A program made the position numbers and the translations under genes. A DNA stretch of 64,000 bases from Aminobacter sp. HY435 (GTDB lineage Bacteria > Pseudomonadota > Alphaproteobacteria > Rhizobiales > Rhizobiaceae), in NCBI RefSeq assembly GCF_027568395.1, contig NZ_JANKZL010000009.1, positions 186,001 through 250,000 on the forward strand. Direction: 5' to 3'. The notes under the pieces are model-generated. The model saw only the letters and a list, made by a program, of their open reading frames with translations. It was not told the DNA's origin and did no database searches. Shown here in pieces: positions 1-64,000 of this stretch (within the stretch, counting starts at the first letter, position 1; each line of letters starts with the position of its first letter).

Positions 1-74
1 CCGAGTTCGATCGCATCGTGGCGCTGGCCGAGCGCGTGGTGATTGCCGCCTTTCGTGACCGGATGGAGCGCTGA
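1..74 (+). CDS. C-terminal end of an unidentified protein (5' end outside the window)
   Basis: An open frame enters from the left edge, with codons in register from base 3, and stops at TGA 72-74. Its last residues read EFDRIVALAERVVIAAFRDR, then MER. The stop lies one base before the ATG of the DUF6456 gene, so the two genes are probably co-transcribed. Too little is left to assign a family. Rhizobial DUF6456 genes often follow a helix-turn-helix protein gene, but nothing here proves that. Confidence 0.6.
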   Translation, partial: EFDRIVALAERVVIAAFRDRMER

Positions 75-75
75 T

Positions 76-876
76 ATGGCGGGCGACGAGAAGGAACGCG
101 CTCGCGCGCTGAGGCTTCTGGCAAAAGGTGGAGCCGATGTGAGCCCGGCCGCTGTCGCAGGCAAGCTGGTGCTCGCCAACGACAGGGGCGAACGAGTTGC
201 CGTGGGCGCCGACCTCGTGGCGGCGATCGCGAAGGAAGGCCTTGTGGCCAGGTGCGGCGCCAAATTGCAATTGACCGCCACCGGCCACGCCAAGGTCCGG
301 CGCGATAGTGGCCAGGACGACCCGTTCCAGGCCCAGCACCGGGAGATCGGGGCGATCGTGATTGACCTTGAGCAGGGAATGCATGTGGCGTCAGTGAACC
401 TGTCGGAATCGCCGCTGGGCCAACTGGCAAGACGCAAGACCAAGGCCGGCGCGACCTATCTGAGCGCCCGAGAATTCAATGCGGGAGAGCGCCTTCGCTC
501 GGACTATGCACGCGGTCAGATCATGCCCCGCCTGGGCGCCAACTGGGTGGCCAGCATTGCCTCGGGAAAACGCGGCGGTGGAAGCGGCGGGGCCGTGGAA
601 CTGACCGATGCAGCGCTCGCAGCCCGGCAGCGGGTAGACAACGCGATCGACGCCGTGGGACCGGAACTGGCAGGCGTCCTGATCGATGTGTGCTGCTTCC
701 TCAAGGGGCTGGAGCTTGTCGAAGCGGAACGCGGCTGGCCGATGCGCTCGGCAAAGGTCGTGCTGAAATCGGCGCTTGGCGTTCTCGCCCGCCACTACGA
801 GCCGGCTGGCGGGCCAAAAACCGCCCGCAGGTTCGTTCATTGGGGGGCCGACGACTACCGGCCGAAGCTGGGATGA
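76..876 (+). CDS. DUF6456 domain-containing protein
   Basis: This 266-aa protein has no known enzymatic role. The C-terminal two thirds matches the DUF6456 pattern as I know it: a segment beginning LSAREFNAGERLRSDY (about 135-150), then GQIMPRLGANW, a Gly-rich linker, and a helical region with VDNAIDAVGPELAGVLIDVC followed by GLELVEAERGWP. The N-terminal 90 residues look like a weak winged-helix fold (AAIAKEGLVAR, LTATGHAKVRR), which would suit DNA binding, but that is inference. The ATG at 76 was chosen because a GGAG at 65-68 lies seven bases upstream. A longer TTG-started frame would overlap the preceding gene. Family is confident, function unknown. Confidence 0.85.
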   Translation: MAGDEKERARALRLLAKGGADVSPAAVAGKLVLANDRGERVAVGADLVAAIAKEGLVARCGAKLQLTATGHAKVRRDSGQDDPFQAQHREIGAIVIDLEQGMHVASVNLSESPLGQLARRKTKAGATYLSAREFNAGERLRSDYARGQIMPRLGANWVASIASGKRGGGSGGAVELTDAALAARQRVDNAIDAVGPELAGVLIDVCCFLKGLELVEAERGWPMRSAKVVLKSALGVLARHYEPAGGPKTARRFVHWGADDYRPKLG

Positions 877-886
877 GCCGTTAGCT

Positions 887-1315
887 CTACGCCAGTTGGC
901 GCGAGGCAGCCTCGGCGTCGCGCTTGATGCGCTTCACCATCGAACGCAGGCCGTTGGCGCGTTGCGGCGAAAGATGCTCGTTGAGACCCAGCTCCCTGAG
1001 GGTTGCTTCGACGTCTATGCCGACAATCGCGCTCGCGCGATGGCCGGAAAACAGTGCCAGCATGATCGCGACAAGGCCGCGCACGATGTGCGCGTCGGAG
1101 TAGCCGTCGAAGCGGATGACGGGATCGGCGCCTTCGCCGACATGGGTGATCAGCCAGACCTGGCTGACGCAGCCCTGGACCTTGTTGGCGTCGGTCTGTG
1201 CGCTCTCCGGGAACGCAGGTAGCGCCTCGCCAAGGTCAATCACGTAGCGGTAGCGGTCCTCCCACTCTTCAAGGAAGGAGAAGTCGTCGCGGATGGTATC
1301 GATCGAGGTCGTCAT
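887..1315 (-). CDS. sufE: SufE family cysteine desulfurization activator
   Basis: This 142-aa protein has the length and pattern of SufE, which accepts persulfide sulfur from the desulfurase SufS and passes it to the Fe-S scaffold in the cytosol. Family landmarks are the N-terminal DDFSFLEEWEDRYRYVIDLG, the sulfur-accepting Cys49 in KVQGCVSQVW (equivalent to Cys51 of E. coli SufE), and the C-terminal LSPQRANGLRSMVKRI. The ATG at 1315 gives the usual family start. The frame is open further upstream but has no better start. No suf operon is visible nearby, so this gene stands alone between the DUF6456 and DUF5330 genes. Confidence 0.93.
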   Translation of the reverse strand: MTTSIDTIRDDFSFLEEWEDRYRYVIDLGEALPAFPESAQTDANKVQGCVSQVWLITHVGEGADPVIRFDGYSDAHIVRGLVAIMLALFSGHRASAIVGIDVEATLRELGLNEHLSPQRANGLRSMVKRIKRDAEAASRQLA

Positions 1316-1432
1316 TGTGGCTTGGATATAGTGCCCGGACGGCTGGCCGTCACGAAAAAAGAAGTCGCGGCGCGAGAACAGTTCGGGATCCTTGCGTCGC
1401 ACTGCCGAGGTGTGGCGCGGCGGAGGATCGGC

Positions 1433-1798
1433 TCAGTTGGCGGGAGCAGGGGCGGGCGTGGGGATGGGAGCGGTCTCCAGAGCCGGCATGTCGTCCGATG
1501 CCGGCACGCTGCCGGTCTGCGTTGCCGTATCCGGCTGGCCGAACTGCTGGTCCAGTACCTCATAGGCAAAGCGAGCGCTTTCGCGCGCCCTTTCGCCGAT
1601 CGTCTGCATCGCGGCCTTGCCGGTCTCGCAGACCTCGGGCTTGCGTTCGCAAATGCCGGCGATGTCGCCGACGGCCTCGCGCGCGGCAAACAGGGCCTGC
1701 AGCGGGCTGACGCGGCTCTCGCCGTCGGGACCGGTTCCCAAGGGCAGCAGAAGCAGGACGAGCGAGAACCAGAACGCGGTTCTAATGAGAAAGCCCAT
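1433..1798 (-). CDS. DUF5330 family protein, membrane-anchored or secreted
   Basis: A 121-aa protein starting with a hydrophobic segment (MGFLIRTAFWFSLVLLLLPL, residues 1-20) that is a signal peptide or N-terminal anchor. The middle (SRVSPLQALFAAREAVGDIA, then CERKPEVCETG with two cysteines) is the DUF5330 signature of rhizobial proteins. The tail is Pro/Ala/Thr-rich (PIPTPAPAPAN). The ATG at 1798 has a GAGG eight bases upstream and places the hydrophobic stretch at the N terminus. A much longer open frame upstream lacks coding character. The function is unknown. It probably acts in the periplasm or at the inner membrane. Confidence 0.82.
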   Translation of the reverse strand: MGFLIRTAFWFSLVLLLLPLGTGPDGESRVSPLQALFAAREAVGDIAGICERKPEVCETGKAAMQTIGERARESARFAYEVLDQQFGQPDTATQTGSVPASDDMPALETAPIPTPAPAPAN

Positions 1799-2261
1799 AG
1801 GTAGCCTCGTGTGGTCTGACGAACAGATTGACGACTGCCCATCTCTCAGGTGCCTGGCCGACAATCGCATCAACCAGCAAGGAGCCGTTGCCGCAACAGG
1901 TGGCATTTTGCCCTGCCGTTTCACCAATTCGTAACGGATGGACTTTTGGCCAAGACCGCTATTTGCAGGCAATCTTGCACGTGACTCGTAAGCAATTGAT
2001 TTAGATTGCGAAAGCACAGGGCATTCGACGGCTTGCGCGTTTGCCGGTGATTCTGAAGCGCAAGTCGGCAAATAACCCTCCATTTACCATGGCGAGAACT
2101 GTTCTCGATTGTTGGCCTTGCCGCACCAATATTCGCCTTGTGACTGGGTTCGGATCGGCTGGCCCTTATTCCTTCATTAAAGGCTCGGTGCGAGGTTGGA
2201 CCTCAATCTTGCAAGAGCCGCCCAGCGGTCCACGAAAGAGTGCGTAGCGTTGAGTTTTGTC
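1799..2261. other. Divergent intergenic region, 463 bases
   Basis: This gap separates the minus-strand DUF5330 gene from the plus-strand sensor kinase and must hold both promoters. I see no convincing gene in it. The clearest structure is a perfect 15-base palindrome, CGAGAAC-T-GTTCTCG at 2093-2107, about 155 bases before the kinase start. A TTTACCAT just before it resembles a CtrA half-site but is one base off, and I do not claim it. Confidence 0.6.
2093..2107. promoter_or_regulatory. Perfect palindrome, candidate operator of the sensor kinase gene
   Basis: CGAGAAC-T-GTTCTCG has 7-base arms around a single central T. It lies in the long intergenic region upstream of the PAS sensor kinase. 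It is not the alphaproteobacterial LexA box, which is a direct repeat of GTTC spaced by seven bases. The binding protein is unknown. Confidence 0.35.
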
Positions 2262-4040
2262 ATGACCAGATACGGCGAGTTTTCCGGCGCGATGGCCGGC
2301 GGCTGCGACCGGTTGGTCCATCCCTCGGTTTCCGATGCCGAACGCCCGCGCCAGCGGCGCCTCGTCGGCCTGCTTCTTGCCGCGCCGTTTCTCCTGGCTG
2401 GCGCTGGCGTGGTTCTGGTATCCGCCAATCTCGGCGCGGCTTCCACCTTTGCCGTGATTTTCGCCGCATTCAGCCTGAGCTGGCTCGCAGCGTTGCTGAT
2501 CGCGGCATCCGGCAAAGCGCCGCTCGTCGCAAGTTCGGCGCTTGTCGCCGGCGCTGGCGCGATCGCCGCCATCGTTGCCGCGGCAGGTGGACTGACATCT
2601 CCGGCAGCGCTTTTGCTCGCCGCATTGCCGTTTGAGGCCTATTGGGTCTGGCGCACGCGTTCGGCGATTCTCGCCGGCGCAGCGGCTGCCATCGTTGCGC
2701 TGCTGCTTCAGCCAATTCTCGGCTCGCTGCCCTTTGCCGCCGGTGCCGCGGCCTCGGCATGGCAATGGCTTCTGCCGCTCGCATGGGCGGCCGCCGTCGC
2801 CGCCCGCGCCCTGAAGTTTGCCGGGCAGTCAGAATCCGAAAACATCAACGTTCCTGCGGGCGCGCTTGAAGATCTGCTTGAGGCGGTCGTGCTGCGCATT
2901 GCCCGCAATGGCGACGTTGTCGACGTGTCCGAACAGTCGCGCTCGATGCTGCGGCTCCAGCCCGAGTTCCTGCTCGGCACGGCATTCTTCGACCGCATCC
3001 ATGTTGCCGATCGGGTCGGCTATCTCTGCGCGCTTGCCGACATGCGCGATGGGGCGAGCTTGCGCCATGCCGAGCTCCGGCTACGCCTGCCGAGGCAGAG
3101 CGAAGGCGAGGCCGGCGACAACTTCCATCCTTTCGCGCTCGAATTCATGAGGGCGGAAGGCCAGTCGTTCGTGGCGCTTGTGCGCGACAATGCAACGGTT
3201 GCGGACCTGCGCCAGGAACTCGCGAAGGCCGCCGATGCGGTCAAGGGCGCAGAACTGGCGAAGAGCAATTTCCTGGCGGCTGTCAGCCATGAGCTCCGCA
3301 CGCCGCTGAACGCCATCATCGGCTTCTCCGACATGCTGCTGCACGAGATGTTCGGCCCGTTTGCCGAGCCGCGACAGAAGGAATATGTAGGCATCGTCCG
3401 CGAGTCGGGCCAGCATCTGCTCGACGTCGTGAACTCGATCCTCGACGTCTCCAAGATCGAATCGGGCTGCTACGCCATCAATCCGGAGCCGTTCAGGTTC
3501 CGCGAGGCGGTCGACATGTGCGCTTCCATGATGGCGCTGCAAGCGGAGGCGAAGGCGCACAAGGTTTCGGTCGAGATCGCCGCGGGCGTCGGCGAGGTCA
3601 AGGCGGACCGTCGCGCAGTGCAGCAGATCCTGATCAACCTGCTTTCCAACGCGGTCAAGTTCACTCCTGATGGCGGCAGGGTCGACGTTGGCGCAAAGCG
3701 CCTCGGCTCGCGCCTGCACTTCTGGGTGTCCGACACTGGCATCGGCGTTGCCGAAGAGGATTTGTCTCGTCTGGGCACGCCCTTCATGCAGGTGCAGAAC
3801 GACTACACCCGCCGTTTTGAAGGCACGGGCCTAGGACTGTCGCTGGTCAAGGGATTGGTCGCGTTGCACGACGGCACGATGTCGATCGAAAGCGCGCCGG
3901 GCGAGGGCACGACAGTTACCATCAGCCTGCCGGTCGAAGGGCCGGCGCTGCGCCCCGAGCCGACGAGAGGCGAGTTGATGCGCCTGCCGGCGGGCAAGGC
4001 CAAGGAGGTGCGCGATGGCTCGCTCCGCAAGGCAGGCTAA
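2262..4040 (+). CDS. Membrane PAS-type sensor histidine kinase, PleC/DivJ-related (possible CbrA)
   Basis: This 592-aa hybrid of membrane sensor and histidine kinase has about six hydrophobic segments between residues 35 and 182, a PAS-like segment (about 200-315) and a HisKA/HATPase core. The phospho-acceptor is His343 in AAVSHELRTPLN. The N box is QILINLLSNAVKFTPDGG, followed by DTGIGV and GTGLGLSLVKGL. The region GFSDMLLHEMFGPFAEPR is typical of the PleC/DivJ/PdhS/CbrA group that acts on DivK in rhizobia. Length and domain layout resemble Sinorhizobium CbrA (about 600 aa), but I cannot confirm orthology. ATG 2262 was chosen, although a weak ribosome site leaves an earlier TTG or a later ATG possible. 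It overlaps the next gene by 26 bases. Confidence 0.88.
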   Translation: MTRYGEFSGAMAGGCDRLVHPSVSDAERPRQRRLVGLLLAAPFLLAGAGVVLVSANLGAASTFAVIFAAFSLSWLAALLIAASGKAPLVASSALVAGAGAIAAIVAAAGGLTSPAALLLAALPFEAYWVWRTRSAILAGAAAAIVALLLQPILGSLPFAAGAAASAWQWLLPLAWAAAVAARALKFAGQSESENINVPAGALEDLLEAVVLRIARNGDVVDVSEQSRSMLRLQPEFLLGTAFFDRIHVADRVGYLCALADMRDGASLRHAELRLRLPRQSEGEAGDNFHPFALEFMRAEGQSFVALVRDNATVADLRQELAKAADAVKGAELAKSNFLAAVSHELRTPLNAIIGFSDMLLHEMFGPFAEPRQKEYVGIVRESGQHLLDVVNSILDVSKIESGCYAINPEPFRFREAVDMCASMMALQAEAKAHKVSVEIAAGVGEVKADRRAVQQILINLLSNAVKFTPDGGRVDVGAKRLGSRLHFWVSDTGIGVAEEDLSRLGTPFMQVQNDYTRRFEGTGLGLSLVKGLVALHDGTMSIESAPGEGTTVTISLPVEGPALRPEPTRGELMRLPAGKAKEVRDGSLRKAG

Positions 4041-4812
4041 GCAGGTCATTGAAGAACGCAGCCGTTTCCAGGACGGCGCAGTCGCGCTTGGCGGAATGAT
4101 CGCGCGCAATCCGGTTCTGGTCGGCGGTTCGACGGCCTTCCTCGTGGCGCTGTTCTACGTCTCGGCCAATGCGTTGTGGTATCAGCCATACGCCCACAAG
4201 AGCGCGTTCTTCCAGACGCGGGAGGCTGTCGAGTTTCCCGACATGGACGTGAACGAGCCAGAGACGACGATCAAGATCGAGCGGCCGCAGGCGGAGGTCG
4301 TTCCGCCGCAGGGCGATCCTGAGATCGAGCAGGTGCAGAGCATCCTGAGAGATCTCAACTTCTACACCGGCGCGGTCGACGGGCTGGACGGTCCCAACAC
4401 GCGCGGCGCCATCGAGGCCTATCAGCGCAAGGTCGGTCTGATCCCGACAGGCGAAGTCGACGAAGCCTTGCTCGAGCAACTGGGCGCGGCTGAGACGACG
4501 GCCGGGATTGCGCCACGGCCGACGCCGCGCGCGCAGGCCTTGGCCGCCCCGCAAGCGCGGCCCGAGGCAGCGCCGACGCCGATGCCGGCACGCGTGGCGA
4601 CAGCACCCGCCGTCGACATGTCGGCCAGGATCATGAAGATCCAGGCCGGGCTGAAGGCGTTCGGAAACGATGGCATCGAGATCGACGGTGTTATTGGCGC
4701 GCGGACGAAATCGGCGATCCGGGAATTCCAGGCGCTGTTCGGCCTGCCCGAGACTGGCGAGCCCGATGCGGCCGTCCATGCCAAGATGCGCGAGATCGGC
4801 CTCACCAACTGA
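4015..4812 (+). CDS. Membrane-anchored peptidoglycan-binding protein with two PG_binding_1 domains
   Basis: A 265-aa protein with a short basic cytoplasmic N terminus, one transmembrane helix (about 30-52) and two copies of the peptidoglycan-binding domain 1 fold. The first is at about 103-155 (IEQVQSILRDLNFYTGAVDG ... RGAIEAYQRKVGL) and the second at about 203-260 (IMKIQAGLKAFG ... AIREFQALFGLPETG). They are joined by a Pro/Ala-rich linker. It is expected to tie the inner membrane to the cell wall. It starts inside the end of the kinase gene, so the two are translationally coupled and may share a sensing task. No catalytic domain is present. Confidence 0.88.
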   Translation: MARSARQAKQVIEERSRFQDGAVALGGMIARNPVLVGGSTAFLVALFYVSANALWYQPYAHKSAFFQTREAVEFPDMDVNEPETTIKIERPQAEVVPPQGDPEIEQVQSILRDLNFYTGAVDGLDGPNTRGAIEAYQRKVGLIPTGEVDEALLEQLGAAETTAGIAPRPTPRAQALAAPQARPEAAPTPMPARVATAPAVDMSARIMKIQAGLKAFGNDGIEIDGVIGARTKSAIREFQALFGLPETGEPDAAVHAKMREIGLTN

Positions 4813-4890
4813 ACCTTGGCTTACGGCAATTGGCCTGTGCGGAGCGGACAGCTATAGAGACCTGATTGAAACTGCGGTCAGGTCAGGCAG

Positions 4891-5238
4891 ATGCGCGTTA
4901 CCACGGATTTCTGGGTCTCTGCCCTGCTGCGCAGGGTGTTCGGCGAGGGTGGCTTCGGCGCGATCCTGAGCAAGGGGGCGTCTGAGGCCGGCGCTGTATT
5001 CGTGCTGACCCGGGACCGCTTCGGCAGCACCGACCTCTACGGGCCGGCGCCACAGACGAGCTACGACACCGCCAAACCCGACGAGCGCCAGTTCAGCCTG
5101 CTGGAAAGCGGCGTCGACGGCGAGACGGTCGACAAGCGACTCGAGCGTGAACGACGGTTCGACCCCGACATATGGGTGGTTGAAATCGAGCCGGGCAAAA
5201 CCGAGATCAAGGAATTGCTGGCGCTGTCGGCGTCTTGA
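4891..5238 (+). CDS. DUF1491 family protein
   Basis: A 115-aa soluble protein matching DUF1491 over its full length: RVTTDFWVSALLRRVFGEGG at the N terminus, AVFVLTRDR in the middle, LYGPAPQTSYD, and a C-terminal RFDPDIWVVEIE. The function is unknown. The ATG at 4891 follows a purine-rich AGG stretch at normal spacing. It is convergent with the DUF2336 gene, with only nine bases between the stop codons. Confidence 0.9.
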   Translation: MRVTTDFWVSALLRRVFGEGGFGAILSKGASEAGAVFVLTRDRFGSTDLYGPAPQTSYDTAKPDERQFSLLESGVDGETVDKRLERERRFDPDIWVVEIEPGKTEIKELLALSAS

Positions 5239-5247
5239 AGGCGCCGA

Positions 5248-6225
5248 TCAACCGGCGTTGAGCCGGGCGCCGTTGGCGCGGATCCGTGCCCCGACCGATG
5301 CCGCTTTCCAGTCCCTGACCCGGTCGAGCGCGACATCGCGATGCAGGACGCGATAGCGCTCAAGGAACAGCCTGATCGATTCGGCATGGGCAAACTGGCC
5401 TGGGAACGTCGCCGAGGTTAGCAGGAACGCCTGCTCTTCTGGCAGGTCCAGCGCTCTAAGGGCATCTATCAGCGACGAATAGCCCGACTTCTCGGTGATG
5501 GCGCGCGCCGTCGGGAAGTCGATGTCGAGCGCGTCGGCGAGAGCGGTCTGGAAGAACGTGTTGTTGCCGGTCAGGGCGGTTGTCTTCAGGCGTTGATAGG
5601 CGCCGGCACGCGGCGTCGCTTCACCGGCGGGGAGAGCAGGGCTGCTCGGCGCGTTGGGAGCCATCATCGAACGCAGCCTGCGGCGGATGTTGTCGGCCAG
5701 TTCGCCCGGTGCGAGACCGCTGTCGGCGATCGTGCCCGGAACTGCCTCCGGGGCTGCCGGCATGGCGACGGATGGTGAGAGCTGGGCGTCGCCATCGGGA
5801 TGAACCAGGCGCGGGCGTTCAAGGATTCGGATCAAGTCCGCGATCGCCGGATTGAGGTTGGGCCGGCGCAAGATCGCGCGTGCGTGCGGCAGGCCGTGGC
5901 GACCGATCAGGGCAATGAGGGCGACATCGGACAGCACCGGCGAGCGGATGAGCAGCGGGGCCGCGATATCGACGCTCTCGTCGCAGAGACGGCGAACGAG
6001 GCCGAGCGGCGCGTACTCGCTCTCCGACAACGCAGCCGCCACGAAGCGGCGCGCCTCGACAGACACATTGTCGAACAGCGGTAAGGTGAGGTCTTCGAGC
6101 TGGGTGATCTCGCGGCGCGAAGGACGCGGCAGGGCGCAAAAGGCGGACACCGCCGCCCGGAAAAGCCGCTCGGGCTTTCCGGTTTCGCGCCTGATTGCGA
6201 TTTGCCTGAAGTCCGATGCTGACAC
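5248..6225 (-). CDS. DUF2336 domain-containing protein
   Basis: An all-helical protein of about 325 aa matching DUF2336. It has repeated helical pairs (ITQLEDLTLPLFDNVSVEAR, RRFVAAALSESEYAPLGLVR, LRRPNLNPAIADLIRI) and a C-terminal helical domain (FFQTALADALDIDFPTARAI). The start is uncertain. I favour GTG 6225 because the sequence before it (QCRIVSAAVSSSVRR) looks non-coding, but a TTG at 6276 keeps the frame open. The function is unknown. A CtrA-like box lies about 100 bases upstream in the divergent region shared with the small gene at 6412. Confidence 0.82.
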   Translation of the reverse strand: MSASDFRQIAIRRETGKPERLFRAAVSAFCALPRPSRREITQLEDLTLPLFDNVSVEARRFVAAALSESEYAPLGLVRRLCDESVDIAAPLLIRSPVLSDVALIALIGRHGLPHARAILRRPNLNPAIADLIRILERPRLVHPDGDAQLSPSVAMPAAPEAVPGTIADSGLAPGELADNIRRRLRSMMAPNAPSSPALPAGEATPRAGAYQRLKTTALTGNNTFFQTALADALDIDFPTARAITEKSGYSSLIDALRALDLPEEQAFLLTSATFPGQFAHAESIRLFLERYRVLHRDVALDRVRDWKAASVGARIRANGARLNAG

Positions 6226-6323
6226 GGTACGCCTGACACTACTCGATACTGCTGCGGAGACGATCCGGCACTGCAACTGCGTACCGGAGCTCCGAAGATG
6301 AACATAAACTTAGCCGCGATTTG

Positions 6324-6339
6324 TTAGCGGACTGTTAAC
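6324..6339. promoter_or_regulatory. Candidate CtrA box (TTAG-N7-TTAAC)
   Basis: TTAG at 6324-6327, seven bases, then TTAAC at 6335-6339. The CtrA consensus is TTAA-N7-TTAAC, so only one base of the nine specified differs and the spacing is exact. It lies between the divergent DUF2336 gene and the small ORF at 6412, so it could control either. This is a motif match only. Confidence 0.35.
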
Positions 6340-6411
6340 TCTCTGCTGGCCTTATCAAGACGGAGGCGTTGCGTGCTTACTCCGGTCAAACCGAGAGGGA
6401 AATCGCATACC

Positions 6412-6594
6412 ATGGGCAGCGTAGTGTCATTCATGCCGCGCCGGGCGAGCGCCCGCAGGTCGCCACGCACAGCGGAAACGCCGGCATCCATCATCATATT
6501 TCCGGGCGTGCGTTACGAACGCCCCAGCGCGCAGACAGGCGGCCGCGAACGCGCCGACGTCCCACGGCGCAACGAGCCGTTGCCCAAGCATTGA
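6412..6594 (+). CDS. Small conserved hypothetical protein with an IIIFPGVRYER motif
   Basis: A 60-aa basic protein starting MGSVVSFMPRRASARRS with a central SIIIFPGVRYERP. I recall small rhizobial proteins with the same opening and the same FPGVRYER core, so I take this as a real gene of unknown function. It has no membrane segment and no cysteine. A purine-rich GAGAGGGA at 6393-6400 lies 11 bases before the ATG, slightly far for a ribosome site. An in-frame start at 6373 would add 13 residues. The arginine-rich, low-complexity tail makes translation length alone weak support. Confidence 0.6.
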   Translation: MGSVVSFMPRRASARRSPRTAETPASIIIFPGVRYERPSAQTGGRERADVPRRNEPLPKH

Positions 6595-6609
6595 TGCCCC
6601 GCAGGGGGC

Positions 6610-7152
6610 TTATTGCGTGTCGCAGTTGATGCCGTCGAGGAAGCGCGAGATCGTCGGCCGCCAGCTGTCGTCGGGGACAAACGCACGGACGACCACGATG
6701 CCTTCGTCGATCGGCGTTTCGACGAAGATCGACTTTTCGAACTCTGTCGGCAGTTCCTTGCGCAGTTCGATCATTTGCGCCGGGGTCAAGACGACGAAAT
6801 CGAGATTGCCGTCGGTCGCGGTGCGATCGTTGAAGCTGTAGATGTTCTGCCCGCTGCGGTCATAGACCGACGCCGACCAGTAGGGAACCTTGCCGGCATT
6901 GTCGATGCGGACGACACCGTCCGCCAGATCGAAGCGGCAGGCTGCATCGTAGAAGGATGGGTCGAGCGACTTGACCACTGGCGCGCCGCCGACGTCCTGG
7001 TCCAGACGCACCACCTTGTTGGGGCCGGCGACCATGGCGAGGCGCGACCAGGCGTCGCGTTCGGAGAAGTTGGGCACTAGCAGCAGTATGACGATGTGGG
7101 CGATGCCCAGACCGACAAGGGCAATCGCCAGGGCATGAAACAGCCTACGCAT
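6610..7152 (-). CDS. DUF1254 domain-containing membrane-anchored protein
   Basis: A 180-aa protein with an N-terminal transmembrane segment (LFHALAIALVGLGIAHIVIL) and a periplasmic domain matching the DUF1254 family, with SERDAWSRLAMVAG, YDAACRFDLADGVVRI, YWSASVYDRSGQNIYSFNDR and a C-terminal DDSWRPTISRFLDGINC. The role is unknown; related domains are fused to DUF1214 in larger proteins. ATG 7152 was picked because it puts the hydrophobic segment at the N terminus and overlaps the stop of the upstream DUF1214 gene by eight bases, a typical coupled arrangement. Confidence 0.82.
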   Translation of the reverse strand: MRRLFHALAIALVGLGIAHIVILLLVPNFSERDAWSRLAMVAGPNKVVRLDQDVGGAPVVKSLDPSFYDAACRFDLADGVVRIDNAGKVPYWSASVYDRSGQNIYSFNDRTATDGNLDFVVLTPAQMIELRKELPTEFEKSIFVETPIDEGIVVVRAFVPDDSWRPTISRFLDGINCDTQ

Positions 7153-7729
7153 TGCACTGGCCCCTGACGATGCGCGGCATCTGGATGTCCGACAGGCCGG
7201 TGCTGCTGGCAATCGGCGTGTCGTAGAGCGTCAGCACCAGGTTCATCTCGCCCACGCCGGATACGGCCAGCCAGTTGCCCGGCACGGCCTGTGCGCCGAC
7301 GGCAATTTCGATGGTGTTGTCGGGCTGCCGCAGGACTTCGAGCGAGTGCAGGGCGGGGTCGCGGCGCGTCGCCGGCTTGAGGGCGTTCTGCGCCTTGTCG
7401 GAGGCGTAGAGCGTCCAGAATCTTGCGACGGGAAGCGAACCGTCGATGAGATAGGTGCATTCGCGCCGGAGATTGGCGCCGTCGGCATCGCGCTCGGCGA
7501 CGAAGGCGAGGCCCTCGGCGCGGCCAAGCGCGAGAATGCCATCGCGCGCAACGCGGGCCTTGGAATAGGGGTCGGCTTCAGGGGTCCCGATATCAGGAAA
7601 TGCCGTCCACGAGCCAACTGAAACGGCGCCAATGCCTTCCTGCCTGTCAAGCACCATCCGAACGCTCGCGGCACCACCGCCGATGGCGATGGCAAGCGCG
7701 AGACCGATGAGGAGCGATTGTTTCAGCAT
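7145..7729 (-). CDS. DUF1214 domain-containing membrane-anchored protein
   Basis: A 194-aa protein with an N-terminal membrane segment (LLIGLALAIAIGGGAASVRM) and a periplasmic DUF1214 domain: WTAFPDIGTPEADPYSKARV, RRECTYLIDGSLPVARFWTL, and PGNWLAVSGVGEMNLVLTLY near the C terminus. It is the upstream partner of the DUF1254 gene, and the pair is common in rhizobia as two adjacent small genes. The ATG at 7729 gives an N-terminal anchor. The frame upstream adds 14 residues of no clear character. Function unknown. Confidence 0.85.
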   Translation of the reverse strand: MLKQSLLIGLALAIAIGGGAASVRMVLDRQEGIGAVSVGSWTAFPDIGTPEADPYSKARVARDGILALGRAEGLAFVAERDADGANLRRECTYLIDGSLPVARFWTLYASDKAQNALKPATRRDPALHSLEVLRQPDNTIEIAVGAQAVPGNWLAVSGVGEMNLVLTLYDTPIASSTGLSDIQMPRIVRGQCNA

Positions 7730-7841
7730 GACCTGCCGCACGATGGAGCTGACGGAGGAATATCCTGCCAATCAAGACGAACGCAAGCCAGCGAAGCTTG
7801 CTGCAGGCGGCGACGCGCTGGCTGGAATGCCGTTGCCAAGA

Positions 7842-9998
7842 TCACAGCGCCGATAGCGTCTTGGGCTCGGCGGGCGGTTCTATCGCCGGTGCGTTGTGGA
7901 ACACATCGGCAATTTCGCGCAGCGTGCGGGTGGTGGTGCTTGAGAGCACTGGCGGGCGGTCGGGCGCATCTGCGGCGGCCTGCTCGGCACCGTTTTTCGC
8001 GGCCTCTTCCGCCTTGGCGATGGCCGCCGGGTCGACGAACGGGTTCTGGATGCCGGGGATCGGCTTCAGGTCGATATTCTGGTGCGCGTAGGCCATGAAG
8101 CGCTGCCACACCATCGCCGGCAGCGAACCGCCAGTCATGTTGTTGGTGGTCGAGAAGTCGTCGTTTCCGAGCCAGACGGCGGCGGTGTAGTTGCCGGTGT
8201 AGCCGATGTACCAGGCGTCGCGATAGGACTGGGTGGTGCCGGTCTTGCCCGCGGAGCGGACATTGGCGAGCGCGGCCCTACGCGCCGTGCCGACCTCGGG
8301 GATCTGCACCATGATCGAATTCATCGAGGCCACCGCCTGCTCGGACAGGACGCGATGCGGCGGCGGCGCGTCTCGGGTGTAATCGTAGACGATCTTGCCC
8401 GAATGCGTTGTCAACTGGGTGATGCCGTGACGGGTGCCAACAATGCCGTCTTGAGCCAGCACGCTGTAGCCGGTAGCCTGGTCCATGACGGTGAGCCCGG
8501 AGGTCCCGAGCACCATGGTCTTGTGCGAGCTGACCGGCGATTCCACGCCCATCGCCTCGGCCATCGCCTTGATCGGCGGGATCGACAGATGGTCCTTGGC
8601 GAGGCGCACCGGAACCGTGTTGATCGACTTGATCAGCGCCGTCGACAGGGTCATCCGGCCGGAATAGCCGCGGGTATAGTTCTTCGGCGACCATGCGCCC
8701 CAGCTGATCGGCCCATCGGAGATGACCGATTCCGGGGTGAAGCCGTGTTCCATCGCCGTGGCGTAGACATAGGGCTTGAAGGACGAGCCGGTCTGGCGCT
8801 GGGCGCGGGTCGCGCGGTTGAACTGGCTGGCGCCGTAGTCGCGGCCGCCGACGATGGCCCGCACCGCACCGTTGGTCTCGATGACGACGACCGCGCCTTC
8901 GCTGACGTGATACTCCTTGCCGAACTGGCGAAGGTGGAACTCGACCGACTCCTCGGCCGCGTTCTGGATGTTCATGTCTATGGTGGTGCGTGCGACCAGC
9001 GAATGGACGCCGGACTTGGCGGCGATCTTCTTGACCTCGTCGAACGCCCAATCGAGGAAGTAGTCCGGGCTCTTGCGGTCGCCGCGGTCGACGATGTCGG
9101 CCGGATGCAGGCGCGCCGAAAGCACCTGGCCCTCGGTCATGAAGCCCGCCTGCACCAGATTGGTGAGCACCACGTTGGCGCGGGCGCGGGCGGCCGGCAG
9201 GTTGATGTGAGGAGCGTATTTGGTCGGCGCCTTGAACAGGCCCGCGAGCATCGCCGCCTCGGGCAGGTTGAGATCCTTGACCTGCTTGCCGAAGTAGAAG
9301 TCCGCCGCCGCCGCGATGCCGAACGTGCCGCCCCCCATGTAGGCGCGATCGAGGTAGAGCTGCAGGATTTCCTTCTTGGAGAGATTGGATTCCAGCCACA
9401 GGGACAGGAAGGCTTCCTTGACCTTGCGCTCGACGGTGCGCTCGTTGGTGAGGAACAGATTCTTGGCGAGCTGCTGGGTCAGGCTCGAGCCGCCCTGGAC
9501 GACCGAGTTGGCGCGCATGTTTTCCGACATGGCGCGGATCAGGCCGAGGAAATCGATACCGTAGTGCTCGAAGAAGCGACGGTCCTCCGTCGCCAGAACT
9601 GCCTTGATGACGTGATCCGGCATTTCGTCGACTGGTACGGAATCGCGCTGGATAATGCCGCGCTGCCCGATCTCGTTGCCATAGCGGTCGAGGAAGGTGA
9701 CGGCGAAGTCATCCTGATTGCGCCAGTCGCCGCCGGTTTCCTGGAACGCAGGCATCGCCAGCGCAAGCATGACCACGGAGCCTCCCGCAGCCATGGTGAA
9801 ACCTTCGCTCAGGATTTCGATGACACCACGCCGCCAGCCTTTGACGCGGAAGCGGCGAAAGAAGATCGTGGCGTTTTCCCAGAACTCCTGGGCCTTGAAA
9901 CGCAGCTCGTAAAGAGTCGAGTCGAGCCATGCATCGATCGCCAGAAGTCCGGCGGCCAAACGGCCTCTTTTCTTACGGGGTTCGACTGGGCTTTCCAT
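7842..9998 (-). CDS. Class A penicillin-binding protein (bifunctional transglycosylase/transpeptidase)
   Basis: A 718-aa PBP1A-type enzyme that polymerises lipid II and cross-links peptidoglycan at the outer face of the inner membrane. One transmembrane segment lies at about 67-85. The glycosyltransferase domain carries the catalytic Glu138 in ATEDRRFFEHYGID and GGSSLTQQLAKNLFL. The transpeptidase carries Ser405 in TGSSFKPYVYA (SxxK), SINT at about 458 and KTGTTQSYRDAWYIGYTG. The tail after the transpeptidase is Ala/Glu-rich. ATG 9998 starts a normal basic N terminus (ESPVEPRKKRGR); the frame upstream reads as noise. It is divergent from the GTA cluster. Confidence 0.95.
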   Translation of the reverse strand: MESPVEPRKKRGRLAAGLLAIDAWLDSTLYELRFKAQEFWENATIFFRRFRVKGWRRGVIEILSEGFTMAAGGSVVMLALAMPAFQETGGDWRNQDDFAVTFLDRYGNEIGQRGIIQRDSVPVDEMPDHVIKAVLATEDRRFFEHYGIDFLGLIRAMSENMRANSVVQGGSSLTQQLAKNLFLTNERTVERKVKEAFLSLWLESNLSKKEILQLYLDRAYMGGGTFGIAAAADFYFGKQVKDLNLPEAAMLAGLFKAPTKYAPHINLPAARARANVVLTNLVQAGFMTEGQVLSARLHPADIVDRGDRKSPDYFLDWAFDEVKKIAAKSGVHSLVARTTIDMNIQNAAEESVEFHLRQFGKEYHVSEGAVVVIETNGAVRAIVGGRDYGASQFNRATRAQRQTGSSFKPYVYATAMEHGFTPESVISDGPISWGAWSPKNYTRGYSGRMTLSTALIKSINTVPVRLAKDHLSIPPIKAMAEAMGVESPVSSHKTMVLGTSGLTVMDQATGYSVLAQDGIVGTRHGITQLTTHSGKIVYDYTRDAPPPHRVLSEQAVASMNSIMVQIPEVGTARRAALANVRSAGKTGTTQSYRDAWYIGYTGNYTAAVWLGNDDFSTTNNMTGGSLPAMVWQRFMAYAHQNIDLKPIPGIQNPFVDPAAIAKAEEAAKNGAEQAAADAPDRPPVLSSTTTRTLREIADVFHNAPAIEPPAEPKTLSAL

Positions 9999-10172
9999 TC
10001 GCAATGGGTCCGGCGCGTGACTGCAGCTTATACCAAAACACTTATGCTGGCGAATTCCGGGTGCGCGTCCCCGGCCCAAGGCCGACTTGTCCCCGATTTT
10101 CGCGGTCGCCACAAGGGGGCGGACGACGTGTCCCGGGTAAATGGAAAATCACGACGAAATAGGAATTTATTC

Positions 10173-10201
10173 TTGACACCGTTACGGCGGCGGTGTAGTG
10201 T
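10173..10201 (+). promoter_or_regulatory. Probable sigma-70-type promoter of the GTA cluster
   Basis: TTGACA at 10173-10178, a 17-base spacer, then TAGTGT at 10196-10201 (four of six matches to TATAAT). It sits in the 296-base gap between the divergent penicillin-binding protein gene and the first GTA gene, pointing into the cluster, with a leader of about 85 bases. I see no second candidate of equal quality in that gap. Confidence 0.45.
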
Positions 10202-10294
10202 CTCGATATCGTCGAAGAATTGCGACCGCAGGGCACGGCCCGCCGCCGCATTTGGGCGAAACTCCTTACAAATCCACAGTCGAGGTGGTCGTTG

Positions 10295-10741
10295 GTGGCG
10301 CAGGCTGAAGAACGCTGGCGTGCGGTGCGTGCGCTTTACGAAGGCGCGCCGGCGGATGCGGGCACGCTGTCCCGGGTGAGCGGCTGGAAGGAAGCAACGA
10401 TACGCAGGCGCATCGAACGGCATGGCTGGATAGCCGGGACCGATGGGGTTGTCGATGAACGGCTCGTCCGGCTGGCCGACTCGCTCGTTGGCCAGGTCGA
10501 GACCCTGCGCGCGGAAAGTGCAGGCGCGCTCGACAAGGCGCAGATCGAGATGGTCGGCCTCGTCGTAAGGACGGTGGAAAAGATCACGGAACTGATGCGG
10601 GGCGGGGAGGTAGCGAAAGTGAGCCAGACGAACCGAGATGCAGAAATGGCCGATGTGCTTGCAAGGATCGATCGACGCATCGTCGAACTCGCACGGAGCT
10701 ACGCCCGGGTGCTGGGCACGGCAGAACATAACCGATCGTGA
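10295..10741 (+). CDS. GTA gp1-like protein, probable small terminase subunit
   Basis: A protein of about 148 aa with an N-terminal helix-turn-helix (APADAGTLSRVSGWKEATIR, about 18-40), then an acidic/basic amphipathic region likely to form a coiled coil (RLADSLVGQVETLRAESAGA ... EMADVLARIDRRIVELARS). DNA-binding plus oligomerising helices and position directly before the large terminase fit the small terminase of a GTA or phage. GAGG at 10282-10285 serves either TTG 10292 or GTG 10295. The longer open frame further upstream has no ribosome site. It overlaps the proposed start of the large terminase gene. Confidence 0.7.
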   Translation: MAQAEERWRAVRALYEGAPADAGTLSRVSGWKEATIRRRIERHGWIAGTDGVVDERLVRLADSLVGQVETLRAESAGALDKAQIEMVGLVVRTVEKITELMRGGEVAKVSQTNRDAEMADVLARIDRRIVELARSYARVLGTAEHNRS

Positions 10742-11981
10742 AGGACGCCTGATCGCCGGGGAATGGTTGCAAAGCGCGCGCATCGAACAATATCTGCTTG
10801 AGGCGCGGCCGGCGACCTGGCTGGTGATAGGAGGACGTGGCGCGGGCAAGACGCGGCTGGGCGCCGAGTGGGTGAATTCGCTGGTGAGGGGCTTTTCACC
10901 TTTCGCCGACAGGGCGCATTCGCCGATTGCCCTGGTCGGTGAAACGTTGGCCGATGTACGCGAGGTGATGATCGACGGCCCCTCGGGGATCGTCACCATT
11001 TCGCGCCACGACCGGCCACGCTTTGAAGCGAGCCGCCGCAGGCTGGTGTGGAACAGCGGGGCCGTGGCGCAGATTTTCTCATCCGAGGATCCCGAAAGCC
11101 TGCGCGGGCCGCAATTCCAGGCAGCGTGGTGCGACGAACTGGCGAAATGGAAACATGCCGAAAGCTGTTTCGACATGCTGCAGTTTGGCCTGCGGCTGGG
11201 CGACAGGCCCCGCCAGCTCATCACCACCACGCCTCGTCCATTGCCGATACTCAAGCGACTTCTCGCCGATCCCGCGGTCATGGTGACGCGCATGCGTTCG
11301 GACGACAACAGCGCCAACCTGGCGCCAGGGTTTCTCAACGCCGTTCGCAATCGCTACGGCCGCACTGTACTGGGTCGCCAGGAACTGGACGGCGAACTGG
11401 TCGAGGATCGCGAGGACGCGCTGTGGTCGCGCGACATGCTTGCGGCCGCGACTGTCGCCGAAGCTGCGGATCTGCGCCGGATCGTTGTCGCTGTCGATCC
11501 GCCTGCCGGTTCGCGCAAGACATCCGACGCCTGCGGCATCGTTGCCGTCGGGCTGGATGGCGCGGGCAGGGCCGTGGTGTTGGCCGACGCCACCGTTCGT
11601 GCGGCAAGACCGCAGGATTGGGCCGGTGCGGCTGTCAGGCTGTTTCATCGGCTCGCGGCCGACAGCATCGTTGCCGAGGTCAACCAGGGCGGCGACATGG
11701 TGACGGCGGTCATCCGAACGGTCGATGCCGCGGTGCCGGTCAAGCCTGTGCGCGCACGGCGTTCCAAGTGGCTTCGCGCCGAACCCGTGGCGGCGCTCTA
11801 TCAACAGGGCAAGGTCGTGCATGCCGGTAACTTTCCGGAACTTGAAGACGAGATGTGCGACTTTGGCGCGAACGGACTGTCGAACGGCCGTTCTCCCGAC
11901 CGCGTCGACGCGCTGGTCTGGGCCGTGACCGAATTGATGCCGGACTGGTCGACCGAACCGCGAATCCGCGATTTTCTCTGA
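10638..11981 (+). CDS. Large terminase subunit (GTA gp2), DNA-packaging ATPase/nuclease
   Basis: This motor protein packages DNA into the head and cuts it. It shows Walker A GGRGAGKTR (65-73 of the longest frame), a Walker-B-like QAAWCDELAKW, a coupling segment LITTTPRPLPILK, and an RNase-H-fold nuclease with AVDPPAGSRKTSD and a late acidic DRVDALVWA. The start is unclear. ATG 10638 (447 aa) or 10653 overlaps gp1 by about 100 bases, and no ATG or GTG lies between there and the Walker A motif. TTG 10767 after a GGGGAA would give 404 aa. The gene itself is certain, the first 43 residues are not. Confidence 0.9.
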   Translation: MQKWPMCLQGSIDASSNSHGATPGCWARQNITDREGRLIAGEWLQSARIEQYLLEARPATWLVIGGRGAGKTRLGAEWVNSLVRGFSPFADRAHSPIALVGETLADVREVMIDGPSGIVTISRHDRPRFEASRRRLVWNSGAVAQIFSSEDPESLRGPQFQAAWCDELAKWKHAESCFDMLQFGLRLGDRPRQLITTTPRPLPILKRLLADPAVMVTRMRSDDNSANLAPGFLNAVRNRYGRTVLGRQELDGELVEDREDALWSRDMLAAATVAEAADLRRIVVAVDPPAGSRKTSDACGIVAVGLDGAGRAVVLADATVRAARPQDWAGAAVRLFHRLAADSIVAEVNQGGDMVTAVIRTVDAAVPVKPVRARRSKWLRAEPVAALYQQGKVVHAGNFPELEDEMCDFGANGLSNGRSPDRVDALVWAVTELMPDWSTEPRIRDFL

Positions 11982-11993
11982 ACAGGATACGAT

Positions 11994-13169
11994 ATGGCTG
12001 TGAATTGGCCCTGGTTCCGCTGGACCGGGAGGGGAAGCACCGTGCCCGAGCGCAAGAGCGATGGCGCTATCGGCTTTGTCGCGCTGCATGCCCAGGGCGA
12101 AGCGCGCTGGACCCGACGGGACTATGCCGCGCTGGCGCGCGAGGGGTTCATGCGCAATCCGATCGTGCATCGCTCGGTGCGGCTGATCTCGGAGACGGCC
12201 GCGGCGATACCCTGGCTGCTCTACGACGGCGTGACCGAACTCGCCGAGCATCCCCTCTTGAAATTGCTCGACCGGCCGAACGAGCGGCAGGCGGGCGCCG
12301 GTTTCATGGAAGCGCTCTACGGGCATCTGCTGCTGTCGGGTAACGCCTATGTCGAACTGGTGTCCGCCCAGGGTGGCGCTCGCGAGATGCACTTGCTGCG
12401 GCCCGACCGGGTGACGATTGCGAGCGACGGGTCTGGGTGGCCCGTTGCGCTGGACCATCGCGAAGGCGCGCAGCGCCGTCATATCGAACTCGGCCTGTCC
12501 GGCAACGGCGGGGCGGCGCACCTGGCACTGTTTCATCCTCTTGACGATCACTACGGCTTTGCGCCGCTGGAGGCGGCGCTGATCGCGCTCGATACGCACA
12601 ATGCGGCCGGACGCTGGAACAAGGCGTTGCTCGACAATTCGGCGAGGCCTTCGGGTGCCCTGGTTTATGCGCCCAAGGACGGGGGCAATCTGAGCGACGA
12701 GCAGTTCGACCGGCTCAAGGCCGAGCTGGAGGAAGGCTATTCCGGCTCGACCCGCGCCGGACGGCCCCTGCTGCTCGAAGGCGGGCTGGACTGGAAGGCG
12801 ATGGGCCTGACGCCGAAGGACATGGACTTCATCGAGGCCAAGCACTCGGCGAGTCGGGACATCGCGCTGGCTTTCGGAGTTCCGCCGATGCTGCTCGGCA
12901 TTCCCGGGGACAACACCTATTCCAACTACCAAGAAGCGAACCGGGCCTTCTATCGCCTGACCGTTCTGCCCCTGGTGGCGCGGACAGCGAAGGAGCTGTC
13001 GGCCTGGCTGACGCCGGCGTTCGGCGACGGCCTGCGGCTCTGGTACGACGCCGACCAGGTCGAGGGCCTGGCCGGAGAGCGCGATGCGCTGTGGACCAGG
13101 CTCGGAGCGGCTTCGTTCCTGAGCGAAGACGAGAAGCGCGAGGCGGTCGGCTATCCGCCGCACCGCTGA
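11994..13169 (+). CDS. Phage portal protein, HK97 family (GTA gp3)
   Basis: A 391-aa portal subunit, expected to form the dodecameric ring at the head vertex through which DNA passes. Family features are NPIVHRSVRLISETAAAIPW near the N terminus, LLKLLDRPNERQ, LLLSGNAYVELV, LRPDRVTI, the stem region WNKALLDNSARPSGALVY, and IALAFGVPPMLLGIPGDNTY followed by YQEANRAFYRLTVLPL. It starts 12 bases after the terminase stop. The sequence is full length with no frame damage. Confidence 0.95.
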   Translation: MAVNWPWFRWTGRGSTVPERKSDGAIGFVALHAQGEARWTRRDYAALAREGFMRNPIVHRSVRLISETAAAIPWLLYDGVTELAEHPLLKLLDRPNERQAGAGFMEALYGHLLLSGNAYVELVSAQGGAREMHLLRPDRVTIASDGSGWPVALDHREGAQRRHIELGLSGNGGAAHLALFHPLDDHYGFAPLEAALIALDTHNAAGRWNKALLDNSARPSGALVYAPKDGGNLSDEQFDRLKAELEEGYSGSTRAGRPLLLEGGLDWKAMGLTPKDMDFIEAKHSASRDIALAFGVPPMLLGIPGDNTYSNYQEANRAFYRLTVLPLVARTAKELSAWLTPAFGDGLRLWYDADQVEGLAGERDALWTRLGAASFLSEDEKREAVGYPPHR

Positions 13170-13194
13170 ACAATTCCACGATGGGACCAAAACC

Positions 13195-13542
13195 ATGACG
13201 GACATGTCCGATCCGGGCTGGCTCTGGCTGGCCAAGGGCGGGGGAGCCATCGCCGGATCGGCGATCTCACTCGCCTATATCCTGCCGCATGGCCGCCGCG
13301 AGGCCGCGGTGCGCTTTGCCGTCGGCGTCGTCTGCGGCCTGGTGTTCGGGGGCACGGTCGGCCTCAAGATATCGGTCGAACTCGGCATCGAACGGCTGAT
13401 CAGCCCGGCCGAGATGACGATGATGGGAGCCGCAGCCGCCAGCCTCTGCGCCTGGTGGGGGCTCGGCTTCGTCATGCGGGCGCTGGAAGGCAATCGCCTC
13501 GGCCGATGGATCCTGGAAAAGAAGAACGGGAAGGGCGCCTAG
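13195..13542 (+). CDS. DUF6107 family membrane protein (GTA gp3.5 position)
   Basis: A 115-aa protein with about three hydrophobic segments (AKGGGAIAGSAISLAYILP, RFAVGVVCGLVFGGTVGL, MMGAAAASLCAWWGLGFVM) separated by short loops. It matches DUF6107, found between portal and protease genes in rhizobial GTA clusters. Membrane location is predicted from the hydrophobicity. Its role in particle formation or release is unknown. It lies 25 bases after the portal gene and one base before the protease gene. Confidence 0.82.
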   Translation: MTDMSDPGWLWLAKGGGAIAGSAISLAYILPHGRREAAVRFAVGVVCGLVFGGTVGLKISVELGIERLISPAEMTMMGAAAASLCAWWGLGFVMRALEGNRLGRWILEKKNGKGA

Positions 13543-13543
13543 G

Positions 13544-14230
13544 ATGAGCCAAGCGGCTGCTGCGTACTGCGAGCGCAAGTTCGTCGACCTGGTTCTCGAC
13601 GAGGTTGCCGGGGACGGCTCCTTCTCAGGCTACGCCAGCCTGTTCGGGCAGCTCGATCTCGGCAAGGATATCGTCGAGCGCGGGGCATTTGCCAAGTCGC
13701 TGCGAACGCGGGGCGCGGCAGGCATCCGCATGCTTTTCCAGCATGATCCCAACCAGCCGATCGGCCGTTGGGCCGAGCTCAAGGAGGACGCGCGCGGCCT
13801 GTTCGTGCGCGGCAGGCTGGCCAAGGATGTAGGCCGTGCCCGAGACGTGCACAACCTGCTGCGCGGCGGCGCGCTGGATGGCCTGTCGATCGGCTTTCGC
13901 GCGGTGAGAGCGCGGAAGGATCACGCAACCGGCGTGCGCCATATCCTGGAAGCCGACCTTTGGGAGATTTCCATCGTCACGTTCCCGATGCTGCCGCAAG
14001 CGCGTATCGACACGGTCAAGGGGCGCGGGCGATTGCCCACGACCCGGCAATTCGAAGGCTGGCTTACGCGGGATGCGGGGCTGACCAGAACCGACGCCCG
14101 GACGGTAATCGCCGAGGGCTTTTCCAGCCTTGTGCGCAAGCGGGACGCCGCATGGGGAACGCAAGCCGGCCTTGCCGAATGCATCCGCGAGGCCACACGC
14201 ATGATCAAGCAAAAAGGAAGCAGCGCATGA
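13544..14230 (+). CDS. HK97-family prohead protease (GTA gp4)
   Basis: A 228-aa serine protease of the U35 type that removes the capsid delta domain during head maturation. The N-terminal GDGSFSGYASLFGQLDLGKD, the His-containing MLFQHDPNQPIGRW and the Ser-containing GALDGLSIGFRAV followed by LWEISIVTFPMLPQARI are the family pattern. The C-terminal 70 residues (TRQFEGWLTRDAGLTRTDAR) match the extension common in GTA proteases. The TGA overlaps the capsid ATG as ATGA, so the two are coupled. Confidence 0.94.
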   Translation: MSQAAAAYCERKFVDLVLDEVAGDGSFSGYASLFGQLDLGKDIVERGAFAKSLRTRGAAGIRMLFQHDPNQPIGRWAELKEDARGLFVRGRLAKDVGRARDVHNLLRGGALDGLSIGFRAVRARKDHATGVRHILEADLWEISIVTFPMLPQARIDTVKGRGRLPTTRQFEGWLTRDAGLTRTDARTVIAEGFSSLVRKRDAAWGTQAGLAECIREATRMIKQKGSSA

Positions 14231-15483
14231 CCACATTGCACGCGCCGCGCCCGCCTGAAACCAAGGCGGCCGGCGACACGCTCGACCTGAAGGATGCCTT
14301 CGGCGAGTTCATGACCACTTTCGAAGCCTTCAAGGACAGCAACGACGAGCGGCTGGCGCAGCTTGAGGGCAGGTTCGGCGCCGACGTGGTGACCTCGGAG
14401 CAGGTCGATCGCATCTCCCGCGCCCTCGATGAGCAGAAACGCCTCCTCGACGGCCTGTCGCTGAAGCGGGTGCGCCCGACGCTTGGACGCGACGGAGCGC
14501 GGACCGGACCGAGCGAGCACAAGGACGCGTTCGACGTCTACATGCGCAGCGGCGACGACCGGCAGCTGCGCGCCCTCGATACGAAGGCGATGTCGTACGG
14601 TTCCGGCCAGGACGGCGGCTACCTGGTGCCGAGCGAAACCGAGACCGAGATTGGCCGCCGCCTGTCGGTATTCTCGCCGATCCGCTCGATCGCGTCCGTC
14701 CGGCAGGTTTCGGCGGCCGTGCTGAAGAAGCCGTTCACGGTCACCGGCCCGGCCGTCGGCTGGGTTGCCGAAACCGCCACCCGGCCGCAGACGGCGTCGC
14801 CTGTCCTGGCCGAACTGCAGTTTCCGACCATGGAGCTCTACGCTATGCCAGCGGCGACGGCATCGCTTCTCGAAGACAGCGTCGTCGACCTCGACCAGTG
14901 GATCGCCTCCGAGGTCGAAGCCGCGTTTGCCGAGCAGGAGGGAATGGCCTTCGTCAACGGCAGCGGCGTCAACAAACCCAAGGGCTTTCTCGACTACAAC
15001 AAGGTTGCCGAAGCGAGTTGGGCCTGGGGCGATATCGGCTACCTCGTGACGGGCGTTTCGGGGGCACTGCCAGCGTCGAGCCCGTCGGATATCCTGGTGG
15101 ACACCGTGTATGCGTTGAAGGCCGGATACCGGCAGAACGCCAACTGGGTCATGAACCGCAAGACCCAGGCGACGATCCGCAAGCTCAAGGACGCTGACGG
15201 CAACTATCTGTGGCAGCCGCCTTCGGCACTTGGCCAGCGCGCGATGCTGATGGGCTTCCCGCTGGTCGAGGCCGAGGACATGCCCGACGGGGCCGCCAAC
15301 TCGACGCCGATCGCCTTCGGCGACTTCGCACGCGGCTATCTGGTCGTCGACCGGACGGGCGTGCGGGTGCTGCGCGACCCGTATTCGGCCAAGCCTTACG
15401 TGCTGTTCTACACGACCAAGCGCGTCGGCGGCGGCGTTCAGGACTTCAGCGCCATCAAGCTGCTCAAATACGGCACGGCCTGA
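14227..15483 (+). CDS. Major capsid protein, HK97 fold (GTA gp5)
   Basis: A 418-aa capsid precursor. Residues about 20-85 are charged and helical (LKDAFGEFMTTFEAFKDSND ... ISRALDEQKRLLDGL), as expected for the delta/scaffold domain removed by the protease. The mature HK97 fold begins near the DTKAMSYGSGQDGGYLVPSE segment, the usual start of phage and GTA capsids. It continues with VGWVAETATRPQTASPVL and the late NRKTQATIRKLKDADGNYLW and GFPLVEAEDMPD. A GC-rich stem followed by ATTT lies in the 94-base gap after it. Full length, no damage. Confidence 0.95.
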   Translation: MTTLHAPRPPETKAAGDTLDLKDAFGEFMTTFEAFKDSNDERLAQLEGRFGADVVTSEQVDRISRALDEQKRLLDGLSLKRVRPTLGRDGARTGPSEHKDAFDVYMRSGDDRQLRALDTKAMSYGSGQDGGYLVPSETETEIGRRLSVFSPIRSIASVRQVSAAVLKKPFTVTGPAVGWVAETATRPQTASPVLAELQFPTMELYAMPAATASLLEDSVVDLDQWIASEVEAAFAEQEGMAFVNGSGVNKPKGFLDYNKVAEASWAWGDIGYLVTGVSGALPASSPSDILVDTVYALKAGYRQNANWVMNRKTQATIRKLKDADGNYLWQPPSALGQRAMLMGFPLVEAEDMPDGAANSTPIAFGDFARGYLVVDRTGVRVLRDPYSAKPYVLFYTTKRVGGGVQDFSAIKLLKYGTA

Positions 15484-15577
15484 GCCACGCGGCGATCTCG
15501 CCAGTTGGCATGTGCCGTGGCGGCTCCGGTCCCTCCCAGCTGGGGCCGCCATTTCATCCCAGATACAGAGGTCATCA

Positions 15578-16147
15578 ATGACGTTGATCAGGACAGTCGC
15601 GCCTGCGGTCGAGCCGGTGACGCTTGTCGACGCCAAGGCGCACCTGCGCGTCACGCACAGCAGCGAGGACGCGTTGATAGGCGGCCTTGTCGTGGCTGCG
15701 CGCGAGGACGTAGAACGCTGCACCGGTGTGGCATTGATCGACCAGAGCTGGCGCCTGGTGCTGGATCGCTGGCCGACCGACAACCGCGTTGCCTTGCTGC
15801 GGCATCCCGTGCGTGAAGTGCTTTCGGTGACCACGTATGACAGTGAGGGTTCCGCGTCGCTCGTCGATCCGCAGCACTATCTGTTCGACAGCCTGTCGCG
15901 ACCGGCGCGGCTGCATTTCGACAGGACGCCGGACCGGCTGCGCACGATGAAAGGCATAGAGGTCGACTTCCGCGCCGGCTTCGGCGAGGCGGGCACCGAT
16001 GTTCCCGATCTGCTGAAGCGCGCGGTGCTGCTGCTTGTCGCGCACTGGTACGAGTTCCGGACAAGTTTCGGGCCGGCGGATCAGCCGGTGTCGTATCCGG
16101 CCGCCTACGACCGCCTGCTTTCAGGCTACAGGGCGATGAGGCTGTGA
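15578..16147 (+). CDS. Head-tail connector protein (GTA gp6)
   Basis: A 189-aa protein matching the phage gp6-like connector fold. It opens with VEPVTLVDAKAHLRVTHSSE, then ALIGGLVVAAREDVERCTGV, LVLDRWP and the late LKRAVLLLVAHWYEFR, typical of connectors docking on the portal. ATG 15578 gives the normal start; the open frame upstream lies in the capsid-connector gap. Its stop TGA overlaps the next ATG by one base (TGATG). Confidence 0.9.
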   Translation: MTLIRTVAPAVEPVTLVDAKAHLRVTHSSEDALIGGLVVAAREDVERCTGVALIDQSWRLVLDRWPTDNRVALLRHPVREVLSVTTYDSEGSASLVDPQHYLFDSLSRPARLHFDRTPDRLRTMKGIEVDFRAGFGEAGTDVPDLLKRAVLLLVAHWYEFRTSFGPADQPVSYPAAYDRLLSGYRAMRL

Positions 16148-16482
16148 TGCGCGTGAGTTTCATCGACCCAGGCGCGCTGCGCAGCGAATTCGCCCTCGAG
16201 CAGTGCGTGACCACGCCGGATGATTTCGGCGCGCAGAGCGAGAGCTGGGTCGAGGTGGCGACGCTGTTTGCCCATGTCGAGCCGATTGCCGCGCAAAGCA
16301 TTTTCGGCGCCGGACAGACGATTGAGACTGCAACCCACCGCGTCACCACACGGTGGCGGACAGGGCTTGCGAGCGGGATGCGGCTCAGGCGGAACCTGCG
16401 GGTGCTGGACATCATTACTGTCCACGACCCAGATGAAACCCGCCGCTATCTCGTGTGCGGCGTGAAGGAGGTCGGCGCTTGA
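16147..16482 (+). CDS. Head-tail adaptor / head closure protein (GTA gp7)
   Basis: A 111-aa beta-rich protein of the SPP1 gp16-type head closure family: FALEQCVTTPDDFGAQSESW, VATLFAHVEPI, THRVTTRWRTGLASGMRL and RYLVCGVKEVG. It joins the connector ring to the tail. The ATG at 16147 overlaps the connector stop by one base. A GTG three bases upstream is an alternative. Confidence 0.87.
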   Translation: MRVSFIDPGALRSEFALEQCVTTPDDFGAQSESWVEVATLFAHVEPIAAQSIFGAGQTIETATHRVTTRWRTGLASGMRLRRNLRVLDIITVHDPDETRRYLVCGVKEVGA

Positions 16483-16490
16483 ACGTGACC

Positions 16491-16670
16491 ATGAGACTGA
16501 CGCGCGACGGAATGTTGCGCGCGCTGCGCTGGCGAGCGCACGAACTGGCAGAGGACGCCGAACAAGGCTACCTTGGCGAGGCGTCGAGCGAACGCCGGGC
16601 GGCTTCCTCCGCCATGCGCGACGGGGCAGAAGCAGGGAGGAAACCGAGCGATGACCGCCCCGGCAGCTGA
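16491..16670 (+). CDS. Small basic protein encoded between GTA gp7 and gp8
   Basis: A possible 59-aa protein (MRLTRDGMLRALRWRAHELA, then EDAEQGYLGEASSERR ... ). It starts eight bases after the gp7 stop and overlaps the gp8 start by 20 bases, so it fits the packed arrangement of the cluster. The first 40 residues look like a charged helix. RcGTA has no gene I know of at this place. It may be a rhizobial addition or a chance frame. Confidence 0.45.
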   Translation: MRLTRDGMLRALRWRAHELAEDAEQGYLGEASSERRAASSAMRDGAEAGRKPSDDRPGS

Positions 16671-17061
16671 ATTGCAAAAGGCGGTGTTTGCGGCGCTGTG
16701 TGGCGATCCGTCGCTCGTTGCGATGCTTGGCGGGCCAAAGATACATGACCAGGCGCCGGCCAATGTTGTCTTTCCCTATCTGACCTTCGGCAGAACCAGC
16801 GTCTACGACTGGAGCACCGACACCGAAAGCGGGACCGAGCAGCTGTTTTCGATCCATGTCTGGTCGAAGGCACAAGGCAAGCGCGAAACGCTGGAGATCA
16901 TGGAAGCCGTTCGCGTGCTGCTCGACGACGCCAGGCTCGATCTCGGCTCCCAGCATCTGGTCAGCATGCGGCTGGAGTTTTCCGAAGCGCGCTTCGACGA
17001 CCGGCTGACCGTCCATCATGGCGTGCTGCGCTTTCGTGCGGTGACCGAACCGGTGGCCTGA
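16651..17061 (+). CDS. Tail terminator, DUF3168 family (GTA gp8)
   Basis: A 136-aa protein with the DUF3168 pattern: AELQKAVFAALCGDPSLVAM, KIHDQAPANVVFPYLTFGRT, then EQLFSIHVWSKAQGK and ETLEIMEAVRVLLDDARLDL. It caps the tail tube and joins it to the head. ATG 16651 is preceded by a strong AGGGAGG ribosome site about ten bases upstream; 26 residues of frame before it do not look coding. Confidence 0.92.
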   Translation: MTAPAAELQKAVFAALCGDPSLVAMLGGPKIHDQAPANVVFPYLTFGRTSVYDWSTDTESGTEQLFSIHVWSKAQGKRETLEIMEAVRVLLDDARLDLGSQHLVSMRLEFSEARFDDRLTVHHGVLRFRAVTEPVA

Positions 17062-17106
17062 CGGCCGCGCCACGAGATTTTCTCAAGCAAATCCAGGAGA
17101 CCATGA

Positions 17107-17523
17107 ATGGTCGCACAGAAGGGCAAGGACCTTCTGCTCAAGATCGATAGCAACGGTCTGGGCAGCTTTGTGACGGTCGCGGGCCTGCGCTCCAAGCGCA
17201 TCGCCTTCAACAGCGAGACGGTCGACGTCACAGACGCGGATTCGGTCGGACGCTGGCGCGAACTGCTCGCCGGCAGCGGCATCCAGCGCGCCTCCATAAG
17301 CGGGTCCGGCATCTTCAAGGACCAGTCGTCGGATGCGCGTATCCGGACATGCTTCTTTGGCGGCGACATCGTCCGCTGGCAGCTCGCGGTTCCGGACTTC
17401 GGCATTGTCGAGGCGCCATTCCAGATCACGGCGCTGGAATACACCGGCAATCACGATGGCGAGATGACGTTCGAGGTGGCGCTGGAATCCGCCGGCGTCG
17501 TCGGCTTCTCGGTGACGCCATGA
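17107..17523 (+). CDS. Major tail tube protein (GTA gp9)
   Basis: A 138-aa tail tube subunit of the TP901-1/gp9 type: AQKGKDLLLKIDSNGLGSFV, TVAGLRSKRIAFNSETVDVT, GRWRELLAGSGIQRASISGS, GIFKDQSSDARI and QLAVPDFGIVEAPFQITALE. It forms stacked hexamer rings of the tail. It overlaps the start of gp10 as ATGA. No sign of damage. Confidence 0.93.
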   Translation: MVAQKGKDLLLKIDSNGLGSFVTVAGLRSKRIAFNSETVDVTDADSVGRWRELLAGSGIQRASISGSGIFKDQSSDARIRTCFFGGDIVRWQLAVPDFGIVEAPFQITALEYTGNHDGEMTFEVALESAGVVGFSVTP

Positions 17524-17861
17524 GCGCCAATCGCCGCCGCGGCGAGGTTGCCGCCGAACTGGACGGCAAGCATTACCGTCTATGCCTGACACTCGGCGCT
17601 CTGGCCGAGCTCGAGGCAAGCTATGCCGCAGACGATCTCTCGGCACTTGTCGAAAGGTTTTCGAGCGGACGGCTTGCCGCTTCCGACATGATCAGGATCA
17701 TCGGCGCCGGTTTGCGCGGGGCCGGGCAGGACCTGCCGGACCAGGCTGTGGCCGCGATGCAGGCGCAAGGTGGAGTGGCGGGGTTTGCCGCCATCGTTTC
17801 GGATTTGCTGACGGTGACCTTTGGCGCGGTGCCGGCGACCGGGGACGCACAAAACCCTTAG
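17520..17861 (+). CDS. GTA gp10 family tail assembly chaperone (upstream frame)
   Basis: A 113-aa protein of the GTA-gp10 family (Phage_TAC_11): RRRGEVAAELDGKHYRLCLT, LGALAELEASYAADDLSALV, ERFSSGRLAASDMIRIIGAG. As in other siphophages it should coat the tape measure during tail assembly. It ends with NP and TAG 17859-17861. The seven bases before the stop read A AAC CCT (17852-17858) in the gene's own frame, a classic X XXY YYZ slip site. A -1 slip would run on into the frame of the next chaperone gene, giving a 188-aa fusion. Confidence 0.88.
   Translation: MSANRRRGEVAAELDGKHYRLCLTLGALAELEASYAADDLSALVERFSSGRLAASDMIRIIGAGLRGAGQDLPDQAVAAMQAQGGVAGFAAIVSDLLTVTFGAVPATGDAQNP
17852..17858 (+). promoter_or_regulatory. 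Candidate -1 ribosomal frameshift site A AAC CCT
   Basis: In the gp10 frame the last two sense codons are AAC CCT and the base before is A, so the heptamer is X XXY YYZ (AAA-CCC-T). After a -1 slip the next codons are TTA (17858) and GAC (17861), which is exactly the frame of the following ORF. The TAG stop directly after the heptamer would favour pausing. Efficiency of this heptamer is not known to me. Confidence 0.5.
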
Positions 17862-17905
17862 ACGCCGCGGCGGGCAATGGCGCGGAGTTTCCCTGGGACC
17901 ATGCC

Positions 17906-18085
17906 ATGGCCGCGGGGTTCGGCCTGCTGCGGCTGTCGCCCGCCTCGTTCTGGGCGATGACGCCACGCGAACTGGAGCGCGCGATGAGCGTGCTTTCGCA
18001 GGGGCGAGGGAACGCGCCGCTGCGCGTACAACTGGAGACATTGATGGCAGCCTTTCCGGACAATCGGGAGCCAAATCATGGCTGA
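17906..18085 (+). CDS. rcc01693-like tail assembly chaperone (downstream frame)
   Basis: Matches the short rcc01693/Phage_TAC_6 type chaperone (MAAGFGLLRLSPASFWAMTP, then RELERAMSVLSQ and LMAAFPDN). From ATG 17906 it is 59 aa. However, the frame is open without a start codon back to the gp10 stop, and the upstream part (GAEFPWDHA) resembles the N terminus I recall in homologues. No ATG, GTG or TTG is available between 17858 and 17906. So it may be made mainly as a -1 frameshift fusion with gp10, as lambda gpG-gpT is. The stop overlaps the tape measure start by eight bases. Confidence 0.8.
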   Translation: MAAGFGLLRLSPASFWAMTPRELERAMSVLSQGRGNAPLRVQLETLMAAFPDNREPNHG

Positions 18086-18653
18086 AGGGGTCAAGATCGA
18101 GATTTCCGCCGATACAGCTCCGTTCCAGAATGCGCTGAAGTCCCTCGAGCGACTGTCGGACAGTTTCGGCGCCCAGCTGACCGGGGCGATGAAAAGTGCG
18201 GTGGTCAGCGGCCGCGAGCTAGACGACGTGCTCAGGCGGATCGGATTGAACCTTGCCGGCATGGCGCTCGAGCAGGGGCTGAAGCCTCTGCAGTCGCTGG
18301 CGGGATCGATGTTCTCGGGACTGCTCAACGGGCTGCAGAACATCCTGCCTTTCGCCAAGGGCGGAGTGACGGGGGGCGTTGTGCCATTCGCCTCGGGCGG
18401 TGTCGTCTCTTCGCCAACCTATTTTCCTGCTGGCAGGAACATCGGCCTGATGGGCGAGGCGGGAGCGGAAGCGATCCTGCCGCTGCGTCGATCCGCCGAC
18501 GGCAGTCTCGGCGTTTTGGCGCCGGGAGGCGGCGGGGCGGTGAATGTCGTCTTCAACGTTACTGCCCAGGACGCGGCTTCGTTCCGCAAGTCCGAGGCGC
18601 AGATAACAGGCATGCTGGCGCGCGCGGTGTCGCGCGGCGCACGAACATTCTGA
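18078..18653 (+). CDS. Short tail tape measure protein (GTA gp11)
   Basis: A 191-aa tape measure, far shorter than in usual siphophages (often 600 aa or more) but normal for GTAs, whose tails are short. It starts with a charged helix (FQNALKSLERLSDSFGAQLT), has a hydrophobic Gly-rich middle (PFAKGGVTGGVVPFASGGVV) and ends with a helix (SEAQITGMLARAVSRGARTF). At about 1.5 angstrom per residue it would set a tail of roughly 30 nm; that is inference from phages. It starts inside the end of the preceding chaperone gene. Confidence 0.88.
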   Translation: MAEGVKIEISADTAPFQNALKSLERLSDSFGAQLTGAMKSAVVSGRELDDVLRRIGLNLAGMALEQGLKPLQSLAGSMFSGLLNGLQNILPFAKGGVTGGVVPFASGGVVSSPTYFPAGRNIGLMGEAGAEAILPLRRSADGSLGVLAPGGGGAVNVVFNVTAQDAASFRKSEAQITGMLARAVSRGARTF

Positions 18654-18663
18654 AGGGGGAGCC

Positions 18664-19311
18664 ATGTCGGAATTGGCAAGTTTCCACGACGAGGTCTTTC
18701 CGCTGGCGGTGTCGTTTGGCGCGACAGGCGGGCCGGAGCGCCGCAACGAGATCGTGTCCCTGATCTCGGGCCGCGAAAAGCGCAACTTGCGCCTGTCGCA
18801 GTCGCGTCATCACTACGACGCGGGCACCGGGGTCAAGTCACTTGACGATCTGCACGACGTGCTGTCGTTTTTCGAGGCGCGCCGGGGGACGCTGCACGCC
18901 TTCAGGTTTCGCGATCCCTTCGACATGAAGTCGTGCCGGCCCGGAGGCGCACCAACACCGCTCGACCAGCCGTTGGGGACCGGAGACGGCATCAAGACGC
19001 GATTTGCCCTGACCAAGACCTATGGTGCTGGGGCGGACGCCTACCTGCGCCCGATCACCAAGCCGATCACCGCCAGCATCCGCATTGCAGTGGCCGGCGT
19101 GGAGCGGCTTTCGCCAGCCGACTTCTCATTCGACGAAGCGACCGGCGAGGTGGTCCTTGCCGGAGGTGCGCCTGGTGCCGGGGCGCTGGTCACGGCCGGT
19201 TTCGAATTTCACGTGCCGGTACGGTTCGACATCGAGCGCCTGTCCCTGAGCATGACCGGGTTCAAGGCAGGGCAGATACCATCGATCCCCCTGGTGGAGG
19301 TGCTGCCATGA
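18664..19311 (+). CDS. DUF2460 distal tail protein (GTA gp12)
   Basis: A 215-aa protein of DUF2460: FHDEVFPLAVSFGATGGPER, SGREKRNLRLSQSRHHYDAG, DLHDVLSFFEARRGTLHAFR, FRDPFD and a C-terminal PVRFDIERLSLSM. In RcGTA this is the distal tail subunit linking tube and hub. GGGGGAG precedes the ATG. Its TGA overlaps the gp13 ATG (ATGA). Confidence 0.94.
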   Translation: MSELASFHDEVFPLAVSFGATGGPERRNEIVSLISGREKRNLRLSQSRHHYDAGTGVKSLDDLHDVLSFFEARRGTLHAFRFRDPFDMKSCRPGGAPTPLDQPLGTGDGIKTRFALTKTYGAGADAYLRPITKPITASIRIAVAGVERLSPADFSFDEATGEVVLAGGAPGAGALVTAGFEFHVPVRFDIERLSLSMTGFKAGQIPSIPLVEVLP

Positions 19312-20195
19312 CGCTGCCGCCAGCATTGGCCGATCACCTCGGCCAGGCCGTGACCAGTGTTTGCCATTGCTGGCGCTTGACCAGGACGGATGGCCAGGTC
19401 AGCGGATATACCGACCATGACCGTACGATCACGCTCGAAGGCCTGGCTTTCCTGCCGGAAACCGGGCTCAGCGCCAGCGAGGCGCGCAGTTCGCTCGGCC
19501 TTGCCGTCGATACTGTCGATGTCGAGGGCGCGCTGAGTGCCGACAGCATTCGCGACGTCGACATCGCAGAGGGGCTGTACGACAACGCAACGGTTGAGAC
19601 CTTTCTGGTCAACTGGCGGTCGCCGGAGCAATTTGTACTGCTGCGGACGGCGACCATTGGCAAGATCACGCGCAGCGACCAGCGGTTCGTAGCCGAACTC
19701 GAAAGCCCGTCGCATGCGCTGGATCAGCCGCGCGGCCGCTATGTAGTCCGCGCCTGCGATGCCGAGCTCGGCGACCAGCGCTGCGGCGTGGCGCTGGACA
19801 CACCGCAATTGTCAGGCAGCGGAACAGTGACGGCCTACCTGTTGCCAGACATGGTCAAGGTGACAGGCTTGAACGCATTTGCGCCGGCGTGGTTTGCACA
19901 TGGTACGCTGACCTGGACTGCCGGCGCGCGCGCCGGGCGCAGCGAAAGGCTCGTCGATCACCGCCGCGAGGGATCATATGCGATCCTCGCATTGGCGGCG
20001 CGCGATGGTCCAGCCGTCGCCGCTGGCGACACTTTTGTCGTTCGCGCCGGTTGCGACAAGGCGTTTGCCACCTGCAAGGCAAAGTTTGGCAACGCTTTGA
20101 ACTTTCGCGGATTTCCCCATCTCCCCGGCAATGACGCAGGTTATTCGTATGTGGCGGAAGGCGGCGTTTTCGACGGACGGCCGATCGTGCCGTGA
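19308..20195 (+). CDS. DUF2163 tail hub protein with Fe-S-type cysteines (GTA gp13)
   Basis: A 295-aa protein of DUF2163 followed by the BR0599-type C-terminal domain. N-terminal landmarks are SVCHCWRLTRTDGQVSGYTD, HDRTITLEGLAFLPETGLSA and DIAEGLYDNATVETFLVNW. Later cysteines form two pairs, CDAELGDQRC (CX8C) and CDKAFATC (CX6C) before KFGNALNFRGFPHLPG. I recall that the RcGTA hub binds an iron-sulfur cluster through such cysteines; all four are present here. It is coupled to both neighbours by four-base overlaps. Confidence 0.93.
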   Translation: MTLPPALADHLGQAVTSVCHCWRLTRTDGQVSGYTDHDRTITLEGLAFLPETGLSASEARSSLGLAVDTVDVEGALSADSIRDVDIAEGLYDNATVETFLVNWRSPEQFVLLRTATIGKITRSDQRFVAELESPSHALDQPRGRYVVRACDAELGDQRCGVALDTPQLSGSGTVTAYLLPDMVKVTGLNAFAPAWFAHGTLTWTAGARAGRSERLVDHRREGSYAILALAARDGPAVAAGDTFVVRAGCDKAFATCKAKFGNALNFRGFPHLPGNDAGYSYVAEGGVFDGRPIVP

Positions 20196-20653
20196 AGGGC
20201 GTGTCGCCAGTACGACCTGCCGCGTCGGCAGTGGTGCGCGAAGCGATGGAGTGGGTTGGCACCCCCTATCGCCACCAAGGCTGCCGAAAGCGGCTTGCCT
20301 GCGACTGTCTCGGACTGGTGCTCGGCATTTGGCGCGAGCTCTACGGTTCGGACTTGCCGTCTCCGGGGCCATATGCACCGGACTGGGCCGAAGCGACGGG
20401 CGAGGAGCGCCTGCTGGACGGGCTGGGCGGCCAACTGGTGGCCAAACCAGCGGCGGACATGGCGCCTGGCGACGTGATCGTCTTTCGCTGGCGGCCACAT
20501 CTGCCGGCAAAGCACGCAGGCATACTGACGGACGGCGATTCTTTCGTGCATGCCTATCAGGGGAATGGCGTGACGCTGACGCACCTGGTTCCGCAGTGGC
20601 GGCGGCGCATCGCTGCGGCCTTCGCATTCCCTGACATTCCACAAAACCGCTGA
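20192..20653 (+). CDS. NlpC/P60 family cell-wall peptidase (GTA gp14)
   Basis: A 153-aa papain-like peptidase of the phage NlpC/P60 type, expected at the tail tip to cut peptidoglycan during DNA entry. The catalytic Cys39 is in ACDCLGLVLG and the His108 in PAKHAGILTDGDSFVH. AMEWVGTPYRHQGC at the N terminus is the usual family opening. It begins at a GTG overlapping the gp13 stop (GTGA). Full length. Confidence 0.93.
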   Translation: MKGVSPVRPAASAVVREAMEWVGTPYRHQGCRKRLACDCLGLVLGIWRELYGSDLPSPGPYAPDWAEATGEERLLDGLGGQLVAKPAADMAPGDVIVFRWRPHLPAKHAGILTDGDSFVHAYQGNGVTLTHLVPQWRRRIAAAFAFPDIPQNR

Positions 20654-20668
20654 TGCCGGAGACCGCCC

Positions 20669-23600
20669 ATGGCGACGATATTGCTGCAGGCTGCGGGCGC
20701 GTTTCTGGGCGGTATGCTCGGCCCGATAGGGACGGCGATCGGGACAGCGGCAGGGGCACTGGCCGGCTATGTCGTCGACCGTGCGCTGATCGACAGTACC
20801 AGGCGTATCGAGGGGCCGCGCCTGACTGGCGCACGGCCTTTCACTGCCGAGGAAGGGGCGCCGTTGCCGCGCATCTATGGTACGGCGCGCGTCGGCGGCA
20901 CTTTGATCTGGGCGACGCGGTTTCAGGAAACGAGCCACACCAGCCGCCAGGGCAAGCTCGGCCCAAAGGTGACCGAATACGCATATTATGCAAATGTCGC
21001 CTTTGCTCTTTGTGAAGCCGAGATCGGCGGCATTCGCCGCGTCTGGGCCGATGGGCGCGAGGTCGATCTCGAGACCGTTGAACTGCGCGTTCATCGCGGT
21101 GGCGAGAACCAGCCGGTCGACCCGCTGATTGCGGCCAAGCAGGGCGCAGGCAACGCACCAGCCTATCGTGGCGTCGCCTATGTGGTGATCGAAAATCTCG
21201 ACATCGCTGCCTATGGCAACCGCATTCCGCAGATGCAGTTCGAGGTGATGCGGCCCGTCGGCGCGCTGCATGGCAAGATCCGGGCGGTCTCGCTGATCCC
21301 CGGCGCCACCGAATACGGCCTCTCGACAAGCCTGGTCCGCCGCCAGATACGACCGGGCGAGAGCGAGGCGATCAACCGTCATGTGCTGTTTGCGGGCACC
21401 GATATCGCGGCCTCGCTCGACGAGCTGCAGGCGATGTGTCCCAATCTGGAGAACATCGCTCTGGTCGTGGCCTGGTTCGGCACGGATCTGCGGGCAGGCG
21501 ATTGCCGTCTCAAGCCTGGCGTGACCAGTGCTTCGACCGGTGGGCTGTCGAGCCCCTGGCAGGTGTCCGGCGTGGCCCGGTCCAGCGCGATGGTCGTTTC
21601 GACACATGATGGCGGACCGGCCTATGGCGGCACGGCGTCCGACCGATCGGTGAAGGAAGCAATCGCCGAGATCAAGGCGCGCGGCCTGAAGGTGACGCTT
21701 TATCCTTTCGTCATGATGGACATAGCCGAAGAGAACGGCCTGCCCGACCCCTATGGCCAACCTACCCAGCCGGGCTATCCCTGGCGTGGGCGCATCACCT
21801 GCGCGCCGGCGCCATCGCTCGCCGGCACGGCCGATCGCACGACGGCGGCGCGCAGCCAGGTGGCGGCATTCTGCGGGACGGCGCTCAGGACGCAGTTTGC
21901 CGGCACGGGCGACACGGTCATCTTTTCAGGAGGCCCCGCAGATTGGGGCTACAGACGCTTCATCCTGCACTATGCCCACCTCGCCAATGCGGCGGGCGGC
22001 GTCGATGCTTTCATGCTCGGGTCGGAACTGCGCGGCCTGACGACGCTGCGCGACGCCGCCAACGCCTTTCCGTTCGTCGAGCAACTGTGCGCGCTCGCCG
22101 CCGATGCACGTGCAACGCTGGGACCGGGCTGCCGCATCACATACGGCGCAGACTGGAGCGAATACTTCGGCCATCACCCTGACGATGGCAGCGACGACGT
22201 CTACTTCCACCTCGACGACCTATGGGCGCATCCGGCTATCGATGCGATCGGCATCGACAACTACATGCCGCTCTCCGACTGGCGGGACAGCGACTACGCC
22301 GGCGGCAATCCGGACGGCTTTGCCGGTCCCTACGATATCCGGGGATTGAAGGCCTCCGTCGCCGGCGGCGAGGGGTTCGACTGGTACTATGCCGACTTCG
22401 AGGCGAGGGCCGGGCGTATGCGCAGCCCGATTGCCGACAGCTCCTACGGAAAGCCTTGGGTGTTTCGCTACAAGGACCTGGTCGGTTGGTGGAGCAATCC
22501 GCATTTCAACCGGCCTGCCGGCGTGCAGGACGCAACTCCCACTGCCTGGGTTCCCGCCAGCAAGCCGGTCTGGTTCACCGAAATGGGCTGCCCCGCCGTC
22601 GACAAGGGGCCGAACCAGCCGAACGTGTTCCCTGACACGAAGTCGGCTGAGGATGCCGTGCCCCATTTTTCCAACGGGGGACGCTCGGATATGGCGCAAT
22701 GTCGGCTGCTGGAAGCTCATGCCGATTATTGGGATCCGACGTCGCCAGGGTTCGACGCGGCACATAATCCTGTCTCCGTTGTCTATGGCGGGCGCATGGT
22801 CGATGTCGCGCGGAGCTATGTCTGGGCTTGGGATGCGCGGCCATATCCGGCGTTTCCACTGCTGTCCAAGACATGGTCGGACAATCCCGGCTGGCACCGC
22901 GGGCATTGGTTGAACGGTCGCTTCAGCGGCGTTGCAGTCGCGGACCTCATCAACGCTATCCTGACCGACCATGGGCTACCTCGGGGCGAGGTGGCTGGCG
23001 TCGAGGGAACGGTCAGCGGCTATGTCATTGCCGATCCTTCTTCCGCCCGTGCGGCCATCGAGCCGCTGATTGACCTGTTTGGACTTTGCGCTGCCCAGCA
23101 AGCTGAGGGGCTTGTCTTCAGGAAGGCGACAGCCTCGGCGCATCAGTCCCTCGAACTGGACGAGTTGGCTGTCGAGGGCGAAGGCCCTGCCGTAGAAACC
23201 GTTCGGATGCCCGACCATGAGCTGCCGGGCGAGGTGGTTATCGGCTTTCGCGATCCCCATGCCGACTACCAGGCCGCCGCGGTCAAAAGCGTGCGGATGG
23301 ATGCAGCCAGCAAGCGCCAGCATGGCATTTCTTTCCCCGGCATGCTCGATGCCGGCCAGGCGCGAATGTTGGCGGACGACTGGATGCGGCGGACCTGGCA
23401 GGAACGCGAGCGCGTGACCTTTGCCCTTGCCGAGCCGCGGGCCGACGTCATGCCCGGCGCCATCGTCAAGCTTCCGGCTACCGGCAGCGGCTCCGAGTTC
23501 ATCGTCGCCGAGGTCGAGCAGGGGGTGTTGCGCAAGGTTGTCGCGCGCCAGACGGCACGGATGTTGCCAACGCCTTGGCAATCGACCAATCCTGGCATCG

Positions 23601-24565
23601 AGCCGACAATTTCCATTGTCGCCGGACAGCCGCATGTCGTGTTCCTCGATCTGCCGATGATGGGCGGCGCGGTCCCGAACGAACAATTCCGCGTCGCGGC
23701 GACCCAGAAGCCCTGGCGCAGCCAGGCGCTGTACGTTTCGCCCGAGGACACCGGCTTTGCCTTGCGTGGCACGATCCGGCGCCGCGCTGACATGGGCGTG
23801 CTCGTCGCGGCGCTTGGACCTTCGGTCGAGGGACGGATCGATCGCGCCAGCGAGGTAACCGTACGGCTTTACGAGGGCGATCTCGCAAGTGTGAGCCGGA
23901 TGCAGCTGCTGAACGGCGCCAATCTCGCTGCCATCCGCTCGGTCGCGGGCGCGTGGGAGATTCTCCAGTTTGAAAGTGCGACGGAGATTTCACCCGACAT
24001 CTGGCAATTGAGGAACCTTCTGCGCGGGCAATTCGGCACGGGCGACGCGATGGCGGCTGGGGCAGGAATAGGCGCGGATTTCGTGGTGCTCGATCAGGCT
24101 GCGGTGCCATCCGGCATATTGGCGGCTGAGGCTGGACTTCAGCTCAACTGGCGGGTCGGACCGCTAAGCTCTGACTTTTCAAGCGCCAACTTTGCCGCGC
24201 ATCAGGAAATCGGCGGAATGCGAGCGCTGACGCCTCTCTCGCCTGTTCATCTGCATGCGGCAAGGACTGTCGCGGGAGACCTCTCGCTGTCATGGATCAG
24301 ACGCGGGCGCATCGACGCGGACAGCTGGGAGGCGAGCGAAATTCCGCTCGGCGAGGGTCGTGAAGAGTACCGCGTCGATATCGCTTCCACTGGCGGCGCG
24401 ATCGTGCGCACGGCGACGGTTTCCACGCCTGCCTGGGCCTATGCGGCTGCCGAAATGGCCGCCGACTTCGTGACGCCTCCCACCGAAATCATGGCCACCG
24501 TTCGTCAGCTCAGCCTCGCTGCGGGATGGGGACTGCCGGCAACGCTGCGCGTCGCGCTTGTTTGA
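20669..24565 (+). CDS. GTA gp15: large tail tip / host-specificity protein with glycoside-hydrolase-like TIM barrel
   Basis: A 1298-aa protein, nearly the length of RcGTA gp15. The N-terminal 250 residues resemble a phage tail baseplate segment (EEGAPLPRIYGTARVGGTLI, HRGGENQPVDPLI). Residues about 300-720 form a TIM-barrel-like domain (VIFSGGPADWGYRRFILHYA, AFMLGSELRGLTTLRD, YGADWSEYFGHHPDDGSDDV, DAIGIDNYMPLSDWRD, WFTEMGCPAVDKG). A phage-tail-type segment follows, and the C terminus has beta-sandwich repeats. It should contact the recipient envelope. It starts 15 bases after gp14. Confidence 0.94.
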   Translation: MATILLQAAGAFLGGMLGPIGTAIGTAAGALAGYVVDRALIDSTRRIEGPRLTGARPFTAEEGAPLPRIYGTARVGGTLIWATRFQETSHTSRQGKLGPKVTEYAYYANVAFALCEAEIGGIRRVWADGREVDLETVELRVHRGGENQPVDPLIAAKQGAGNAPAYRGVAYVVIENLDIAAYGNRIPQMQFEVMRPVGALHGKIRAVSLIPGATEYGLSTSLVRRQIRPGESEAINRHVLFAGTDIAASLDELQAMCPNLENIALVVAWFGTDLRAGDCRLKPGVTSASTGGLSSPWQVSGVARSSAMVVSTHDGGPAYGGTASDRSVKEAIAEIKARGLKVTLYPFVMMDIAEENGLPDPYGQPTQPGYPWRGRITCAPAPSLAGTADRTTAARSQVAAFCGTALRTQFAGTGDTVIFSGGPADWGYRRFILHYAHLANAAGGVDAFMLGSELRGLTTLRDAANAFPFVEQLCALAADARATLGPGCRITYGADWSEYFGHHPDDGSDDVYFHLDDLWAHPAIDAIGIDNYMPLSDWRDSDYAGGNPDGFAGPYDIRGLKASVAGGEGFDWYYADFEARAGRMRSPIADSSYGKPWVFRYKDLVGWWSNPHFNRPAGVQDATPTAWVPASKPVWFTEMGCPAVDKGPNQPNVFPDTKSAEDAVPHFSNGGRSDMAQCRLLEAHADYWDPTSPGFDAAHNPVSVVYGGRMVDVARSYVWAWDARPYPAFPLLSKTWSDNPGWHRGHWLNGRFSGVAVADLINAILTDHGLPRGEVAGVEGTVSGYVIADPSSARAAIEPLIDLFGLCAAQQAEGLVFRKATASAHQSLELDELAVEGEGPAVETVRMPDHELPGEVVIGFRDPHADYQAAAVKSVRMDAASKRQHGISFPGMLDAGQARMLADDWMRRTWQERERVTFALAEPRADVMPGAIVKLPATGSGSEFIVAEVEQGVLRKVVARQTARMLPTPWQSTNPGIEPTISIVAGQPHVVFLDLPMMGGAVPNEQFRVAATQKPWRSQALYVSPEDTGFALRGTIRRRADMGVLVAALGPSVEGRIDRASEVTVRLYEGDLASVSRMQLLNGANLAAIRSVAGAWEILQFESATEISPDIWQLRNLLRGQFGTGDAMAAGAGIGADFVVLDQAAVPSGILAAEAGLQLNWRVGPLSSDFSSANFAAHQEIGGMRALTPLSPVHLHAARTVAGDLSLSWIRRGRIDADSWEASEIPLGEGREEYRVDIASTGGAIVRTATVSTPAWAYAAAEMAADFVTPPTEIMATVRQLSLAAGWGLPATLRVALV

Positions 24566-24597
24566 CCACCGTGTTTTCTGACCAAAGGGGAATGATC

Positions 24598-24810
24598 ATG
24601 ACAAGTTTGAAACCTTGGTACATGTCGCGCACCATCTGGGCGTCGATTGTGACGATGGTTCTCGGCATGGCCGGGCTTGCCGGCATGCCGGTCGGCGGTG
24701 TCGACAGCGGGGCCTTGACTGACACGATATTGCAGGCGGTGACAGCCTTGTCCGGTCTTGTCGCCATCTTCGGTCGCCTAAGTGCCAGCGAACGGATCGG
24801 CAGCAAGTAG
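24598..24810 (+). CDS. Small two-helix membrane protein after the GTA cluster (holin-like candidate)
   Basis: A 70-aa protein with two hydrophobic segments (IWASIVTMVLGMAGLAGMPV and ILQAVTALSGLVAIFGRL) separated by a short polar turn, and a charged C terminus (ASERIGSK). AAAGGGG at 24584-24590 sits seven bases before ATG 24598; the ATG at 24592 is too near that site. It lies 32 bases after the tip protein gene on the same strand. Size and topology would suit a holin, but no family evidence proves it. Confidence 0.65.
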   Translation: MTSLKPWYMSRTIWASIVTMVLGMAGLAGMPVGGVDSGALTDTILQAVTALSGLVAIFGRLSASERIGSK

Positions 24811-24886
24811 CGCCCTTGCATGCCGGGCAATTACATGAACTCATTGTTCATTCCACGTTCAGCACTGTTGTATTAGATATCCCGGC

Positions 24887-25183
24887 ATGAAAACGCTTCG
24901 CTCCATTTTCCGGCCTGCCATGACCGCGCTTTGCGCTGTCGGCCTGTTTGCGGTGTCGGCGCAGGTCTCGTCTGCGCGGGCTGAAGGGTCGGGCGCGTAT
25001 GTTGTGGCGGCGGCGGATTGCTATTCGATCGGGCAGCAGGTGGCCGACCAGCATGGCGGCACCCTGGCGCGCGCTTCCGAATCCAGTCAGGGCGGACAGT
25101 CGGTCTGCGTCATCGTGGTTTTGGTCCCGGGCAAGGACGGCCAGCGCCCGCGCCGTGTCGAGGTCGTGGTTCCAGCCAGTTAG
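24887..25183 (+). CDS. feuN: Small periplasmic protein, FeuN-like modulator of FeuQ
   Basis: A 98-aa protein with a signal peptide (residues 1-33, FRPAMTALCAVGLFAVSAQV ending SSARAEG) and a mature part with two cysteines (AADCYSIGQQVADQHGGTLA ... SVCVIVVLVPGKDGQRPRR) resembling a PepSY fold. It lies directly upstream of the FeuP/FeuQ genes, where rhizobia encode FeuN, a small periplasmic inhibitor of the FeuQ sensor. Position and type agree; I cannot check the sequence match. The gap to feuP is 65 bases. Confidence 0.65.
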   Translation: MKTLRSIFRPAMTALCAVGLFAVSAQVSSARAEGSGAYVVAAADCYSIGQQVADQHGGTLARASESSQGGQSVCVIVVLVPGKDGQRPRRVEVVVPAS

Positions 25184-25248
25184 CGCGGATTTCGCCGCCG
25201 GGCGGAATCGCCTATATCTGCTCAATCTTTCACGGGTCGCCGGACAAC

Positions 25249-25914
25249 ATGCGAATACTCGTCGTCGAAGATGACAAGGATCTGAACCGCCAGATTTCCG
25301 AGGCGCTGACCGATGCCGGCTACGTCGTCGACAAGGCGTTCGACGGCGAGGAAGGCCACTATCTCGGCGATTCCGAACCCTATGATGCGGTGGTGCTGGA
25401 CATTGGCCTGCCGCAGATGGATGGCATCAGCGTGGTCGAGCGCTGGCGCCGCGAAGGCCGGAAGATGCCGGTGCTGATGCTGACGGCACGCGACCGCTGG
25501 AGCGACAAGGTCGCCGGTATCGACGCGGGCGCAGACGACTACGTGACCAAGCCTTTCCACATCGAAGAAGTGCTGGCGCGGGTGCGGGCCCTGATCCGCC
25601 GCGCCGCTGGGCACGCCTCGTCGGAACTGTCCTGCGGCCCTGTGCGGCTGGACACCAAGGCGTCGAAGGCTGATGTCAACGGCGTGCCGCTGAAGCTTAC
25701 CTCGCACGAGTTCCGCCTGCTCGCCTATCTCATGCACCACATGGGCGAGGTGGTCTCCCGCACCGAATTGGTCGAGCATCTCTACGATCAGGATTTCGAC
25801 CGCGATTCCAACACCATCGAGGTGTTCGTCGGGCGCCTTCGCAAGAAGATGGGCATCGACATGATCGAAACCGTCCGCGGTATGGGATACCGCATGCGCG
25901 AGCCGGAGGCTTAA
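25249..25914 (+). CDS. feuP: FeuP, OmpR/PhoP-family response regulator
   Basis: A 221-aa transcription factor with receiver domain (VEDD at 7-9, phospho-acceptor Asp51 in VVLDIGLPQMDGIS, TAR, Lys in DDYVTKPFH) and a winged-helix DNA-binding domain (KLTSHEFRLLAYLMHHMGEV, then HLYDQDFDRDSNTIEVFVGR). Identified as FeuP from the order feuN-feuP-feuQ followed by cycHJKL, which is known in Rhizobium and Sinorhizobium. There FeuPQ responds to osmolarity and drives cyclic glucan export. ATG 25249 starts the canonical RILVVEDD. Confidence 0.88.
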   Translation: MRILVVEDDKDLNRQISEALTDAGYVVDKAFDGEEGHYLGDSEPYDAVVLDIGLPQMDGISVVERWRREGRKMPVLMLTARDRWSDKVAGIDAGADDYVTKPFHIEEVLARVRALIRRAAGHASSELSCGPVRLDTKASKADVNGVPLKLTSHEFRLLAYLMHHMGEVVSRTELVEHLYDQDFDRDSNTIEVFVGRLRKKMGIDMIETVRGMGYRMREPEA

Positions 25915-25956
25915 GCGGAAAAGTTCGGCAAACGACTGGGACGCTGGAAGCGGTAT

Positions 25957-27336
25957 GTGCTGAGCCTCGGCCCGCGCTCGCTGGCCTTCCGCGTCATTGC
26001 ATTCTCCACCATCTGGGCGGTTCTCGCCTTTGCGCTGATCTTTACTGTGATCAGCTCGCTGTATCGGCAGACCAGCGAACGCGGCTTCGACAGCCTGTTG
26101 TCGGCGCATCTTTTCAATCTCATCGGATCGGTCGGCGTCTCCGACAGCGGAACGCTGACCGGCGGTCCGGACCTCGGCGACCTCAGGTTTTCCGAGCCAG
26201 AATCAGGCTGGTATTGGTCGGTCGAGCCGGTGTCGAAAGGCCTTGTCGGGCAGCTGCGATCGTCGTCCATGACCGAGCCGATCGCCTCGCCGAGCGCAGA
26301 GGCGGTTCCGTTCGACGTGGCGTTCCAGCGCCACTACCGTACGGAGGGCATCGGCGGCGAGGAGCTCGAAGTCTTCGAGAGCGAGTTCGTCCTTGATTCG
26401 CAGAACCGCATCGCGCGCTTCCGGGTGATGGGCAATCGCTCCGAACTGGAGGCTGAAATCAGCGGGTTCGAATGGCGCCTGTTCACCTACCTGTCGCTGT
26501 TCGGTTTCGGCATGATTGCGATCAACGCCATCGCCATCCTGCTCGGGCTGCAGCCGCTGGCGCGGGTGCGCAACGCGCTTGCCATGGTCCGCGAGGGCAC
26601 GGCCCAGCGGCTCACCGGGCGCTTCCCGGCGGAAATCCAACCACTGGCCAACGAAACCAACGCCCTGATCGAGAACAACCGCCGCATTGTCGAGCGCTCC
26701 CGCACCCAGGTCGGCAACCTCGCCCATTCGCTCAAGACGCCGTTGGCCGTCATGCTCAACGAAGGACGGGCGCTTGGCGGCCCCAAGGGGCAGCTGATCG
26801 CCGACCATGCCGCAGCGATGCAGCAGCAGATCGACCACTATCTGCAGCGGGCGCGCATTGCCGCGCAGCGCGAGAGCGTGGTCTACCGCACGCCGGTGGC
26901 GCCACTGCTGCAGCGCATGGTCAGGGTCATGGATAAGCTGTCGCGCGGCACCAAGATCTCCCTCAGCCTGCCGGATCAAGAGGTGGTGTTTGCCGGTGAA
27001 AAGGAAGACCTCGAGGAAATCGTCGGCAATCTGCTCGAAAACGCAATGAAATGGGCGCACAGTGCAGCCAGGGTTTCTGTCGAGACAGGCGTGGCCGAGG
27101 CGGAAGAGCCGCCGCGCTTTTCGATCCTGATCGAGGATGACGGGCCGGGAATTCCCGAGGATCAGGCGCGCGAAGCGATCAGGCGCGGCACGCGCCTTGA
27201 CGAGACCAAGCCCGGCACGGGATTGGGCCTCGCCATCGTTGCCGACCTGGTCAAGGAGTATGGCGGCGGGCTGCGTTTGGAGCGCTCGGCCATGGGCGGC
27301 TTGAAGGCCGTCGTGGAACTGCGCGGCGTGCAATAA
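25957..27336 (+). CDS. feuQ: FeuQ, membrane sensor histidine kinase
   Basis: A 459-aa kinase with a transmembrane segment at about 14-35, a periplasmic domain of about 140 residues, a second segment at about 175-198, a linker and a HisKA/HATPase core. His257 is in GNLAHSLKTPLAVML. The ATP lid is DDGPGIPED and GTGLGLAIVADLVKEYGG. This PhoQ-like architecture, together with its position after feuP, supports FeuQ. It begins with GTG 25957 after GGAAG at 25946-25950. The coding frame is the same as that of feuP, interrupted by the TAA, and encodes a basic stretch (KFGKRLGRWKRY) before the GTG. Confidence 0.88.
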   Translation: MLSLGPRSLAFRVIAFSTIWAVLAFALIFTVISSLYRQTSERGFDSLLSAHLFNLIGSVGVSDSGTLTGGPDLGDLRFSEPESGWYWSVEPVSKGLVGQLRSSSMTEPIASPSAEAVPFDVAFQRHYRTEGIGGEELEVFESEFVLDSQNRIARFRVMGNRSELEAEISGFEWRLFTYLSLFGFGMIAINAIAILLGLQPLARVRNALAMVREGTAQRLTGRFPAEIQPLANETNALIENNRRIVERSRTQVGNLAHSLKTPLAVMLNEGRALGGPKGQLIADHAAAMQQQIDHYLQRARIAAQRESVVYRTPVAPLLQRMVRVMDKLSRGTKISLSLPDQEVVFAGEKEDLEEIVGNLLENAMKWAHSAARVSVETGVAEAEEPPRFSILIEDDGPGIPEDQAREAIRRGTRLDETKPGTGLGLAIVADLVKEYGGGLRLERSAMGGLKAVVELRGVQ

Positions 27337-27428
27337 GAACGGCTGGCCGAATCGGCCCCATTTCGGCCAAAGATGATGATTAACGCGGCGCCAAGCCCTT
27401 GTAAGTGGACGCAAATTCGGGACCGCTG

Positions 27429-27878
27429 ATGAGCATGAGACTTCGGTTGGCACTGGTTGCCGGATTGGCTGCCGTTTCGGGCTGCACGACCTCTGGTCTG
27501 AGCAGCGGCGGCGGTGGCTTGTTGCCTGTTTCGGGCGGAGGCGACGCAGGAGCGTCGAGCGGCAAGGTTGCGGCTCGCATCATCGACAGCATGGAGGGCG
27601 GCCTGGTCGGCGGATCGGTCGGCAACGGCCTGAGCGATGGCGACCGGCGCAAGGCGCTGGAGGCCGAGTACAGGGCGCTGGAATACGGTCAGGGTGGCCA
27701 AGCCGTCGCCTGGAAAGGTGAGGGGCGTTCCGGCGAGGTCGTGGCCGCACAGCCTTACCGAGTCGGTTCGCAGGACTGCCGCCAGTATTCGCAGACCGTG
27801 TTCACCACCGGAACGCCGCTTGTCGCGCGCGGCACTGCTTGCCGCAATGCCGATGGAAGCTGGACGCCGCTGACATAG
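27429..27878 (+). CDS. RT0821/Lpp0805-type surface lipoprotein
   Basis: A 149-aa lipoprotein with a type II signal peptide and lipobox (LALVAGLAAVSGC, lipid-bearing Cys about 19). It then has a Gly/Ser-rich linker, a Gly-zipper-like segment (MEGGLVGGSVGNGL) and a C-terminal domain with DGDRRKALEAEYRALEYG and a conserved QDCRQYSQTVFTTG. This is the RT0821/Lpp0805 surface protein family, related to 17-kDa antigens. It likely sits in the outer membrane. ATG 27429 was chosen to give the signal peptide. Confidence 0.82.
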   Translation: MSMRLRLALVAGLAAVSGCTTSGLSSGGGGLLPVSGGGDAGASSGKVAARIIDSMEGGLVGGSVGNGLSDGDRRKALEAEYRALEYGQGGQAVAWKGEGRSGEVVAAQPYRVGSQDCRQYSQTVFTTGTPLVARGTACRNADGSWTPLT

Positions 27879-27974
27879 ATGTGATCAGGTGGCGCGGTTT
27901 CGTCTGCCTGTTCGTCAATAAGCCGCAGTCGCCGGATGTTGGCAGTGGAGTGGCCGGCGGCTATTGAGTTGGTC

Positions 27975-29132
27975 ATGCTGTTCTGGGTCATAGCCGCCGT
28001 TCTGACGCTTGGCGCAAGCCTCGCCGTTTTGCTGCCGTTCACGCGACCGGCCGAGGGCGATGCTGACAAGAGTCACGACCTCGAAGTTTATCGTGACCAG
28101 TTGTCCGAACTCGATCGGGACGCTGCCCGAGGGCTGATTTCTGCGCCGGATGCCGAGCAGGCTCGCGCCGAGATCGGCAGGCGCATCATCCGTCTCGATG
28201 CCGAAACGGCCACAGGTTCAAGAAACGCGTCGGCCTCTGTCTCGCGGATCGTCGGCGTGGCGGCAGTGCTTGCCGTGCCTGTCATCAGCTGGAGCATCTA
28301 CACAGCCATCGGGTCGCCCAGCCTGCCGTCGCAGCCCCTGAGCGCGCGCCTTGCGGAAAATCCCGCCAACAGCTCTGTCGATGATCTGGTCGGACGCGCC
28401 GAAGGGCATCTGATCGCCAATCCGTCCGACGGCCGCGGCTGGGACGTGCTGGCGCCTGTCTACATGCGCATGGGGCGTTCGGAAGATTCGGTGACGGCAT
28501 ACCGCAACGCCATCCGCCTCCTCGGCTCGACCGCCGCAAGGCAGGCCGGACTGGGAGAGGCGATCGGGGGTGCGTCCGGTGGTATCATCACCGAAGACGC
28601 GAGCAAGGCGTTCGAAGAGGCGCTGAAGCTCGATCCGGCCAATCCCAAGGCCCGCTATTTCCTGGCCCTGGCGCTGGCCCAGGAAGGCAAGGTGGCGGAA
28701 GCCGCCAGCGCATGGCGCCAGATGACCGCCGAATTGCCTGCGGACTCGCCATGGCGAGCCGTGGTCGACCAGTCCGTGGCGCAGGCCGAGGGACAGTCGG
28801 CTCCTCCAGCAGCCGGCGCCGCGCCGGGTGCTGTTGCGGGCGCGGCCACCGGGCCCAACCAGGAACAGATCGACGCTGCCGCGTCCATGTCTTCGGGCGA
28901 CCGGACGGCTATGATCGAAGGCATGGTCGCAACGCTTGACGAGAAACTGCGCGAAAATCCGCGCGATCCGGAAGGATGGCAGCGGCTGGTGCGTTCCTAT
29001 GTCGTGCTTGGCAAGACCGAACAGGCGCAAGAAGCGCTCGGGCGCGCCTATGCAGTGCTTGGCCGCGACAGCGATGACGGCAAGAAATTGTCCGAATTCG
29101 CTGCTTCGCTTGGCCTGAAAGTGACGGAGTAG
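27975..29132 (+). CDS. ccmI: CcmI (CycH), cytochrome c maturation heme-lyase subunit
   Basis: A 385-aa subunit of the heme ligation machine that guides apocytochrome c to CcmF/CcmH. Two N-terminal membrane helices (LFWVIAAVLTLGASLAVLLP, and SRIVGVAAVLAVPVISWSI at about 90-110) flank a cytoplasmic loop with VYRDQLSELDRDAARGLI. The periplasmic part has TPR repeats (VDDLVGRAEGHLIANPSDGR, FEEALKLDPANPKARYFLAL, RLVRSYVVLGKTEQAQEALG). It is first in the cycHJKL order. ATG 27975 is preferred to the one 39 bases upstream because it starts the first helix. Confidence 0.94.
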   Translation: MLFWVIAAVLTLGASLAVLLPFTRPAEGDADKSHDLEVYRDQLSELDRDAARGLISAPDAEQARAEIGRRIIRLDAETATGSRNASASVSRIVGVAAVLAVPVISWSIYTAIGSPSLPSQPLSARLAENPANSSVDDLVGRAEGHLIANPSDGRGWDVLAPVYMRMGRSEDSVTAYRNAIRLLGSTAARQAGLGEAIGGASGGIITEDASKAFEEALKLDPANPKARYFLALALAQEGKVAEAASAWRQMTAELPADSPWRAVVDQSVAQAEGQSAPPAAGAAPGAVAGAATGPNQEQIDAAASMSSGDRTAMIEGMVATLDEKLRENPRDPEGWQRLVRSYVVLGKTEQAQEALGRAYAVLGRDSDDGKKLSEFAASLGLKVTE

Positions 29133-29135
29133 CTC

Positions 29136-29579
29136 ATGACGCGCAAGCAAAAGCGGTTGTCGGTGATCGCTGGCGCGCTGGCCTTCCTCGGCGCCGCGAC
29201 CGCACTGACATTCTATGCGCTCGGCCAGAAGGCCTCCTATTTCTACATGCCGGCGGACCTGCAGGCAGCCGTCTTGCAGCCGGGGCAACGTATCCGGTTG
29301 GGCGGCCTCGTCGCGGCGGGCAGTATCGTTCGCGGGCAGGGGACAGAGGTGGCGTTCGGCGTGACCGATTCCGACAAGACCATCGAGGTGCGCTACACCG
29401 GAATTCTGCCGGACCTGTTCAGGGAAGGTCAGGGCGTCATCACCGAAGGCAGCTTCGGGCCTGACGGCACCTTTGTCGCCGACAGCGTGCTTGCCAAGCA
29501 CGATGAAACCTACATGCCGAAGGAAGTTGCCGACAGCCTGAAGGAAAAGGGTGTCTGGCAGGAAGAGGCCACGCAATGA
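29136..29579 (+). CDS. ccmE: CcmE (CycJ), heme chaperone
   Basis: A 147-aa membrane-anchored periplasmic heme carrier for cytochrome c maturation. The anchor is at about 8-30. The OB-fold domain contains [16 protein letters not shown], and the heme-binding His122 lies in [13 protein letters not shown], the HxxxY pattern of the family. It lies three bases after ccmI and 18 bases before ccmF, so the genes form one operon. Confidence 0.96.
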
Positions 29580-29597
29580 ACTGCGAGCGCTGCTGAG

Positions 29598-31586
29598 ATG
29601 GTCGAGATTGGTCACTTCGCGCTTATTCTGGCGCTCGCGCTGTCGTTTGTGCAGTCGCTTGTGCCGCTCTATGGCGCGCACAAGGGCGACGCGAGGCTGA
29701 TGGCCATAGGCGGCCCTGTCGCCGTTACCGGATTTGCCCTGATCCTGCTTTCTTTCGTCGTGTTGATGATCGCCTATGCGGTTTCGGATTTCTCCCTCGC
29801 CAACGTCTGGGAAAACTCCCATTCGCTGAAGCCGATGCTCTACAAGATCACCGGGGTCTGGGGAAACCACGAAGGCTCGATGCTGCTCTGGGTGTTGATC
29901 CTGACCTTCTTCGGCGCACTGGTCGCGGCGTTTGGCGGCAATCTGCCGGCGACGCTCCGCGCCAATGTGCTCGCCGTGCAGGGCTGGATCGGCACCGCCT
30001 TCCTGCTTTTCATCCTGATCACCTCTAACCCGTTCGCCAGGCTTTCGCCGGCGCCGATCGAAGGCAGGGATCTCAATCCGATCCTCCAGGACATCGGCCT
30101 CGCGATTCATCCGCCCTTGCTCTATCTCGGCTATGTCGGTTTCTCCGTCTGCTTCTCCTTTGCAGTGGCGGCGCTGATCGAAGGCCGCATCGACGCGGCT
30201 TGGGCGCGCTGGGTGCGGCCGTGGACCCTGGCTGCCTGGGTGTTCCTGACCGGCGGCATCGCCATGGGCTCCTACTGGGCCTACTACGAGCTCGGGTGGG
30301 GCGGCTTCTGGTTCTGGGATCCGGTCGAGAACGCCTCCTTCATGCCTTGGCTGGCCGGTACGGCGCTGTTGCATTCGGCCATCGTGATGGAGAAACGTTC
30401 GGCCCTGAAGATCTGGACGCTGCTGCTGGCGATCCTGACCTTCTCGCTGTCCCTGCTCGGCACATTCCTCGTCCGCTCGGGCGTGCTGACTTCCGTCCAT
30501 GCCTTTGCCAGCGACCCGAGCCGCGGTGTCTTCATCCTGTGCATCCTGACGCTGTTCATCGGCGGCTCGCTGGCGCTGTTTGCGCTGCGCGCATCGTCGT
30601 TGAGCGCGGGCGGCATCTTCCATCCGATTTCGCGCGAAGGCGCGCTCGTCCTGAACAACCTGTTCCTCACCACCGCGACCGCGACGGTGCTGATCGGCAC
30701 GCTCTACCCGCTGCTGGTGGAAGGCCTTTTCGGCGAGAAGATCTCGGTCGGCGAGCCCTTCTTCAACCTTACCTTCGGCCCGCTTATGATCCCGCTTCTG
30801 GCCGTCGTGCCGTTCGGGCCGCTGCTTGCCTGGAAACGCGGCGACCTGGCCGCTGTTGCGCAGCGGCTGATGTTCGCGTTCGGCGGCGCGTTGCTCGTTG
30901 CGCTGGTCACTGGCTTCTTCATCGATGGTGCTTCGGTCTTTGCCGCCCTCGGCGCAGGCCTGGCGGCCTGGCTGGTCCTCGGTGCGCTGACCGACCTGGC
31001 GTTGAAATCCGGTATCGGCAATGTCGCACCCAGGATTGCGCTGCGCCGCTTCATCGGACTGCCGCGCTCTGTCTTCGGTACGGCGCTGGCGCATCTCGGC
31101 CTTGGCCTGACGCTCGCCGGCATCGTCGGTGTGGTGTCCTTTCAGAGCGAGGCGATCCTGGTGATGAAGCCGGGCCAGGTGCTGCAGATCGGCGGTCACG
31201 ACTTGCGCTTCGATGGGCTACGCCCGGTGCGCGGGCCGAACTACACCGAAGACCAGGGTCATTTCTCACTGCTCGGTGTTGCGGGCCAGCCCATTGGCGA
31301 GCTCTTCTCGTCCAAGCGCTTCTATCCCGTTCGCCAGATGCCGACGACCGAGGCGGGAATCAGGACGATGGGCTTCTCGCAGCTCTACGTCTCGCTGGGC
31401 GACGAGACGGCCGACGGTTCGGTTGTCGTGCGCGTCTGGTGGAAGCCGCTCGTTACCCTGATCTGGGGCGGTGCGCTGGTGATGATGGTAGGCGGCTTTG
31501 TTTCGCTGCTCGACCGGCGCCTCAGGGTCGGCGCGCCGACCAGGCGAAAGACGATTGAGGCGAAGCCTGTGGCGGTGGCCCAATGA
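29598..31586 (+). CDS. ccmF: CcmF (CycK), cytochrome c heme lyase
   Basis: A 662-aa polytopic inner-membrane protein with about 15 transmembrane helices that attaches heme to apocytochrome c. The tryptophan-rich WWD signature is WGGFWFWDPVENASFMPWL at about 234-252, and conserved His residues lie in HEGSMLLWV, IHPPLLYLGY and LLHSAIV. Length is normal. The stop overlaps ccmH by four bases (ATGA). Confidence 0.97.
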   Translation: MVEIGHFALILALALSFVQSLVPLYGAHKGDARLMAIGGPVAVTGFALILLSFVVLMIAYAVSDFSLANVWENSHSLKPMLYKITGVWGNHEGSMLLWVLILTFFGALVAAFGGNLPATLRANVLAVQGWIGTAFLLFILITSNPFARLSPAPIEGRDLNPILQDIGLAIHPPLLYLGYVGFSVCFSFAVAALIEGRIDAAWARWVRPWTLAAWVFLTGGIAMGSYWAYYELGWGGFWFWDPVENASFMPWLAGTALLHSAIVMEKRSALKIWTLLLAILTFSLSLLGTFLVRSGVLTSVHAFASDPSRGVFILCILTLFIGGSLALFALRASSLSAGGIFHPISREGALVLNNLFLTTATATVLIGTLYPLLVEGLFGEKISVGEPFFNLTFGPLMIPLLAVVPFGPLLAWKRGDLAAVAQRLMFAFGGALLVALVTGFFIDGASVFAALGAGLAAWLVLGALTDLALKSGIGNVAPRIALRRFIGLPRSVFGTALAHLGLGLTLAGIVGVVSFQSEAILVMKPGQVLQIGGHDLRFDGLRPVRGPNYTEDQGHFSLLGVAGQPIGELFSSKRFYPVRQMPTTEAGIRTMGFSQLYVSLGDETADGSVVVRVWWKPLVTLIWGGALVMMVGGFVSLLDRRLRVGAPTRRKTIEAKPVAVAQ

Positions 31587-32050
31587 AGCGGATCCTGCCA
31601 GCCATCGCCGGCATCTGGGTTGCGCTGACTTTTGCCGGCACGGCCTTCGCCGTGAAGCCCAGCGAGATGCTGGCCGACCCGAAGCTCGAGGCGCGCGCGC
31701 GAGTTCTATCCGAAGAACTGCGCTGCATGGTCTGCCAGAATCAGTCGATCGACGATTCCGACGCCGAGCTCGCCGGCGACCTGCGTGTGCTGCTGCGTGA
31801 ACGTCTGCTCGCCGGCGATACCGACGAGCAGGTCATGGACTACATCGTTTCGCGCTACGGCGAATTCGTCCTGCTTAAGCCGCAGTTCAACCTGCGCAAC
31901 TCGTTGCTCTGGGGCACGCCCGTGCTGATCCTGCTCGGCGGGGCGGTGTTCGTGTTCGCGTCGGCGCGCTCGCGGCGCAGGCAGCCGACGGAAGCGTTGT
32001 CAAAGGACGAACAGCAGGCGCTCGACGCGATCCTGCGCAAGGACGCCTGA
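31583..32050 (+). CDS. ccmH: CcmH (CycL), thiol reductase for apocytochrome c
   Basis: A 155-aa periplasmic thioredoxin-like protein with signal peptide (about 1-23), the redox motif LRCMVCQNQSIDDSDA (Cys48, Cys51) and a C-terminal membrane helix (SLLWGTPVLILLGGAVFVFA). It reduces the CXXCH disulfide of apocytochromes before heme attachment. It overlaps ccmF and ends the ccm operon, 112 bases before degP. Confidence 0.96.
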   Translation: MKRILPAIAGIWVALTFAGTAFAVKPSEMLADPKLEARARVLSEELRCMVCQNQSIDDSDAELAGDLRVLLRERLLAGDTDEQVMDYIVSRYGEFVLLKPQFNLRNSLLWGTPVLILLGGAVFVFASARSRRRQPTEALSKDEQQALDAILRKDA

Positions 32051-32063
32051 GACGCCCCTGCCA

Positions 32064-32105
32064 ACATTACGAAAGTTTCATCCACCGGAAATGGTGTCGT
32101 AATGT
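32064..32105. promoter_or_regulatory. Inverted repeat in the degP promoter region
   Basis: ACATTACGA at 32064-32072 is repeated inverted as TCGTAATGT at 32097-32105, with a small CACC/GGTG stem inside the 24-base spacer. It lies about 60 bases before degP. It may be an operator or a structured leader. The downstream OmpR-type regulator is one possible binder, but nothing in the sequence proves that. Confidence 0.35.
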
Positions 32106-32162
32106 GAACCTCCCTATCTCTTGATCCATCGAATGCATCCAATTCAAGAGGATCAAAGAGCA

Positions 32163-33710
32163 ATGAACAGCGTCCAGTCTACCACTTCGCGTTCGCGCAA
32201 GCGCTTCATGGCCACCGCCGCATCCGTCGCACTTGCCGGTGCGATTGGATTGGGCGCCGTGGCTGGCGGTGCCGCCCCGGTCTATGCCGATGCGGTGCGT
32301 GTCGAAGCTCCCCAGACCCCCGGCTTCGGCGACGTTGTCGAGCACGTCTCGCCGGCTGTTGTCAGCGTCCAGGTCAAGGCCAAGATTGCTGCGGTTTCGG
32401 ACGACGGTTCCGCGTCGCCATTCTCCGGCCAGGACTTCGACAACCTGCCCGACAATCACCCGCTGAAGCGGTTCTTCCGCCAGTTCGGCGGCCCGGATGG
32501 CGAGCAGAATGGTGATCAGGGCGGTCAGCGCTTCAAGCGCCAGAACCCGGCCAACCAGAAGCCGCGTCCGGTTTCGCAGGGCTCCGGCTTCTTCATCTCC
32601 GAAGACGGCTACCTGGTCACCAACAACCACGTCGTCGAGGGCGGCAGCGCCTACACGATCGTCACCGACGATGGTGCCGAATACGACGCCAAGATGATCG
32701 GCACCGATCCCCGCACTGACCTGGCCGTGCTCAAGGTCGATGCCGACAAGAAGTTCACCTATGTCGATTTCGCTGACGACTCCAAGGTCCGCGTCGGCGA
32801 CTGGGTGGTTGCCGTCGGCAATCCGTTCGGTCTCGGCGGCACCGTCACCGCCGGCATCGTTTCCGCTCGCGGCCGTGACATCGGTGCAGGCCCCTACGAC
32901 GATTTCATCCAGATCGATGCGGCCGTGAACCGCGGCAACTCGGGTGGTCCGGCTTTCAACCTCAACGGTGAAGTGGTCGGCATCAACACCGCGATCTTCT
33001 CGCCCTCGGGCGGCAATGTCGGCATCGCCTTCGCCATTCCCGCCTCGACCGCCAAGCAGGTTGTCGCGGATCTGATGAAGGACGGCTCCGTCCAGCGCGG
33101 CTGGCTCGGTGTCGAAATCCAGCCGGTGACCAAGGACATCGCCGAATCGCTCGGTCTGACCAGCGAGAAGGGTGCGATCGTTGCTGGCGCCCAGGATGAG
33201 ACCCCGGCCAAGAAGGCAGGCATCACCGCCGGTGACATCATCACTGCCGTCGATGGCAAGGAAGTCGCCTCGCCGAAGGAACTGTCGCGCCTCATCGCCG
33301 GCATCGCGCCAGGCAAGTCGGTCGACATCACCGTCTGGCGGGATGGCAAGTCGCAGGACATGAAGGTGACGCTTGGCGATCTGCCTGGCTCCGACAAGCA
33401 GGCCTCGGCCGACCAGTCGCAGCAGTCGACGGAGCCGTCGTCGCTGGCCGACCTCGGACTGACCGTGACCCGCGCTGAAGACGGCAAGGGTCTCGTCGTC
33501 ACCGATGTCGACCCGTCGAGCGACGCGGCAGACCGTGGTATCCAGGCTGGCGACGTCATCACGTCCGTGAACTCGGTCGCCATCACCAGCGCGGCCGATG
33601 TCGGCAAGGCGCTGAAGCAGGCCGAGAAGGCCGGCCGCAAGGCTGTGCTGCTCCAGGTCAGCCGCGACAACTCGAACCGCTTCGTCGCGCTGCCCGTCAA
33701 CCAGGGCTGA
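32163..33710 (+). CDS. degP: DegP/HtrA-family periplasmic serine protease (Do)
   Basis: A 515-aa envelope quality-control protease. A signal peptide covers about 1-42 (VALAGAIGLGAVAGGAAPVY). The trypsin-like domain carries His156 (VTNNHVVEGG), Asp186 (TDPRTDLAVLK) and Ser260 (NRGNSGGPAFNLNG). Two PDZ domains follow (about 310-400 with GDIITAVDGKEVASP, and about 420-510 with GDVITSVNSVAITS). ATG 32163 follows an AAGAGGA about 12 bases upstream. A strong terminator lies 106 bases after the stop. The next genes encode a two-component pair that may respond to envelope stress; that link is inference. Confidence 0.95.
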   Translation: MNSVQSTTSRSRKRFMATAASVALAGAIGLGAVAGGAAPVYADAVRVEAPQTPGFGDVVEHVSPAVVSVQVKAKIAAVSDDGSASPFSGQDFDNLPDNHPLKRFFRQFGGPDGEQNGDQGGQRFKRQNPANQKPRPVSQGSGFFISEDGYLVTNNHVVEGGSAYTIVTDDGAEYDAKMIGTDPRTDLAVLKVDADKKFTYVDFADDSKVRVGDWVVAVGNPFGLGGTVTAGIVSARGRDIGAGPYDDFIQIDAAVNRGNSGGPAFNLNGEVVGINTAIFSPSGGNVGIAFAIPASTAKQVVADLMKDGSVQRGWLGVEIQPVTKDIAESLGLTSEKGAIVAGAQDETPAKKAGITAGDIITAVDGKEVASPKELSRLIAGIAPGKSVDITVWRDGKSQDMKVTLGDLPGSDKQASADQSQQSTEPSSLADLGLTVTRAEDGKGLVVTDVDPSSDAADRGIQAGDVITSVNSVAITSAADVGKALKQAEKAGRKAVLLQVSRDNSNRFVALPVNQG

Positions 33711-33815
33711 CAAGGCCCGGACTATCTCTCATCGCGCGGCTGCAATCACCCCCGTAGCCGTTGCGATGACAGGACTTGGCGCCGGATAGTTTGTCACTCA
33801 TCGTTTCCGGCTCCA

Positions 33816-33856
33816 GCGGCAGCGGGTTCCCTAACCACCCGCTGCCGCCTTTTTTG
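33816..33856 (+). terminator. Intrinsic terminator after degP
   Basis: A perfect 12-bp stem GCGGCAGCGGGT (33816-33827) / ACCCGCTGCCGC (33837-33848) with a 9-base loop, followed by C and six T (33850-33855). It separates degP from the downstream two-component genes. Confidence 0.9.
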
Positions 33857-33916
33857 TTTCGGGAGCACAATGACATGACCGCTCTGCTGCCTCACAAAAT
33901 CGCGTATAACGGCGAC

Positions 33917-34591
33917 ATGAAGATTCTCGTCATCGAAGATGATCGCGAGGCTGCGGACTATCTGCAGAAGGCTCTCGCGGAAGCCGGGCATACAGTGCAT
34001 GTCGCCGGCGATGGCGATTCCGGTTTTGCACTTGCCGATGCTGGCGAATACGACGTCATGGTCGTCGATCGCATGTTGCCCCGACGCGATGGACTTTCGG
34101 TCATCGCCGGCTTGCGCTCGCGCGGCAACACCACTCCCGTCCTGATCCTTTCGGCGCTTGGCGAAGTCGACGACCGCGTCACCGGCCTCCGCGCCGGCGG
34201 CGACGACTACCTGACCAAACCCTATGCCTTTTCGGAACTTCTCGCCCGCGTCGAGGTCCTGAACCGCCGCGCGCCGGCCCGCGAATCCGAGACCGTCTAT
34301 CGCGTTGGCGACCTCGAGCTCGACCGGCTCTCCCACTCCGTCCGCCGCGCATCGCAGGAAATCACGCTGCAGCCGCGCGAATTCCGTCTGCTCGAATACC
34401 TGATGCGCCACGCCGGCCAGGTGGTGACCCGCACGATGCTGCTGGAAAACGTCTGGGACTACCATTTCGACCCCCAGACCAACGTCATCGACGTTCATGT
34501 CTCGCGTCTGCGGAGCAAGATCGAAAAGGGCTTCGAGAAGCCCATCCTGCACACCATCAGGGGTGCCGGCTATATGCTCAAGGCGGGCTGA
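33917..34591 (+). CDS. OmpR-family response regulator
   Basis: A 224-aa regulator with a receiver domain (IEDDREAADYL, phospho-acceptor Asp51 in MVVDRMLPRRDGLS, Lys in DDYLTKPYAF) and an OmpR-type winged helix (LQPREFRLLEYLMRHAGQVV, then WDYHFDPQTNVIDVHVSRLR). ATG 33917 is the usual start of the fold. However, the in-frame ATG 33875 has a better ribosome site (GGAG at 33862-33865) and would add 14 residues (TALLPHKIAYNGD). In Sinorhizobium the gene between degP1 and glnE is an unnamed regulator; this one matches by position. Stop and next start overlap as TGATG. Confidence 0.92.
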   Translation: MKILVIEDDREAADYLQKALAEAGHTVHVAGDGDSGFALADAGEYDVMVVDRMLPRRDGLSVIAGLRSRGNTTPVLILSALGEVDDRVTGLRAGGDDYLTKPYAFSELLARVEVLNRRAPARESETVYRVGDLELDRLSHSVRRASQEITLQPREFRLLEYLMRHAGQVVTRTMLLENVWDYHFDPQTNVIDVHVSRLRSKIEKGFEKPILHTIRGAGYMLKAG

Positions 34592-36042
34592 TGGCGCTGC
34601 GCCTGCCCGCCATCATGAAAACGACGGCAGCGCGTCTTTCGGCGCTCTACCTGCTTTTGTTCATGCTCTGCGCCATCCTGCTGGTCTTCTACATGACGTC
34701 GCTGTCGGCCCGCATGCTGATGGCCCAGACCCAGGACACCATCAACGAGGAAGTGCTCGGACTTGCCACCGGCTATCAGCGCGGCGGCATTCCCGTGCTG
34801 GTCCGCGTCGTCTCGCAGCGCTCGCGGCAGCCCGGCGCCAACCTCTACCTGCTGGCCGATCCCAACGGCCAGATCTTGTCGGGCAACGTCCAGAGCATCC
34901 AACCGGGCGTTCTGCAGCGCGAGGGCTGGACTGCGCAACCATTTTCCTACGAGCGCTACGGCGAGGTCCTCAGGGCCGGGCAGGGTGTTGGCGGCGAACA
35001 GACCGAGGCCGTGGCGCCCATCGAAGTAGGTCACAACGCCATAGCGGTCGTGCTGCGGTTGCCAAACCAGATGATCCTGCTCGTCGGCCGCGACCTTGGC
35101 GAGCCGGAGCGCTTCCGCGATGTCATCCAGCGTTCGCTGATGCTGGCGCTCGGCATGATGGCCTTTGGCGGTTTCCTGATCTGGTACTTCGTAGGGCGCC
35201 GGGCGCTGCGTCGCATCGACAGCGTTTCCGAAGCCAGCGCCCGCATCATGGGCGGCGACCTGAGCGGGCGGCTGCCGGTCAGCGGCGCCGGCGACGAGTT
35301 CGACCGCCTGTCGGAAAACCTCAACACCATGCTGACCCGTATCGCCCACCTCAACGACGGGCTGAAACAGGTCTCGGACAACATCGCCCATGACCTCAAG
35401 ACGCCGCTGACACGCCTGCGCAACCGCGCCGAGGCAGCTCTTGCCGGCGACAAGACCTCGGCCGACTATCGGGAGGTTCTGGACGGCACGATTGCGGAAT
35501 CCGATCAGCTGATCCGCACCTTCAACGCCATCCTGATGATCTCGCGCCTCGAGGCCGGCTATTCCGCCGAGGCGCTGGCCAAGGTCGATCTCGGGACGGT
35601 GGTGCGTGACGTTATCGAGCTTTACGAGCCGGTCGCCGAGGAGCTTGGCGTCACGCTCAATGCGCCCGAGAGCGAAACCTTCCATGTCAGCGGCAATCGA
35701 GAACTGATCGCCCAGGCACTATCCAACATCGTCGACAACGCCATCAAATATTCGACCGACGCCACCGACAAGCCTCGCGTTTGCGTCACCTTGGAGCGCG
35801 GCGGGGGCGAGCTACGCCTTGTCGTCGCCGACAACGGCCAGGGCATTGCCGACGAGGGCGACCGCAAGCGGGCCACCGAGCGTTTCGTGCGGCTGGAAAA
35901 GAGCCGGTCACAGCCTGGCTCGGGTCTGGGGCTCAGTCTGGCCAAGGCGGTGATGACTTTTCACGGCGGACGGCTTGAACTGCTGCCCGGCAATCCGGGA
36001 TTATCGGTCCTGATGGGATTTCCCGCTTCGAAGGACGAATAG
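34591..36042 (+). CDS. HAMP-domain sensor histidine kinase, partner of the upstream regulator
   Basis: A 483-aa kinase with transmembrane helices at about 14-36 and 182-201, a periplasmic domain of about 145 residues between them, a HAMP linker (about 202-255), HisKA with His267 in DNIAHDLKTPLTRL, and HATPase with NIVDNAIKYS, DNGQGIADEG and GSGLGLSLAKAVMTFHGG. Coupled by TGATG to the regulator gene. The signal sensed is unknown. Position next to degP suggests an envelope signal. Confidence 0.92.
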   Translation: MALRLPAIMKTTAARLSALYLLLFMLCAILLVFYMTSLSARMLMAQTQDTINEEVLGLATGYQRGGIPVLVRVVSQRSRQPGANLYLLADPNGQILSGNVQSIQPGVLQREGWTAQPFSYERYGEVLRAGQGVGGEQTEAVAPIEVGHNAIAVVLRLPNQMILLVGRDLGEPERFRDVIQRSLMLALGMMAFGGFLIWYFVGRRALRRIDSVSEASARIMGGDLSGRLPVSGAGDEFDRLSENLNTMLTRIAHLNDGLKQVSDNIAHDLKTPLTRLRNRAEAALAGDKTSADYREVLDGTIAESDQLIRTFNAILMISRLEAGYSAEALAKVDLGTVVRDVIELYEPVAEELGVTLNAPESETFHVSGNRELIAQALSNIVDNAIKYSTDATDKPRVCVTLERGGGELRLVVADNGQGIADEGDRKRATERFVRLEKSRSQPGSGLGLSLAKAVMTFHGGRLELLPGNPGLSVLMGFPASKDE

Positions 36043-39006
36043 GTGACAAGCATGGCGGCCAAGAAGCCCTCGACCCAATTGCGCCTGGAGTTGAAGGCCG
36101 ACGTCAAGCCGCTCGACGCCGAGCGGGCTGGCCGAGAGTTGGCGGAATTCGCAGCCACTGCGGACGATGCGGGGTTGGATCGCCTGGCAGGTTTTCTTCG
36201 CGCGGCTGGCGCAACGCAGGAGTTCCTCGCCGCCGTTTTCGATCTCTCCGTCTTCATGCGCGACAGCGCCCGGCGTCAGCCGGAAATGCTCGACCGGCTC
36301 TTCGATGTGTCCGTTGCCGAACGGCTCGCTGCCATCGGCGTGGTGATCGCAGCGTTGCCGCGCGATCCGGAGGTCACCGAAGCGAATCTGATGGCGCGCC
36401 TGCGCCGGCTGAAATCCGAGGGGCATTTCCTGGTCGCCTTGGCGGATTTGTCGGGCGAGGCCGATGCCGCGCAAAGCGTGCGCCGCATGAGCGATCTCGC
36501 CGATCTCTGCACCAGCGCGGCCATCGAGTTCCTGCTCCGGGACGCCAACCAGCAAGGCAAGCTGAAGCTACCAGATGCGGACCATCCGACCGTCGGCTCG
36601 GGATGGATCATCCTTGGCATGGGCAAGCTCGGCGCCCATGAGCTGAACTTCTCCTCCGATATCGACCTGGTGGTGTTCTTTGATCCGGAGGCGTCGGCGA
36701 TCATCGATCCGATGGAGGCGACCGAGCTGTTTGCGCGCCTCACCCGGCGGCTCGTGCGCATCATGCAGGACCGCACCGAGCACGGTTATGTCTTCCGCAC
36801 CGACCTGCGCCTGCGTCCCGATCCGGGTTCGACGCCGCTTGCCATCTCGGTGCCGGCCGCCTTGCACTATTACGAAAGCCGCGGCCAGAACTGGGAGCGC
36901 GCGGCGATGATCAAGGCACGCCCCGTCGCCGGCGACATCGCAGCCGGAGAGGCCTTCCTGAAGGAACTCCAGCCTTACGTCTGGCGCAAATACATGGACT
37001 ACGCGGCGATCGCCGACGTCCATTCGATCAAGCGCCAAATCCACGCCCACAAGGGGCACGGCGAAGTCGCGGTGAAGGGCCACAACGTCAAGCTCGGGCG
37101 GGGCGGTATCCGCGAGATCGAGTTCTTCGTCCAGACCCAGCAGCTGATCGCCGGCGGGCGCTTTCCCGAATTGCGCGGGCGCGCCACGGTTCCGATGCTT
37201 GCCCAGCTCGCCGAGCGCGGCTGGATCACGGCCGATGCGCGCGATGCGCTGGAGCGCCAATACTGGTTCCTGCGCCGGGTCGAGCACGCCATCCAGATGG
37301 TCGCCGACGAACAGACGCACACCTTGCCCGAGGATGATGAGGGCATCGAGCGCATCGCCCACATGCTCGGCATGGCCGATGCCGAAACCTTTTCCAAGGC
37401 GTTTCGTGCTTCGTTGCAGGAGGTCGAACGGCATTACGCCGCGCTGTTCGAAGCAGCCCCCGAGCTGTCGTCGGGCGTCGGCAATCTCGTCTTCACCGGC
37501 GATGTCGATGACCCCGACACGTTGCACACATTGCACAATCTGGGCTTCCAGCGGCCCTCCGACATCTGCCGGGTCATCCGCTCGTGGCACTTCGGCCGCT
37601 ACCGGGCGACGCAATCGGCGGAGGCGAGGGAGCGGCTGACCGAGCTGACGCCGGCGTTGCTCGAAGCCTTCGGCAAGACGCGCCGCGCCGACGAGGCGCT
37701 GATGCGTTTCGACGAGTTCCTGGCGGGACTTCCCGCCGGCATACAGCTGTTTTCACTGCTCCAGTCCAATCCCGCCCTGCTCAAGCTGCTGGCGACCATC
37801 ATGGGCGCTGCGCCGCGGCTTGCAGGCATCATCACGCGCCGGCCGCATGTCTTCGACGGCCTGCTTGATCCCGCCCTCCTGTCCGAATTGCCCGATCGCG
37901 CCTATCTGGCTGCCCGCCTTTCGGCGTTTCTCGAAAGCACGCGCCTCTACGAGGAGGTGCTCGATCGCCTGCGCATCTTCGCTGCCGAACAGAAGTTCCT
38001 GATCGGCGTTCGCCTGCTCGCCGGCGCCATTGATGCCTCGCGCGCCGGCAAGGCATTCTCCGATCTTGCAGATCTGACCGTAGGTGCCGCGCTCGATGCG
38101 GTCGAAGCCGAGTTCGCCGTTCGCCATGGCAAGATATCAGGCGGCCGCGTGGCGATCCTTGGCATGGGCAAGCTCGGCAGCCGCGAACTGACGGCCGGCT
38201 CCGACGTCGATCTCATCCTGCTCTACGACCACGACGAGCAGGCCGAGGAGTCCGACGGCGACAAGCCGCTGGCGCCGTCGCATTATTATGCCCGCATGAC
38301 CCAGCGCCTGATCGCCGCGGTTTCCGCGCCGACCGCTGAAGGCGTGCTCTACGAGCTCGACCTAAGGCTGCGCCCCTCCGGCAACAAGGGGCCGGTCGCC
38401 ACCCACATCTCGTCTTTCCGCAAGTATCAGCGCGACGAGGCCTGGACGTGGGAGCACATGGCGCTGACACGCTCGCGCCCGATCGCCGGCGCGGCGTCGC
38501 TCTGCGCCGACGTCGAGGCGGAAGTGGCTGACATCGTCGCGCTGCCGCGCGACGCTGCCAAAGTGGCGGCCGAGGCGCGCGACATGCGCCAGATGATCGA
38601 GGACGAGAAGCCGCCGCAGGACCTGTGGGACATAAAGCTCGTGCCGGGCGGCTTGATCGACCTCGAGTTCATCGCCCAGGTGGCGGTGCTGACCGGCAAG
38701 ATCGAGGGGCTGGGACATACGACGAGCACCGCCGAAAACCTGCACCGGCTGGCGCCAGGCTTCGCCGATGCGCAGGTTCGCGAGGACCTGGTCGATGCCT
38801 ACGGTCTTTATGCGGCGATCACACAGATGACGAGATTGTGCCTAACTGGCGCCTTCGAGCGGAACGATGTTCCACCAGGGCTTTCGGATCTGCTGCTCGC
38901 GGCAACCGACTTGCCCGATTTCGGCGTGCTTGAAGCACATCTCAGGGAAACGTCGCAGCAGGTTCGAAGCGATTTCGACAAGTTGCTTCGTGCAAAGCGC
39001 AAGTAG
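36043..39006 (+). CDS. glnE: GlnE, bifunctional glutamine synthetase adenylyltransferase/deadenylase
   Basis: A 987-aa enzyme that adenylylates glutamine synthetase when nitrogen is plentiful and removes AMP when nitrogen is scarce, under PII control. Two nucleotidyltransferase domains are visible: the N-terminal one with GMGKLGAHELNFSSDIDLVV (about 190-210) and the C-terminal one with GMGKLGSRELTAGSDVDLIL (about 707-727). Each is followed by a helical domain (GRGGIREIEFFVQTQQLI, VPGGLIDLEFIAQVAVL). GTG 36043 follows AAGGA; ATG 36052 three codons on is equally possible after AGGTGA. It directly follows the kinase stop. Confidence 0.96.
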   Translation: MTSMAAKKPSTQLRLELKADVKPLDAERAGRELAEFAATADDAGLDRLAGFLRAAGATQEFLAAVFDLSVFMRDSARRQPEMLDRLFDVSVAERLAAIGVVIAALPRDPEVTEANLMARLRRLKSEGHFLVALADLSGEADAAQSVRRMSDLADLCTSAAIEFLLRDANQQGKLKLPDADHPTVGSGWIILGMGKLGAHELNFSSDIDLVVFFDPEASAIIDPMEATELFARLTRRLVRIMQDRTEHGYVFRTDLRLRPDPGSTPLAISVPAALHYYESRGQNWERAAMIKARPVAGDIAAGEAFLKELQPYVWRKYMDYAAIADVHSIKRQIHAHKGHGEVAVKGHNVKLGRGGIREIEFFVQTQQLIAGGRFPELRGRATVPMLAQLAERGWITADARDALERQYWFLRRVEHAIQMVADEQTHTLPEDDEGIERIAHMLGMADAETFSKAFRASLQEVERHYAALFEAAPELSSGVGNLVFTGDVDDPDTLHTLHNLGFQRPSDICRVIRSWHFGRYRATQSAEARERLTELTPALLEAFGKTRRADEALMRFDEFLAGLPAGIQLFSLLQSNPALLKLLATIMGAAPRLAGIITRRPHVFDGLLDPALLSELPDRAYLAARLSAFLESTRLYEEVLDRLRIFAAEQKFLIGVRLLAGAIDASRAGKAFSDLADLTVGAALDAVEAEFAVRHGKISGGRVAILGMGKLGSRELTAGSDVDLILLYDHDEQAEESDGDKPLAPSHYYARMTQRLIAAVSAPTAEGVLYELDLRLRPSGNKGPVATHISSFRKYQRDEAWTWEHMALTRSRPIAGAASLCADVEAEVADIVALPRDAAKVAAEARDMRQMIEDEKPPQDLWDIKLVPGGLIDLEFIAQVAVLTGKIEGLGHTTSTAENLHRLAPGFADAQVREDLVDAYGLYAAITQMTRLCLTGAFERNDVPPGLSDLLLAATDLPDFGVLEAHLRETSQQVRSDFDKLLRAKRK

Positions 39007-39082
39007 GGCGGTGGGACGTCCATGCCAAGCCGACGATGAAACTTAAAGGCGCCAGGCGGTTCGTCCGTTGAAATCTGGATCA

Positions 39083-39104
39083 GGTCGCCTCAGGCGGCCT
39101 TTTT
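39083..39104 (+). terminator. Intrinsic terminator of glnE overlapping the pleC stop codon
   Basis: GGTCGCC (39083-39089), loop TCA, GGCGGCC (39093-39099) with one G-T wobble pair, then five T (39100-39104). Read on the minus strand the loop TCA is the TGA stop of pleC, so terminator and convergent gene end share the same bases. Confidence 0.6.
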
Positions 39105-41423
39105 CATCGGGCGGCTGACCCTGCGGACCGGGATGCGCACCGCAACGATGGTGCCTATCCCTTCGGTCGACCTGATCTTCAGCGCCCCGCCATGCAACTC
39201 AGCCAGAGAGCGCGAGATGGCGAGGCCAAGGCCCGAGCCTTCGTGGTTCTTGGAGAACTGGTTCTGCACCTGCTCGAACGGCCGGCCGAGCTTGTTGAGC
39301 GCGGTCTTCGGGATGCCGCAGCCATTGTCTTCGATGCTCAGCGTCATCGCGCCGGAGGCGTTGCGCGCGCGCACCGAAATGCGGCCGCCGTGTCCGGTGA
39401 ATTTTACCGCGTTGGACAGGAGATTGATGACGATCTGCTTGATCGCCCGGCGATCGGCGAACAGCGTCATCGAATCCGCGATCTGCGTCTCGACGGTGAT
39501 CTGCTTCTGCGCCGCCTGCAACGAGATCACGCGAACCGTCTCGCGGATGAGCGGGCAAAGGTCGATTTCCTCGCGATCCATCGAGAACTGGCCGGCCTCG
39601 ATCTTCGACATGTCGAGGATGTCGTTGATGACCCCGAGCAGATACTTGCCGCTGGAATTGATGTCGCGGGCGTATTCCTCGTAGCGCGGCGAGCCCAATG
39701 GCCCGAACAGCCGGCCTTCCATCAACTCCGAGAAGCCGATGACCGCGTTCAGCGGCGTGCGCAGTTCGTGCGACATGTTGGCGAGGAATTCCGACTTGGC
39801 GCGGTTGGCGGCTTCGGCGCGTTCGGTTTCCTTCATGTATTTGCGGTTGAGTTCGGCCATCTCGCGCGCGCGCTCTTCCTCGGTGCGGCGGGCAAGGCTT
39901 AGGTCGTGGATCGTCGCCATCAGCCGACGCTCGCTTTCCATCAGCTTGTCCTGGTGCTGCTTGATCTGGGTGATGTCGGAGCCCACCGACACAATGCCGC
40001 CATCGCGCGTCCTGAGCTCGTTGACCTGAAGCCAGCGGCCGTCGGAAAGCTGGCGCTCGTAGGTGGCGCCGGCGCGCGGACCGTTGGCGTTGGCAAGCCG
40101 GCGCTCGGAAGCAAACGCCATCATGCGCTCTTCCAGATCCTGGCGCGCGGTGCCGGGCAGGACGTCGCGGTCGTTCAGGCCGTTGTCGTGCTGGTACTTC
40201 GAATTGCACATCACCAGCCGATCGTTGGCATCCCACAGCACGAAGGACTCGGTGATGTTTTCGATCGCCGTGCGCAGCCGCAGGTCGGCGGCTTCCGAGC
40301 GCAGCGCAAGATGCCGCTGCTCGGTGATGTCCACGGCAATGCCGGTCATCTGGATTTCGGGCGCTTCGGGGTCGATGACCTGGGCGCGGGCGCGCATCCA
40401 GACCCAGCGGCCGTCGGCATGGCGCATGCGAAACACCCGATCGATATGATCGACCTCGCGCGCCACCACCTGGTTCGCCATCTCGAACAGGTCGCCGTCG
40501 TCGGGGTGGATGATACGGGCCACTTCGCCGAAGGACAGCATTCCCTCGCAGGACTCGTAACCCAAAAGCTCGTACATCGAGCGCGACCAGTACATCTTGC
40601 CTCGCACCATGTCCCAGTCCCACAGCCCGCACTTGCCGCGCACCAACGCCAGGTCGATGCGCTCATGCGCTTCAAGATAGATCTGGTCGGCGGCCTGGGC
40701 GCGCGCCGCCTGGCTGAAATAGGCAAACAGGATGATGATCAGGATGCCGGCCGTCATCACGAACAGCGCAACGTTCAGTGACACGGTCTTGCGCCATTCG
40801 GCGAACACCGCGTCCTGCGGCACCATCGCTGCCGCCGCGGCGCGCTTGCCCTCGGCCAGGCTGACCGCGGCGAACCAGTCCTGACCGCCGATCCGGACAC
40901 TGATGACGCCGGCGCGGTCGCCGAACATGAACAGCGGCTGGCCGCCGGAGACAATGGCGTCGAGCGCCTGGCCCTGCCAGCCCGTCGACTGAGGGGTTAC
41001 GGCGATGATGCGAAAATTCTGGTCGGTCAGGGCAATGACATGGCTGCGGCTCAGCATGCCTTGCTGGCTCGAACGCTCGAGAAGGTCGTGCCCGGCGGTC
41101 GCGAGCGGCACTTCGTTGGTGGTGTCGACCATCAACGAATTGACCATTTCGCCCGCGGCAAGCGACAGGATCGCCTTGGCGTTGCGCTCGACGTCGTCGC
41201 GCATGGACATCAGCGACAGGAAGCGCGTGCCGGCGACGACGATCAGGAAGATCATGATAAGCGTCGGGATCGACCGGCGCAGGATCGGTTCGGCGGCGAG
41301 CAGGCGGTTGTAGGCGGGTTCGGCGATAAGACGTGCATTGCCGGCCAAGCTGGCGCCACGCGCCGGCTTGCGTCGGACAACAGCAGTCTCATCGGGCGCG
41401 CCCCACGCGTCCGCCTTGGCCAT
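39090..41423 (-). CDS. pleC: PleC-type PAS sensor histidine kinase controlling DivK
   Basis: A 777-aa kinase/phosphatase of the PleC family. Two membrane segments (about 51-70 and 220-242) flank a periplasmic domain. Then come PAS domains at about 265-380 (WDWDMVRGKMYWSRSMYELL, RVFRMRHADGRWVWMRARAQ) and 385-500, a coiled stretch, HisKA with His552 in FLANMSHELRTPLNAVIGF, and HATPase (NLLSNAVKFTGHGG, EDNGCGIPK, GSGLGLAISRSLAELHGG). SELMEGRLFGPLGSPRYEEY is typical of PleC. Order glnE-pleC-pepN is as in Sinorhizobium. PleC dephosphorylates DivK and so tunes CtrA. ATG 41423 has GGGAG six bases upstream. Confidence 0.9.
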   Translation of the reverse strand: MAKADAWGAPDETAVVRRKPARGASLAGNARLIAEPAYNRLLAAEPILRRSIPTLIMIFLIVVAGTRFLSLMSMRDDVERNAKAILSLAAGEMVNSLMVDTTNEVPLATAGHDLLERSSQQGMLSRSHVIALTDQNFRIIAVTPQSTGWQGQALDAIVSGGQPLFMFGDRAGVISVRIGGQDWFAAVSLAEGKRAAAAAMVPQDAVFAEWRKTVSLNVALFVMTAGILIIILFAYFSQAARAQAADQIYLEAHERIDLALVRGKCGLWDWDMVRGKMYWSRSMYELLGYESCEGMLSFGEVARIIHPDDGDLFEMANQVVAREVDHIDRVFRMRHADGRWVWMRARAQVIDPEAPEIQMTGIAVDITEQRHLALRSEAADLRLRTAIENITESFVLWDANDRLVMCNSKYQHDNGLNDRDVLPGTARQDLEERMMAFASERRLANANGPRAGATYERQLSDGRWLQVNELRTRDGGIVSVGSDITQIKQHQDKLMESERRLMATIHDLSLARRTEEERAREMAELNRKYMKETERAEAANRAKSEFLANMSHELRTPLNAVIGFSELMEGRLFGPLGSPRYEEYARDINSSGKYLLGVINDILDMSKIEAGQFSMDREEIDLCPLIRETVRVISLQAAQKQITVETQIADSMTLFADRRAIKQIVINLLSNAVKFTGHGGRISVRARNASGAMTLSIEDNGCGIPKTALNKLGRPFEQVQNQFSKNHEGSGLGLAISRSLAELHGGALKIRSTEGIGTIVAVRIPVRRVSRPMKKAA

Positions 41424-41538
41424 ATTGGCTCCCCGCAAATCCCATCTTGAGTTGACTGATCCGGCAACACCGCACTTCCGAATCGGTACTAAAGAATCAA
41501 AGCTGATTCCCCTTGTCCAGTGGGCGAGGCGAAAAAGA

Positions 41539-41553
41539 TTAAAGTTGTCCTAA
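41539..41553 (-). promoter_or_regulatory. Candidate CtrA box upstream of pleC
   Basis: On the minus strand TTAG, seven bases, TTAA (41553-41539), the same form as the box at 6324. It lies about 116-130 bases upstream of the pleC start. Two of the three specified triplets are perfect and the spacing is the canonical seven. A feedback of CtrA on pleC would be plausible but is not shown. Confidence 0.3.
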
Positions 41554-41590
41554 AATCGTAGCCGAAAAGCTGAGGCGTTTCGCCCGAACC

Positions 41591-41623
41591 AAAACGGCGG
41601 CCGCGATGGTCGCAAGCCGCCGT
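41591..41623 (-). terminator. Probable intrinsic terminator of pepN
   Basis: Reading on the minus strand: ACGGCGG (41623-41617) pairs with CCGCCGT (41600-41594), with an inner GCGA/TCGC stem, followed by TTTT (41594-41591). It starts 25 bases after the pepN stop. Confidence 0.6.
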
Positions 41624-41647
41624 GCCGTGGAAGTCGGTACTTGTCGC

Positions 41648-44293
41648 TCAGGCAAGTGTGCGATCGATGATGTCGCGCAGGTCGGCGGAAAGCCCGTCCT
41701 TGGCCTGTATCGAAACCAGTGCCGCACGCGCCTTGGCCTGCCGCTTCGGTTCGAGCGAACGCCACGAGCGCATCGCGGTCGCCAGGCGCGCCGCCACCTG
41801 CGGGTTGCGCTTTTCGACGGCCAGCACGGTCTCGGCGAAGAAGGCGTAGCCGGCCCCGTCGGCACGATGGAAGCCGGTCTGGTTGGCGCTGGCGAAGCCG
41901 CCGATCAGCGAACGGACGCGATTGGGATTGGCGATCGAAAAGGCCGGATGTTCCATCAGCGCCCTGACCGCATCGACGGCGCTTGCGCCGGGCGCGGTCG
42001 CCTGGATCATGAACCATTTGTCCATGACCAAGGGATCGCTGCGATAGCGCTTGTCGAATTCGGCCAGTGCTTTCTTCGTTTCTTCGGACCCGCCATGCCT
42101 GTGGGCCAGGATGGCAAGTGCGGCTGCCCGGTCGGTCATGTTGGTGGCCGTGGCAAAGTGCTCGGCCGCCCGCTTTTCGCCGCCTGGCAGGATCGCCAGA
42201 TAGTCGAGCAGCGTATTGCGCAAGGCACGCCTGCCTGCGCTGGCGGCGTCGGGCGAGAACGCGCCGTTGCTGCGCAGCCCCTCGTAGAGCTGCGAGAAGA
42301 TTTCGCCATTGGCCGCTGCGATCGCGCGCGCCAGTGCTTCGCGCCCGGCATGGATCGCGTCGGGATCGATGTTCTTGCCGATTTCGCGGGCAATGTCGGC
42401 TTCGCCCGGCAAGGTCAGGGCCAGCGCCCGGAATGCGTGTTCGAGGCCATCGGTGCCGGCGATGCGCCCGGCCAGCGTGACCAGTCCCGGGCTGAATGTC
42501 TGCTGCTTGCCGCCGAGGCTGCTCTTGAACGCTGCAATCGTCGCGTCGGTCAGCAGCGTGTTGAACGCCTGCCAGCGCGAGAACGGATCGCTGTCGTGCG
42601 AGGCGAGGAACATCAGGTCATCGGGGCGCTGCTCGACGGTCAGCGTCACCGGCGCCGAGAAGCCGCGATTGAGCGACAGCACCGGCCGCTCGGCGATGCC
42701 CGAGAAGGTCACCACGTGCTTGCGCTTGCGGACATGGATCACGCCGTTGTCGACGGTGGCCCCTTCCACAGCGGCATAGGCCATGTCCTTGCCGTCGGCG
42801 CCGACCAGACCGAAGGCGAGGGGAATGTGCATCAGCCGCTTGCGGCTTTCCGAGGGCGTCGGCGGCACCGATTGCTCGATCTCGATGGTGAATTCGCCGC
42901 TGCCAGAGTTGTGCGACGTTGACACGCTGAGGTTCGGCGTTCCGGCCTGATGGTACCACAGCGCGAACTGCGACAGATCCTTGCCCGACACGTCCTCGAA
43001 CACCTTGAGGAAGTCTTCGATGGTCGCCGCGTCTCCATCGTGGCGCTCGAAATAGAGGTCCATGCCCCCGCGGAACAGCTCGGCGCCGAGCACGGTGCGG
43101 ATCATCCGCACCACTTCCGAGCCCTTCTCGTAGACGGTTGCCGTGTAGAAGTTGTTGATCTCGCGATAGCGGCGCGGGCGGACCGGGTGTGCAAGCGGCC
43201 CCTGGTCCTCCGGGAACTGGTGCGCGCGCAGCGTGCGCACCTCGGCGATGCGCTTGACCGGCCGCGAGCGTTCGTCGGCCGAGAACTCGTGGTCGCGGAA
43301 AACCGTCAGCCCTTCCTTGAGGCAGAGCTGGAACCAGTCGCGGCAAGTGATTCTGTTGCCTGTCCAATTGTGGAAGTACTCATGCGCGATGATCGCCTCG
43401 ATATTGGCGAAGTCGCCGTCGGTCGCGGTCTCCTCATCGGCAAGCACGTACTTGTCGTTGAAGATGTTGAGGCCCTTGTTCTCCATCGCCCCCATGTTGA
43501 AGTCGGACACGGCGACGATGTTGAATACGTCAAGATCGTATTCACAGCCGAACACGTCCTCGTCCCACTTCATGGAGCGGCGCAGGGCGTCCATGGCGTA
43601 GCCCGCCTGGTTCTCCTTGCCGTGTTCGACATAGATACCGAGTTCCACGTCCTTGCCGGAAGCGGTGACGAAGCGGTCCTTGATGCAGCCGAGGTCGCCG
43701 GCGACCAGCGCAAACAGGTAGGACGGCTTGGGGAAGGGGTCGTGCCAGACGGCGTAGTGCCAGCCTTGGCCGAGGTCGCCATGCTCGACCGGGTTGCCGT
43801 TCGAGAGCAGAAGCGGCGCCTCGGCGCGCTCGGCCTCGATGCGTACGGTGTAGACGGACAGGATGTCCGGCCGGTCAAGGAAATAGGTGATGCGGCGGAA
43901 GCCCTCGGCCTCGCACTGGGTGCAATAGACCTTGCTGGAGCGATAGAGCCCCATCAGCGCCTCGTTGCGCGATGGCGCAAGCTCGGTCTCGATCAGCAAG
44001 GTAAAGCGGCCCGACGCCGGCGGGTTGTGAATCACCAGACTGTCGGGCGTCGCCTCGAAGGCGTCCTCCGGCAGCTGTGCGCCGTCGATCTCGATGCGGC
44101 GCAGTTGCAGCCCGTCGCCGTCCAGCTCGAGACGGACCGGCTTGTCGACATCGGCGCGCCGCTCGATCGCCAGCTTGGCCACCACCCTGGTGCTGTCCTG
44201 GCCCAGCCGGAAATCGAGTTCCGTCCTGGGTATCAGGTAGTCGCTCGGCCGGTAGTCCTCGAGACGAAATACCTGTCCAGTATCAGTGCGCAT
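41648..44293 (-). CDS. pepN: PepN, alanyl aminopeptidase (M1 metalloprotease)
   Basis: An 881-aa cytosolic zinc aminopeptidase of the M1 family, normal length. The exopeptidase motif GAMEN is at 268-272. The zinc site is HEYFH 304-308 with the third ligand Glu327 in LKEGLTVFRDHEFSADE. N-terminal landmarks are YLIPRTELDFRLG and MGLYRSSKVYCTQCEAEGFR followed by RITYFLDRPD, as in E. coli PepN. ATG 44293 has GGAAGG about nine bases upstream; the frame beyond is not coding-like. It is divergent from the molybdenum hydroxylase gene. Confidence 0.96.
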   Translation of the reverse strand: MRTDTGQVFRLEDYRPSDYLIPRTELDFRLGQDSTRVVAKLAIERRADVDKPVRLELDGDGLQLRRIEIDGAQLPEDAFEATPDSLVIHNPPASGRFTLLIETELAPSRNEALMGLYRSSKVYCTQCEAEGFRRITYFLDRPDILSVYTVRIEAERAEAPLLLSNGNPVEHGDLGQGWHYAVWHDPFPKPSYLFALVAGDLGCIKDRFVTASGKDVELGIYVEHGKENQAGYAMDALRRSMKWDEDVFGCEYDLDVFNIVAVSDFNMGAMENKGLNIFNDKYVLADEETATDGDFANIEAIIAHEYFHNWTGNRITCRDWFQLCLKEGLTVFRDHEFSADERSRPVKRIAEVRTLRAHQFPEDQGPLAHPVRPRRYREINNFYTATVYEKGSEVVRMIRTVLGAELFRGGMDLYFERHDGDAATIEDFLKVFEDVSGKDLSQFALWYHQAGTPNLSVSTSHNSGSGEFTIEIEQSVPPTPSESRKRLMHIPLAFGLVGADGKDMAYAAVEGATVDNGVIHVRKRKHVVTFSGIAERPVLSLNRGFSAPVTLTVEQRPDDLMFLASHDSDPFSRWQAFNTLLTDATIAAFKSSLGGKQQTFSPGLVTLAGRIAGTDGLEHAFRALALTLPGEADIAREIGKNIDPDAIHAGREALARAIAAANGEIFSQLYEGLRSNGAFSPDAASAGRRALRNTLLDYLAILPGGEKRAAEHFATATNMTDRAAALAILAHRHGGSEETKKALAEFDKRYRSDPLVMDKWFMIQATAPGASAVDAVRALMEHPAFSIANPNRVRSLIGGFASANQTGFHRADGAGYAFFAETVLAVEKRNPQVAARLATAMRSWRSLEPKRQAKARAALVSIQAKDGLSADLRDIIDRTLA

Positions 44294-44444
44294 GCAAATG
44301 GCCTTCCTGTCGAATTCCGAACGCTGGTTCCACGCTGGTAGAATAAATATGCGGCCGCTGCTCTTTACACGAAACGTCCCCTCGGCAAAACTGCTCGCGA
44401 CCGCACATTGCTGCGCTCCCTTCACCAATCCTCACGAGGCAGAT

Positions 44445-46754
44445 ATGACAATCGTCACGCCGAAATTCGGAATGGGCGCGTCCGTCCTGCGCGTCGAGGA
44501 CGGCGCTTTCATCACCGGTCGTGGCCGCTATACCGACGACATCGCTCCCGCCTCGTTGCTGCATGGCTATGTGCTGCGCTCGCCGGTGGCCAATGCCAGG
44601 TTCACTGTCGGCCCCGTCGATGCGGCGCGCGAAGCGCCGGGCGTTCGTCTGGTGCTACTGGCCGGCGATATCGCCCATCTTGGCGATCTCAAGTCGACGG
44701 TCATGCAGAAGCAGCCCGATGGCACCCGTGCACCGACCCGCGACATCCCGATTCTGTGCCACGAAAGCGTGCATTATGTCGGCGACGCGGTGGCCTTCAT
44801 CGTTGCCGATAGCCGCGCCTTGGCGCAGGACGCTGCCGAACTGATCGAAGTCGAGTATGCGGATGATGCGGCTGCAGCCGGAACGGCTGCAGCGCTCGAA
44901 GCGGATGCGCCGCTGGTTTGGCCCGAGCTCGGCACCAACAAGGCCTTCGTCTACCAACTCGGCGACGGCGCCAGGACCGACAAGGCTTTTGCTGCTGCCG
45001 CGCATGTCACCCGCGTCGAGTTCGTCAACAACCGGCTGATCTGCAACTACATGGAGCCGCGCTCCGCCATTGGCGAATGGCGCGACGACGAGGACCGCTT
45101 CGTACTGACCACCGGCTCGCAGGGCGTGCATTCGATGCGCAACGCGCTGGCCGGGCAAGTATTTGGCATTGCTCCGGAAAAGCTGCGCGTCATTACCCCC
45201 GATGTCGGCGGCGGATTCGGCACCAAGGCCTTTGCCTATCGCGAGCACGCGCTGGTTCTGGAGGCCGCCAGGCGGCTGGGGCAGCCGGTCAAATGGGCCA
45301 GCGACCGCACCGAGCATTTCCTGACCGATGCGCAAGGGCGCGACAACGTCGTTTCGGCCGAGATGGCGATGGACAAGGACGGCCGGTTCCTCGGCCTGCG
45401 CGTCGACCTGCTGTCCAACGTCGGCGCCTACATTTCGCAATACGGTCCCATCATCGCCCATATTGGCGCCAGCATGTCGACCGGTGTCTACGATATCCAG
45501 GCGCTCGACGTGAAGATCACTGGCGTCTACACCAACACCTGCCCGGTCGATGCCTATCGCGGCGCGGGGCGGCCCGAGGCTGCGCTGCTGGTCGAGAAGC
45601 TGGCGGACGCCTGCGCCCGCGATCTCGGCCTCGAGGCCGGCGAAATACGCCGCCGCAACTTCATCCGCCCCGAGCAGTTCCCCTACCGCACCCAGACCGG
45701 CCGGCTCTATGATGTCGGCGAGTTCGAAGCGCATATGGACCTGTCGATGGAGCGCGCCGGCTGGGCGAGCTTCCCCGATCGGCTCGCCGAGGCGCGCTCC
45801 CGCGGCAAGATCCGTGGCATCGGCATGGCGACCTACATCGAGGCCTGCGCCTTTGCCGGTTCCGAGCCGGCGCGCGTCGAGCTCAATGCCGACGGCACCG
45901 TGTCGGTCTTTATCGGCACACAGTCGAACGGCCAAGGCCATGCCACTGCCTACGCGCAGTTCGTCTCCGAAAAGCTCAATCTCGACATCGAAAGCATCAG
46001 CGTTCATCAGGGCGACACCGACCAGCTTGCCAAGGGCGGCGGCACCGGTGGCTCGCGCTCCATCCCGCTCGGCGGCGTTTCGGCCTCGCGCGCTGGCGCT
46101 GCCCTTGCCGACAAGCTGAGGAAGCTCGCCGCCGACGAGCTGGAGGCCGCCGCGGCCGACATAGAGCTCGCCAATGGCGAGGCGCGCATCGTCGGAACCG
46201 ACCGTGCAATCGACTTCGCAGCACTTCACGCGGCAGCGAAGAATCCCGATGATCTCAAGGCGTTGGGCGAATTCGTTCAGGACGAGGCCACCTATCCGAA
46301 TGGGACGCATATCTGTGAGGTCGAGATCGATCCCGATACCGGCGCCACCGAGGTGATCGCCTACACCATCGTCGACGACTTTGGCGCCACCGTGAACCCG
46401 GTCCTGCTCGCCGGACAGGTTCATGGCGGCGTCGTCCAGGGCATCGGCCAGGCGCTGTCGGAAGAGGCTGTCTATGGCGATGACGGACAATTGCTGACTG
46501 CAAGCTTCATGGACTACGCCATGCCGCGCGCCGACACGGTGCCATCCTTCCATTTCGAGACGCGCAACGTGCCTTCGACCACCAACGCGATGGGCATGAA
46601 GGGCGCGGGCGAGGCTGGCACCATCGGTGCTACGCCTGCGGCGCTCAACGCGGTGACGGACGCGCTGCACCGCGCCTACGGCATCGGCCACATCGAAATG
46701 CCGGCAACCCCGTCACGTGTCTGGAACGCTATCAAGGCGGCCCGGCACAAGTGA
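44445..46754 (+). CDS. Xanthine dehydrogenase/CoxL family molybdopterin-binding subunit
   Basis: A 769-aa large subunit of a molybdenum hydroxylase. It starts with GMGASVLRVEDGAFITGRGR and YTDDI, the usual CoxL/CutL opening. Cofactor-binding segments are VGGGFGTKAF, AYRGAGRPEAALLVEKLADA, QSNGQGHATAYAQFV and the catalytic Glu region GMKGAGEAGTIGATPA. AYRGAGRP marks the form-II (not true CO dehydrogenase) group, so the substrate is unknown. No FAD or 2Fe-2S subunit gene adjoins it, which is unusual. ATG 44445 follows CGAGGC. The stop overlaps the EamA gene start as GTGA. Confidence 0.9.
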   Translation: MTIVTPKFGMGASVLRVEDGAFITGRGRYTDDIAPASLLHGYVLRSPVANARFTVGPVDAAREAPGVRLVLLAGDIAHLGDLKSTVMQKQPDGTRAPTRDIPILCHESVHYVGDAVAFIVADSRALAQDAAELIEVEYADDAAAAGTAAALEADAPLVWPELGTNKAFVYQLGDGARTDKAFAAAAHVTRVEFVNNRLICNYMEPRSAIGEWRDDEDRFVLTTGSQGVHSMRNALAGQVFGIAPEKLRVITPDVGGGFGTKAFAYREHALVLEAARRLGQPVKWASDRTEHFLTDAQGRDNVVSAEMAMDKDGRFLGLRVDLLSNVGAYISQYGPIIAHIGASMSTGVYDIQALDVKITGVYTNTCPVDAYRGAGRPEAALLVEKLADACARDLGLEAGEIRRRNFIRPEQFPYRTQTGRLYDVGEFEAHMDLSMERAGWASFPDRLAEARSRGKIRGIGMATYIEACAFAGSEPARVELNADGTVSVFIGTQSNGQGHATAYAQFVSEKLNLDIESISVHQGDTDQLAKGGGTGGSRSIPLGGVSASRAGAALADKLRKLAADELEAAAADIELANGEARIVGTDRAIDFAALHAAAKNPDDLKALGEFVQDEATYPNGTHICEVEIDPDTGATEVIAYTIVDDFGATVNPVLLAGQVHGGVVQGIGQALSEEAVYGDDGQLLTASFMDYAMPRADTVPSFHFETRNVPSTTNAMGMKGAGEAGTIGATPAALNAVTDALHRAYGIGHIEMPATPSRVWNAIKAARHK

Positions 46755-47698
46755 AGCAGCAGCTAAGCCCGGTCGGCTCGTCGCCGCTCACTGGAATTGC
46801 GCTCAAGGTCATTTCGGTTGCGATTTTTGTCGGCATGTCGACGGCCATCAAGCTGACCGGCGAGGTGCCGGCCGGACAGATCGTCTTCTATCGCTCCTTC
46901 TTCGCCATCTTTCCGATCCTGGTCTTCCTGGCCTGGCGAGGCGAACTGCGCACCGCCGTCGTCACCGAGCGGCCGTTCGGCCACATCATGCGCGGACTGG
47001 CCGGCGTCACCGCCATGGGCTTCGGCTTCTATGCGCTGACGCAACTGCCGCTGCCCGAGGCGATTACGCTGAACTATGCCCAGCCGCTGCTGGTCGTCGT
47101 CTTCAGCGCCATCTTCCTCGGCGAAAACGTGCGCGCCTACCGCTGGACGGCGGTCGCCATCGGCCTCATCGGCGTTCTCATCGTGTCGTGGCCCAACCTG
47201 ACGCTGTTCACCTCGCCGGAGGGCGTCGGCGACAAGGCCGCAATGGGTGCGGTGGCTGCATTCGCCGGGGCGGCGCTGTCGGCCATCGCCATGCTGCTCG
47301 TGCGCAACCTTGTCCACACCGAGCGCACGGCGACCATCGTGCTGTGGTTCTCACTCACCGCAAGCGTGATGGCGCTGTTCAGCATCCCCTTCGGCTGGCA
47401 GTCGCTCAGTTGGGGGCAAACCGTGCTGCTGGTTTCCGGCGGGTTTTGCGGCGGCATCGCCCAGCTGTTCATGACCGAGGCCTACCGCCATGCCGAAGCC
47501 TCGACCGTCGCGCCCTTCGAATACACCTCCTTGCTCCTTGGCATCGTCGTCGGCTATTTCGTCTTCGGCGACCTGCCGACCCTGTATACCTTGGTCGGCG
47601 GAGTCATCGTCGTTTGCGCCGGTATCTTCATCATCTGGCGCGAACGTCGTCTCGGTATCGAGCGCCAGGCGATGAAGACAGCTTCGACGCCGCAATAG
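46751..47698 (+). CDS. EamA/DMT-family transporter
   Basis: A 315-aa inner-membrane protein with about ten helices in two EamA repeats (first from GIALKVISVAIFVGMSTAIK, with PLPEAITLNYAQPLLVVVFS; second from AAMGAVAAFAGAALSAIAML, with YTSLLLGIVVGYFVFGDLP). These are drug/metabolite exporters of mostly unknown substrate. It starts with GTG overlapping the stop of the molybdenum hydroxylase gene, so the two are likely co-expressed. The link between an oxidised metabolite and its export is inference. Confidence 0.92.
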   Translation: MKQQLSPVGSSPLTGIALKVISVAIFVGMSTAIKLTGEVPAGQIVFYRSFFAIFPILVFLAWRGELRTAVVTERPFGHIMRGLAGVTAMGFGFYALTQLPLPEAITLNYAQPLLVVVFSAIFLGENVRAYRWTAVAIGLIGVLIVSWPNLTLFTSPEGVGDKAAMGAVAAFAGAALSAIAMLLVRNLVHTERTATIVLWFSLTASVMALFSIPFGWQSLSWGQTVLLVSGGFCGGIAQLFMTEAYRHAEASTVAPFEYTSLLLGIVVGYFVFGDLPTLYTLVGGVIVVCAGIFIIWRERRLGIERQAMKTASTPQ

Positions 47699-47762
47699 GC
47701 GCGATAATCAATCGTGGAGCCTGCCCGCTCCCTTCAATTTCAAACGGACCGGAGTCCGTCGA

Positions 47763-48785
47763 ATGGCACGTCAGTCTGAAATCTCCGATGCGATCGACGT
47801 GGTCATCCCATGGGTTGACGGCAACGATCCCGATCAGCAGGCGAGTCTGGCGCGCTACTGGCCCCGGCTTCCGTGGCTGCAGCCGCCTGCCTGTCGCTTC
47901 CGCGAGAATGGCGAACTGCGCTATTCGCTGCGGTCGATACATCGAAACCTGCCGTGGGTACGAACCATCCATCTCGTCACCAACGGCCAGGTGCCGCCAT
48001 GGTTGGATGTCGACCATCCCGGCATCAATCTGATCACTCACGAAGCGTTTTTCGCCGATCCATCAAGCCTGCCGACGTTCAGTTCGAGCGCCATCGAAGC
48101 CAACCTGTTGCGCATCGGCCGCGTTGGCGTCTCCAACCGTTTCCTGCTGTTCAACGACGATTTCTTCGTCGGGCAGCCGGTGCCGCGGGAAGAATTCGTC
48201 GCTGCGGATGGCGCATCGCGACTCCACGCCCTTGCGTGTCGCCTGCCGCGCCTGCGAATGCGTGGCGATCGCTACCAGCACGTTCTTGGCTTCAACAATC
48301 TTTTGCTTAGTCTCAGTCTGCGTCGCCGGCACTGGGCTTATCCTGCCCACGTTCCCTTGCTCATGGACCTTCGAGATCTGGCCTGGCTGGATGACAAATA
48401 TGCATTCTGGCTGCGCCGCACCGCCCGGCACCGCTTTCGCTACCGCACCGATGCGTTGGCTCGTGTCCTCTACATCAACGCCGTTGCCGAACGCGATCGC
48501 GATCGACCCGACGGAGCGCGATTGGCGCCGCTGGCCGAAGAGCACGTCATCCCCGTGCGCGACAGCGATGAGTTCAGTCGGTCGCTCGAACGTCTTGTCG
48601 ACCAGCCGCCCAGGTTCTTTTGCCTCAATGACGAGATCGACGACGACGATCGCGCCAGCGTCCGGGCGGCGGAGATGCAGGCGGCGCTTGAGGCGATTTT
48701 CCCCGCGCCGGCCCCCTTTGAAACCGATTGCCTCGGCATGATGCAAGCCGTGCCGGCGCGCGTTACTGCTTTGTCAGGCTCCTGA
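47763..48785 (+). CDS. Stealth family protein (sugar-phosphate transferase, capsule/exopolysaccharide type)
   Basis: A 340-aa protein with all four Stealth regions recognisable: CR1 AIDVVIPWVDGNDP near residue 10, CR2 with GELRYSLRSIHRNLPWVRTI, HLVTNGQVPPWLD, THEAFFADPSSLPTFSSSAI and LLFNDDFFVG, CR3 around YPAHVPLLMDLRDL, and CR4 RFFCLNDEIDDDD. The family transfers hexose-1-phosphate in making cell-surface polysaccharides. No other polysaccharide genes adjoin it. It ends inside the 3' end of the convergent XRE gene, with a 23-base overlap. Confidence 0.88.
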   Translation: MARQSEISDAIDVVIPWVDGNDPDQQASLARYWPRLPWLQPPACRFRENGELRYSLRSIHRNLPWVRTIHLVTNGQVPPWLDVDHPGINLITHEAFFADPSSLPTFSSSAIEANLLRIGRVGVSNRFLLFNDDFFVGQPVPREEFVAADGASRLHALACRLPRLRMRGDRYQHVLGFNNLLLSLSLRRRHWAYPAHVPLLMDLRDLAWLDDKYAFWLRRTARHRFRYRTDALARVLYINAVAERDRDRPDGARLAPLAEEHVIPVRDSDEFSRSLERLVDQPPRFFCLNDEIDDDDRASVRAAEMQAALEAIFPAPAPFETDCLGMMQAVPARVTALSGS

Positions 48786-49569
48786 GCCGGACCGCCGTTT
48801 CTTCGTCGGCTGGAAAAAACGACTCGATGGCAAGCTCAGAAAGCGCAACGTCCAGAGGCGTGCCGAACACGGTGATCGTGCTGATGAACGACAGAATCGC
48901 GTCGCCCATGCGCAGCCGCAGCGGATGGACGATTGCCAGCGCATCCGCCTGGATGGCGCGGCCAACGCGCGGCCCGTCCGGATAGGCAAGCAGTTCCTGC
49001 TCAAGCGCCTTGAGCTTCGGATCGCCGGCAGTGTCGTTCTGGTGCTTCAGCCTCTCGATCAAATGCGCACGCCATTCGTGCAGGTTTACGATGTGCGGCG
49101 CCAGACCTTTGGGGTGGAGGCTCAGCCTCAGCACGTTTACCGGCGACTTCAGCAGCGAAGTCTCTTCGACACCTGAAAGCATCGGTCCCAGCGCCGCATT
49201 GCCCTCGATCAGATTCCAGTGCCGGTCGACCGCGATTGCCGGATAGGGTTCATGGCCTTTCAGCACCATGCGGACCGCTTCCATGGCGGGCGTGAGCGAA
49301 GGGTGGTCCAGCGGCCGTTCGCTGAAGCTCGGGGCATAACCTGCCGCCAGCAGCATCTGGTTGCGCTGCCGCAACGGGATCGACAGTTGCTTGGCCAGGT
49401 GCAGCACCATGTCGCGCGAGGGCTGGGACCGCCCGCTCTCTATGAAACTCAGGTGGCGTTGCGAGATTTCCGCTTCTATCGCGAGGTCGAGCTGGCTCAT
49501 GCGCCGCCTGGTTCGCCATTCGCGGATCTGGGTGCCGATGCTGTTTTCTGCGGTGCGACCTGTGCTCAT
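48763..49569 (-). CDS. XRE-family transcriptional regulator with MmyB-like ligand domain
   Basis: A 268-aa regulator: helix-turn-helix at about 10-68 (IGTQIREWRTRRRMSQLDLA, EAEISQRHLSFIESGRSQPS), then an MmyB-like sensor domain (YPAIAVDRHWNLIEGNAALG, NVLRLSLHPKGLAPHIVNLH, LRLRMGDAILSFISTITVFG, LAIESFFPADEET). Such regulators often control a divergent neighbour; here that is the four-helix membrane protein gene 134 bases away. The ligand is unknown. The stop is inside the Stealth gene end. Confidence 0.9.
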   Translation of the reverse strand: MSTGRTAENSIGTQIREWRTRRRMSQLDLAIEAEISQRHLSFIESGRSQPSRDMVLHLAKQLSIPLRQRNQMLLAAGYAPSFSERPLDHPSLTPAMEAVRMVLKGHEPYPAIAVDRHWNLIEGNAALGPMLSGVEETSLLKSPVNVLRLSLHPKGLAPHIVNLHEWRAHLIERLKHQNDTAGDPKLKALEQELLAYPDGPRVGRAIQADALAIVHPLRLRMGDAILSFISTITVFGTPLDVALSELAIESFFPADEETAVRLRSLTKQ

Positions 49570-49702
49570 GTCGTCAATCTAGGCGCAACTGATCTTCATT
49601 CCTATTACCTCTCGCGTAGTCGCCTTGGTGCAGTCGCGATGCGATTGGTGCTGGCAGGAAGGCGGCATCGGCTCGCCTCCACAACTCGAAAGGTACACCA
49701 CC

Positions 49703-50104
49703 ATGTCCGTTTTCGTCACGCCCTTCCTGCGCAACGCTCTTCGCGCCGACGCCGTCGTCAGCGGTGCCGCCGGCCTGCTCATGATCGCCGGCGCGCCGCT
49801 TCTGTCGCCGCTGCTCGGTCTGTCCGAGCGCTTGCTGTTTTGGGCCGGGATCGCGCTCGTGCCGTTCGTTGCCATGCTGTTGCTGGTGGCCCGCCGCGCC
49901 ACTGTGTCGAAGCTGGTTGTCATCGACCTCATCGCCATCAATGCCTTGTGGGCAGCGGCCAGCTTCGGCCTGCTGGTGTCGGGCGCGGTTGGGCCCAATC
50001 TTCTCGGAATAGCCTTCGTGGTGGGGCAGGCGTTGACCGTCGTGGTGTTCGCCGAACTGCAGTTCATCGGCCTGCGGCGCGCCGGGGCCGGTGGCGCTGC
50101 CTGA
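49703..50104 (+). CDS. Small four-helix membrane protein, divergent from the XRE regulator
   Basis: A 133-aa membrane protein with four hydrophobic segments (VSGAAGLLMIAGAPLLSPLL, LLFWAGIALVPFVAMLLLVA, LVVIDLIAINALWAAASFGL, LGIAFVVGQALTVVVFAELQ) and short loops. No family I can name. It is divergent from the XRE regulator, so it is the most likely regulatory target. ATG 49703 follows CGAAAGG at about seven bases. Confidence 0.78.
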   Translation: MSVFVTPFLRNALRADAVVSGAAGLLMIAGAPLLSPLLGLSERLLFWAGIALVPFVAMLLLVARRATVSKLVVIDLIAINALWAAASFGLLVSGAVGPNLLGIAFVVGQALTVVVFAELQFIGLRRAGAGGAA

Positions 50105-50113
50105 TTGGTGCCC

Positions 50114-50980
50114 CTAAAGCGAACCCAGTTCGCGCAGCTTCGCCTTGACCTCGAGGAAATCCCGCCATGCAAGCTTCTTATGGGCGGGATTTCTGAGCAG
50201 ATATGCCGGGTGCAGCGTCGGCATGACGGGAATGACCGTGCCGTCTGCCGTCGTATGGCTTTTCCAGGTTCCGCGCAGGCGCAGGATGCCGTCGGGCGAG
50301 CCGGTCAGCAGATTGGCCGAAGGTCCGCCGAGCGACACAATTACCTTGGGTCGGGAGAGGGCGATCTGGCGTTCGATGAATGGACGGCAGATCTCCGTCT
50401 CATGCGGGGTCGGCGTGCGGTTGCCCGGCGGCCGCCAGGGGATGACGTTGGCGAGGTAGGCCGACCTGCGGTCAAGCCCGATGGCGGCGAGGATGCGGTC
50501 GAGCAACTGGCCCGAGCGCCCGACAAACGGCAGCCCTTCCAGGTCTTCGTCGCGCCCCGGCGCTTCGCCGATCAGCATCAGGTCGGCATCCGGGTTGCCG
50601 TCGGCGAACACCAAGCTCTTGGCCGTGGCCTTGAGATTGCAGCCCTCGAAGGCGTCCATGATCTGTTTGAGCTCGTCGAGCGAGGCCGCTTTCGTCGCCA
50701 ACTCGCGTGCGGCGGCGGCCTGGGCCTCGTCCGGCACTGCGGCCGCCATGGTCGGGCGCGGCGGCGCTGCCCTATCGTTCCGCCCGGCTTCGGCCGCTGC
50801 TCGTCCGGCATCCCCCGGCATGGCGCGAGACGCCTCCGCTGGGACAGGAGCCGCCCGCTGTGCACTTTCGGCAAACCTGTCGATCGGCTCGTCTTCAAGC
50901 GCATCGTCGACGCCTGCCGCCGCATAGAAGGCGAGCAGATCGCGTAGATCCGGACGTTCATTTCCCGAAAGTGAGGCCAT
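50114..50980 (-). CDS. Uracil-DNA glycosylase family 4-type protein with altered Fe-S site
   Basis: A 288-aa protein. The first 90 residues are a Pro/Ala-rich extension; the rest is a family 4 uracil-DNA glycosylase fold with GEAPGRDEDLEGLPFVGRSG (138-157), PPGNRTPTPHE and the His motif TLHPAYLL. Family 4 enzymes hold a 4Fe-4S cluster through CxxC and two later cysteines 16 residues apart. At the matching positions here are Phe111, Cys114, Trp182 and Cys198, so two of the four ligands are gone. I recall the same WRPPGNR in other Rhizobiales proteins, suggesting a stable variant. Activity on uracil is not certain. Confidence 0.88.
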   Translation of the reverse strand: MASLSGNERPDLRDLLAFYAAAGVDDALEDEPIDRFAESAQRAAPVPAEASRAMPGDAGRAAAEAGRNDRAAPPRPTMAAAVPDEAQAAAARELATKAASLDELKQIMDAFEGCNLKATAKSLVFADGNPDADLMLIGEAPGRDEDLEGLPFVGRSGQLLDRILAAIGLDRRSAYLANVIPWRPPGNRTPTPHETEICRPFIERQIALSRPKVIVSLGGPSANLLTGSPDGILRLRGTWKSHTTADGTVIPVMPTLHPAYLLRNPAHKKLAWRDFLEVKAKLRELGSL

Positions 50981-51016
50981 GCCGCAGTTTCGGCTTTGCG
51001 GCGACGATTTGCAAGT

Positions 51017-51670
51017 TCAGGACGAGGGGATGCGCGGGTCCTGCACCACATAAAAGCGCCAGCGCGGGGTATAGTCGGTGACAAGGAAGCTGAATGTCGC
51101 GGTTCTGCCCGGATCGACCTTGCCGTCGGTATAGCGCAGCCGGTCATAGGGTTCGAAGTCGCGGCTGTATTGGGCAAAGCTGTCGGACGCGATGTTGACG
51201 TTGTCGGTGCGCCGCTGGTCGAACGACAGCCCGTCGCCGAAAACGCTCGCCTTGCCCTGTATTTCCTGCAACTCGAACTCGAACTCGACCCATGCCTGGC
51301 CGCTGTTGTTGAGCGGCTCGACACGCATGAACAGGATTCCGTTGGCGTAGAGGCCGGTGTTGTCGAAAGGCCGGATCGGGCGCGTGGTCCTGATGGTCAG
51401 CGTCACCGGCGACGACGACTCGAGCTCCTGCTGGATAACGATCGGATCATCTTTGGTGCCGGTTCCCGATACGCCGGTGATGCGGAAGCCGCCAAGCTCG
51501 TCCGAGAAGGAATAGGCGCCGGCATTCCACAGCTTTTGATCGGCGCCGGTTTCCTGTGAGCGGCCTTCGCCGCCGAACAATGTCGCAATGAGAAGGGAGG
51601 CCCCGGCCAGAAAATGGCTTGTGGAGCCAGCATGCTTCAGTCCGGTCCTGCAAGGCACATATTGGCGCAT
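51017..51670 (-). CDS. Secreted hypothetical protein
   Basis: A 217-aa protein with a signal peptide (about 17-38, SHFLAGASLLIATLFGGEGR) and a beta-rich mature domain (FSDELGGFRITGVSGTGTKD, DPIVIQQELESSSPVTLTIR, EFEFELQEIQGKASVFGDGL, TPRWRFYVVQDPRIP). I recall similar proteins of unknown function in rhizobia, but know no domain name. No cysteine in the mature part. It stands alone 36 bases upstream of the uracil-DNA glycosylase-like gene on the same strand, so the two may be co-transcribed. Confidence 0.75.
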   Translation of the reverse strand: MRQYVPCRTGLKHAGSTSHFLAGASLLIATLFGGEGRSQETGADQKLWNAGAYSFSDELGGFRITGVSGTGTKDDPIVIQQELESSSPVTLTIRTTRPIRPFDNTGLYANGILFMRVEPLNNSGQAWVEFEFELQEIQGKASVFGDGLSFDQRRTDNVNIASDSFAQYSRDFEPYDRLRYTDGKVDPGRTATFSFLVTDYTPRWRFYVVQDPRIPSS

Positions 51671-51762
51671 GAAGAATCAATGGACGAAAAGGCTGATGAA
51701 GATCACCTGACGTCGACACTACGGGGCATGGCAAACGACCGTGAAGTGAAATCTTTTGACCT

Positions 51763-51776
51763 TTACGTTAACGTAA
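51763..51776. promoter_or_regulatory. LiuR-like palindrome in the ETF-QO promoter
   Basis: TTACGTTAACGTAA is a perfect 14-base palindrome, about 145 bases before the ETF-QO start. A TTGACC at 51756-51761 lies just upstream, so the palindrome falls in the promoter spacer, as is usual for MerR-family operators. The sequence closely fits the LiuR site as I recall it; LiuR governs leucine/isovalerate and acyl-CoA oxidation genes, many of which deliver electrons to ETF. Confidence 0.6.
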
Positions 51777-51920
51777 GATATTTCATGGCGCATATCTGGG
51801 GACGTAGTTCGAATAGCCGATGTGCGGATCGGTCTCGTTTGACGTTTCGCAACTATGCGCTATGCAGCGCGTAGCCAATACGATGCCCTTGGGACAGGGT
51901 CAGCCAACGCGGAGGGATTG

Positions 51921-53603
51921 ATGAGCGAAGTTGAACGCGAGAGCATGGAATTCGACGTCGTCATCGTCGGCGCGGGTCCGGCGGGTCTGGCAGCGGCGAT
52001 CCGGCTCAAGCAGGTCAATCCCGAGCTTTCGGTCGTCGTCCTGGAAAAGGGCGGCGAGGTCGGCGCGCATATCCTCTCCGGCGCAGTGGTTGATCCGATC
52101 GGCATTGACCGCCTGCTGCCCGACTGGCGCAAGGAAGACGACCATCCGTTCAAGACGCCCGTCACCGACGATCATTTCCTGATCCTCGGGCCGGCCGGCT
52201 CCGTCAAGCTGCCCAACTTCGCCATGCCGCCGCTGATGAGCAATCATGGCAATTACATCGTCTCGCTCGGCAATGTCTGCCGCTGGCTGGCGACCAAGGC
52301 CGAAGCGCTCGGCGTCGAGATCTATCCCGGCTTTGCCGCCGCCGGCCTGCTCTACAACGACGAGGGTGCTGTCACCGGCGTCGTCACCGGCGACATGGGC
52401 GTCGAACGCGACGGCTCGCATGGTCCGGCCTTCGCGCCCGGCATGGCACTGATGGGCAAGTACGTTTTGATCGGCGAGGGCGCGCGCGGTTCGCTCGCCA
52501 AGCAACTGATCGCAAAGTATGACCTGGGCGCCGGCAAGGAGCCGCAGAAATTCGGCATCGGCCTCAAGGAGCTGTGGCAGGTCGCGCCAGAAAAGCACAA
52601 GCCGGGCCTCGTCCAGCACTCCTTCGGCTGGCCGCTCGATTTCAAGACTGGTGGCGGTTCGTTCCTCTACCATCTCGAAGACAACATGGTTGCAGTCGGC
52701 TTCGTCGTCCACCTCAACTACAAGAACCCCTATCTCGCGCCCTTCGAGGAGTTCCAGCGCTTCAAGACGCATCCGGCGATCCGCGACACCTTCGAGGGTG
52801 GCAAGCGTCTGTCCTATGGCGCCCGCGCCATCACCGAGGGCGGCTATCAGTCGGTGCCGAAGCTGTCGTTCCCCGGCGGCGTGCTGATGGGCTGCTCGGC
52901 CGGCTTGGTCAACGTTCCGCGCATCAAGGGGTCGCATAACGCTATTCTGTCGGGCATGCTCGCTGCCGAACATGTTGCCGACGCCATTGCCGCCGGCCGC
53001 GCCAATGACGAGCTGGCGTCCTACGAAGCCGCGTGGCGCTCGACCGACATCGGCAAGGACCTCAAGAAGGTTCGCAACGTCAAGCCGTTGTGGTCGCGTT
53101 TCGGCACGCTGCTCGGCGTAGGTCTCGGCGGGCTCGACATGTGGCTCAACACGCTGTTCGGCATGTCGCCCTTCGGCACGCTCAAGCACGGCAAGACCGA
53201 CGCCCAGTCGCTCGAGCCGGCGTCGAAGCACAAGAAGATCGACTATCCCAAGCCCGATGGCGTTTTGACCTTCGATCGTCTGTCGTCGGTGTTCCTGTCC
53301 AACACCAATCACGAGGAGGACCAGCCGGTCCACCTCCAGGTCAGGGACATGGACCTGCAGAAGCGCTCGGAATACGAAGTCTTCGCCGGACCTTCGAGCC
53401 GCTACTGTCCGGCCGGCGTCTACGAGTGGGTCGACAAGGACGGCAACTCCATCGCCGGCGAGCCCGGCCATGCCGACGCCAGGTTCGTCATCAACGCGCA
53501 GAACTGCGTCCACTGCAAGACCTGCGACATCAAGGACCCGAACCAGAACATCAACTGGGTTCCGCCGCAGGGCGGGGAAGGGCCTGTCTATCCCAACATG
53601 TGA
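51921..53603 (+). CDS. Electron-transfer flavoprotein-ubiquinone oxidoreductase
   Basis: A 560-aa inner-membrane-associated flavoprotein that passes electrons from reduced ETF (fed by acyl-CoA and dimethylglycine dehydrogenases) to ubiquinone. FAD binding is by VVIVGAGPAGLAAAIRL (about 12-28), with a second segment VVLEKGGEVGAHILSGAVVD. The 4Fe-4S cluster cysteines are Cys496 (SRYCPAGVYEW) and Cys529, Cys532, Cys535 (QNCVHCKTCDIKDP). The family length is standard. ATG 51921 follows GGAGGG. The promoter carries a LiuR-like palindrome, and a strong terminator lies 31 bases after the stop. Confidence 0.97.
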   Translation: MSEVERESMEFDVVIVGAGPAGLAAAIRLKQVNPELSVVVLEKGGEVGAHILSGAVVDPIGIDRLLPDWRKEDDHPFKTPVTDDHFLILGPAGSVKLPNFAMPPLMSNHGNYIVSLGNVCRWLATKAEALGVEIYPGFAAAGLLYNDEGAVTGVVTGDMGVERDGSHGPAFAPGMALMGKYVLIGEGARGSLAKQLIAKYDLGAGKEPQKFGIGLKELWQVAPEKHKPGLVQHSFGWPLDFKTGGGSFLYHLEDNMVAVGFVVHLNYKNPYLAPFEEFQRFKTHPAIRDTFEGGKRLSYGARAITEGGYQSVPKLSFPGGVLMGCSAGLVNVPRIKGSHNAILSGMLAAEHVADAIAAGRANDELASYEAAWRSTDIGKDLKKVRNVKPLWSRFGTLLGVGLGGLDMWLNTLFGMSPFGTLKHGKTDAQSLEPASKHKKIDYPKPDGVLTFDRLSSVFLSNTNHEEDQPVHLQVRDMDLQKRSEYEVFAGPSSRYCPAGVYEWVDKDGNSIAGEPGHADARFVINAQNCVHCKTCDIKDPNQNINWVPPQGGEGPVYPNM

Positions 53604-53633
53604 TCCGGCGTTTGGCGCCAGGATGTGATCGCG

Positions 53634-53667
53634 AAGCCCGGAAGTCGTGAAGCCTTCCGGGCTTTTG
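53634..53667 (+). terminator. Intrinsic terminator of the ETF-QO gene
   Basis: An 11-bp stem AAGCCCGGAAG (53634-53644) / CTTCCGGGCTT (53654-53664) with a 9-base loop, then TT and G. It begins 31 bases after the stop. Confidence 0.85.
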
Positions 53668-53750
53668 TCATTCAGCCGCGCGGCGATTTCGGTTCGCGCC
53701 TTCGACAAGTCGAGGAGTGGTCAGGCGATTGGAGGAGCGACCTCAGGCGG

Positions 53751-54791
53751 TCAACCGTTCGGTGCGGCGGAAGTCCGGAGCTCGACGGTCTGGCTCTCGC
53801 TGTCTTCCGTATGGCTGCCGGCGTCGCGGAACGAGAACTCAACCAGCAGCGGGCGATGATCCGATCCGGCGTCGTCGCCCATTGTCACCGAATGCACCGT
53901 CACGTCGCCCTTGGCCATCACATGGTCGATGGTCAGGCCGGCGAAGCGCATGAAGTCGGGCAGCTTGAAGGTCAGCCAGGTGCGGCCTGCGGCCGGCAGC
54001 AGCGTCAGGCCGCCGGCGTTCGCCACACGCCTGACGGTGTTGCTCCATGGTGTGGCGTTGAAGTCGCCGCCGAGAAGCGCGTTTGAGCCCAGCGATGCGA
54101 ATTTGCCGGTCAGCTCGCCAACCTGCCGCGATTGTTCGAACGGCCAGGGCCAGCCGAGATGCAGCGCCGCCACATCGCTGACGCGGCCGCCGAAATCGAC
54201 GCTGGCAATCGCCAGCGCGCCGCTCCCGATGCAGTGCGGCTTGGTTCCTTCCGCAAAGGGTCGACGCGACAGGATCGCCACGCCGAAAACCCCGTTCGGA
54301 TAGTCGCACAGGACACGGTATGGATAGCGGGCGAACAGCGGTTGCAGCTTGCCCGCCCACATCTCCGAAACCTCTTCCAGCGTGATAACGTCAGGCTGGA
54401 CCCGGCCGACGAGCTGCAGCACCTTTTCAGGGTATGCGTTGTCGTAGCGAAGGTTCATCTGCAGCATTTTATAGACGGGCCGGGCGTCGGCGCGCGGCTC
54501 GAAGGCGGCATGCACCGGGCCGATGCCGGCAATGGTCAGCGCGCTCGATGTCGTGGAAAGCGCTGCCAGGCCGAACACCAGCGCGGACATCGCCTGCCAG
54601 CGAAACGACGTCAGCAAGAGCGGCAGCGCCACAAGCATCATCAGCACGGCGAGGTGCACCCTGAAATGGGCGAATGAATCGAGGGCCGGATGCCAGGCGC
54701 CGAAGAACCCGGCGACCAGCGGAATGGACAAGAGCATCATCGCCAGAAAGCAGGCGACAGTGCCGAAGCTTTGGAATGTCGACGTCGTCAT
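53751..54791 (-). CDS. Endonuclease/exonuclease/phosphatase family protein with N-terminal membrane segments
   Basis: A 346-aa protein. Residues 1-90 form three hydrophobic segments (VACFLAMMLLSIPLVAGFFG, LAVLMMLVALPLLLTSF, VFGLAALSTTSSALTIAGIG), and the rest is an EEP fold on the periplasmic side. Catalytic landmarks are QMNLRYDN, TLEEVSE (metal Glu), LLGGDFNATPWS and the C-terminal GSDHRPLLVEF. The substrate is unknown; membrane-anchored members may cleave phosphoesters or nucleic acids. A Ser/Glu-rich tail follows. Confidence 0.88.
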   Translation of the reverse strand: MTTSTFQSFGTVACFLAMMLLSIPLVAGFFGAWHPALDSFAHFRVHLAVLMMLVALPLLLTSFRWQAMSALVFGLAALSTTSSALTIAGIGPVHAAFEPRADARPVYKMLQMNLRYDNAYPEKVLQLVGRVQPDVITLEEVSEMWAGKLQPLFARYPYRVLCDYPNGVFGVAILSRRPFAEGTKPHCIGSGALAIASVDFGGRVSDVAALHLGWPWPFEQSRQVGELTGKFASLGSNALLGGDFNATPWSNTVRRVANAGGLTLLPAAGRTWLTFKLPDFMRFAGLTIDHVMAKGDVTVHSVTMGDDAGSDHRPLLVEFSFRDAGSHTEDSESQTVELRTSAAPNG

Positions 54792-54849
54792 GGTCGCTTC
54801 TTGTGGCCAGAAATGCGGCCCATTGATGATAATGGCCGCATCCTGCGCG

Positions 54850-56349
54850 CTATTGGAACGCCGTCTCCGAGAAGCTGCGCAGCTTGCGCGAATGCAGTCG
54901 TTCGTTGGGCATTTCGGCGAGCTTCTCCATGGCGCGGATGCCGATGGTCAGATGCTGCGCCACCTGCCGCTTGTAGAACTCGGTCGCCATGCCGGGCAGC
55001 TTGAGCTCGCCATGCAGCGGCTTGTCTGAAACGCACAGCAGCGTGCCGTAAGGAACGCGGAAGCGGAAGCCGTTGGCGGCGATCGTCGCGGATTCCATGT
55101 CGAGGGCAATCGCGCGCGACTGCGACAGTCTCTGCACCGGCCCGCGCTGGTCGCGCAGTTCCCAGTTGCGGTTGTCGATGGTCGCCACGGTGCCGGTGCG
55201 CATGATGCGCTTGAGATCGTAGCCGGACAGCCCGGTCACTTCGGCCACCGCCTCCTGCAGGGCCACCTGCACTTCGGCCAGCGGCGGGATCGGCACCCAT
55301 ACCGGCAGGTCGTCGTCGAGCACGTGGTCCTCGCGCACATAGGCATGCGCCAGAACGTAATCACCGAGCGCCTGGGTGTTGCGCAGGCCGGCGCAATGGC
55401 CAAGCATCAGCCAGGCGTGCGGCCTCAGCACGGCGATGTGGTCGGTGATCGTCTTGGCGTTTGAGGGGCCGACGCCGATATTGACCATCGTGATACCGGC
55501 ATGGCCTGGCTTCTTGAGGTGGTAGGCGGGCATCTGCGGCAGGCGCCCCGGAGGAGTGCCTTCCGAAGGGGCGGTCGCTCCGGCCTTGGTCGTCACCCCG
55601 CCCGGCTCGACGAACTCGCTGTAGCCTTCGCCGCCCTTGGCCATCAGCTCGCGAGCCAGCACGACGAACTCGTCGATGTAGAACTGATAGTTGGTGAACA
55701 GCACGAAGTTCTGGAAGTGCTGCGGCGTTGTCGCCGTGTAGTGCGACAGCCGGTGCAGCGAGTAGTCGATGCGCTGCGCCGTGAAAGGCGCGAGCGGCCT
55801 GGCTTCGCCCGGCATGATCTCGAACGTGCCGTTGGCGATGTGGTCGTCGGTCCCGTCGAGGTCGGGCACGTCGAAGAGGTCGCGGATCGGTCGCTGGATG
55901 CGATCGGCCACCGCGCCGTCGACATGAGTGCCCTCCAGGAAGGCGAAATGCAGTGGGATCGGCGTCGACGACTCCGAGACAGTTACCGGCACGCCGTGAT
56001 TGCGCATGATCAGCTTCAACTGCTCGATCAGGTAGCTTTCGAACAGGTCGGGCCGCGTGATCGTGGTGGTGAAATTGCCGGGGGTCGGCATGTGGCCGTA
56101 GGCCTGGCGCGAGTCAACCTGGGAGTAGGACGACGTCACGATGCTGACTTCGGGATAGCAGGCGCGGAACCGCCTGGCGGGTGTGCCCTGCGCCAGCGAC
56201 GCGAAGGCGTCGCGCAGGAAGGCCGTGTTGCGGTCGTAGAGCTGCTTCAGCGCGTCGACGGCCTGTGCCGCGTCGGTGAAACTCTGCCGCGGAAACGGCT
56301 CGGGCGTGATGATGGAGTCGATGGGTTCTGGGTAGATTCGCTTTTCCAT
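54850..56349 (-). CDS. amn: AMP nucleosidase
   Basis: A 499-aa cytosolic enzyme hydrolysing AMP to adenine and ribose 5-phosphate, the same length as proteobacterial Amn. The N-terminal domain includes VSIVTSSYSQVDSRQAYGHM and LIEQLKLIMRNHGVPVTVSE. The C-terminal nucleoside-phosphorylase-like fold has ITMVNIGVGPSNAKTITDHI, MLGHCAGLRNTQALGDYVLA and MESATIAANGFRFRVPYGTL. It lies 58 bases from the EEP gene on the same strand. Confidence 0.95.
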   Translation of the reverse strand: MEKRIYPEPIDSIITPEPFPRQSFTDAAQAVDALKQLYDRNTAFLRDAFASLAQGTPARRFRACYPEVSIVTSSYSQVDSRQAYGHMPTPGNFTTTITRPDLFESYLIEQLKLIMRNHGVPVTVSESSTPIPLHFAFLEGTHVDGAVADRIQRPIRDLFDVPDLDGTDDHIANGTFEIMPGEARPLAPFTAQRIDYSLHRLSHYTATTPQHFQNFVLFTNYQFYIDEFVVLARELMAKGGEGYSEFVEPGGVTTKAGATAPSEGTPPGRLPQMPAYHLKKPGHAGITMVNIGVGPSNAKTITDHIAVLRPHAWLMLGHCAGLRNTQALGDYVLAHAYVREDHVLDDDLPVWVPIPPLAEVQVALQEAVAEVTGLSGYDLKRIMRTGTVATIDNRNWELRDQRGPVQRLSQSRAIALDMESATIAANGFRFRVPYGTLLCVSDKPLHGELKLPGMATEFYKRQVAQHLTIGIRAMEKLAEMPNERLHSRKLRSFSETAFQ

Positions 56350-56413
56350 GACCCATTATAGAGATCAATTGTGACGCTTGGGAGGGGGCTCTTTTGGGCC
56401 ACCTCGCGGGCTG

Positions 56414-56608
56414 TCAGCTGCGCTGCAGGCTGACCAGCAGCACGAAGCCCACGCCGCTCTTGCGCGCCGCCGGCGCCTCGATCACCGAGCCCTGGTCGCC
56501 GCGCAGCTGGGGCACAGCCAGCACCGGGGCGGCCAGGACCATGAGGATCACGAGCGCCCGGGGCAGGAGCCGGAGCATGTTGACGATGCGGGTTGCGGAG
56601 CGGGTCAT
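56414..56608 (-). CDS. Small secreted protein (second of a pair)
   Basis: A 64-aa protein, probably exported: a basic start (MTRSATRIVNMLRLLPR) and a hydrophobic signal (ALVILMVLAAPVLA), leaving a short mature part of about 33 residues (VPQLRGDQGSVIEAPAARKS, then GVGFVLLVSLQRS). A start at the inner ATG 56578 would suit the signal peptide equally well. It follows the 56-aa gene by 45 bases on the same strand. No known family. Confidence 0.5.
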   Translation of the reverse strand: MTRSATRIVNMLRLLPRALVILMVLAAPVLAVPQLRGDQGSVIEAPAARKSGVGFVLLVSLQRS

Positions 56609-56653
56609 TGGCGTTTTCTTTTCGATCTGGAAAGGAGTGATCTCTTCGTTCGT

Positions 56654-56824
56654 CTATTTGCGGAGTGGCGGTTTGCAGGTCAGGCCTTCTTCGAACACGC
56701 AGGGCACGACGTTGCCGATGCCCCAGGAGCGGGCGGGCCGGCTGAATTCCGCGACCAGCGTCGCAAAGGCGATGCCAAACAGGGCGCTGAGCAGGCAGAC
56801 GATGGTGAACCGGCGAGCGAGCAT
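56654..56824 (-). CDS. Small secreted protein with two cysteines (first of a pair)
   Basis: A 56-aa protein, MLARRFTIVCLLSALFGIAF followed by ATLVAEFSRPARSWGIGN and VVPCVFEEGLTCKPPLRK. A basic N terminus and a hydrophobic helix form a signal peptide or anchor; the short exported part has two cysteines seven residues apart (CVFEEGLTC), able to form a disulfide. A strong ribosome site (AAGGGGAAG) lies six bases before the ATG, good evidence that it is translated. Unknown function. A GTTCA direct repeat is in the promoter region. Confidence 0.65.
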   Translation of the reverse strand: MLARRFTIVCLLSALFGIAFATLVAEFSRPARSWGIGNVVPCVFEEGLTCKPPLRK

Positions 56825-56995
56825 TTGTGTCTTCCCCTTCGATGGAGCGGAATATGCAACGTCGCGACTGAACGGCGTCTGAGACCTCCGTTCATCTTCG
56901 GTTCAAATTTATTGACAAGGCGCTGGTGCCGTTGAGGGTTGCGTTTGCCATGCCCACGCATATCTCCAGAGCAGTGCATCAACGGAGATTGCGGA

Positions 56996-57718
56996 ATGAC
57001 CACCCAGACATTGCCGATCGAGCTTTATTACTGGCCCACGCCGAACGGCTGGAAAATCTCGATCATGCTGGAGGAACTTGGCGTTCCCTACACCGTCAAA
57101 TACGTCAATATCGGCAAGGGCGAGCAGTTCGAGCCGTCATTCCTGAAGATCGCGCCAAACAACAGGATGCCGGCAATTGTCGACCCCGAAGGCCCGACCG
57201 CCGATGGCGGATGGGGTGGCGAGCCGATCTCGATATTCGAGTCCGGCGCGATCCTGCAGTATCTCGGCCGCAAGTTCGGCAAGCTTTATGCGGCGGACGA
57301 GCGCGGCCGCGCCGAGGTCGATCAGTGGCTGTTCTGGCAGGTGGGCGGTCTCGGGCCGATGGCCGGCCAGGCCCATCACTTCCGGCAGTACGCGCCGGAG
57401 ACGAACACCTATGGCATCGACCGCTATACCAATGAGGTCAACCGCCTCTATGGTGTCATGAACAAGCGGCTGGCCGATCGCGAATTCCTCGCCGGCGGCT
57501 ATTCGATTGCCGACATAGCTTCGCTGGGCTGGATCAAGCCGCACAAGAACCAGGGCCAGGATCTCGAAGATTTCCACCATCTGAAGCGCTGGTACGAGAC
57601 GCTTCTGGCCCGCCCGGCGGTCATTGCCGGGCTCGCTGTCGGCGAAGAGCGCCGCCGCAGCATCGTCGACGACAAGGACGCGCAAAAGGTGCTGTTCGGT
57701 CAGCGCGCGAGGGCGTGA
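56996..57718 (+). CDS. Glutathione S-transferase family protein, YfcG/YghU-like
   Basis: A 240-aa thioredoxin-fold plus helical-domain protein. The N-terminal domain has ELYYWPTPNGWKISIMLEEL, with Asn (not Cys or Tyr) after the first strand as in the YfcG/YghU/Ure2p-like group, and NNRMPAIVDPEG with the cis-Pro, then EPISIFESGAILQYLGRKFG. The C-terminal domain contains EVDQWLFWQVGGLGPMAGQA and FLAGGYSIADIASLGWIKP. Such enzymes reduce disulfides with two glutathiones. ATG 56996 follows GGAGATTGCGGA. It is convergent with the DUF2147 gene. Confidence 0.93.
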   Translation: MTTQTLPIELYYWPTPNGWKISIMLEELGVPYTVKYVNIGKGEQFEPSFLKIAPNNRMPAIVDPEGPTADGGWGGEPISIFESGAILQYLGRKFGKLYAADERGRAEVDQWLFWQVGGLGPMAGQAHHFRQYAPETNTYGIDRYTNEVNRLYGVMNKRLADREFLAGGYSIADIASLGWIKPHKNQGQDLEDFHHLKRWYETLLARPAVIAGLAVGEERRRSIVDDKDAQKVLFGQRARA

Positions 57719-57719
57719 A

Positions 57720-57814
57720 GGAGCGGATAGCAAATTGTGAGTAGAGAATAGGGAGGCCGCGCTCACTTGGCCCTGCCTGCTCCTATCCCCTGCTCACCAG
57801 TCGCTATTTGCTCC
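57720..57814. repeat. Long imperfect inverted repeat between GST and DUF2147 genes
   Basis: Left arm 57720-57751 (GGAGCGGATAGC ... GAGTAGAGAATAG) is matched by the inverted right arm 57783-57814, read on the other strand as GGAGCAAATAGC ... GAGCAGGGGATAG, with about 24 of 32 positions the same and a loop of about 31 bases. The arms show a loose seven-base rhythm (GATAG, GAGTAG, GAATAG). I recall such heptad-like repeats from rhizobial intergenic regions, without a name. Confidence 0.6.
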
Positions 57815-57817
57815 GTC

Positions 57818-58162
57818 TTACAGCTTCGACCAGTTCTGGCTCTTGCAGATCAGGCCGCCGAGCACGCAGCCCTTCATTTTGAGGTTCGAGCCGGCAACGC
57901 TGGCCTTGCCGGTATATGTCTTGTCGCTGGCCGGGTCGGTGATCTTGCCCGAATAGGCGTTCGCGCCATCGGCGTTGAACGTGCCGATCCGCTTGCCGGC
58001 GTGCTTGCCGTCGGTAAGCGTGATGCAGAAGCCGCTGCCGCATGATGCGATCGCTGCGGTCGAACCGGATTCCGTCTTCCAGTTGCCTTCGATCGGGTCG
58101 GCATATGCCGCGCCGGCCAGCATCAGGGTGGCCGCCACGGCCATGCTCATCTTGCGAAACAT
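57818..58162 (-). CDS. DUF2147 domain-containing secreted protein
   Basis: A 114-aa periplasmic protein with signal peptide (about 1-21, MSMAVAATLMLAGAAYA) and the DUF2147 pattern DPIEGNWKTESGSTAAIASC, GFCITLTDGKHAGKRIG, then a late NLKMKGCVLGGLICKSQNW. Four cysteines in the mature part could form disulfides. ATG 58162 gives the signal peptide; a longer frame to 58246 has no coding character. A LiuR-like palindrome lies about 50-63 bases upstream. Function unknown. Confidence 0.9.
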   Translation of the reverse strand: MFRKMSMAVAATLMLAGAAYADPIEGNWKTESGSTAAIASCGSGFCITLTDGKHAGKRIGTFNADGANAYSGKITDPASDKTYTGKASVAGSNLKMKGCVLGGLICKSQNWSKL

Positions 58163-58597
58163 TGAAGTCCTCCCGGTTGGTGACACGCCCAGGCGTCTCC
58201 CCGCCTGACGTTTACGCAAACGTAAGCGTAATGCAGCCCTCGGCAAAACAAAAGCGGTGTCGCTGCGGAAGGTGAAGGCATTTTTTGGCGGCGCTGGCGC
58301 TGCTTTTCGGCCGGCAAGTTCATCGTCTCGGGTGCTGAAACGCGAGGCGTGGTTATCAAAGACTTGCGGTCCACAACGTGCATTTTCATCGCATTTTCTC
58401 GAAATCCCCGACGCCGCAAGGCTTCCTATCCTTAACGAAATCCGAGCTTTACCCTTTGTTTTGACTTTGTTTTCCTGCGGTTAAGCAAGCCGCTTAACGG
58501 CGGATTCAAGGCTCGGCGGCATCTTCGGAAGCATCGAAAGAGCAGCCCCCGGCACGAAACGGAGACGGCTCTCGGGAGACGGACAGGGGACAAGAAA
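58163..58597. other. Divergent intergenic region, 435 bases
   Basis: No gene that I can support. It holds the LiuR-like palindrome at 58212-58225 near the DUF2147 start, and an inverted repeat GTTAAGC-N5-GCTTAAC at 58480-58498 about 100 bases before the Sel1-like gene. The stretch 58430-58490 is more AT-rich than its surroundings and is the likely site of the promoter for the Sel1-like gene, though I cannot place a clear -35/-10 pair. Confidence 0.5.
58212..58225. promoter_or_regulatory. Second LiuR-like palindrome, upstream of the DUF2147 gene
   Basis: TTACG-CAAA-CGTAA has the same half-sites and four-base spacing as TTACG-TTAA-CGTAA before the ETF-QO gene. It lies 50-63 bases upstream of the DUF2147 start on the minus strand. 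A further GCGTAA follows directly. Confidence 0.5.
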
Positions 58598-58864
58598 ATG
58601 GCACGTTTCGAAATCTTTGAAGCCGGCTTCGGCGCGATGGGAACCACCGCTCAGGCCGACATTCTGCTGGAACTGGGCATGATGTACGCTACCGGCCGCG
58701 ACTGCGAGATCGACGTTGTCGCCGCGCACAAGTGGTTCAACATTGCGGCCATCAAGGGCTCCGCCCGCGCCGCAGAGCTGCGCTCGGAGCTGTCGGTGAC
58801 GATGTCCAAGGGCGATATCGCCAGGGCGCTGCGCGAAGCACGCGAGTGGATGACGATGCACTAG
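58598..58864 (+). CDS. Small Sel1-like repeat protein
   Basis: An 88-aa helical protein with one Sel1-like repeat (ILLELGMMYATGRDCEIDVV, AAHKWFNIAAIKGSARAAEL) and a C-terminal helix (MSKGDIARALREAREWMTM). Rhizobia carry a similar short MARFEIFE... protein of unknown function, probably a protein-interaction module. ATG 58598 follows a GACAGGGGACAAG stretch. It stands alone, flanked by long gaps. Confidence 0.82.
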   Translation: MARFEIFEAGFGAMGTTAQADILLELGMMYATGRDCEIDVVAAHKWFNIAAIKGSARAAELRSELSVTMSKGDIARALREAREWMTMH

Positions 58865-59292
58865 GTGCAGCCGCGGAAACCTGAACGGTTTCGGCAAAGG
58901 ACATCCTCCATACGAGAGTTCTTCGGGGGAAGAGCGGAGACGCCGCAATGGCGGCTCCCAACAACAAGAGCGCGACGGCTTGAAGGACGGGCAAGGCGCG
59001 CCACCGAACAGACAGGGCAGGCGAACGTGACGGGGCCGCAGATGCTCCGCACGGCTCTCCACGAAAAAGTCGCGACCGGTCACAACAAGACCGGCGCGGC
59101 TTTTTTCGTTGTTTGCGCCTGCCGGTTGTCGCTGCGGGCGGCATTGCCGCATCATTGCCTGCTCGTAACCTTGCAGGCACAATGCCTTGCTGCCCATGCG
59201 CCAAGACTTTTGAAGGCGAGGGTGGAAGGTTTTCGGCAAGTTGCACGTGCGGCGCGAATCCGGCATGGCGGAGCGTCCAATGGAGGGAAAAG
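58865..59292. other. Intergenic region, 428 bases, with a terminator
   Basis: No supported gene. A hairpin with A and T runs lies at 59064-59106. Before it the sequence contains several small GC-rich stems (for instance around 58868-58892), so a small RNA ending at that hairpin is conceivable but unproven. The promoter of the binding-protein gene should lie after 59110. Confidence 0.45.
59064..59106 (+). terminator. Intrinsic terminator, possibly bidirectional
   Basis: AAAAAGTCGCGACCGGTC (59064-59081) pairs with GACCGGCGCGGCTTTTTT (59089-59106) apart from one bulged A and a G-T wobble, with a seven-base loop and runs of A before and T after. It lies 200 bases after the Sel1-like gene. Confidence 0.75.
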
Positions 59293-60411
59293 ATGCATCT
59301 TAAACGTTCAATCGGCGCGCTTCTGGCGCTGTCGCTCAGCGCCGGCGTGGCATTCGCCGACGACATCACCATCGCCGTCGTCGGCCCGATGACCGGCCAG
59401 CTCGCCAATATCGGCGACCAGTTCAAGCAGGGTGCCGAGGCTGCGGCCAAGGCGATCAACGAAAAAGGCGGCGTTGACGGCCGCATGATCAAGCTTTCGA
59501 TCGAAGACGACGTCTGCGATCCCAAGCAGGCGGTTTCCGTTGCCAACCGCATTGTCGCCAACGGCATCAATTTCATCGATGGCCACGCCTGCTCGGGTTC
59601 GAGCATTCCGGCTTCCGCCGTCTACGCGGAGAGTGGCGCGGTGATGATGTCGCCGGCTTCCTCCAACCCGGTCCTGACCGATGATGCCGCCGCCAAGGGC
59701 TGGCCGACGATCATGCGCCTCTACACGCGCGACGATGCACAGGGCGCCTTCATCGGTCCGTGGATCGCCAAGCAGTACGCCGGCAAGAACGTCGTCATCC
59801 TGCACGACAAGAGCGCCTATGGTCAGGGCGTCGCCGACGCCGTCAGGAAGACCATGAACGACGCAGGCCTCAAGGAGATCCTCTATGAAGGCCTGAACGC
59901 CGGCGAGAAGGACTATTCCGCGCTCGTCACCAAGCTCAAGGAGCTCAAGGCTGACGTCGTCTATTTCGGCGGCTACCATCCCGAGGCCGGCCTGATGTTG
60001 CGCCAGTCGGCCGAGCAGGGCTTCAAGTATCAGCTCATCATGCCCGACTCGATCGCTTCGCCCGAATTCTGGCAGATCGCCGGCCCCGCTGGTGAAGGCA
60101 CGATGTTCGTGTTCCCGTCCGACCCGCAGGCCAAGCCTGAAGCCAAGGAAGCCGTCGAGAAGATCAAGGCTGGCGGCTTCGTGCCGGAAGGCTTCACGCT
60201 GTTCTCCTACGCCACCATCCAGGCATTTGCCGAAGGCATCAAGCGCGCCGGTTCGGATGATCCGGCAAAGGTTGCCGCCGCCCTCAAGGACGGCCAGCCG
60301 ATCAGCACCGTCGTTGGCGACGTCGTCTTCGACGAGAAGGGCGATCTCAAGAACGCCAGCTACGACATCAACCAGTGGCACGACGGCAAGTACGCGCCGA
60401 TCAAGCAGTAA
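59293..60411 (+). CDS. Branched-chain amino acid ABC transporter substrate-binding protein (LivK/BraC type)
   Basis: A 372-aa periplasmic binding protein: signal peptide about 1-23 (KRSIGALLALSLSAGVAFA), then two Rossmann-like lobes: ITIAVVGPMTGQLANIGDQF, INEKGGVDGRMIKLSIEDD, the ligand region GHACSGSSIPASAVYAESG with MMSPASSNP, and GKNVVILHDKSAYGQGVADA. It delivers branched-chain or similar amino acids to a LivHMGF permease encoded elsewhere. ATG 59293 follows TGGAGGGAAA. An ideal terminator follows after 21 bases. Confidence 0.95.
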   Translation: MHLKRSIGALLALSLSAGVAFADDITIAVVGPMTGQLANIGDQFKQGAEAAAKAINEKGGVDGRMIKLSIEDDVCDPKQAVSVANRIVANGINFIDGHACSGSSIPASAVYAESGAVMMSPASSNPVLTDDAAAKGWPTIMRLYTRDDAQGAFIGPWIAKQYAGKNVVILHDKSAYGQGVADAVRKTMNDAGLKEILYEGLNAGEKDYSALVTKLKELKADVVYFGGYHPEAGLMLRQSAEQGFKYQLIMPDSIASPEFWQIAGPAGEGTMFVFPSDPQAKPEAKEAVEKIKAGGFVPEGFTLFSYATIQAFAEGIKRAGSDDPAKVAAALKDGQPISTVVGDVVFDEKGDLKNASYDINQWHDGKYAPIKQ

Positions 60412-60432
60412 TCTGGGTCACATCGAGTTTTC

Positions 60433-60465
60433 AATGGCCGGGCATGTCCCGGCCATTGTCGTTTT
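60433..60465 (+). terminator. Intrinsic terminator after the binding-protein gene
   Basis: A perfect 10-bp stem AATGGCCGGG (60433-60442) / CCCGGCCATT (60448-60457) with loop CATGT, then GTCGTTTT. Confidence 0.8.
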
Positions 60466-60562
60466 GGCAAGGTTGGCGCAGACTACGGGCATTCGCACAC
60501 TGAAGCTGAACAAAGGTCCGTTCCGGCGGAGTGTGAGAGTCATTTGAGGGAGGAATTAAGCT

Positions 60563-61219
60563 ATGAGCCTGCGTATCAATGACACCGCGCCCGATTTCAA
60601 GGCCGACACCACCGAAGGCCCGATCAGCTTTCACGACTGGATCGGCGATGGCTATGCGGTGCTGTTTTCCCATCCGAAGGACTTCACGCCGGTGTGCACC
60701 ACCGAGCTCGGCTACATGGCCGGCATGAAGGCCGATTTTGCCAAGCGCAATGCCAAGATGATCGGCATTTCGGTCGATCCCGTCGAAAACCACCACAAGT
60801 GGAAGGCCGACATCGAAAAGCTGTCCGGCAACAAGGTCGACTACCCGATGATCGGCGATCCGAACCTCGCCGTCGCAAAACTCTACGACATGCTGCCCGC
60901 CAGCGCCGGCGACAGCTCGGAAGGGCGCACGCCCGCCGACAACGCCACCGTGCGGTCGGTGTTCGTCATCGGCCCGGACAAGAAGGTCAAGCTGACCCTG
61001 ACCTATCCGATGTCGACCGGTCGCAACTTCGACGAGATCCTGCGCGCGCTGGATTCGATCCAGCTGACCGCCAAGTATCAGGTGGCAACGCCGGTGCAGT
61101 GGAAGCAGGGTGACGACGTCATCGTCACCGCCGCTGTCTCCGACGAAGACGCCATCAAGCGCTTTGGCTCGTTCGAGCGTGTGCTGCCCTATCTGCGCAA
61201 GACCAAGCAGCCGAGCTGA
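60563..61219 (+). CDS. 1-Cys peroxiredoxin (Prx6 type)
   Basis: A 218-aa thiol peroxidase that reduces hydrogen peroxide and organic hydroperoxides. The peroxidatic Cys45 is in FSHPKDFTPVCTTELG. There is no resolving cysteine in the sequence, and the C-terminal extension (SIQLTAKYQVATPVQWKQGD) is that of the Prx6 subgroup. ISVDPVENHHKW is also typical. ATG 60563 follows a GAGGGAGG ribosome site. It is convergent with the YitT gene, with a hairpin between. Confidence 0.95.
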   Translation: MSLRINDTAPDFKADTTEGPISFHDWIGDGYAVLFSHPKDFTPVCTTELGYMAGMKADFAKRNAKMIGISVDPVENHHKWKADIEKLSGNKVDYPMIGDPNLAVAKLYDMLPASAGDSSEGRTPADNATVRSVFVIGPDKKVKLTLTYPMSTGRNFDEILRALDSIQLTAKYQVATPVQWKQGDDVIVTAAVSDEDAIKRFGSFERVLPYLRKTKQPS

Positions 61220-61239
61220 CGGGAAGACCACCGCTCACG

Positions 61240-61268
61240 ACAAAGCCGCGCCGTTGGCGCGGCTTTGT
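61240..61268. terminator. Terminator hairpin between convergent genes
   Basis: A perfect 13-bp stem ACAAAGCCGCGCC (61240-61252) / GGCGCGGCTTTGT (61256-61268) with loop GTT. It has no long T run but lies exactly between the convergent peroxiredoxin and YitT genes, and may serve both. Confidence 0.7.
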
Positions 61269-61271
61269 GTG

Positions 61272-61904
61272 TCAGCTCATGCCGACATAGCGGCCCGGGC
61301 GATGATTGATCGCAATGATCAGGTTGAGCACCGCAGCGCCCACGACCGACAGCGCAACCTTGTCGAGATCGATGTAGAACGCAGACACGACAAGGATGGT
61401 CAGGTCGACGGCGAGTTGGAAGTAGCCGGCGCGAATGCCGTAATTGTCCTGCAGATAGAGCGCCAGGATGTTGAAGCCGCCAAGCCCGGCGCGGTGGCGG
61501 AACAGAACCAGCAGTCCCATGCCCATCAGTCCGCCACCGGCAATGGCCGCATACAGCGGGTTGAGAAGCCCGATGCCGATCCAGTCCGGCGTCAGCCGCG
61601 ACAACACCGAAATCAGCGCCACTGCCGCAAACGTCCTGATGGCGAAGGGCCAGCCCATGCGCTTCACCGCGAGATAATAGAACGGCAGGTTGATGACGAA
61701 GAACACCGCGCCGAAGCCGTAGCCGGTGACATACTGGATCAACAGCGCCAGTCCGGCCGAGCTTCCGGTGATCAGTCCGGCATGGGTGTAGAGCACCAGG
61801 CCCAGCGCTACGAACATGGTGCCTGTCAGCAGCGCCAGCACGTCTTCATAGAGCCCGTGCGGTACTGAATCGCTGTTGGTGTCGGTCACGGCTACGCCTG
61901 TCAT
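61272..61904 (-). CDS. YitT family membrane protein
   Basis: A 210-aa protein with about five to six transmembrane helices (LLTGTMFVALGLVLYTHAGL, GAVFFVINLPFYYLAVKR, TFAAVALISVLSRLTPDWI, YAAIAGGGLMGMGLLVLFRH, FQLAVDLTILVVSAFYIDL) and the YitT signature ITGSSAGLALLIQY. Function unknown. The start is uncertain: ATG 61904 has a weak ribosome site, and the frame is open 13 codons upstream. Confidence 0.88.
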   Translation of the reverse strand: MTGVAVTDTNSDSVPHGLYEDVLALLTGTMFVALGLVLYTHAGLITGSSAGLALLIQYVTGYGFGAVFFVINLPFYYLAVKRMGWPFAIRTFAAVALISVLSRLTPDWIGIGLLNPLYAAIAGGGLMGMGLLVLFRHRAGLGGFNILALYLQDNYGIRAGYFQLAVDLTILVVSAFYIDLDKVALSVVGAAVLNLIIAINHRPGRYVGMS

Positions 61905-61997
61905 GATTTGCTGCGGTGCAGCATTAGTACGTCCGCCGGACAAGCGAAACCGCTATTCGGCCGGATCTGCCATGCGAAAATCGCAATACTTCGGCTT

Positions 61998-63953
61998 CTA
62001 TTCCTCGAAGCGCACCAGCACCGTCCCGTCGGTAACCTGCGCACCCTCGTTGGCGATGTCCTGGATCACACCGTCATGGGTCGCGGTGATGGTATGCTCC
62101 ATCTTCATCGCTTCGAGCACCAGCAGCGGCTGGCCCTTGGTCACCTTGTCGCCCTTGGCGGCGCGCACCAGCTTGACCAGGCCCGGCATCGGCGCGCGCA
62201 TGCTCGACGTGCCTTCGCCGATCTCGGCGGCACGGGCGAAGGGATCGCTGATGGCGAAGTCGAACGAGCGGCCGTTTTCGAACACCGTGACGTGACCCGG
62301 CCATGCCGCGACGATAGCAGTCGCATCGCTCGCGCCCGCTGCAAGCACGAAGGCCTCGCCGCCTTCCGGCCTGACGTCGAAACGTCCGTCTGGCCGCGCC
62401 GTGATGTGAGCGACGATATCGGCGCCGCCAAATGACAGCGTCGCCCGCCGCGCCAGCGGGTTGAAATGGGCGTAGCCGGTGAGGCCCGACCAGGGATCGT
62501 CCGAAGGGGTTGGTGCCAGCGCGCCGGTAGCCGCCAGGGCGGCCAGCGCGATCGCCCGGCTGCTCGGTGGCGCGGTGACGGTCAGTTCGTCCTGCTTGCG
62601 CCCGATCAGGCCGGTGTCGACATCGCCCGAAGCGAAGTCGACGTCACGGGCAAGGGCTGCCAGGAACGCTGCATTGGTCGTCGACCCCGCCACTTCGGTG
62701 CGTGTGACCGCATCGGCCAGGGCTTCGAGTGCGGTGGCGCGGTTCGGCCCGTGCGTCACCACCTTGGCGATCATCGGGTCGTAGAACGGCGAGATCGCAT
62801 CGCCCTGGCGCACGCCGGTTTCAACACGGATTTCGGTGCCCGGCGCGGCTTCGCTCGGGAAGCTGAGGTGATGCATCGTACCGATCGCCGGCAGGAAGCC
62901 CTTGGCAGGGTCCTCGGCGTAGAGACGTGCTTCGAAGGCGTGGCCATCGAGCTCGATGCCGTCCTGCGCCAGTGGCAATTCCTCGCCAGCGGCAACACGC
63001 AACTGCCACTCGACCAGATCGACGCCGGTCACCATCTCGGTCACGGGATGCTCGACCTGCAGGCGTGTGTTCATTTCCATGAACCAGAACCGGTCCGGTT
63101 TCAGCCCATCCGAGGCGTCGACGATGAACTCGATCGTGCCCGCTCCGGAATATTTGATCGCCTTGGCGGCCTTCACCGCTGCCCCGGTCATCGCCGCCCG
63201 CAATTCGGCCGTCATGCCGGGGGCAGGGGCTTCCTCGATCACCTTCTGATGGCGGCGTTGTGCCGAGCAGTCGCGCTCGAACAGGTGCACGGCATTGCCA
63301 AAATTGTCGCCGAACACCTGCACTTCGATATGGCGCGGCTTGTCGACATATTTTTCGACCAGCACGCGGTCGTCGCCGAAGGCCGCCTTTGCCTCGCGCC
63401 GCGCGCCCGACAGCGCGTCGGCGAAGTCGTCGGGATGGTCGACCCGGCGCATGCCCTTGCCGCCGCCGCCGGCGCGCGCCTTGATCAGCACGGGGTAGCC
63501 GATCTCGCGCGCCTTGCTGGCGAGGATGACAATTTCCTGCGCCTCGCCGTGATAGCCGGGAACGACGGGCACGCCGGCCTTTTCCATCAGTCTCTTGGCC
63601 GCGTCCTTGAGGCCCATGGCGCGTATCGAAGCCGCCGACGGGCCGATGAAGACAAGGCCGGCCTCTGTCACCTGGTCGACGAAATCGGGGTTTTCCGACA
63701 GGAAGCCGTAGCCTGGATGGATGGCTTCCGCACCCGTCGCCTTGGCGGCAGCGATGATGACGTCGCCGCGCAGATAGCTCTCTGCGACCGGCGAGCCGCC
63801 GATGTGCACGGCTTCGTCGGCCGTGGCGACATGCAGGGCGCGTGCGTCCGCGTCCGAGTAGACGGCTACCGTCTTCACGCCCATCTGGCGGGCGGTGCGA
63901 ATCACGCGGCAGGCGATTTCGCCCCTGTTGGCGATGAGGATCTTCGAGAACAT
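61998..63953 (-). CDS. Biotin-dependent acyl-CoA carboxylase alpha subunit, probably methylcrotonyl-CoA carboxylase
   Basis: A 651-aa biotin carboxylase plus biotin carrier. ATP-grasp domain: FSKILIANRGEIACRVIRTA, HPGYGFLSENPDF, KARAGGGGKGMRRV, EERDCSAQRRHQ-like FERDCSAQRRHQKVIEEAP, FMEMNTRLQVEHPVTEMVTG. The carrier domain holds biotinyl Lys617 in LEAMKMEHTI. It carboxylates biotin using ATP and bicarbonate. Family resemblance and the beta-subunit tail upstream favour methylcrotonyl-CoA carboxylase (leucine breakdown) over propionyl-CoA carboxylase, but I cannot exclude the latter. ATG 63953 has GGGGGA about seven bases upstream. Confidence 0.9.
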   Translation of the reverse strand: MFSKILIANRGEIACRVIRTARQMGVKTVAVYSDADARALHVATADEAVHIGGSPVAESYLRGDVIIAAAKATGAEAIHPGYGFLSENPDFVDQVTEAGLVFIGPSAASIRAMGLKDAAKRLMEKAGVPVVPGYHGEAQEIVILASKAREIGYPVLIKARAGGGGKGMRRVDHPDDFADALSGARREAKAAFGDDRVLVEKYVDKPRHIEVQVFGDNFGNAVHLFERDCSAQRRHQKVIEEAPAPGMTAELRAAMTGAAVKAAKAIKYSGAGTIEFIVDASDGLKPDRFWFMEMNTRLQVEHPVTEMVTGVDLVEWQLRVAAGEELPLAQDGIELDGHAFEARLYAEDPAKGFLPAIGTMHHLSFPSEAAPGTEIRVETGVRQGDAISPFYDPMIAKVVTHGPNRATALEALADAVTRTEVAGSTTNAAFLAALARDVDFASGDVDTGLIGRKQDELTVTAPPSSRAIALAALAATGALAPTPSDDPWSGLTGYAHFNPLARRATLSFGGADIVAHITARPDGRFDVRPEGGEAFVLAAGASDATAIVAAWPGHVTVFENGRSFDFAISDPFARAAEIGEGTSSMRAPMPGLVKLVRAAKGDKVTKGQPLLVLEAMKMEHTITATHDGVIQDIANEGAQVTDGTVLVRFEE

Positions 63954-63967
63954 TGCTTGATCCCCCA

Positions 63968-64000
63968 TCACATCCTGAACACGCCGAACTTGGTGTCGGC
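63968..64000 (-). CDS. C-terminal end of the carboxylase beta subunit (partial)
   Basis: Only ten codons are inside the window: ADTKFGVFRM then TGA (63970-63968). I recall that methylcrotonyl-CoA carboxylase beta subunits end in (D/E)T(K/R)FG(V/I)FRM. The alpha gene starts 14 bases downstream of the stop, as expected for a beta-alpha operon. The identification rests on this short tail and the context. Confidence 0.6.
   Translation of the reverse strand, partial: ADTKFGVFRM

Follow-up and report, generated by a model that had tools for sequence, protein, structure and literature searches.

The window, the whole 64,000-nucleotide stretch of DNA analyzed here, carries an RcGTA-type gene transfer agent (GTA) head-tail cluster, in which PF05521, PF11367, the tail tube protein, both tail chaperones, the tape measure protein and PF09343 (DUF2460) follow one another in order, with the remaining genes of the cluster noted as open reading frames only. 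All features described here lie on the plus strand. The tail tube gene g9 (17107..17523; PF06199, 2e-44) is the upstream neighbor of gp10 (17520..17861), the first tail chaperone, whose 113-residue product of normal termination matches PF11836 (Phage_TAC_11; 5.9e-30), a family described in Pfam as tail tube protein GTA-gp10. Searching with gp10 returned only matches with E ≥ 0.11 among PDB sequences and four records in a phage collection. The second chaperone is encoded in the −1 frame relative to gp10 and ends with a stop codon at 18083-18085, which is overlapped by the start of g11 (18078..18653), a tape-measure-like protein that matches a PHROG tape measure family (9e-15) and nothing in Pfam.

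The gp10 frame ends with CAA AAC CCT TAG (17850-17861). As a preliminary description of this DNA had noted, AAC CCT together with the preceding A forms a slippery heptamer of the type X XXY YYZ, A AAC CCT (17852..17858), with the stop codon (17859..17861) adjoining it on the 3′ side. That description proposed a programmed −1 frameshift into the second chaperone, and its account of the junction holds: a −1 slip enters a frame without stops that carries a chaperone domain (PF09550/TIGR02216; PF09550 at 6.4e-18), and the part read after the slip (17858..18085), a linker followed by the domain, adds 75 residues to gp10, giving the predicted 188-residue fusion. It was also right that the −1 frame holds no ATG, GTG or TTG from the slip site to the ATG at 17906. 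No start codon occurs in this frame in the 120 nt 5′ of Phe 17888, the first residue of the PF09550 domain, and the frame is open back to an ATG at 17582, deep within gp10. Many relatives have TGA as the stop, which in the window would create a TTG in the −1 frame.

The ATG at 17906 lies inside the PF09550 domain. Translation of the second chaperone could in principle begin at this codon, leaving the preceding stretch untranslated, as two deposited phage-labelled records annotate it and as the presence of ATG at domain codon 6 in 64 of 84 related loci (those with AAACCCN, introduced below) would allow, but such a start discards the FPW motif. This motif, which the preliminary description had taken, as FPWDHA, for a skipped part of the chaperone, does belong to PF09550 and is conserved at the protein level in the same 84 loci (F in 81, P in 82, W in 81). 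The internal start was rejected on the grounds of this conservation, and we consider it very improbable. Partly because the window has no start codon between the slip site and the domain, yet FPW is conserved, we favor a programmed −1 ribosomal frameshift that yields a gp10-chaperone fusion, and put its probability at roughly 0.92. Among the points against a frameshift, the C at position Y of the heptamer is unusual under the classic slip rule, in which Y is A or U; phage data in the available part of one study showed no such limit (PMC10885494). CCT would be natural in this heptamer, and the shifted codon CCC would be expected to pair better with a GGG anticodon.

The junction was compared with those of related loci. 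PF11836 matched in 142 of 201 relatives, from which 30 and 100 loci were taken, and in 52 of 387 genomes of a class-wide sample, from which 30 loci were taken; a scan of named genomes contributed the best 80 of 444 encoding stretches, and a search of the genus added five loci. With L001 and the window, the set comprised 247 sequences. Both genes were detected in 241, giving 223 distinct junctions, where rows were merged only if identical over the junction and near-identical rows remain in the counts. The six sequences dropped for lack of a detected second chaperone (L130, L131, L149, L160, L245 and L246) include second PF11836 copies in genomes with a GTA cluster, possibly prophage genes. The second frame lies at −1 in 208 of the distinct junctions, at +1 in 10 and in the same frame in 5.

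The preliminary description named conservation of the heptamer and of the missing start codon across related clusters as support, and the comparison largely bore this out. AAACCCN occurs near the end of gp10 in 84 of 223 junctions, a class that includes L144, whose shift site is probably T TTC CCT, and a few far-upstream matches (−30, −39) that may be incidental. Within this class no start codon lies within 60 nt of the domain in 39 loci, but 45 have one, often a TTG overlapping the stop. Another 32 junctions have N NNC CCT or N NNC CCC at the stop, 24 with TTG and 8 without, two of the latter being canonical heptamers (GGGCCCT and GGGCCCC). GGGAAAN is found in 12 junctions, T TTC CCT at the FPW codons in 16 and another heptamer without a start in 9; 46 lack the named motifs but have a nearby start, and some of these contain another heptamer; 15 have a different frame relation and 9 have none of these features. 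The observations that the preliminary description had named as speaking against a frameshift, a missing slip heptamer or a normal start before FPW, are absent from the window and present in some relatives, so the arrangement is lineage-specific.

In the window's genus, PF11836 matched in only 5 of 10 genomes, the window's own included, so the cluster seems absent from the other five. AAACCCT TAG recurs in three of the four other genomes of the genus with the cluster (L030, L032 and L042), and the heptamer in the window is therefore not a sequencing error. The fourth, L056, reads GGACCCT TGA and lacks a canonical heptamer, with a TTG overlapping the stop and both arms of the RNA stem described below kept; its heptamer may have been lost or never gained. 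The absence of an own start codon near the domain could also mean that the window's lineage has stopped making the second chaperone and that the junction is decaying. However, PF09550 is matched in an open frame and the same three genomes keep the heptamer, stem and frame, making decay the least credible of the explanations considered.

The heptamer is strongly concentrated at the end of gp10. In the 208 junctions with a −1 relation, the 19,795 codons of gp10 bodies contain 3 in-frame AAACCC, compared with 85 at the 3,952 positions that make up the last 60 nt, and the frequency of any X XXY YYZ heptamer rises from 0.16% to 4.15%. Where gp10 has Asn-Pro in its last 48 nt (n = 92), 85 cases have A immediately 5′ of the Asn codon, against 12.7 expected from codon usage, and this A is contributed by 11 different preceding residues; Asn is encoded by AAC in 91 and Pro by CCT in 74. 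In 60 of the 84 AAACCCN loci the heptamer runs up to the stop, and in the rest it ends up to 39 nt 5′ of it; this variable distance indicates that what is kept is the nucleotides rather than the protein end. In a tree of 252 rows, to which 30 Rhodobacteraceae-like loci had been added, a canonical heptamer is present in 76 of 93 rows without a start within 60 nt, compared with 62 of 159 with one. Against a frameshift, 15 of the 208 −1 junctions lack both a canonical heptamer and a start nearby. Phylogenetically independent pairs from the FastTree tree run in the expected direction, but their number is too small to reach significance (median p 0.25, 0.25 and 0.22). Where CCY directly precedes the stop, 62 of 91 junctions have an overlapping start codon, whose presence has changed at least 19 times by parsimony on the FastTree tree, counting weak branches too.

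These starts raise the alternative that translation is coupled, with ribosomes restarting the second chaperone at an overlapping or nearby start (TTGA, GTGA, ATGA) and the heptamer being incidental. In the 45 AAACCC loci with a nearby start, reinitiation could add to a frameshift or replace it, and the 24 loci with TTG and N NNC CCT/CCC at the stop, the 46 that have a start but lack the named motifs, and 29 of 30 Rhodobacteraceae-like loci are equally compatible with coupling. The window itself has no such start, and the sequence upstream of the heptamer bears on the relatives. In the AAACCCN group, predicted pairing with the anti-Shine-Dalgarno (anti-SD) sequence reaches a mean peak of −5.47 at −10/−8 before the heptamer, compared with −1.82 in gp10 bodies, and an SD core falls at −20..−8 in 57 of 84 loci, compared with 17% of body windows. 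At the level of the group, then, an SD-like site lies ~10 nt 5′ of the heptamer. Its strength is similar in loci without a start (−6.25, n = 39) and with one (−6.50, n = 45), and the peak ends ~15 nt before the would-be TTG, whereas it ends ~3 nt before the start in Rhodobacteraceae-like loci. The same peak with or without a start, and its distance from the TTG, argue that the site serves slipping rather than initiation. In the window the corresponding site, GGGGA (17841..17845, 7-11 nt 5′ of the heptamer), is weak and off the group peak, with an anti-SD energy of −5.7 for the 8-nt segments whose last bases lie 6 and 4 nt 5′ of the heptamer; a second SD-like stretch lies further 5′ (−5.3 for the 8-nt window ending at −18). 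Reinitiation at TTG as a general mechanism was rejected for the window and remains a rival for the relatives. Overall we regard coupling with an incidental heptamer as improbable.

The frameshift reading gains further strength from a predicted RNA stem that, like the SD-like site, the preliminary description had not seen. In the window its 5′ arm, GCCGCGGCGGGC (17864..17875), begins after a 5-nt spacer from the heptamer and pairs at 12 of 12 positions, across a 46-nt loop, with the 3′ arm GCCTGCTGCGGC (17922..17933), which encodes GLLRL of the second chaperone. Across the 84 AAACCCN loci, positions +12 to +21 from the start of the heptamer read GCCGCAGCNG. The 5-nt spacer falls within the 5-9 nt expected between heptamer and stem in a dnaX-like cassette. 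The 5′ arm is complementary to the Leu-Leu-Arg-Leu codons of the second chaperone, and codon choice is skewed in both arms. The Ala codons of the 5′ arm are GCC in 76 and GCA in 58 of the 84 loci, although GCA makes up 9% of Ala codons in gp10 bodies. Arg14 of the second chaperone is CGG in 74 of 75 Arg codons, compared with 28% in gp10 bodies, and Leu15 is CTT in 48 of 79, compared with 13%; the Arg codons listed for the 46 start-type loci are CGG in 11, CGC in 13 and CGT in 4. A nucleotide-level role for the TTT CCC codons of FPW was also considered and dropped, since TTT accounts for 295 of 616 Phe codons in gp10 bodies.

The arms pair at a mean of 10.33 of 12 positions, compared with 7.54 (sd 0.15) in a synonymous-codon null, 9.42 (sd 0.085) when arms are permuted and 3.7-6.9 when they are slid. 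In an alignment of 78 of the 84 rows (leaving out L034, L035, L048, L121, L144 and L152), the covariation score is 0.230, compared with 0.122 (sd 0.010) in shuffles, none of 500 of which scored as high, and 0.098 in the best slid version. Eight of the 12 pairs changed on both sides, a count that does not stand out alone, as shuffles average 5.4 and one slid version reaches 10. RNAalifold found no consensus pairs in the gapped 78-row alignment and a 7-bp core of the same stem in 33 ungapped rows of equal length. The AAACCCN junctions also fold more stably than expected (z = −3.60 over 83 loci, compared with −0.48 and −0.26 in control stretches), and z is −3.60, −2.99 and −4.18 in the three groups that have AAACCCN, or CCY ahead of the stop, compared with −0.45 to −1.15 in the other groups; T TTC CCT and G GGA AAN junctions show little extra structure (−0.71 and −1.15). 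The stem is present in the minimum-energy fold of the window and of 70 of the 84 loci. Taken by itself, the window folds only modestly more stably than shuffled versions (z = −1.82; 10 of 200 did as well).

A pattern search of IMG/VR returned 79 contigs, of which 76 run on into the chaperone, one is cut by the contig end and two look like chance matches. They hold 75 distinct junctions, 8 already in the set and 67 new. The 5′ side had served to select the contigs, which leaves the 3′ arm alone as an independent test; in the new junctions the Arg codon is CGG in 67 of 67 and at least 10 of 12 pairs form in 66 of 67. All eight loci that have CCY before the stop and neither TTG nor AAACCC also keep the stem, with 10 or more of 12 pairs, which again speaks against coupling. 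Loci that keep the stem with neither a canonical heptamer nor a TTG are L083, L085, L097, L200, L202 and L217, an example being TTCCCCC TGA in three Agrobacterium records.

Other lineages without a nearby start have T TTC CCT or G GGA AAG/AAC instead. A slip site on the FPW codons (CCT TTC CCT GG), with gp10 ending past the motif, is seen in L135, L137, L140, L142, L145, L146, L207, L222 and L230, as well as L144. In L142, L144 and L146 the −1 frame has a stop only 9-12 nt 5′ of FPW and no start after it, so that a shift, if there is one, would fall within the few codons around CCT TTC CCT. The Rhodobacteraceae-like family, whose tail tube protein matches Rcc01691 (245 bits), differs: 29 of its 30 sampled loci have a nearby start, and frame relations are mixed, the 30 loci being −1 in 17, +1 in 11 and same-frame in 2. 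The sole locus without a nearby start is L250, where gp10 ends past an FDW motif. Both genes were detected in seven of the eight loci fetched as best Rcc01691 matches, and all seven have a nearby start. The best tail tube identity to Rcc01691 in the samples was 91%, R. capsulatus itself not being recognized among them, and the sampled genomes nearer RcGTA appear to start the second chaperone separately.

From the observed anatomy of the junction, its conservation and covariation and the missing start codon, we infer that the ribosome slips here, at what rate, what each signal would contribute and how the two products could divide their labor. Most ribosomes would terminate at the TAG at 17859 and release the 113-residue gp10, and a fraction would slip back one base on A AAC CCT, with Asn-tRNA re-pairing from AAC to AAA and Pro-tRNA from CCT to CCC, to make the 188-residue fusion. 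The slip would be promoted by the SD-like site on the 5′ side, the stop directly after the heptamer and the 12-bp stem 5 nt 3′, the 3′ arm of which lies within the coding sequence of the second chaperone. By analogy with lambda gpG/gpGT, the short form may coat the tape measure protein, and the long form, made less often, may in addition recruit the tail tube protein. No Lys or Arg lies between Arg66 of gp10 and the Arg of the chaperone LLRL, and the predicted chymotrypsin peptides are GAVPATGDAQNPL for the fusion and GAVPATGDAQNP for the short form. We give about even odds to a broader proposal: domesticated alphaproteobacterial GTAs would keep a dedicated RNA signal of three parts that controls the proportion of the two chaperone forms and is retained as an alternative start comes and goes. 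In lineages lacking a canonical heptamer this signal would work as well, with the Pro codon (CCT or CCC) alone able to re-pair cleanly and the long-range stem driving the slip.

If this is correct, a form of phage tail-assembly control has persisted in a DNA-transfer particle that became domesticated and is encoded by the cell, and ordinary initiation can take its place, as loci near the model RcGTA suggest. The heptamer and stem would offer a mutable switch for testing whether the ratio of chaperone forms matters to tail building and gene transfer. A frameshift would also explain why the second chaperone is annotated in truncated form, beginning at the internal Met that follows FPW, in the two deposited phage-labelled records (L277 1887 and L278 1908). 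Both records carry AAACCCTTGA and the arm pair GCCGCAG / CTGCTGCGGC.

In keeping with the preliminary description, which knew of no such report for rhizobial GTAs, the portion of openly licensed PubMed Central full text that was covered contains no account of a frameshift joining the two GTA chaperone genes, and none is described in the parts available of PMC8718954, PMC9022992, PMC9765227, PMC10721106, PMC4276943, PMC10127595, PMC3556154 and PMC7296036. Related material, likewise from partial texts, includes most R. capsulatus phages described, which have the usual tail-chaperone frameshift in an account whose available part does not mention RcGTA's own genes (PMC8601537), an HK97-like tail chaperone cluster with 6-7% frameshifting measured (PMC3711429) and a Wolbachia hydrolase with a proposed +1 shift (PMC10299305). 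The kind of frameshift is known from phages; as far as these searches reach, the way the signals are combined and their occurrence in a GTA are new.

The closest parallel is lambda G/GT. As there, the window has two chaperone frames between the tail tube and tape measure genes, in a −1 relation (as in 208 of the 223 junctions) with a heptamer at the end of the first frame, and its second frame lacks an own start, which part of the relatives have. The lambda gpG/gpGT system, the tail-chaperone frameshift of long-tailed phages, was reportedly described by Xu, Hendrix and Duda in 2004. Lambda's own heptamer is G GGA AAG, which some related GTA clusters share. In contrast to lambda, the window's locus belongs to a chromosomal, domesticated GTA, its A AAC CCT has C at position Y, an SD-like site and a long-range covarying stem accompany it, and several lineages have a separate start. 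The architecture of the −1 cassette of E. coli dnaX, an SD-like site on the 5′ side, a heptamer and a stem on the 3′ side, is shared as well. According to the available part of one review, G GGA AAG is highly shift-prone in E. coli and occurs in the g-t genes of an archaeal virus, and dnaX combines an A_AAA_AAG heptamer with a stem loop, a 5′ SD stimulator being implied (PMC5009743). Unlike dnaX, the window has a different heptamer, no homology, a 46-nt loop and a 3′ arm that encodes the new domain. Homologous genes occupy the same place in RcGTA itself, as g10 and a second chaperone (g10.1 or g10.5; rcc01692/rcc01693), tail chaperones 1 and 2 being named g10 and g10.5 in the part available of one paper (PMC11409702); in contrast to the window, the sampled RcGTA-like loci nearly always have a nearby start for the second gene, and their frames are mixed.
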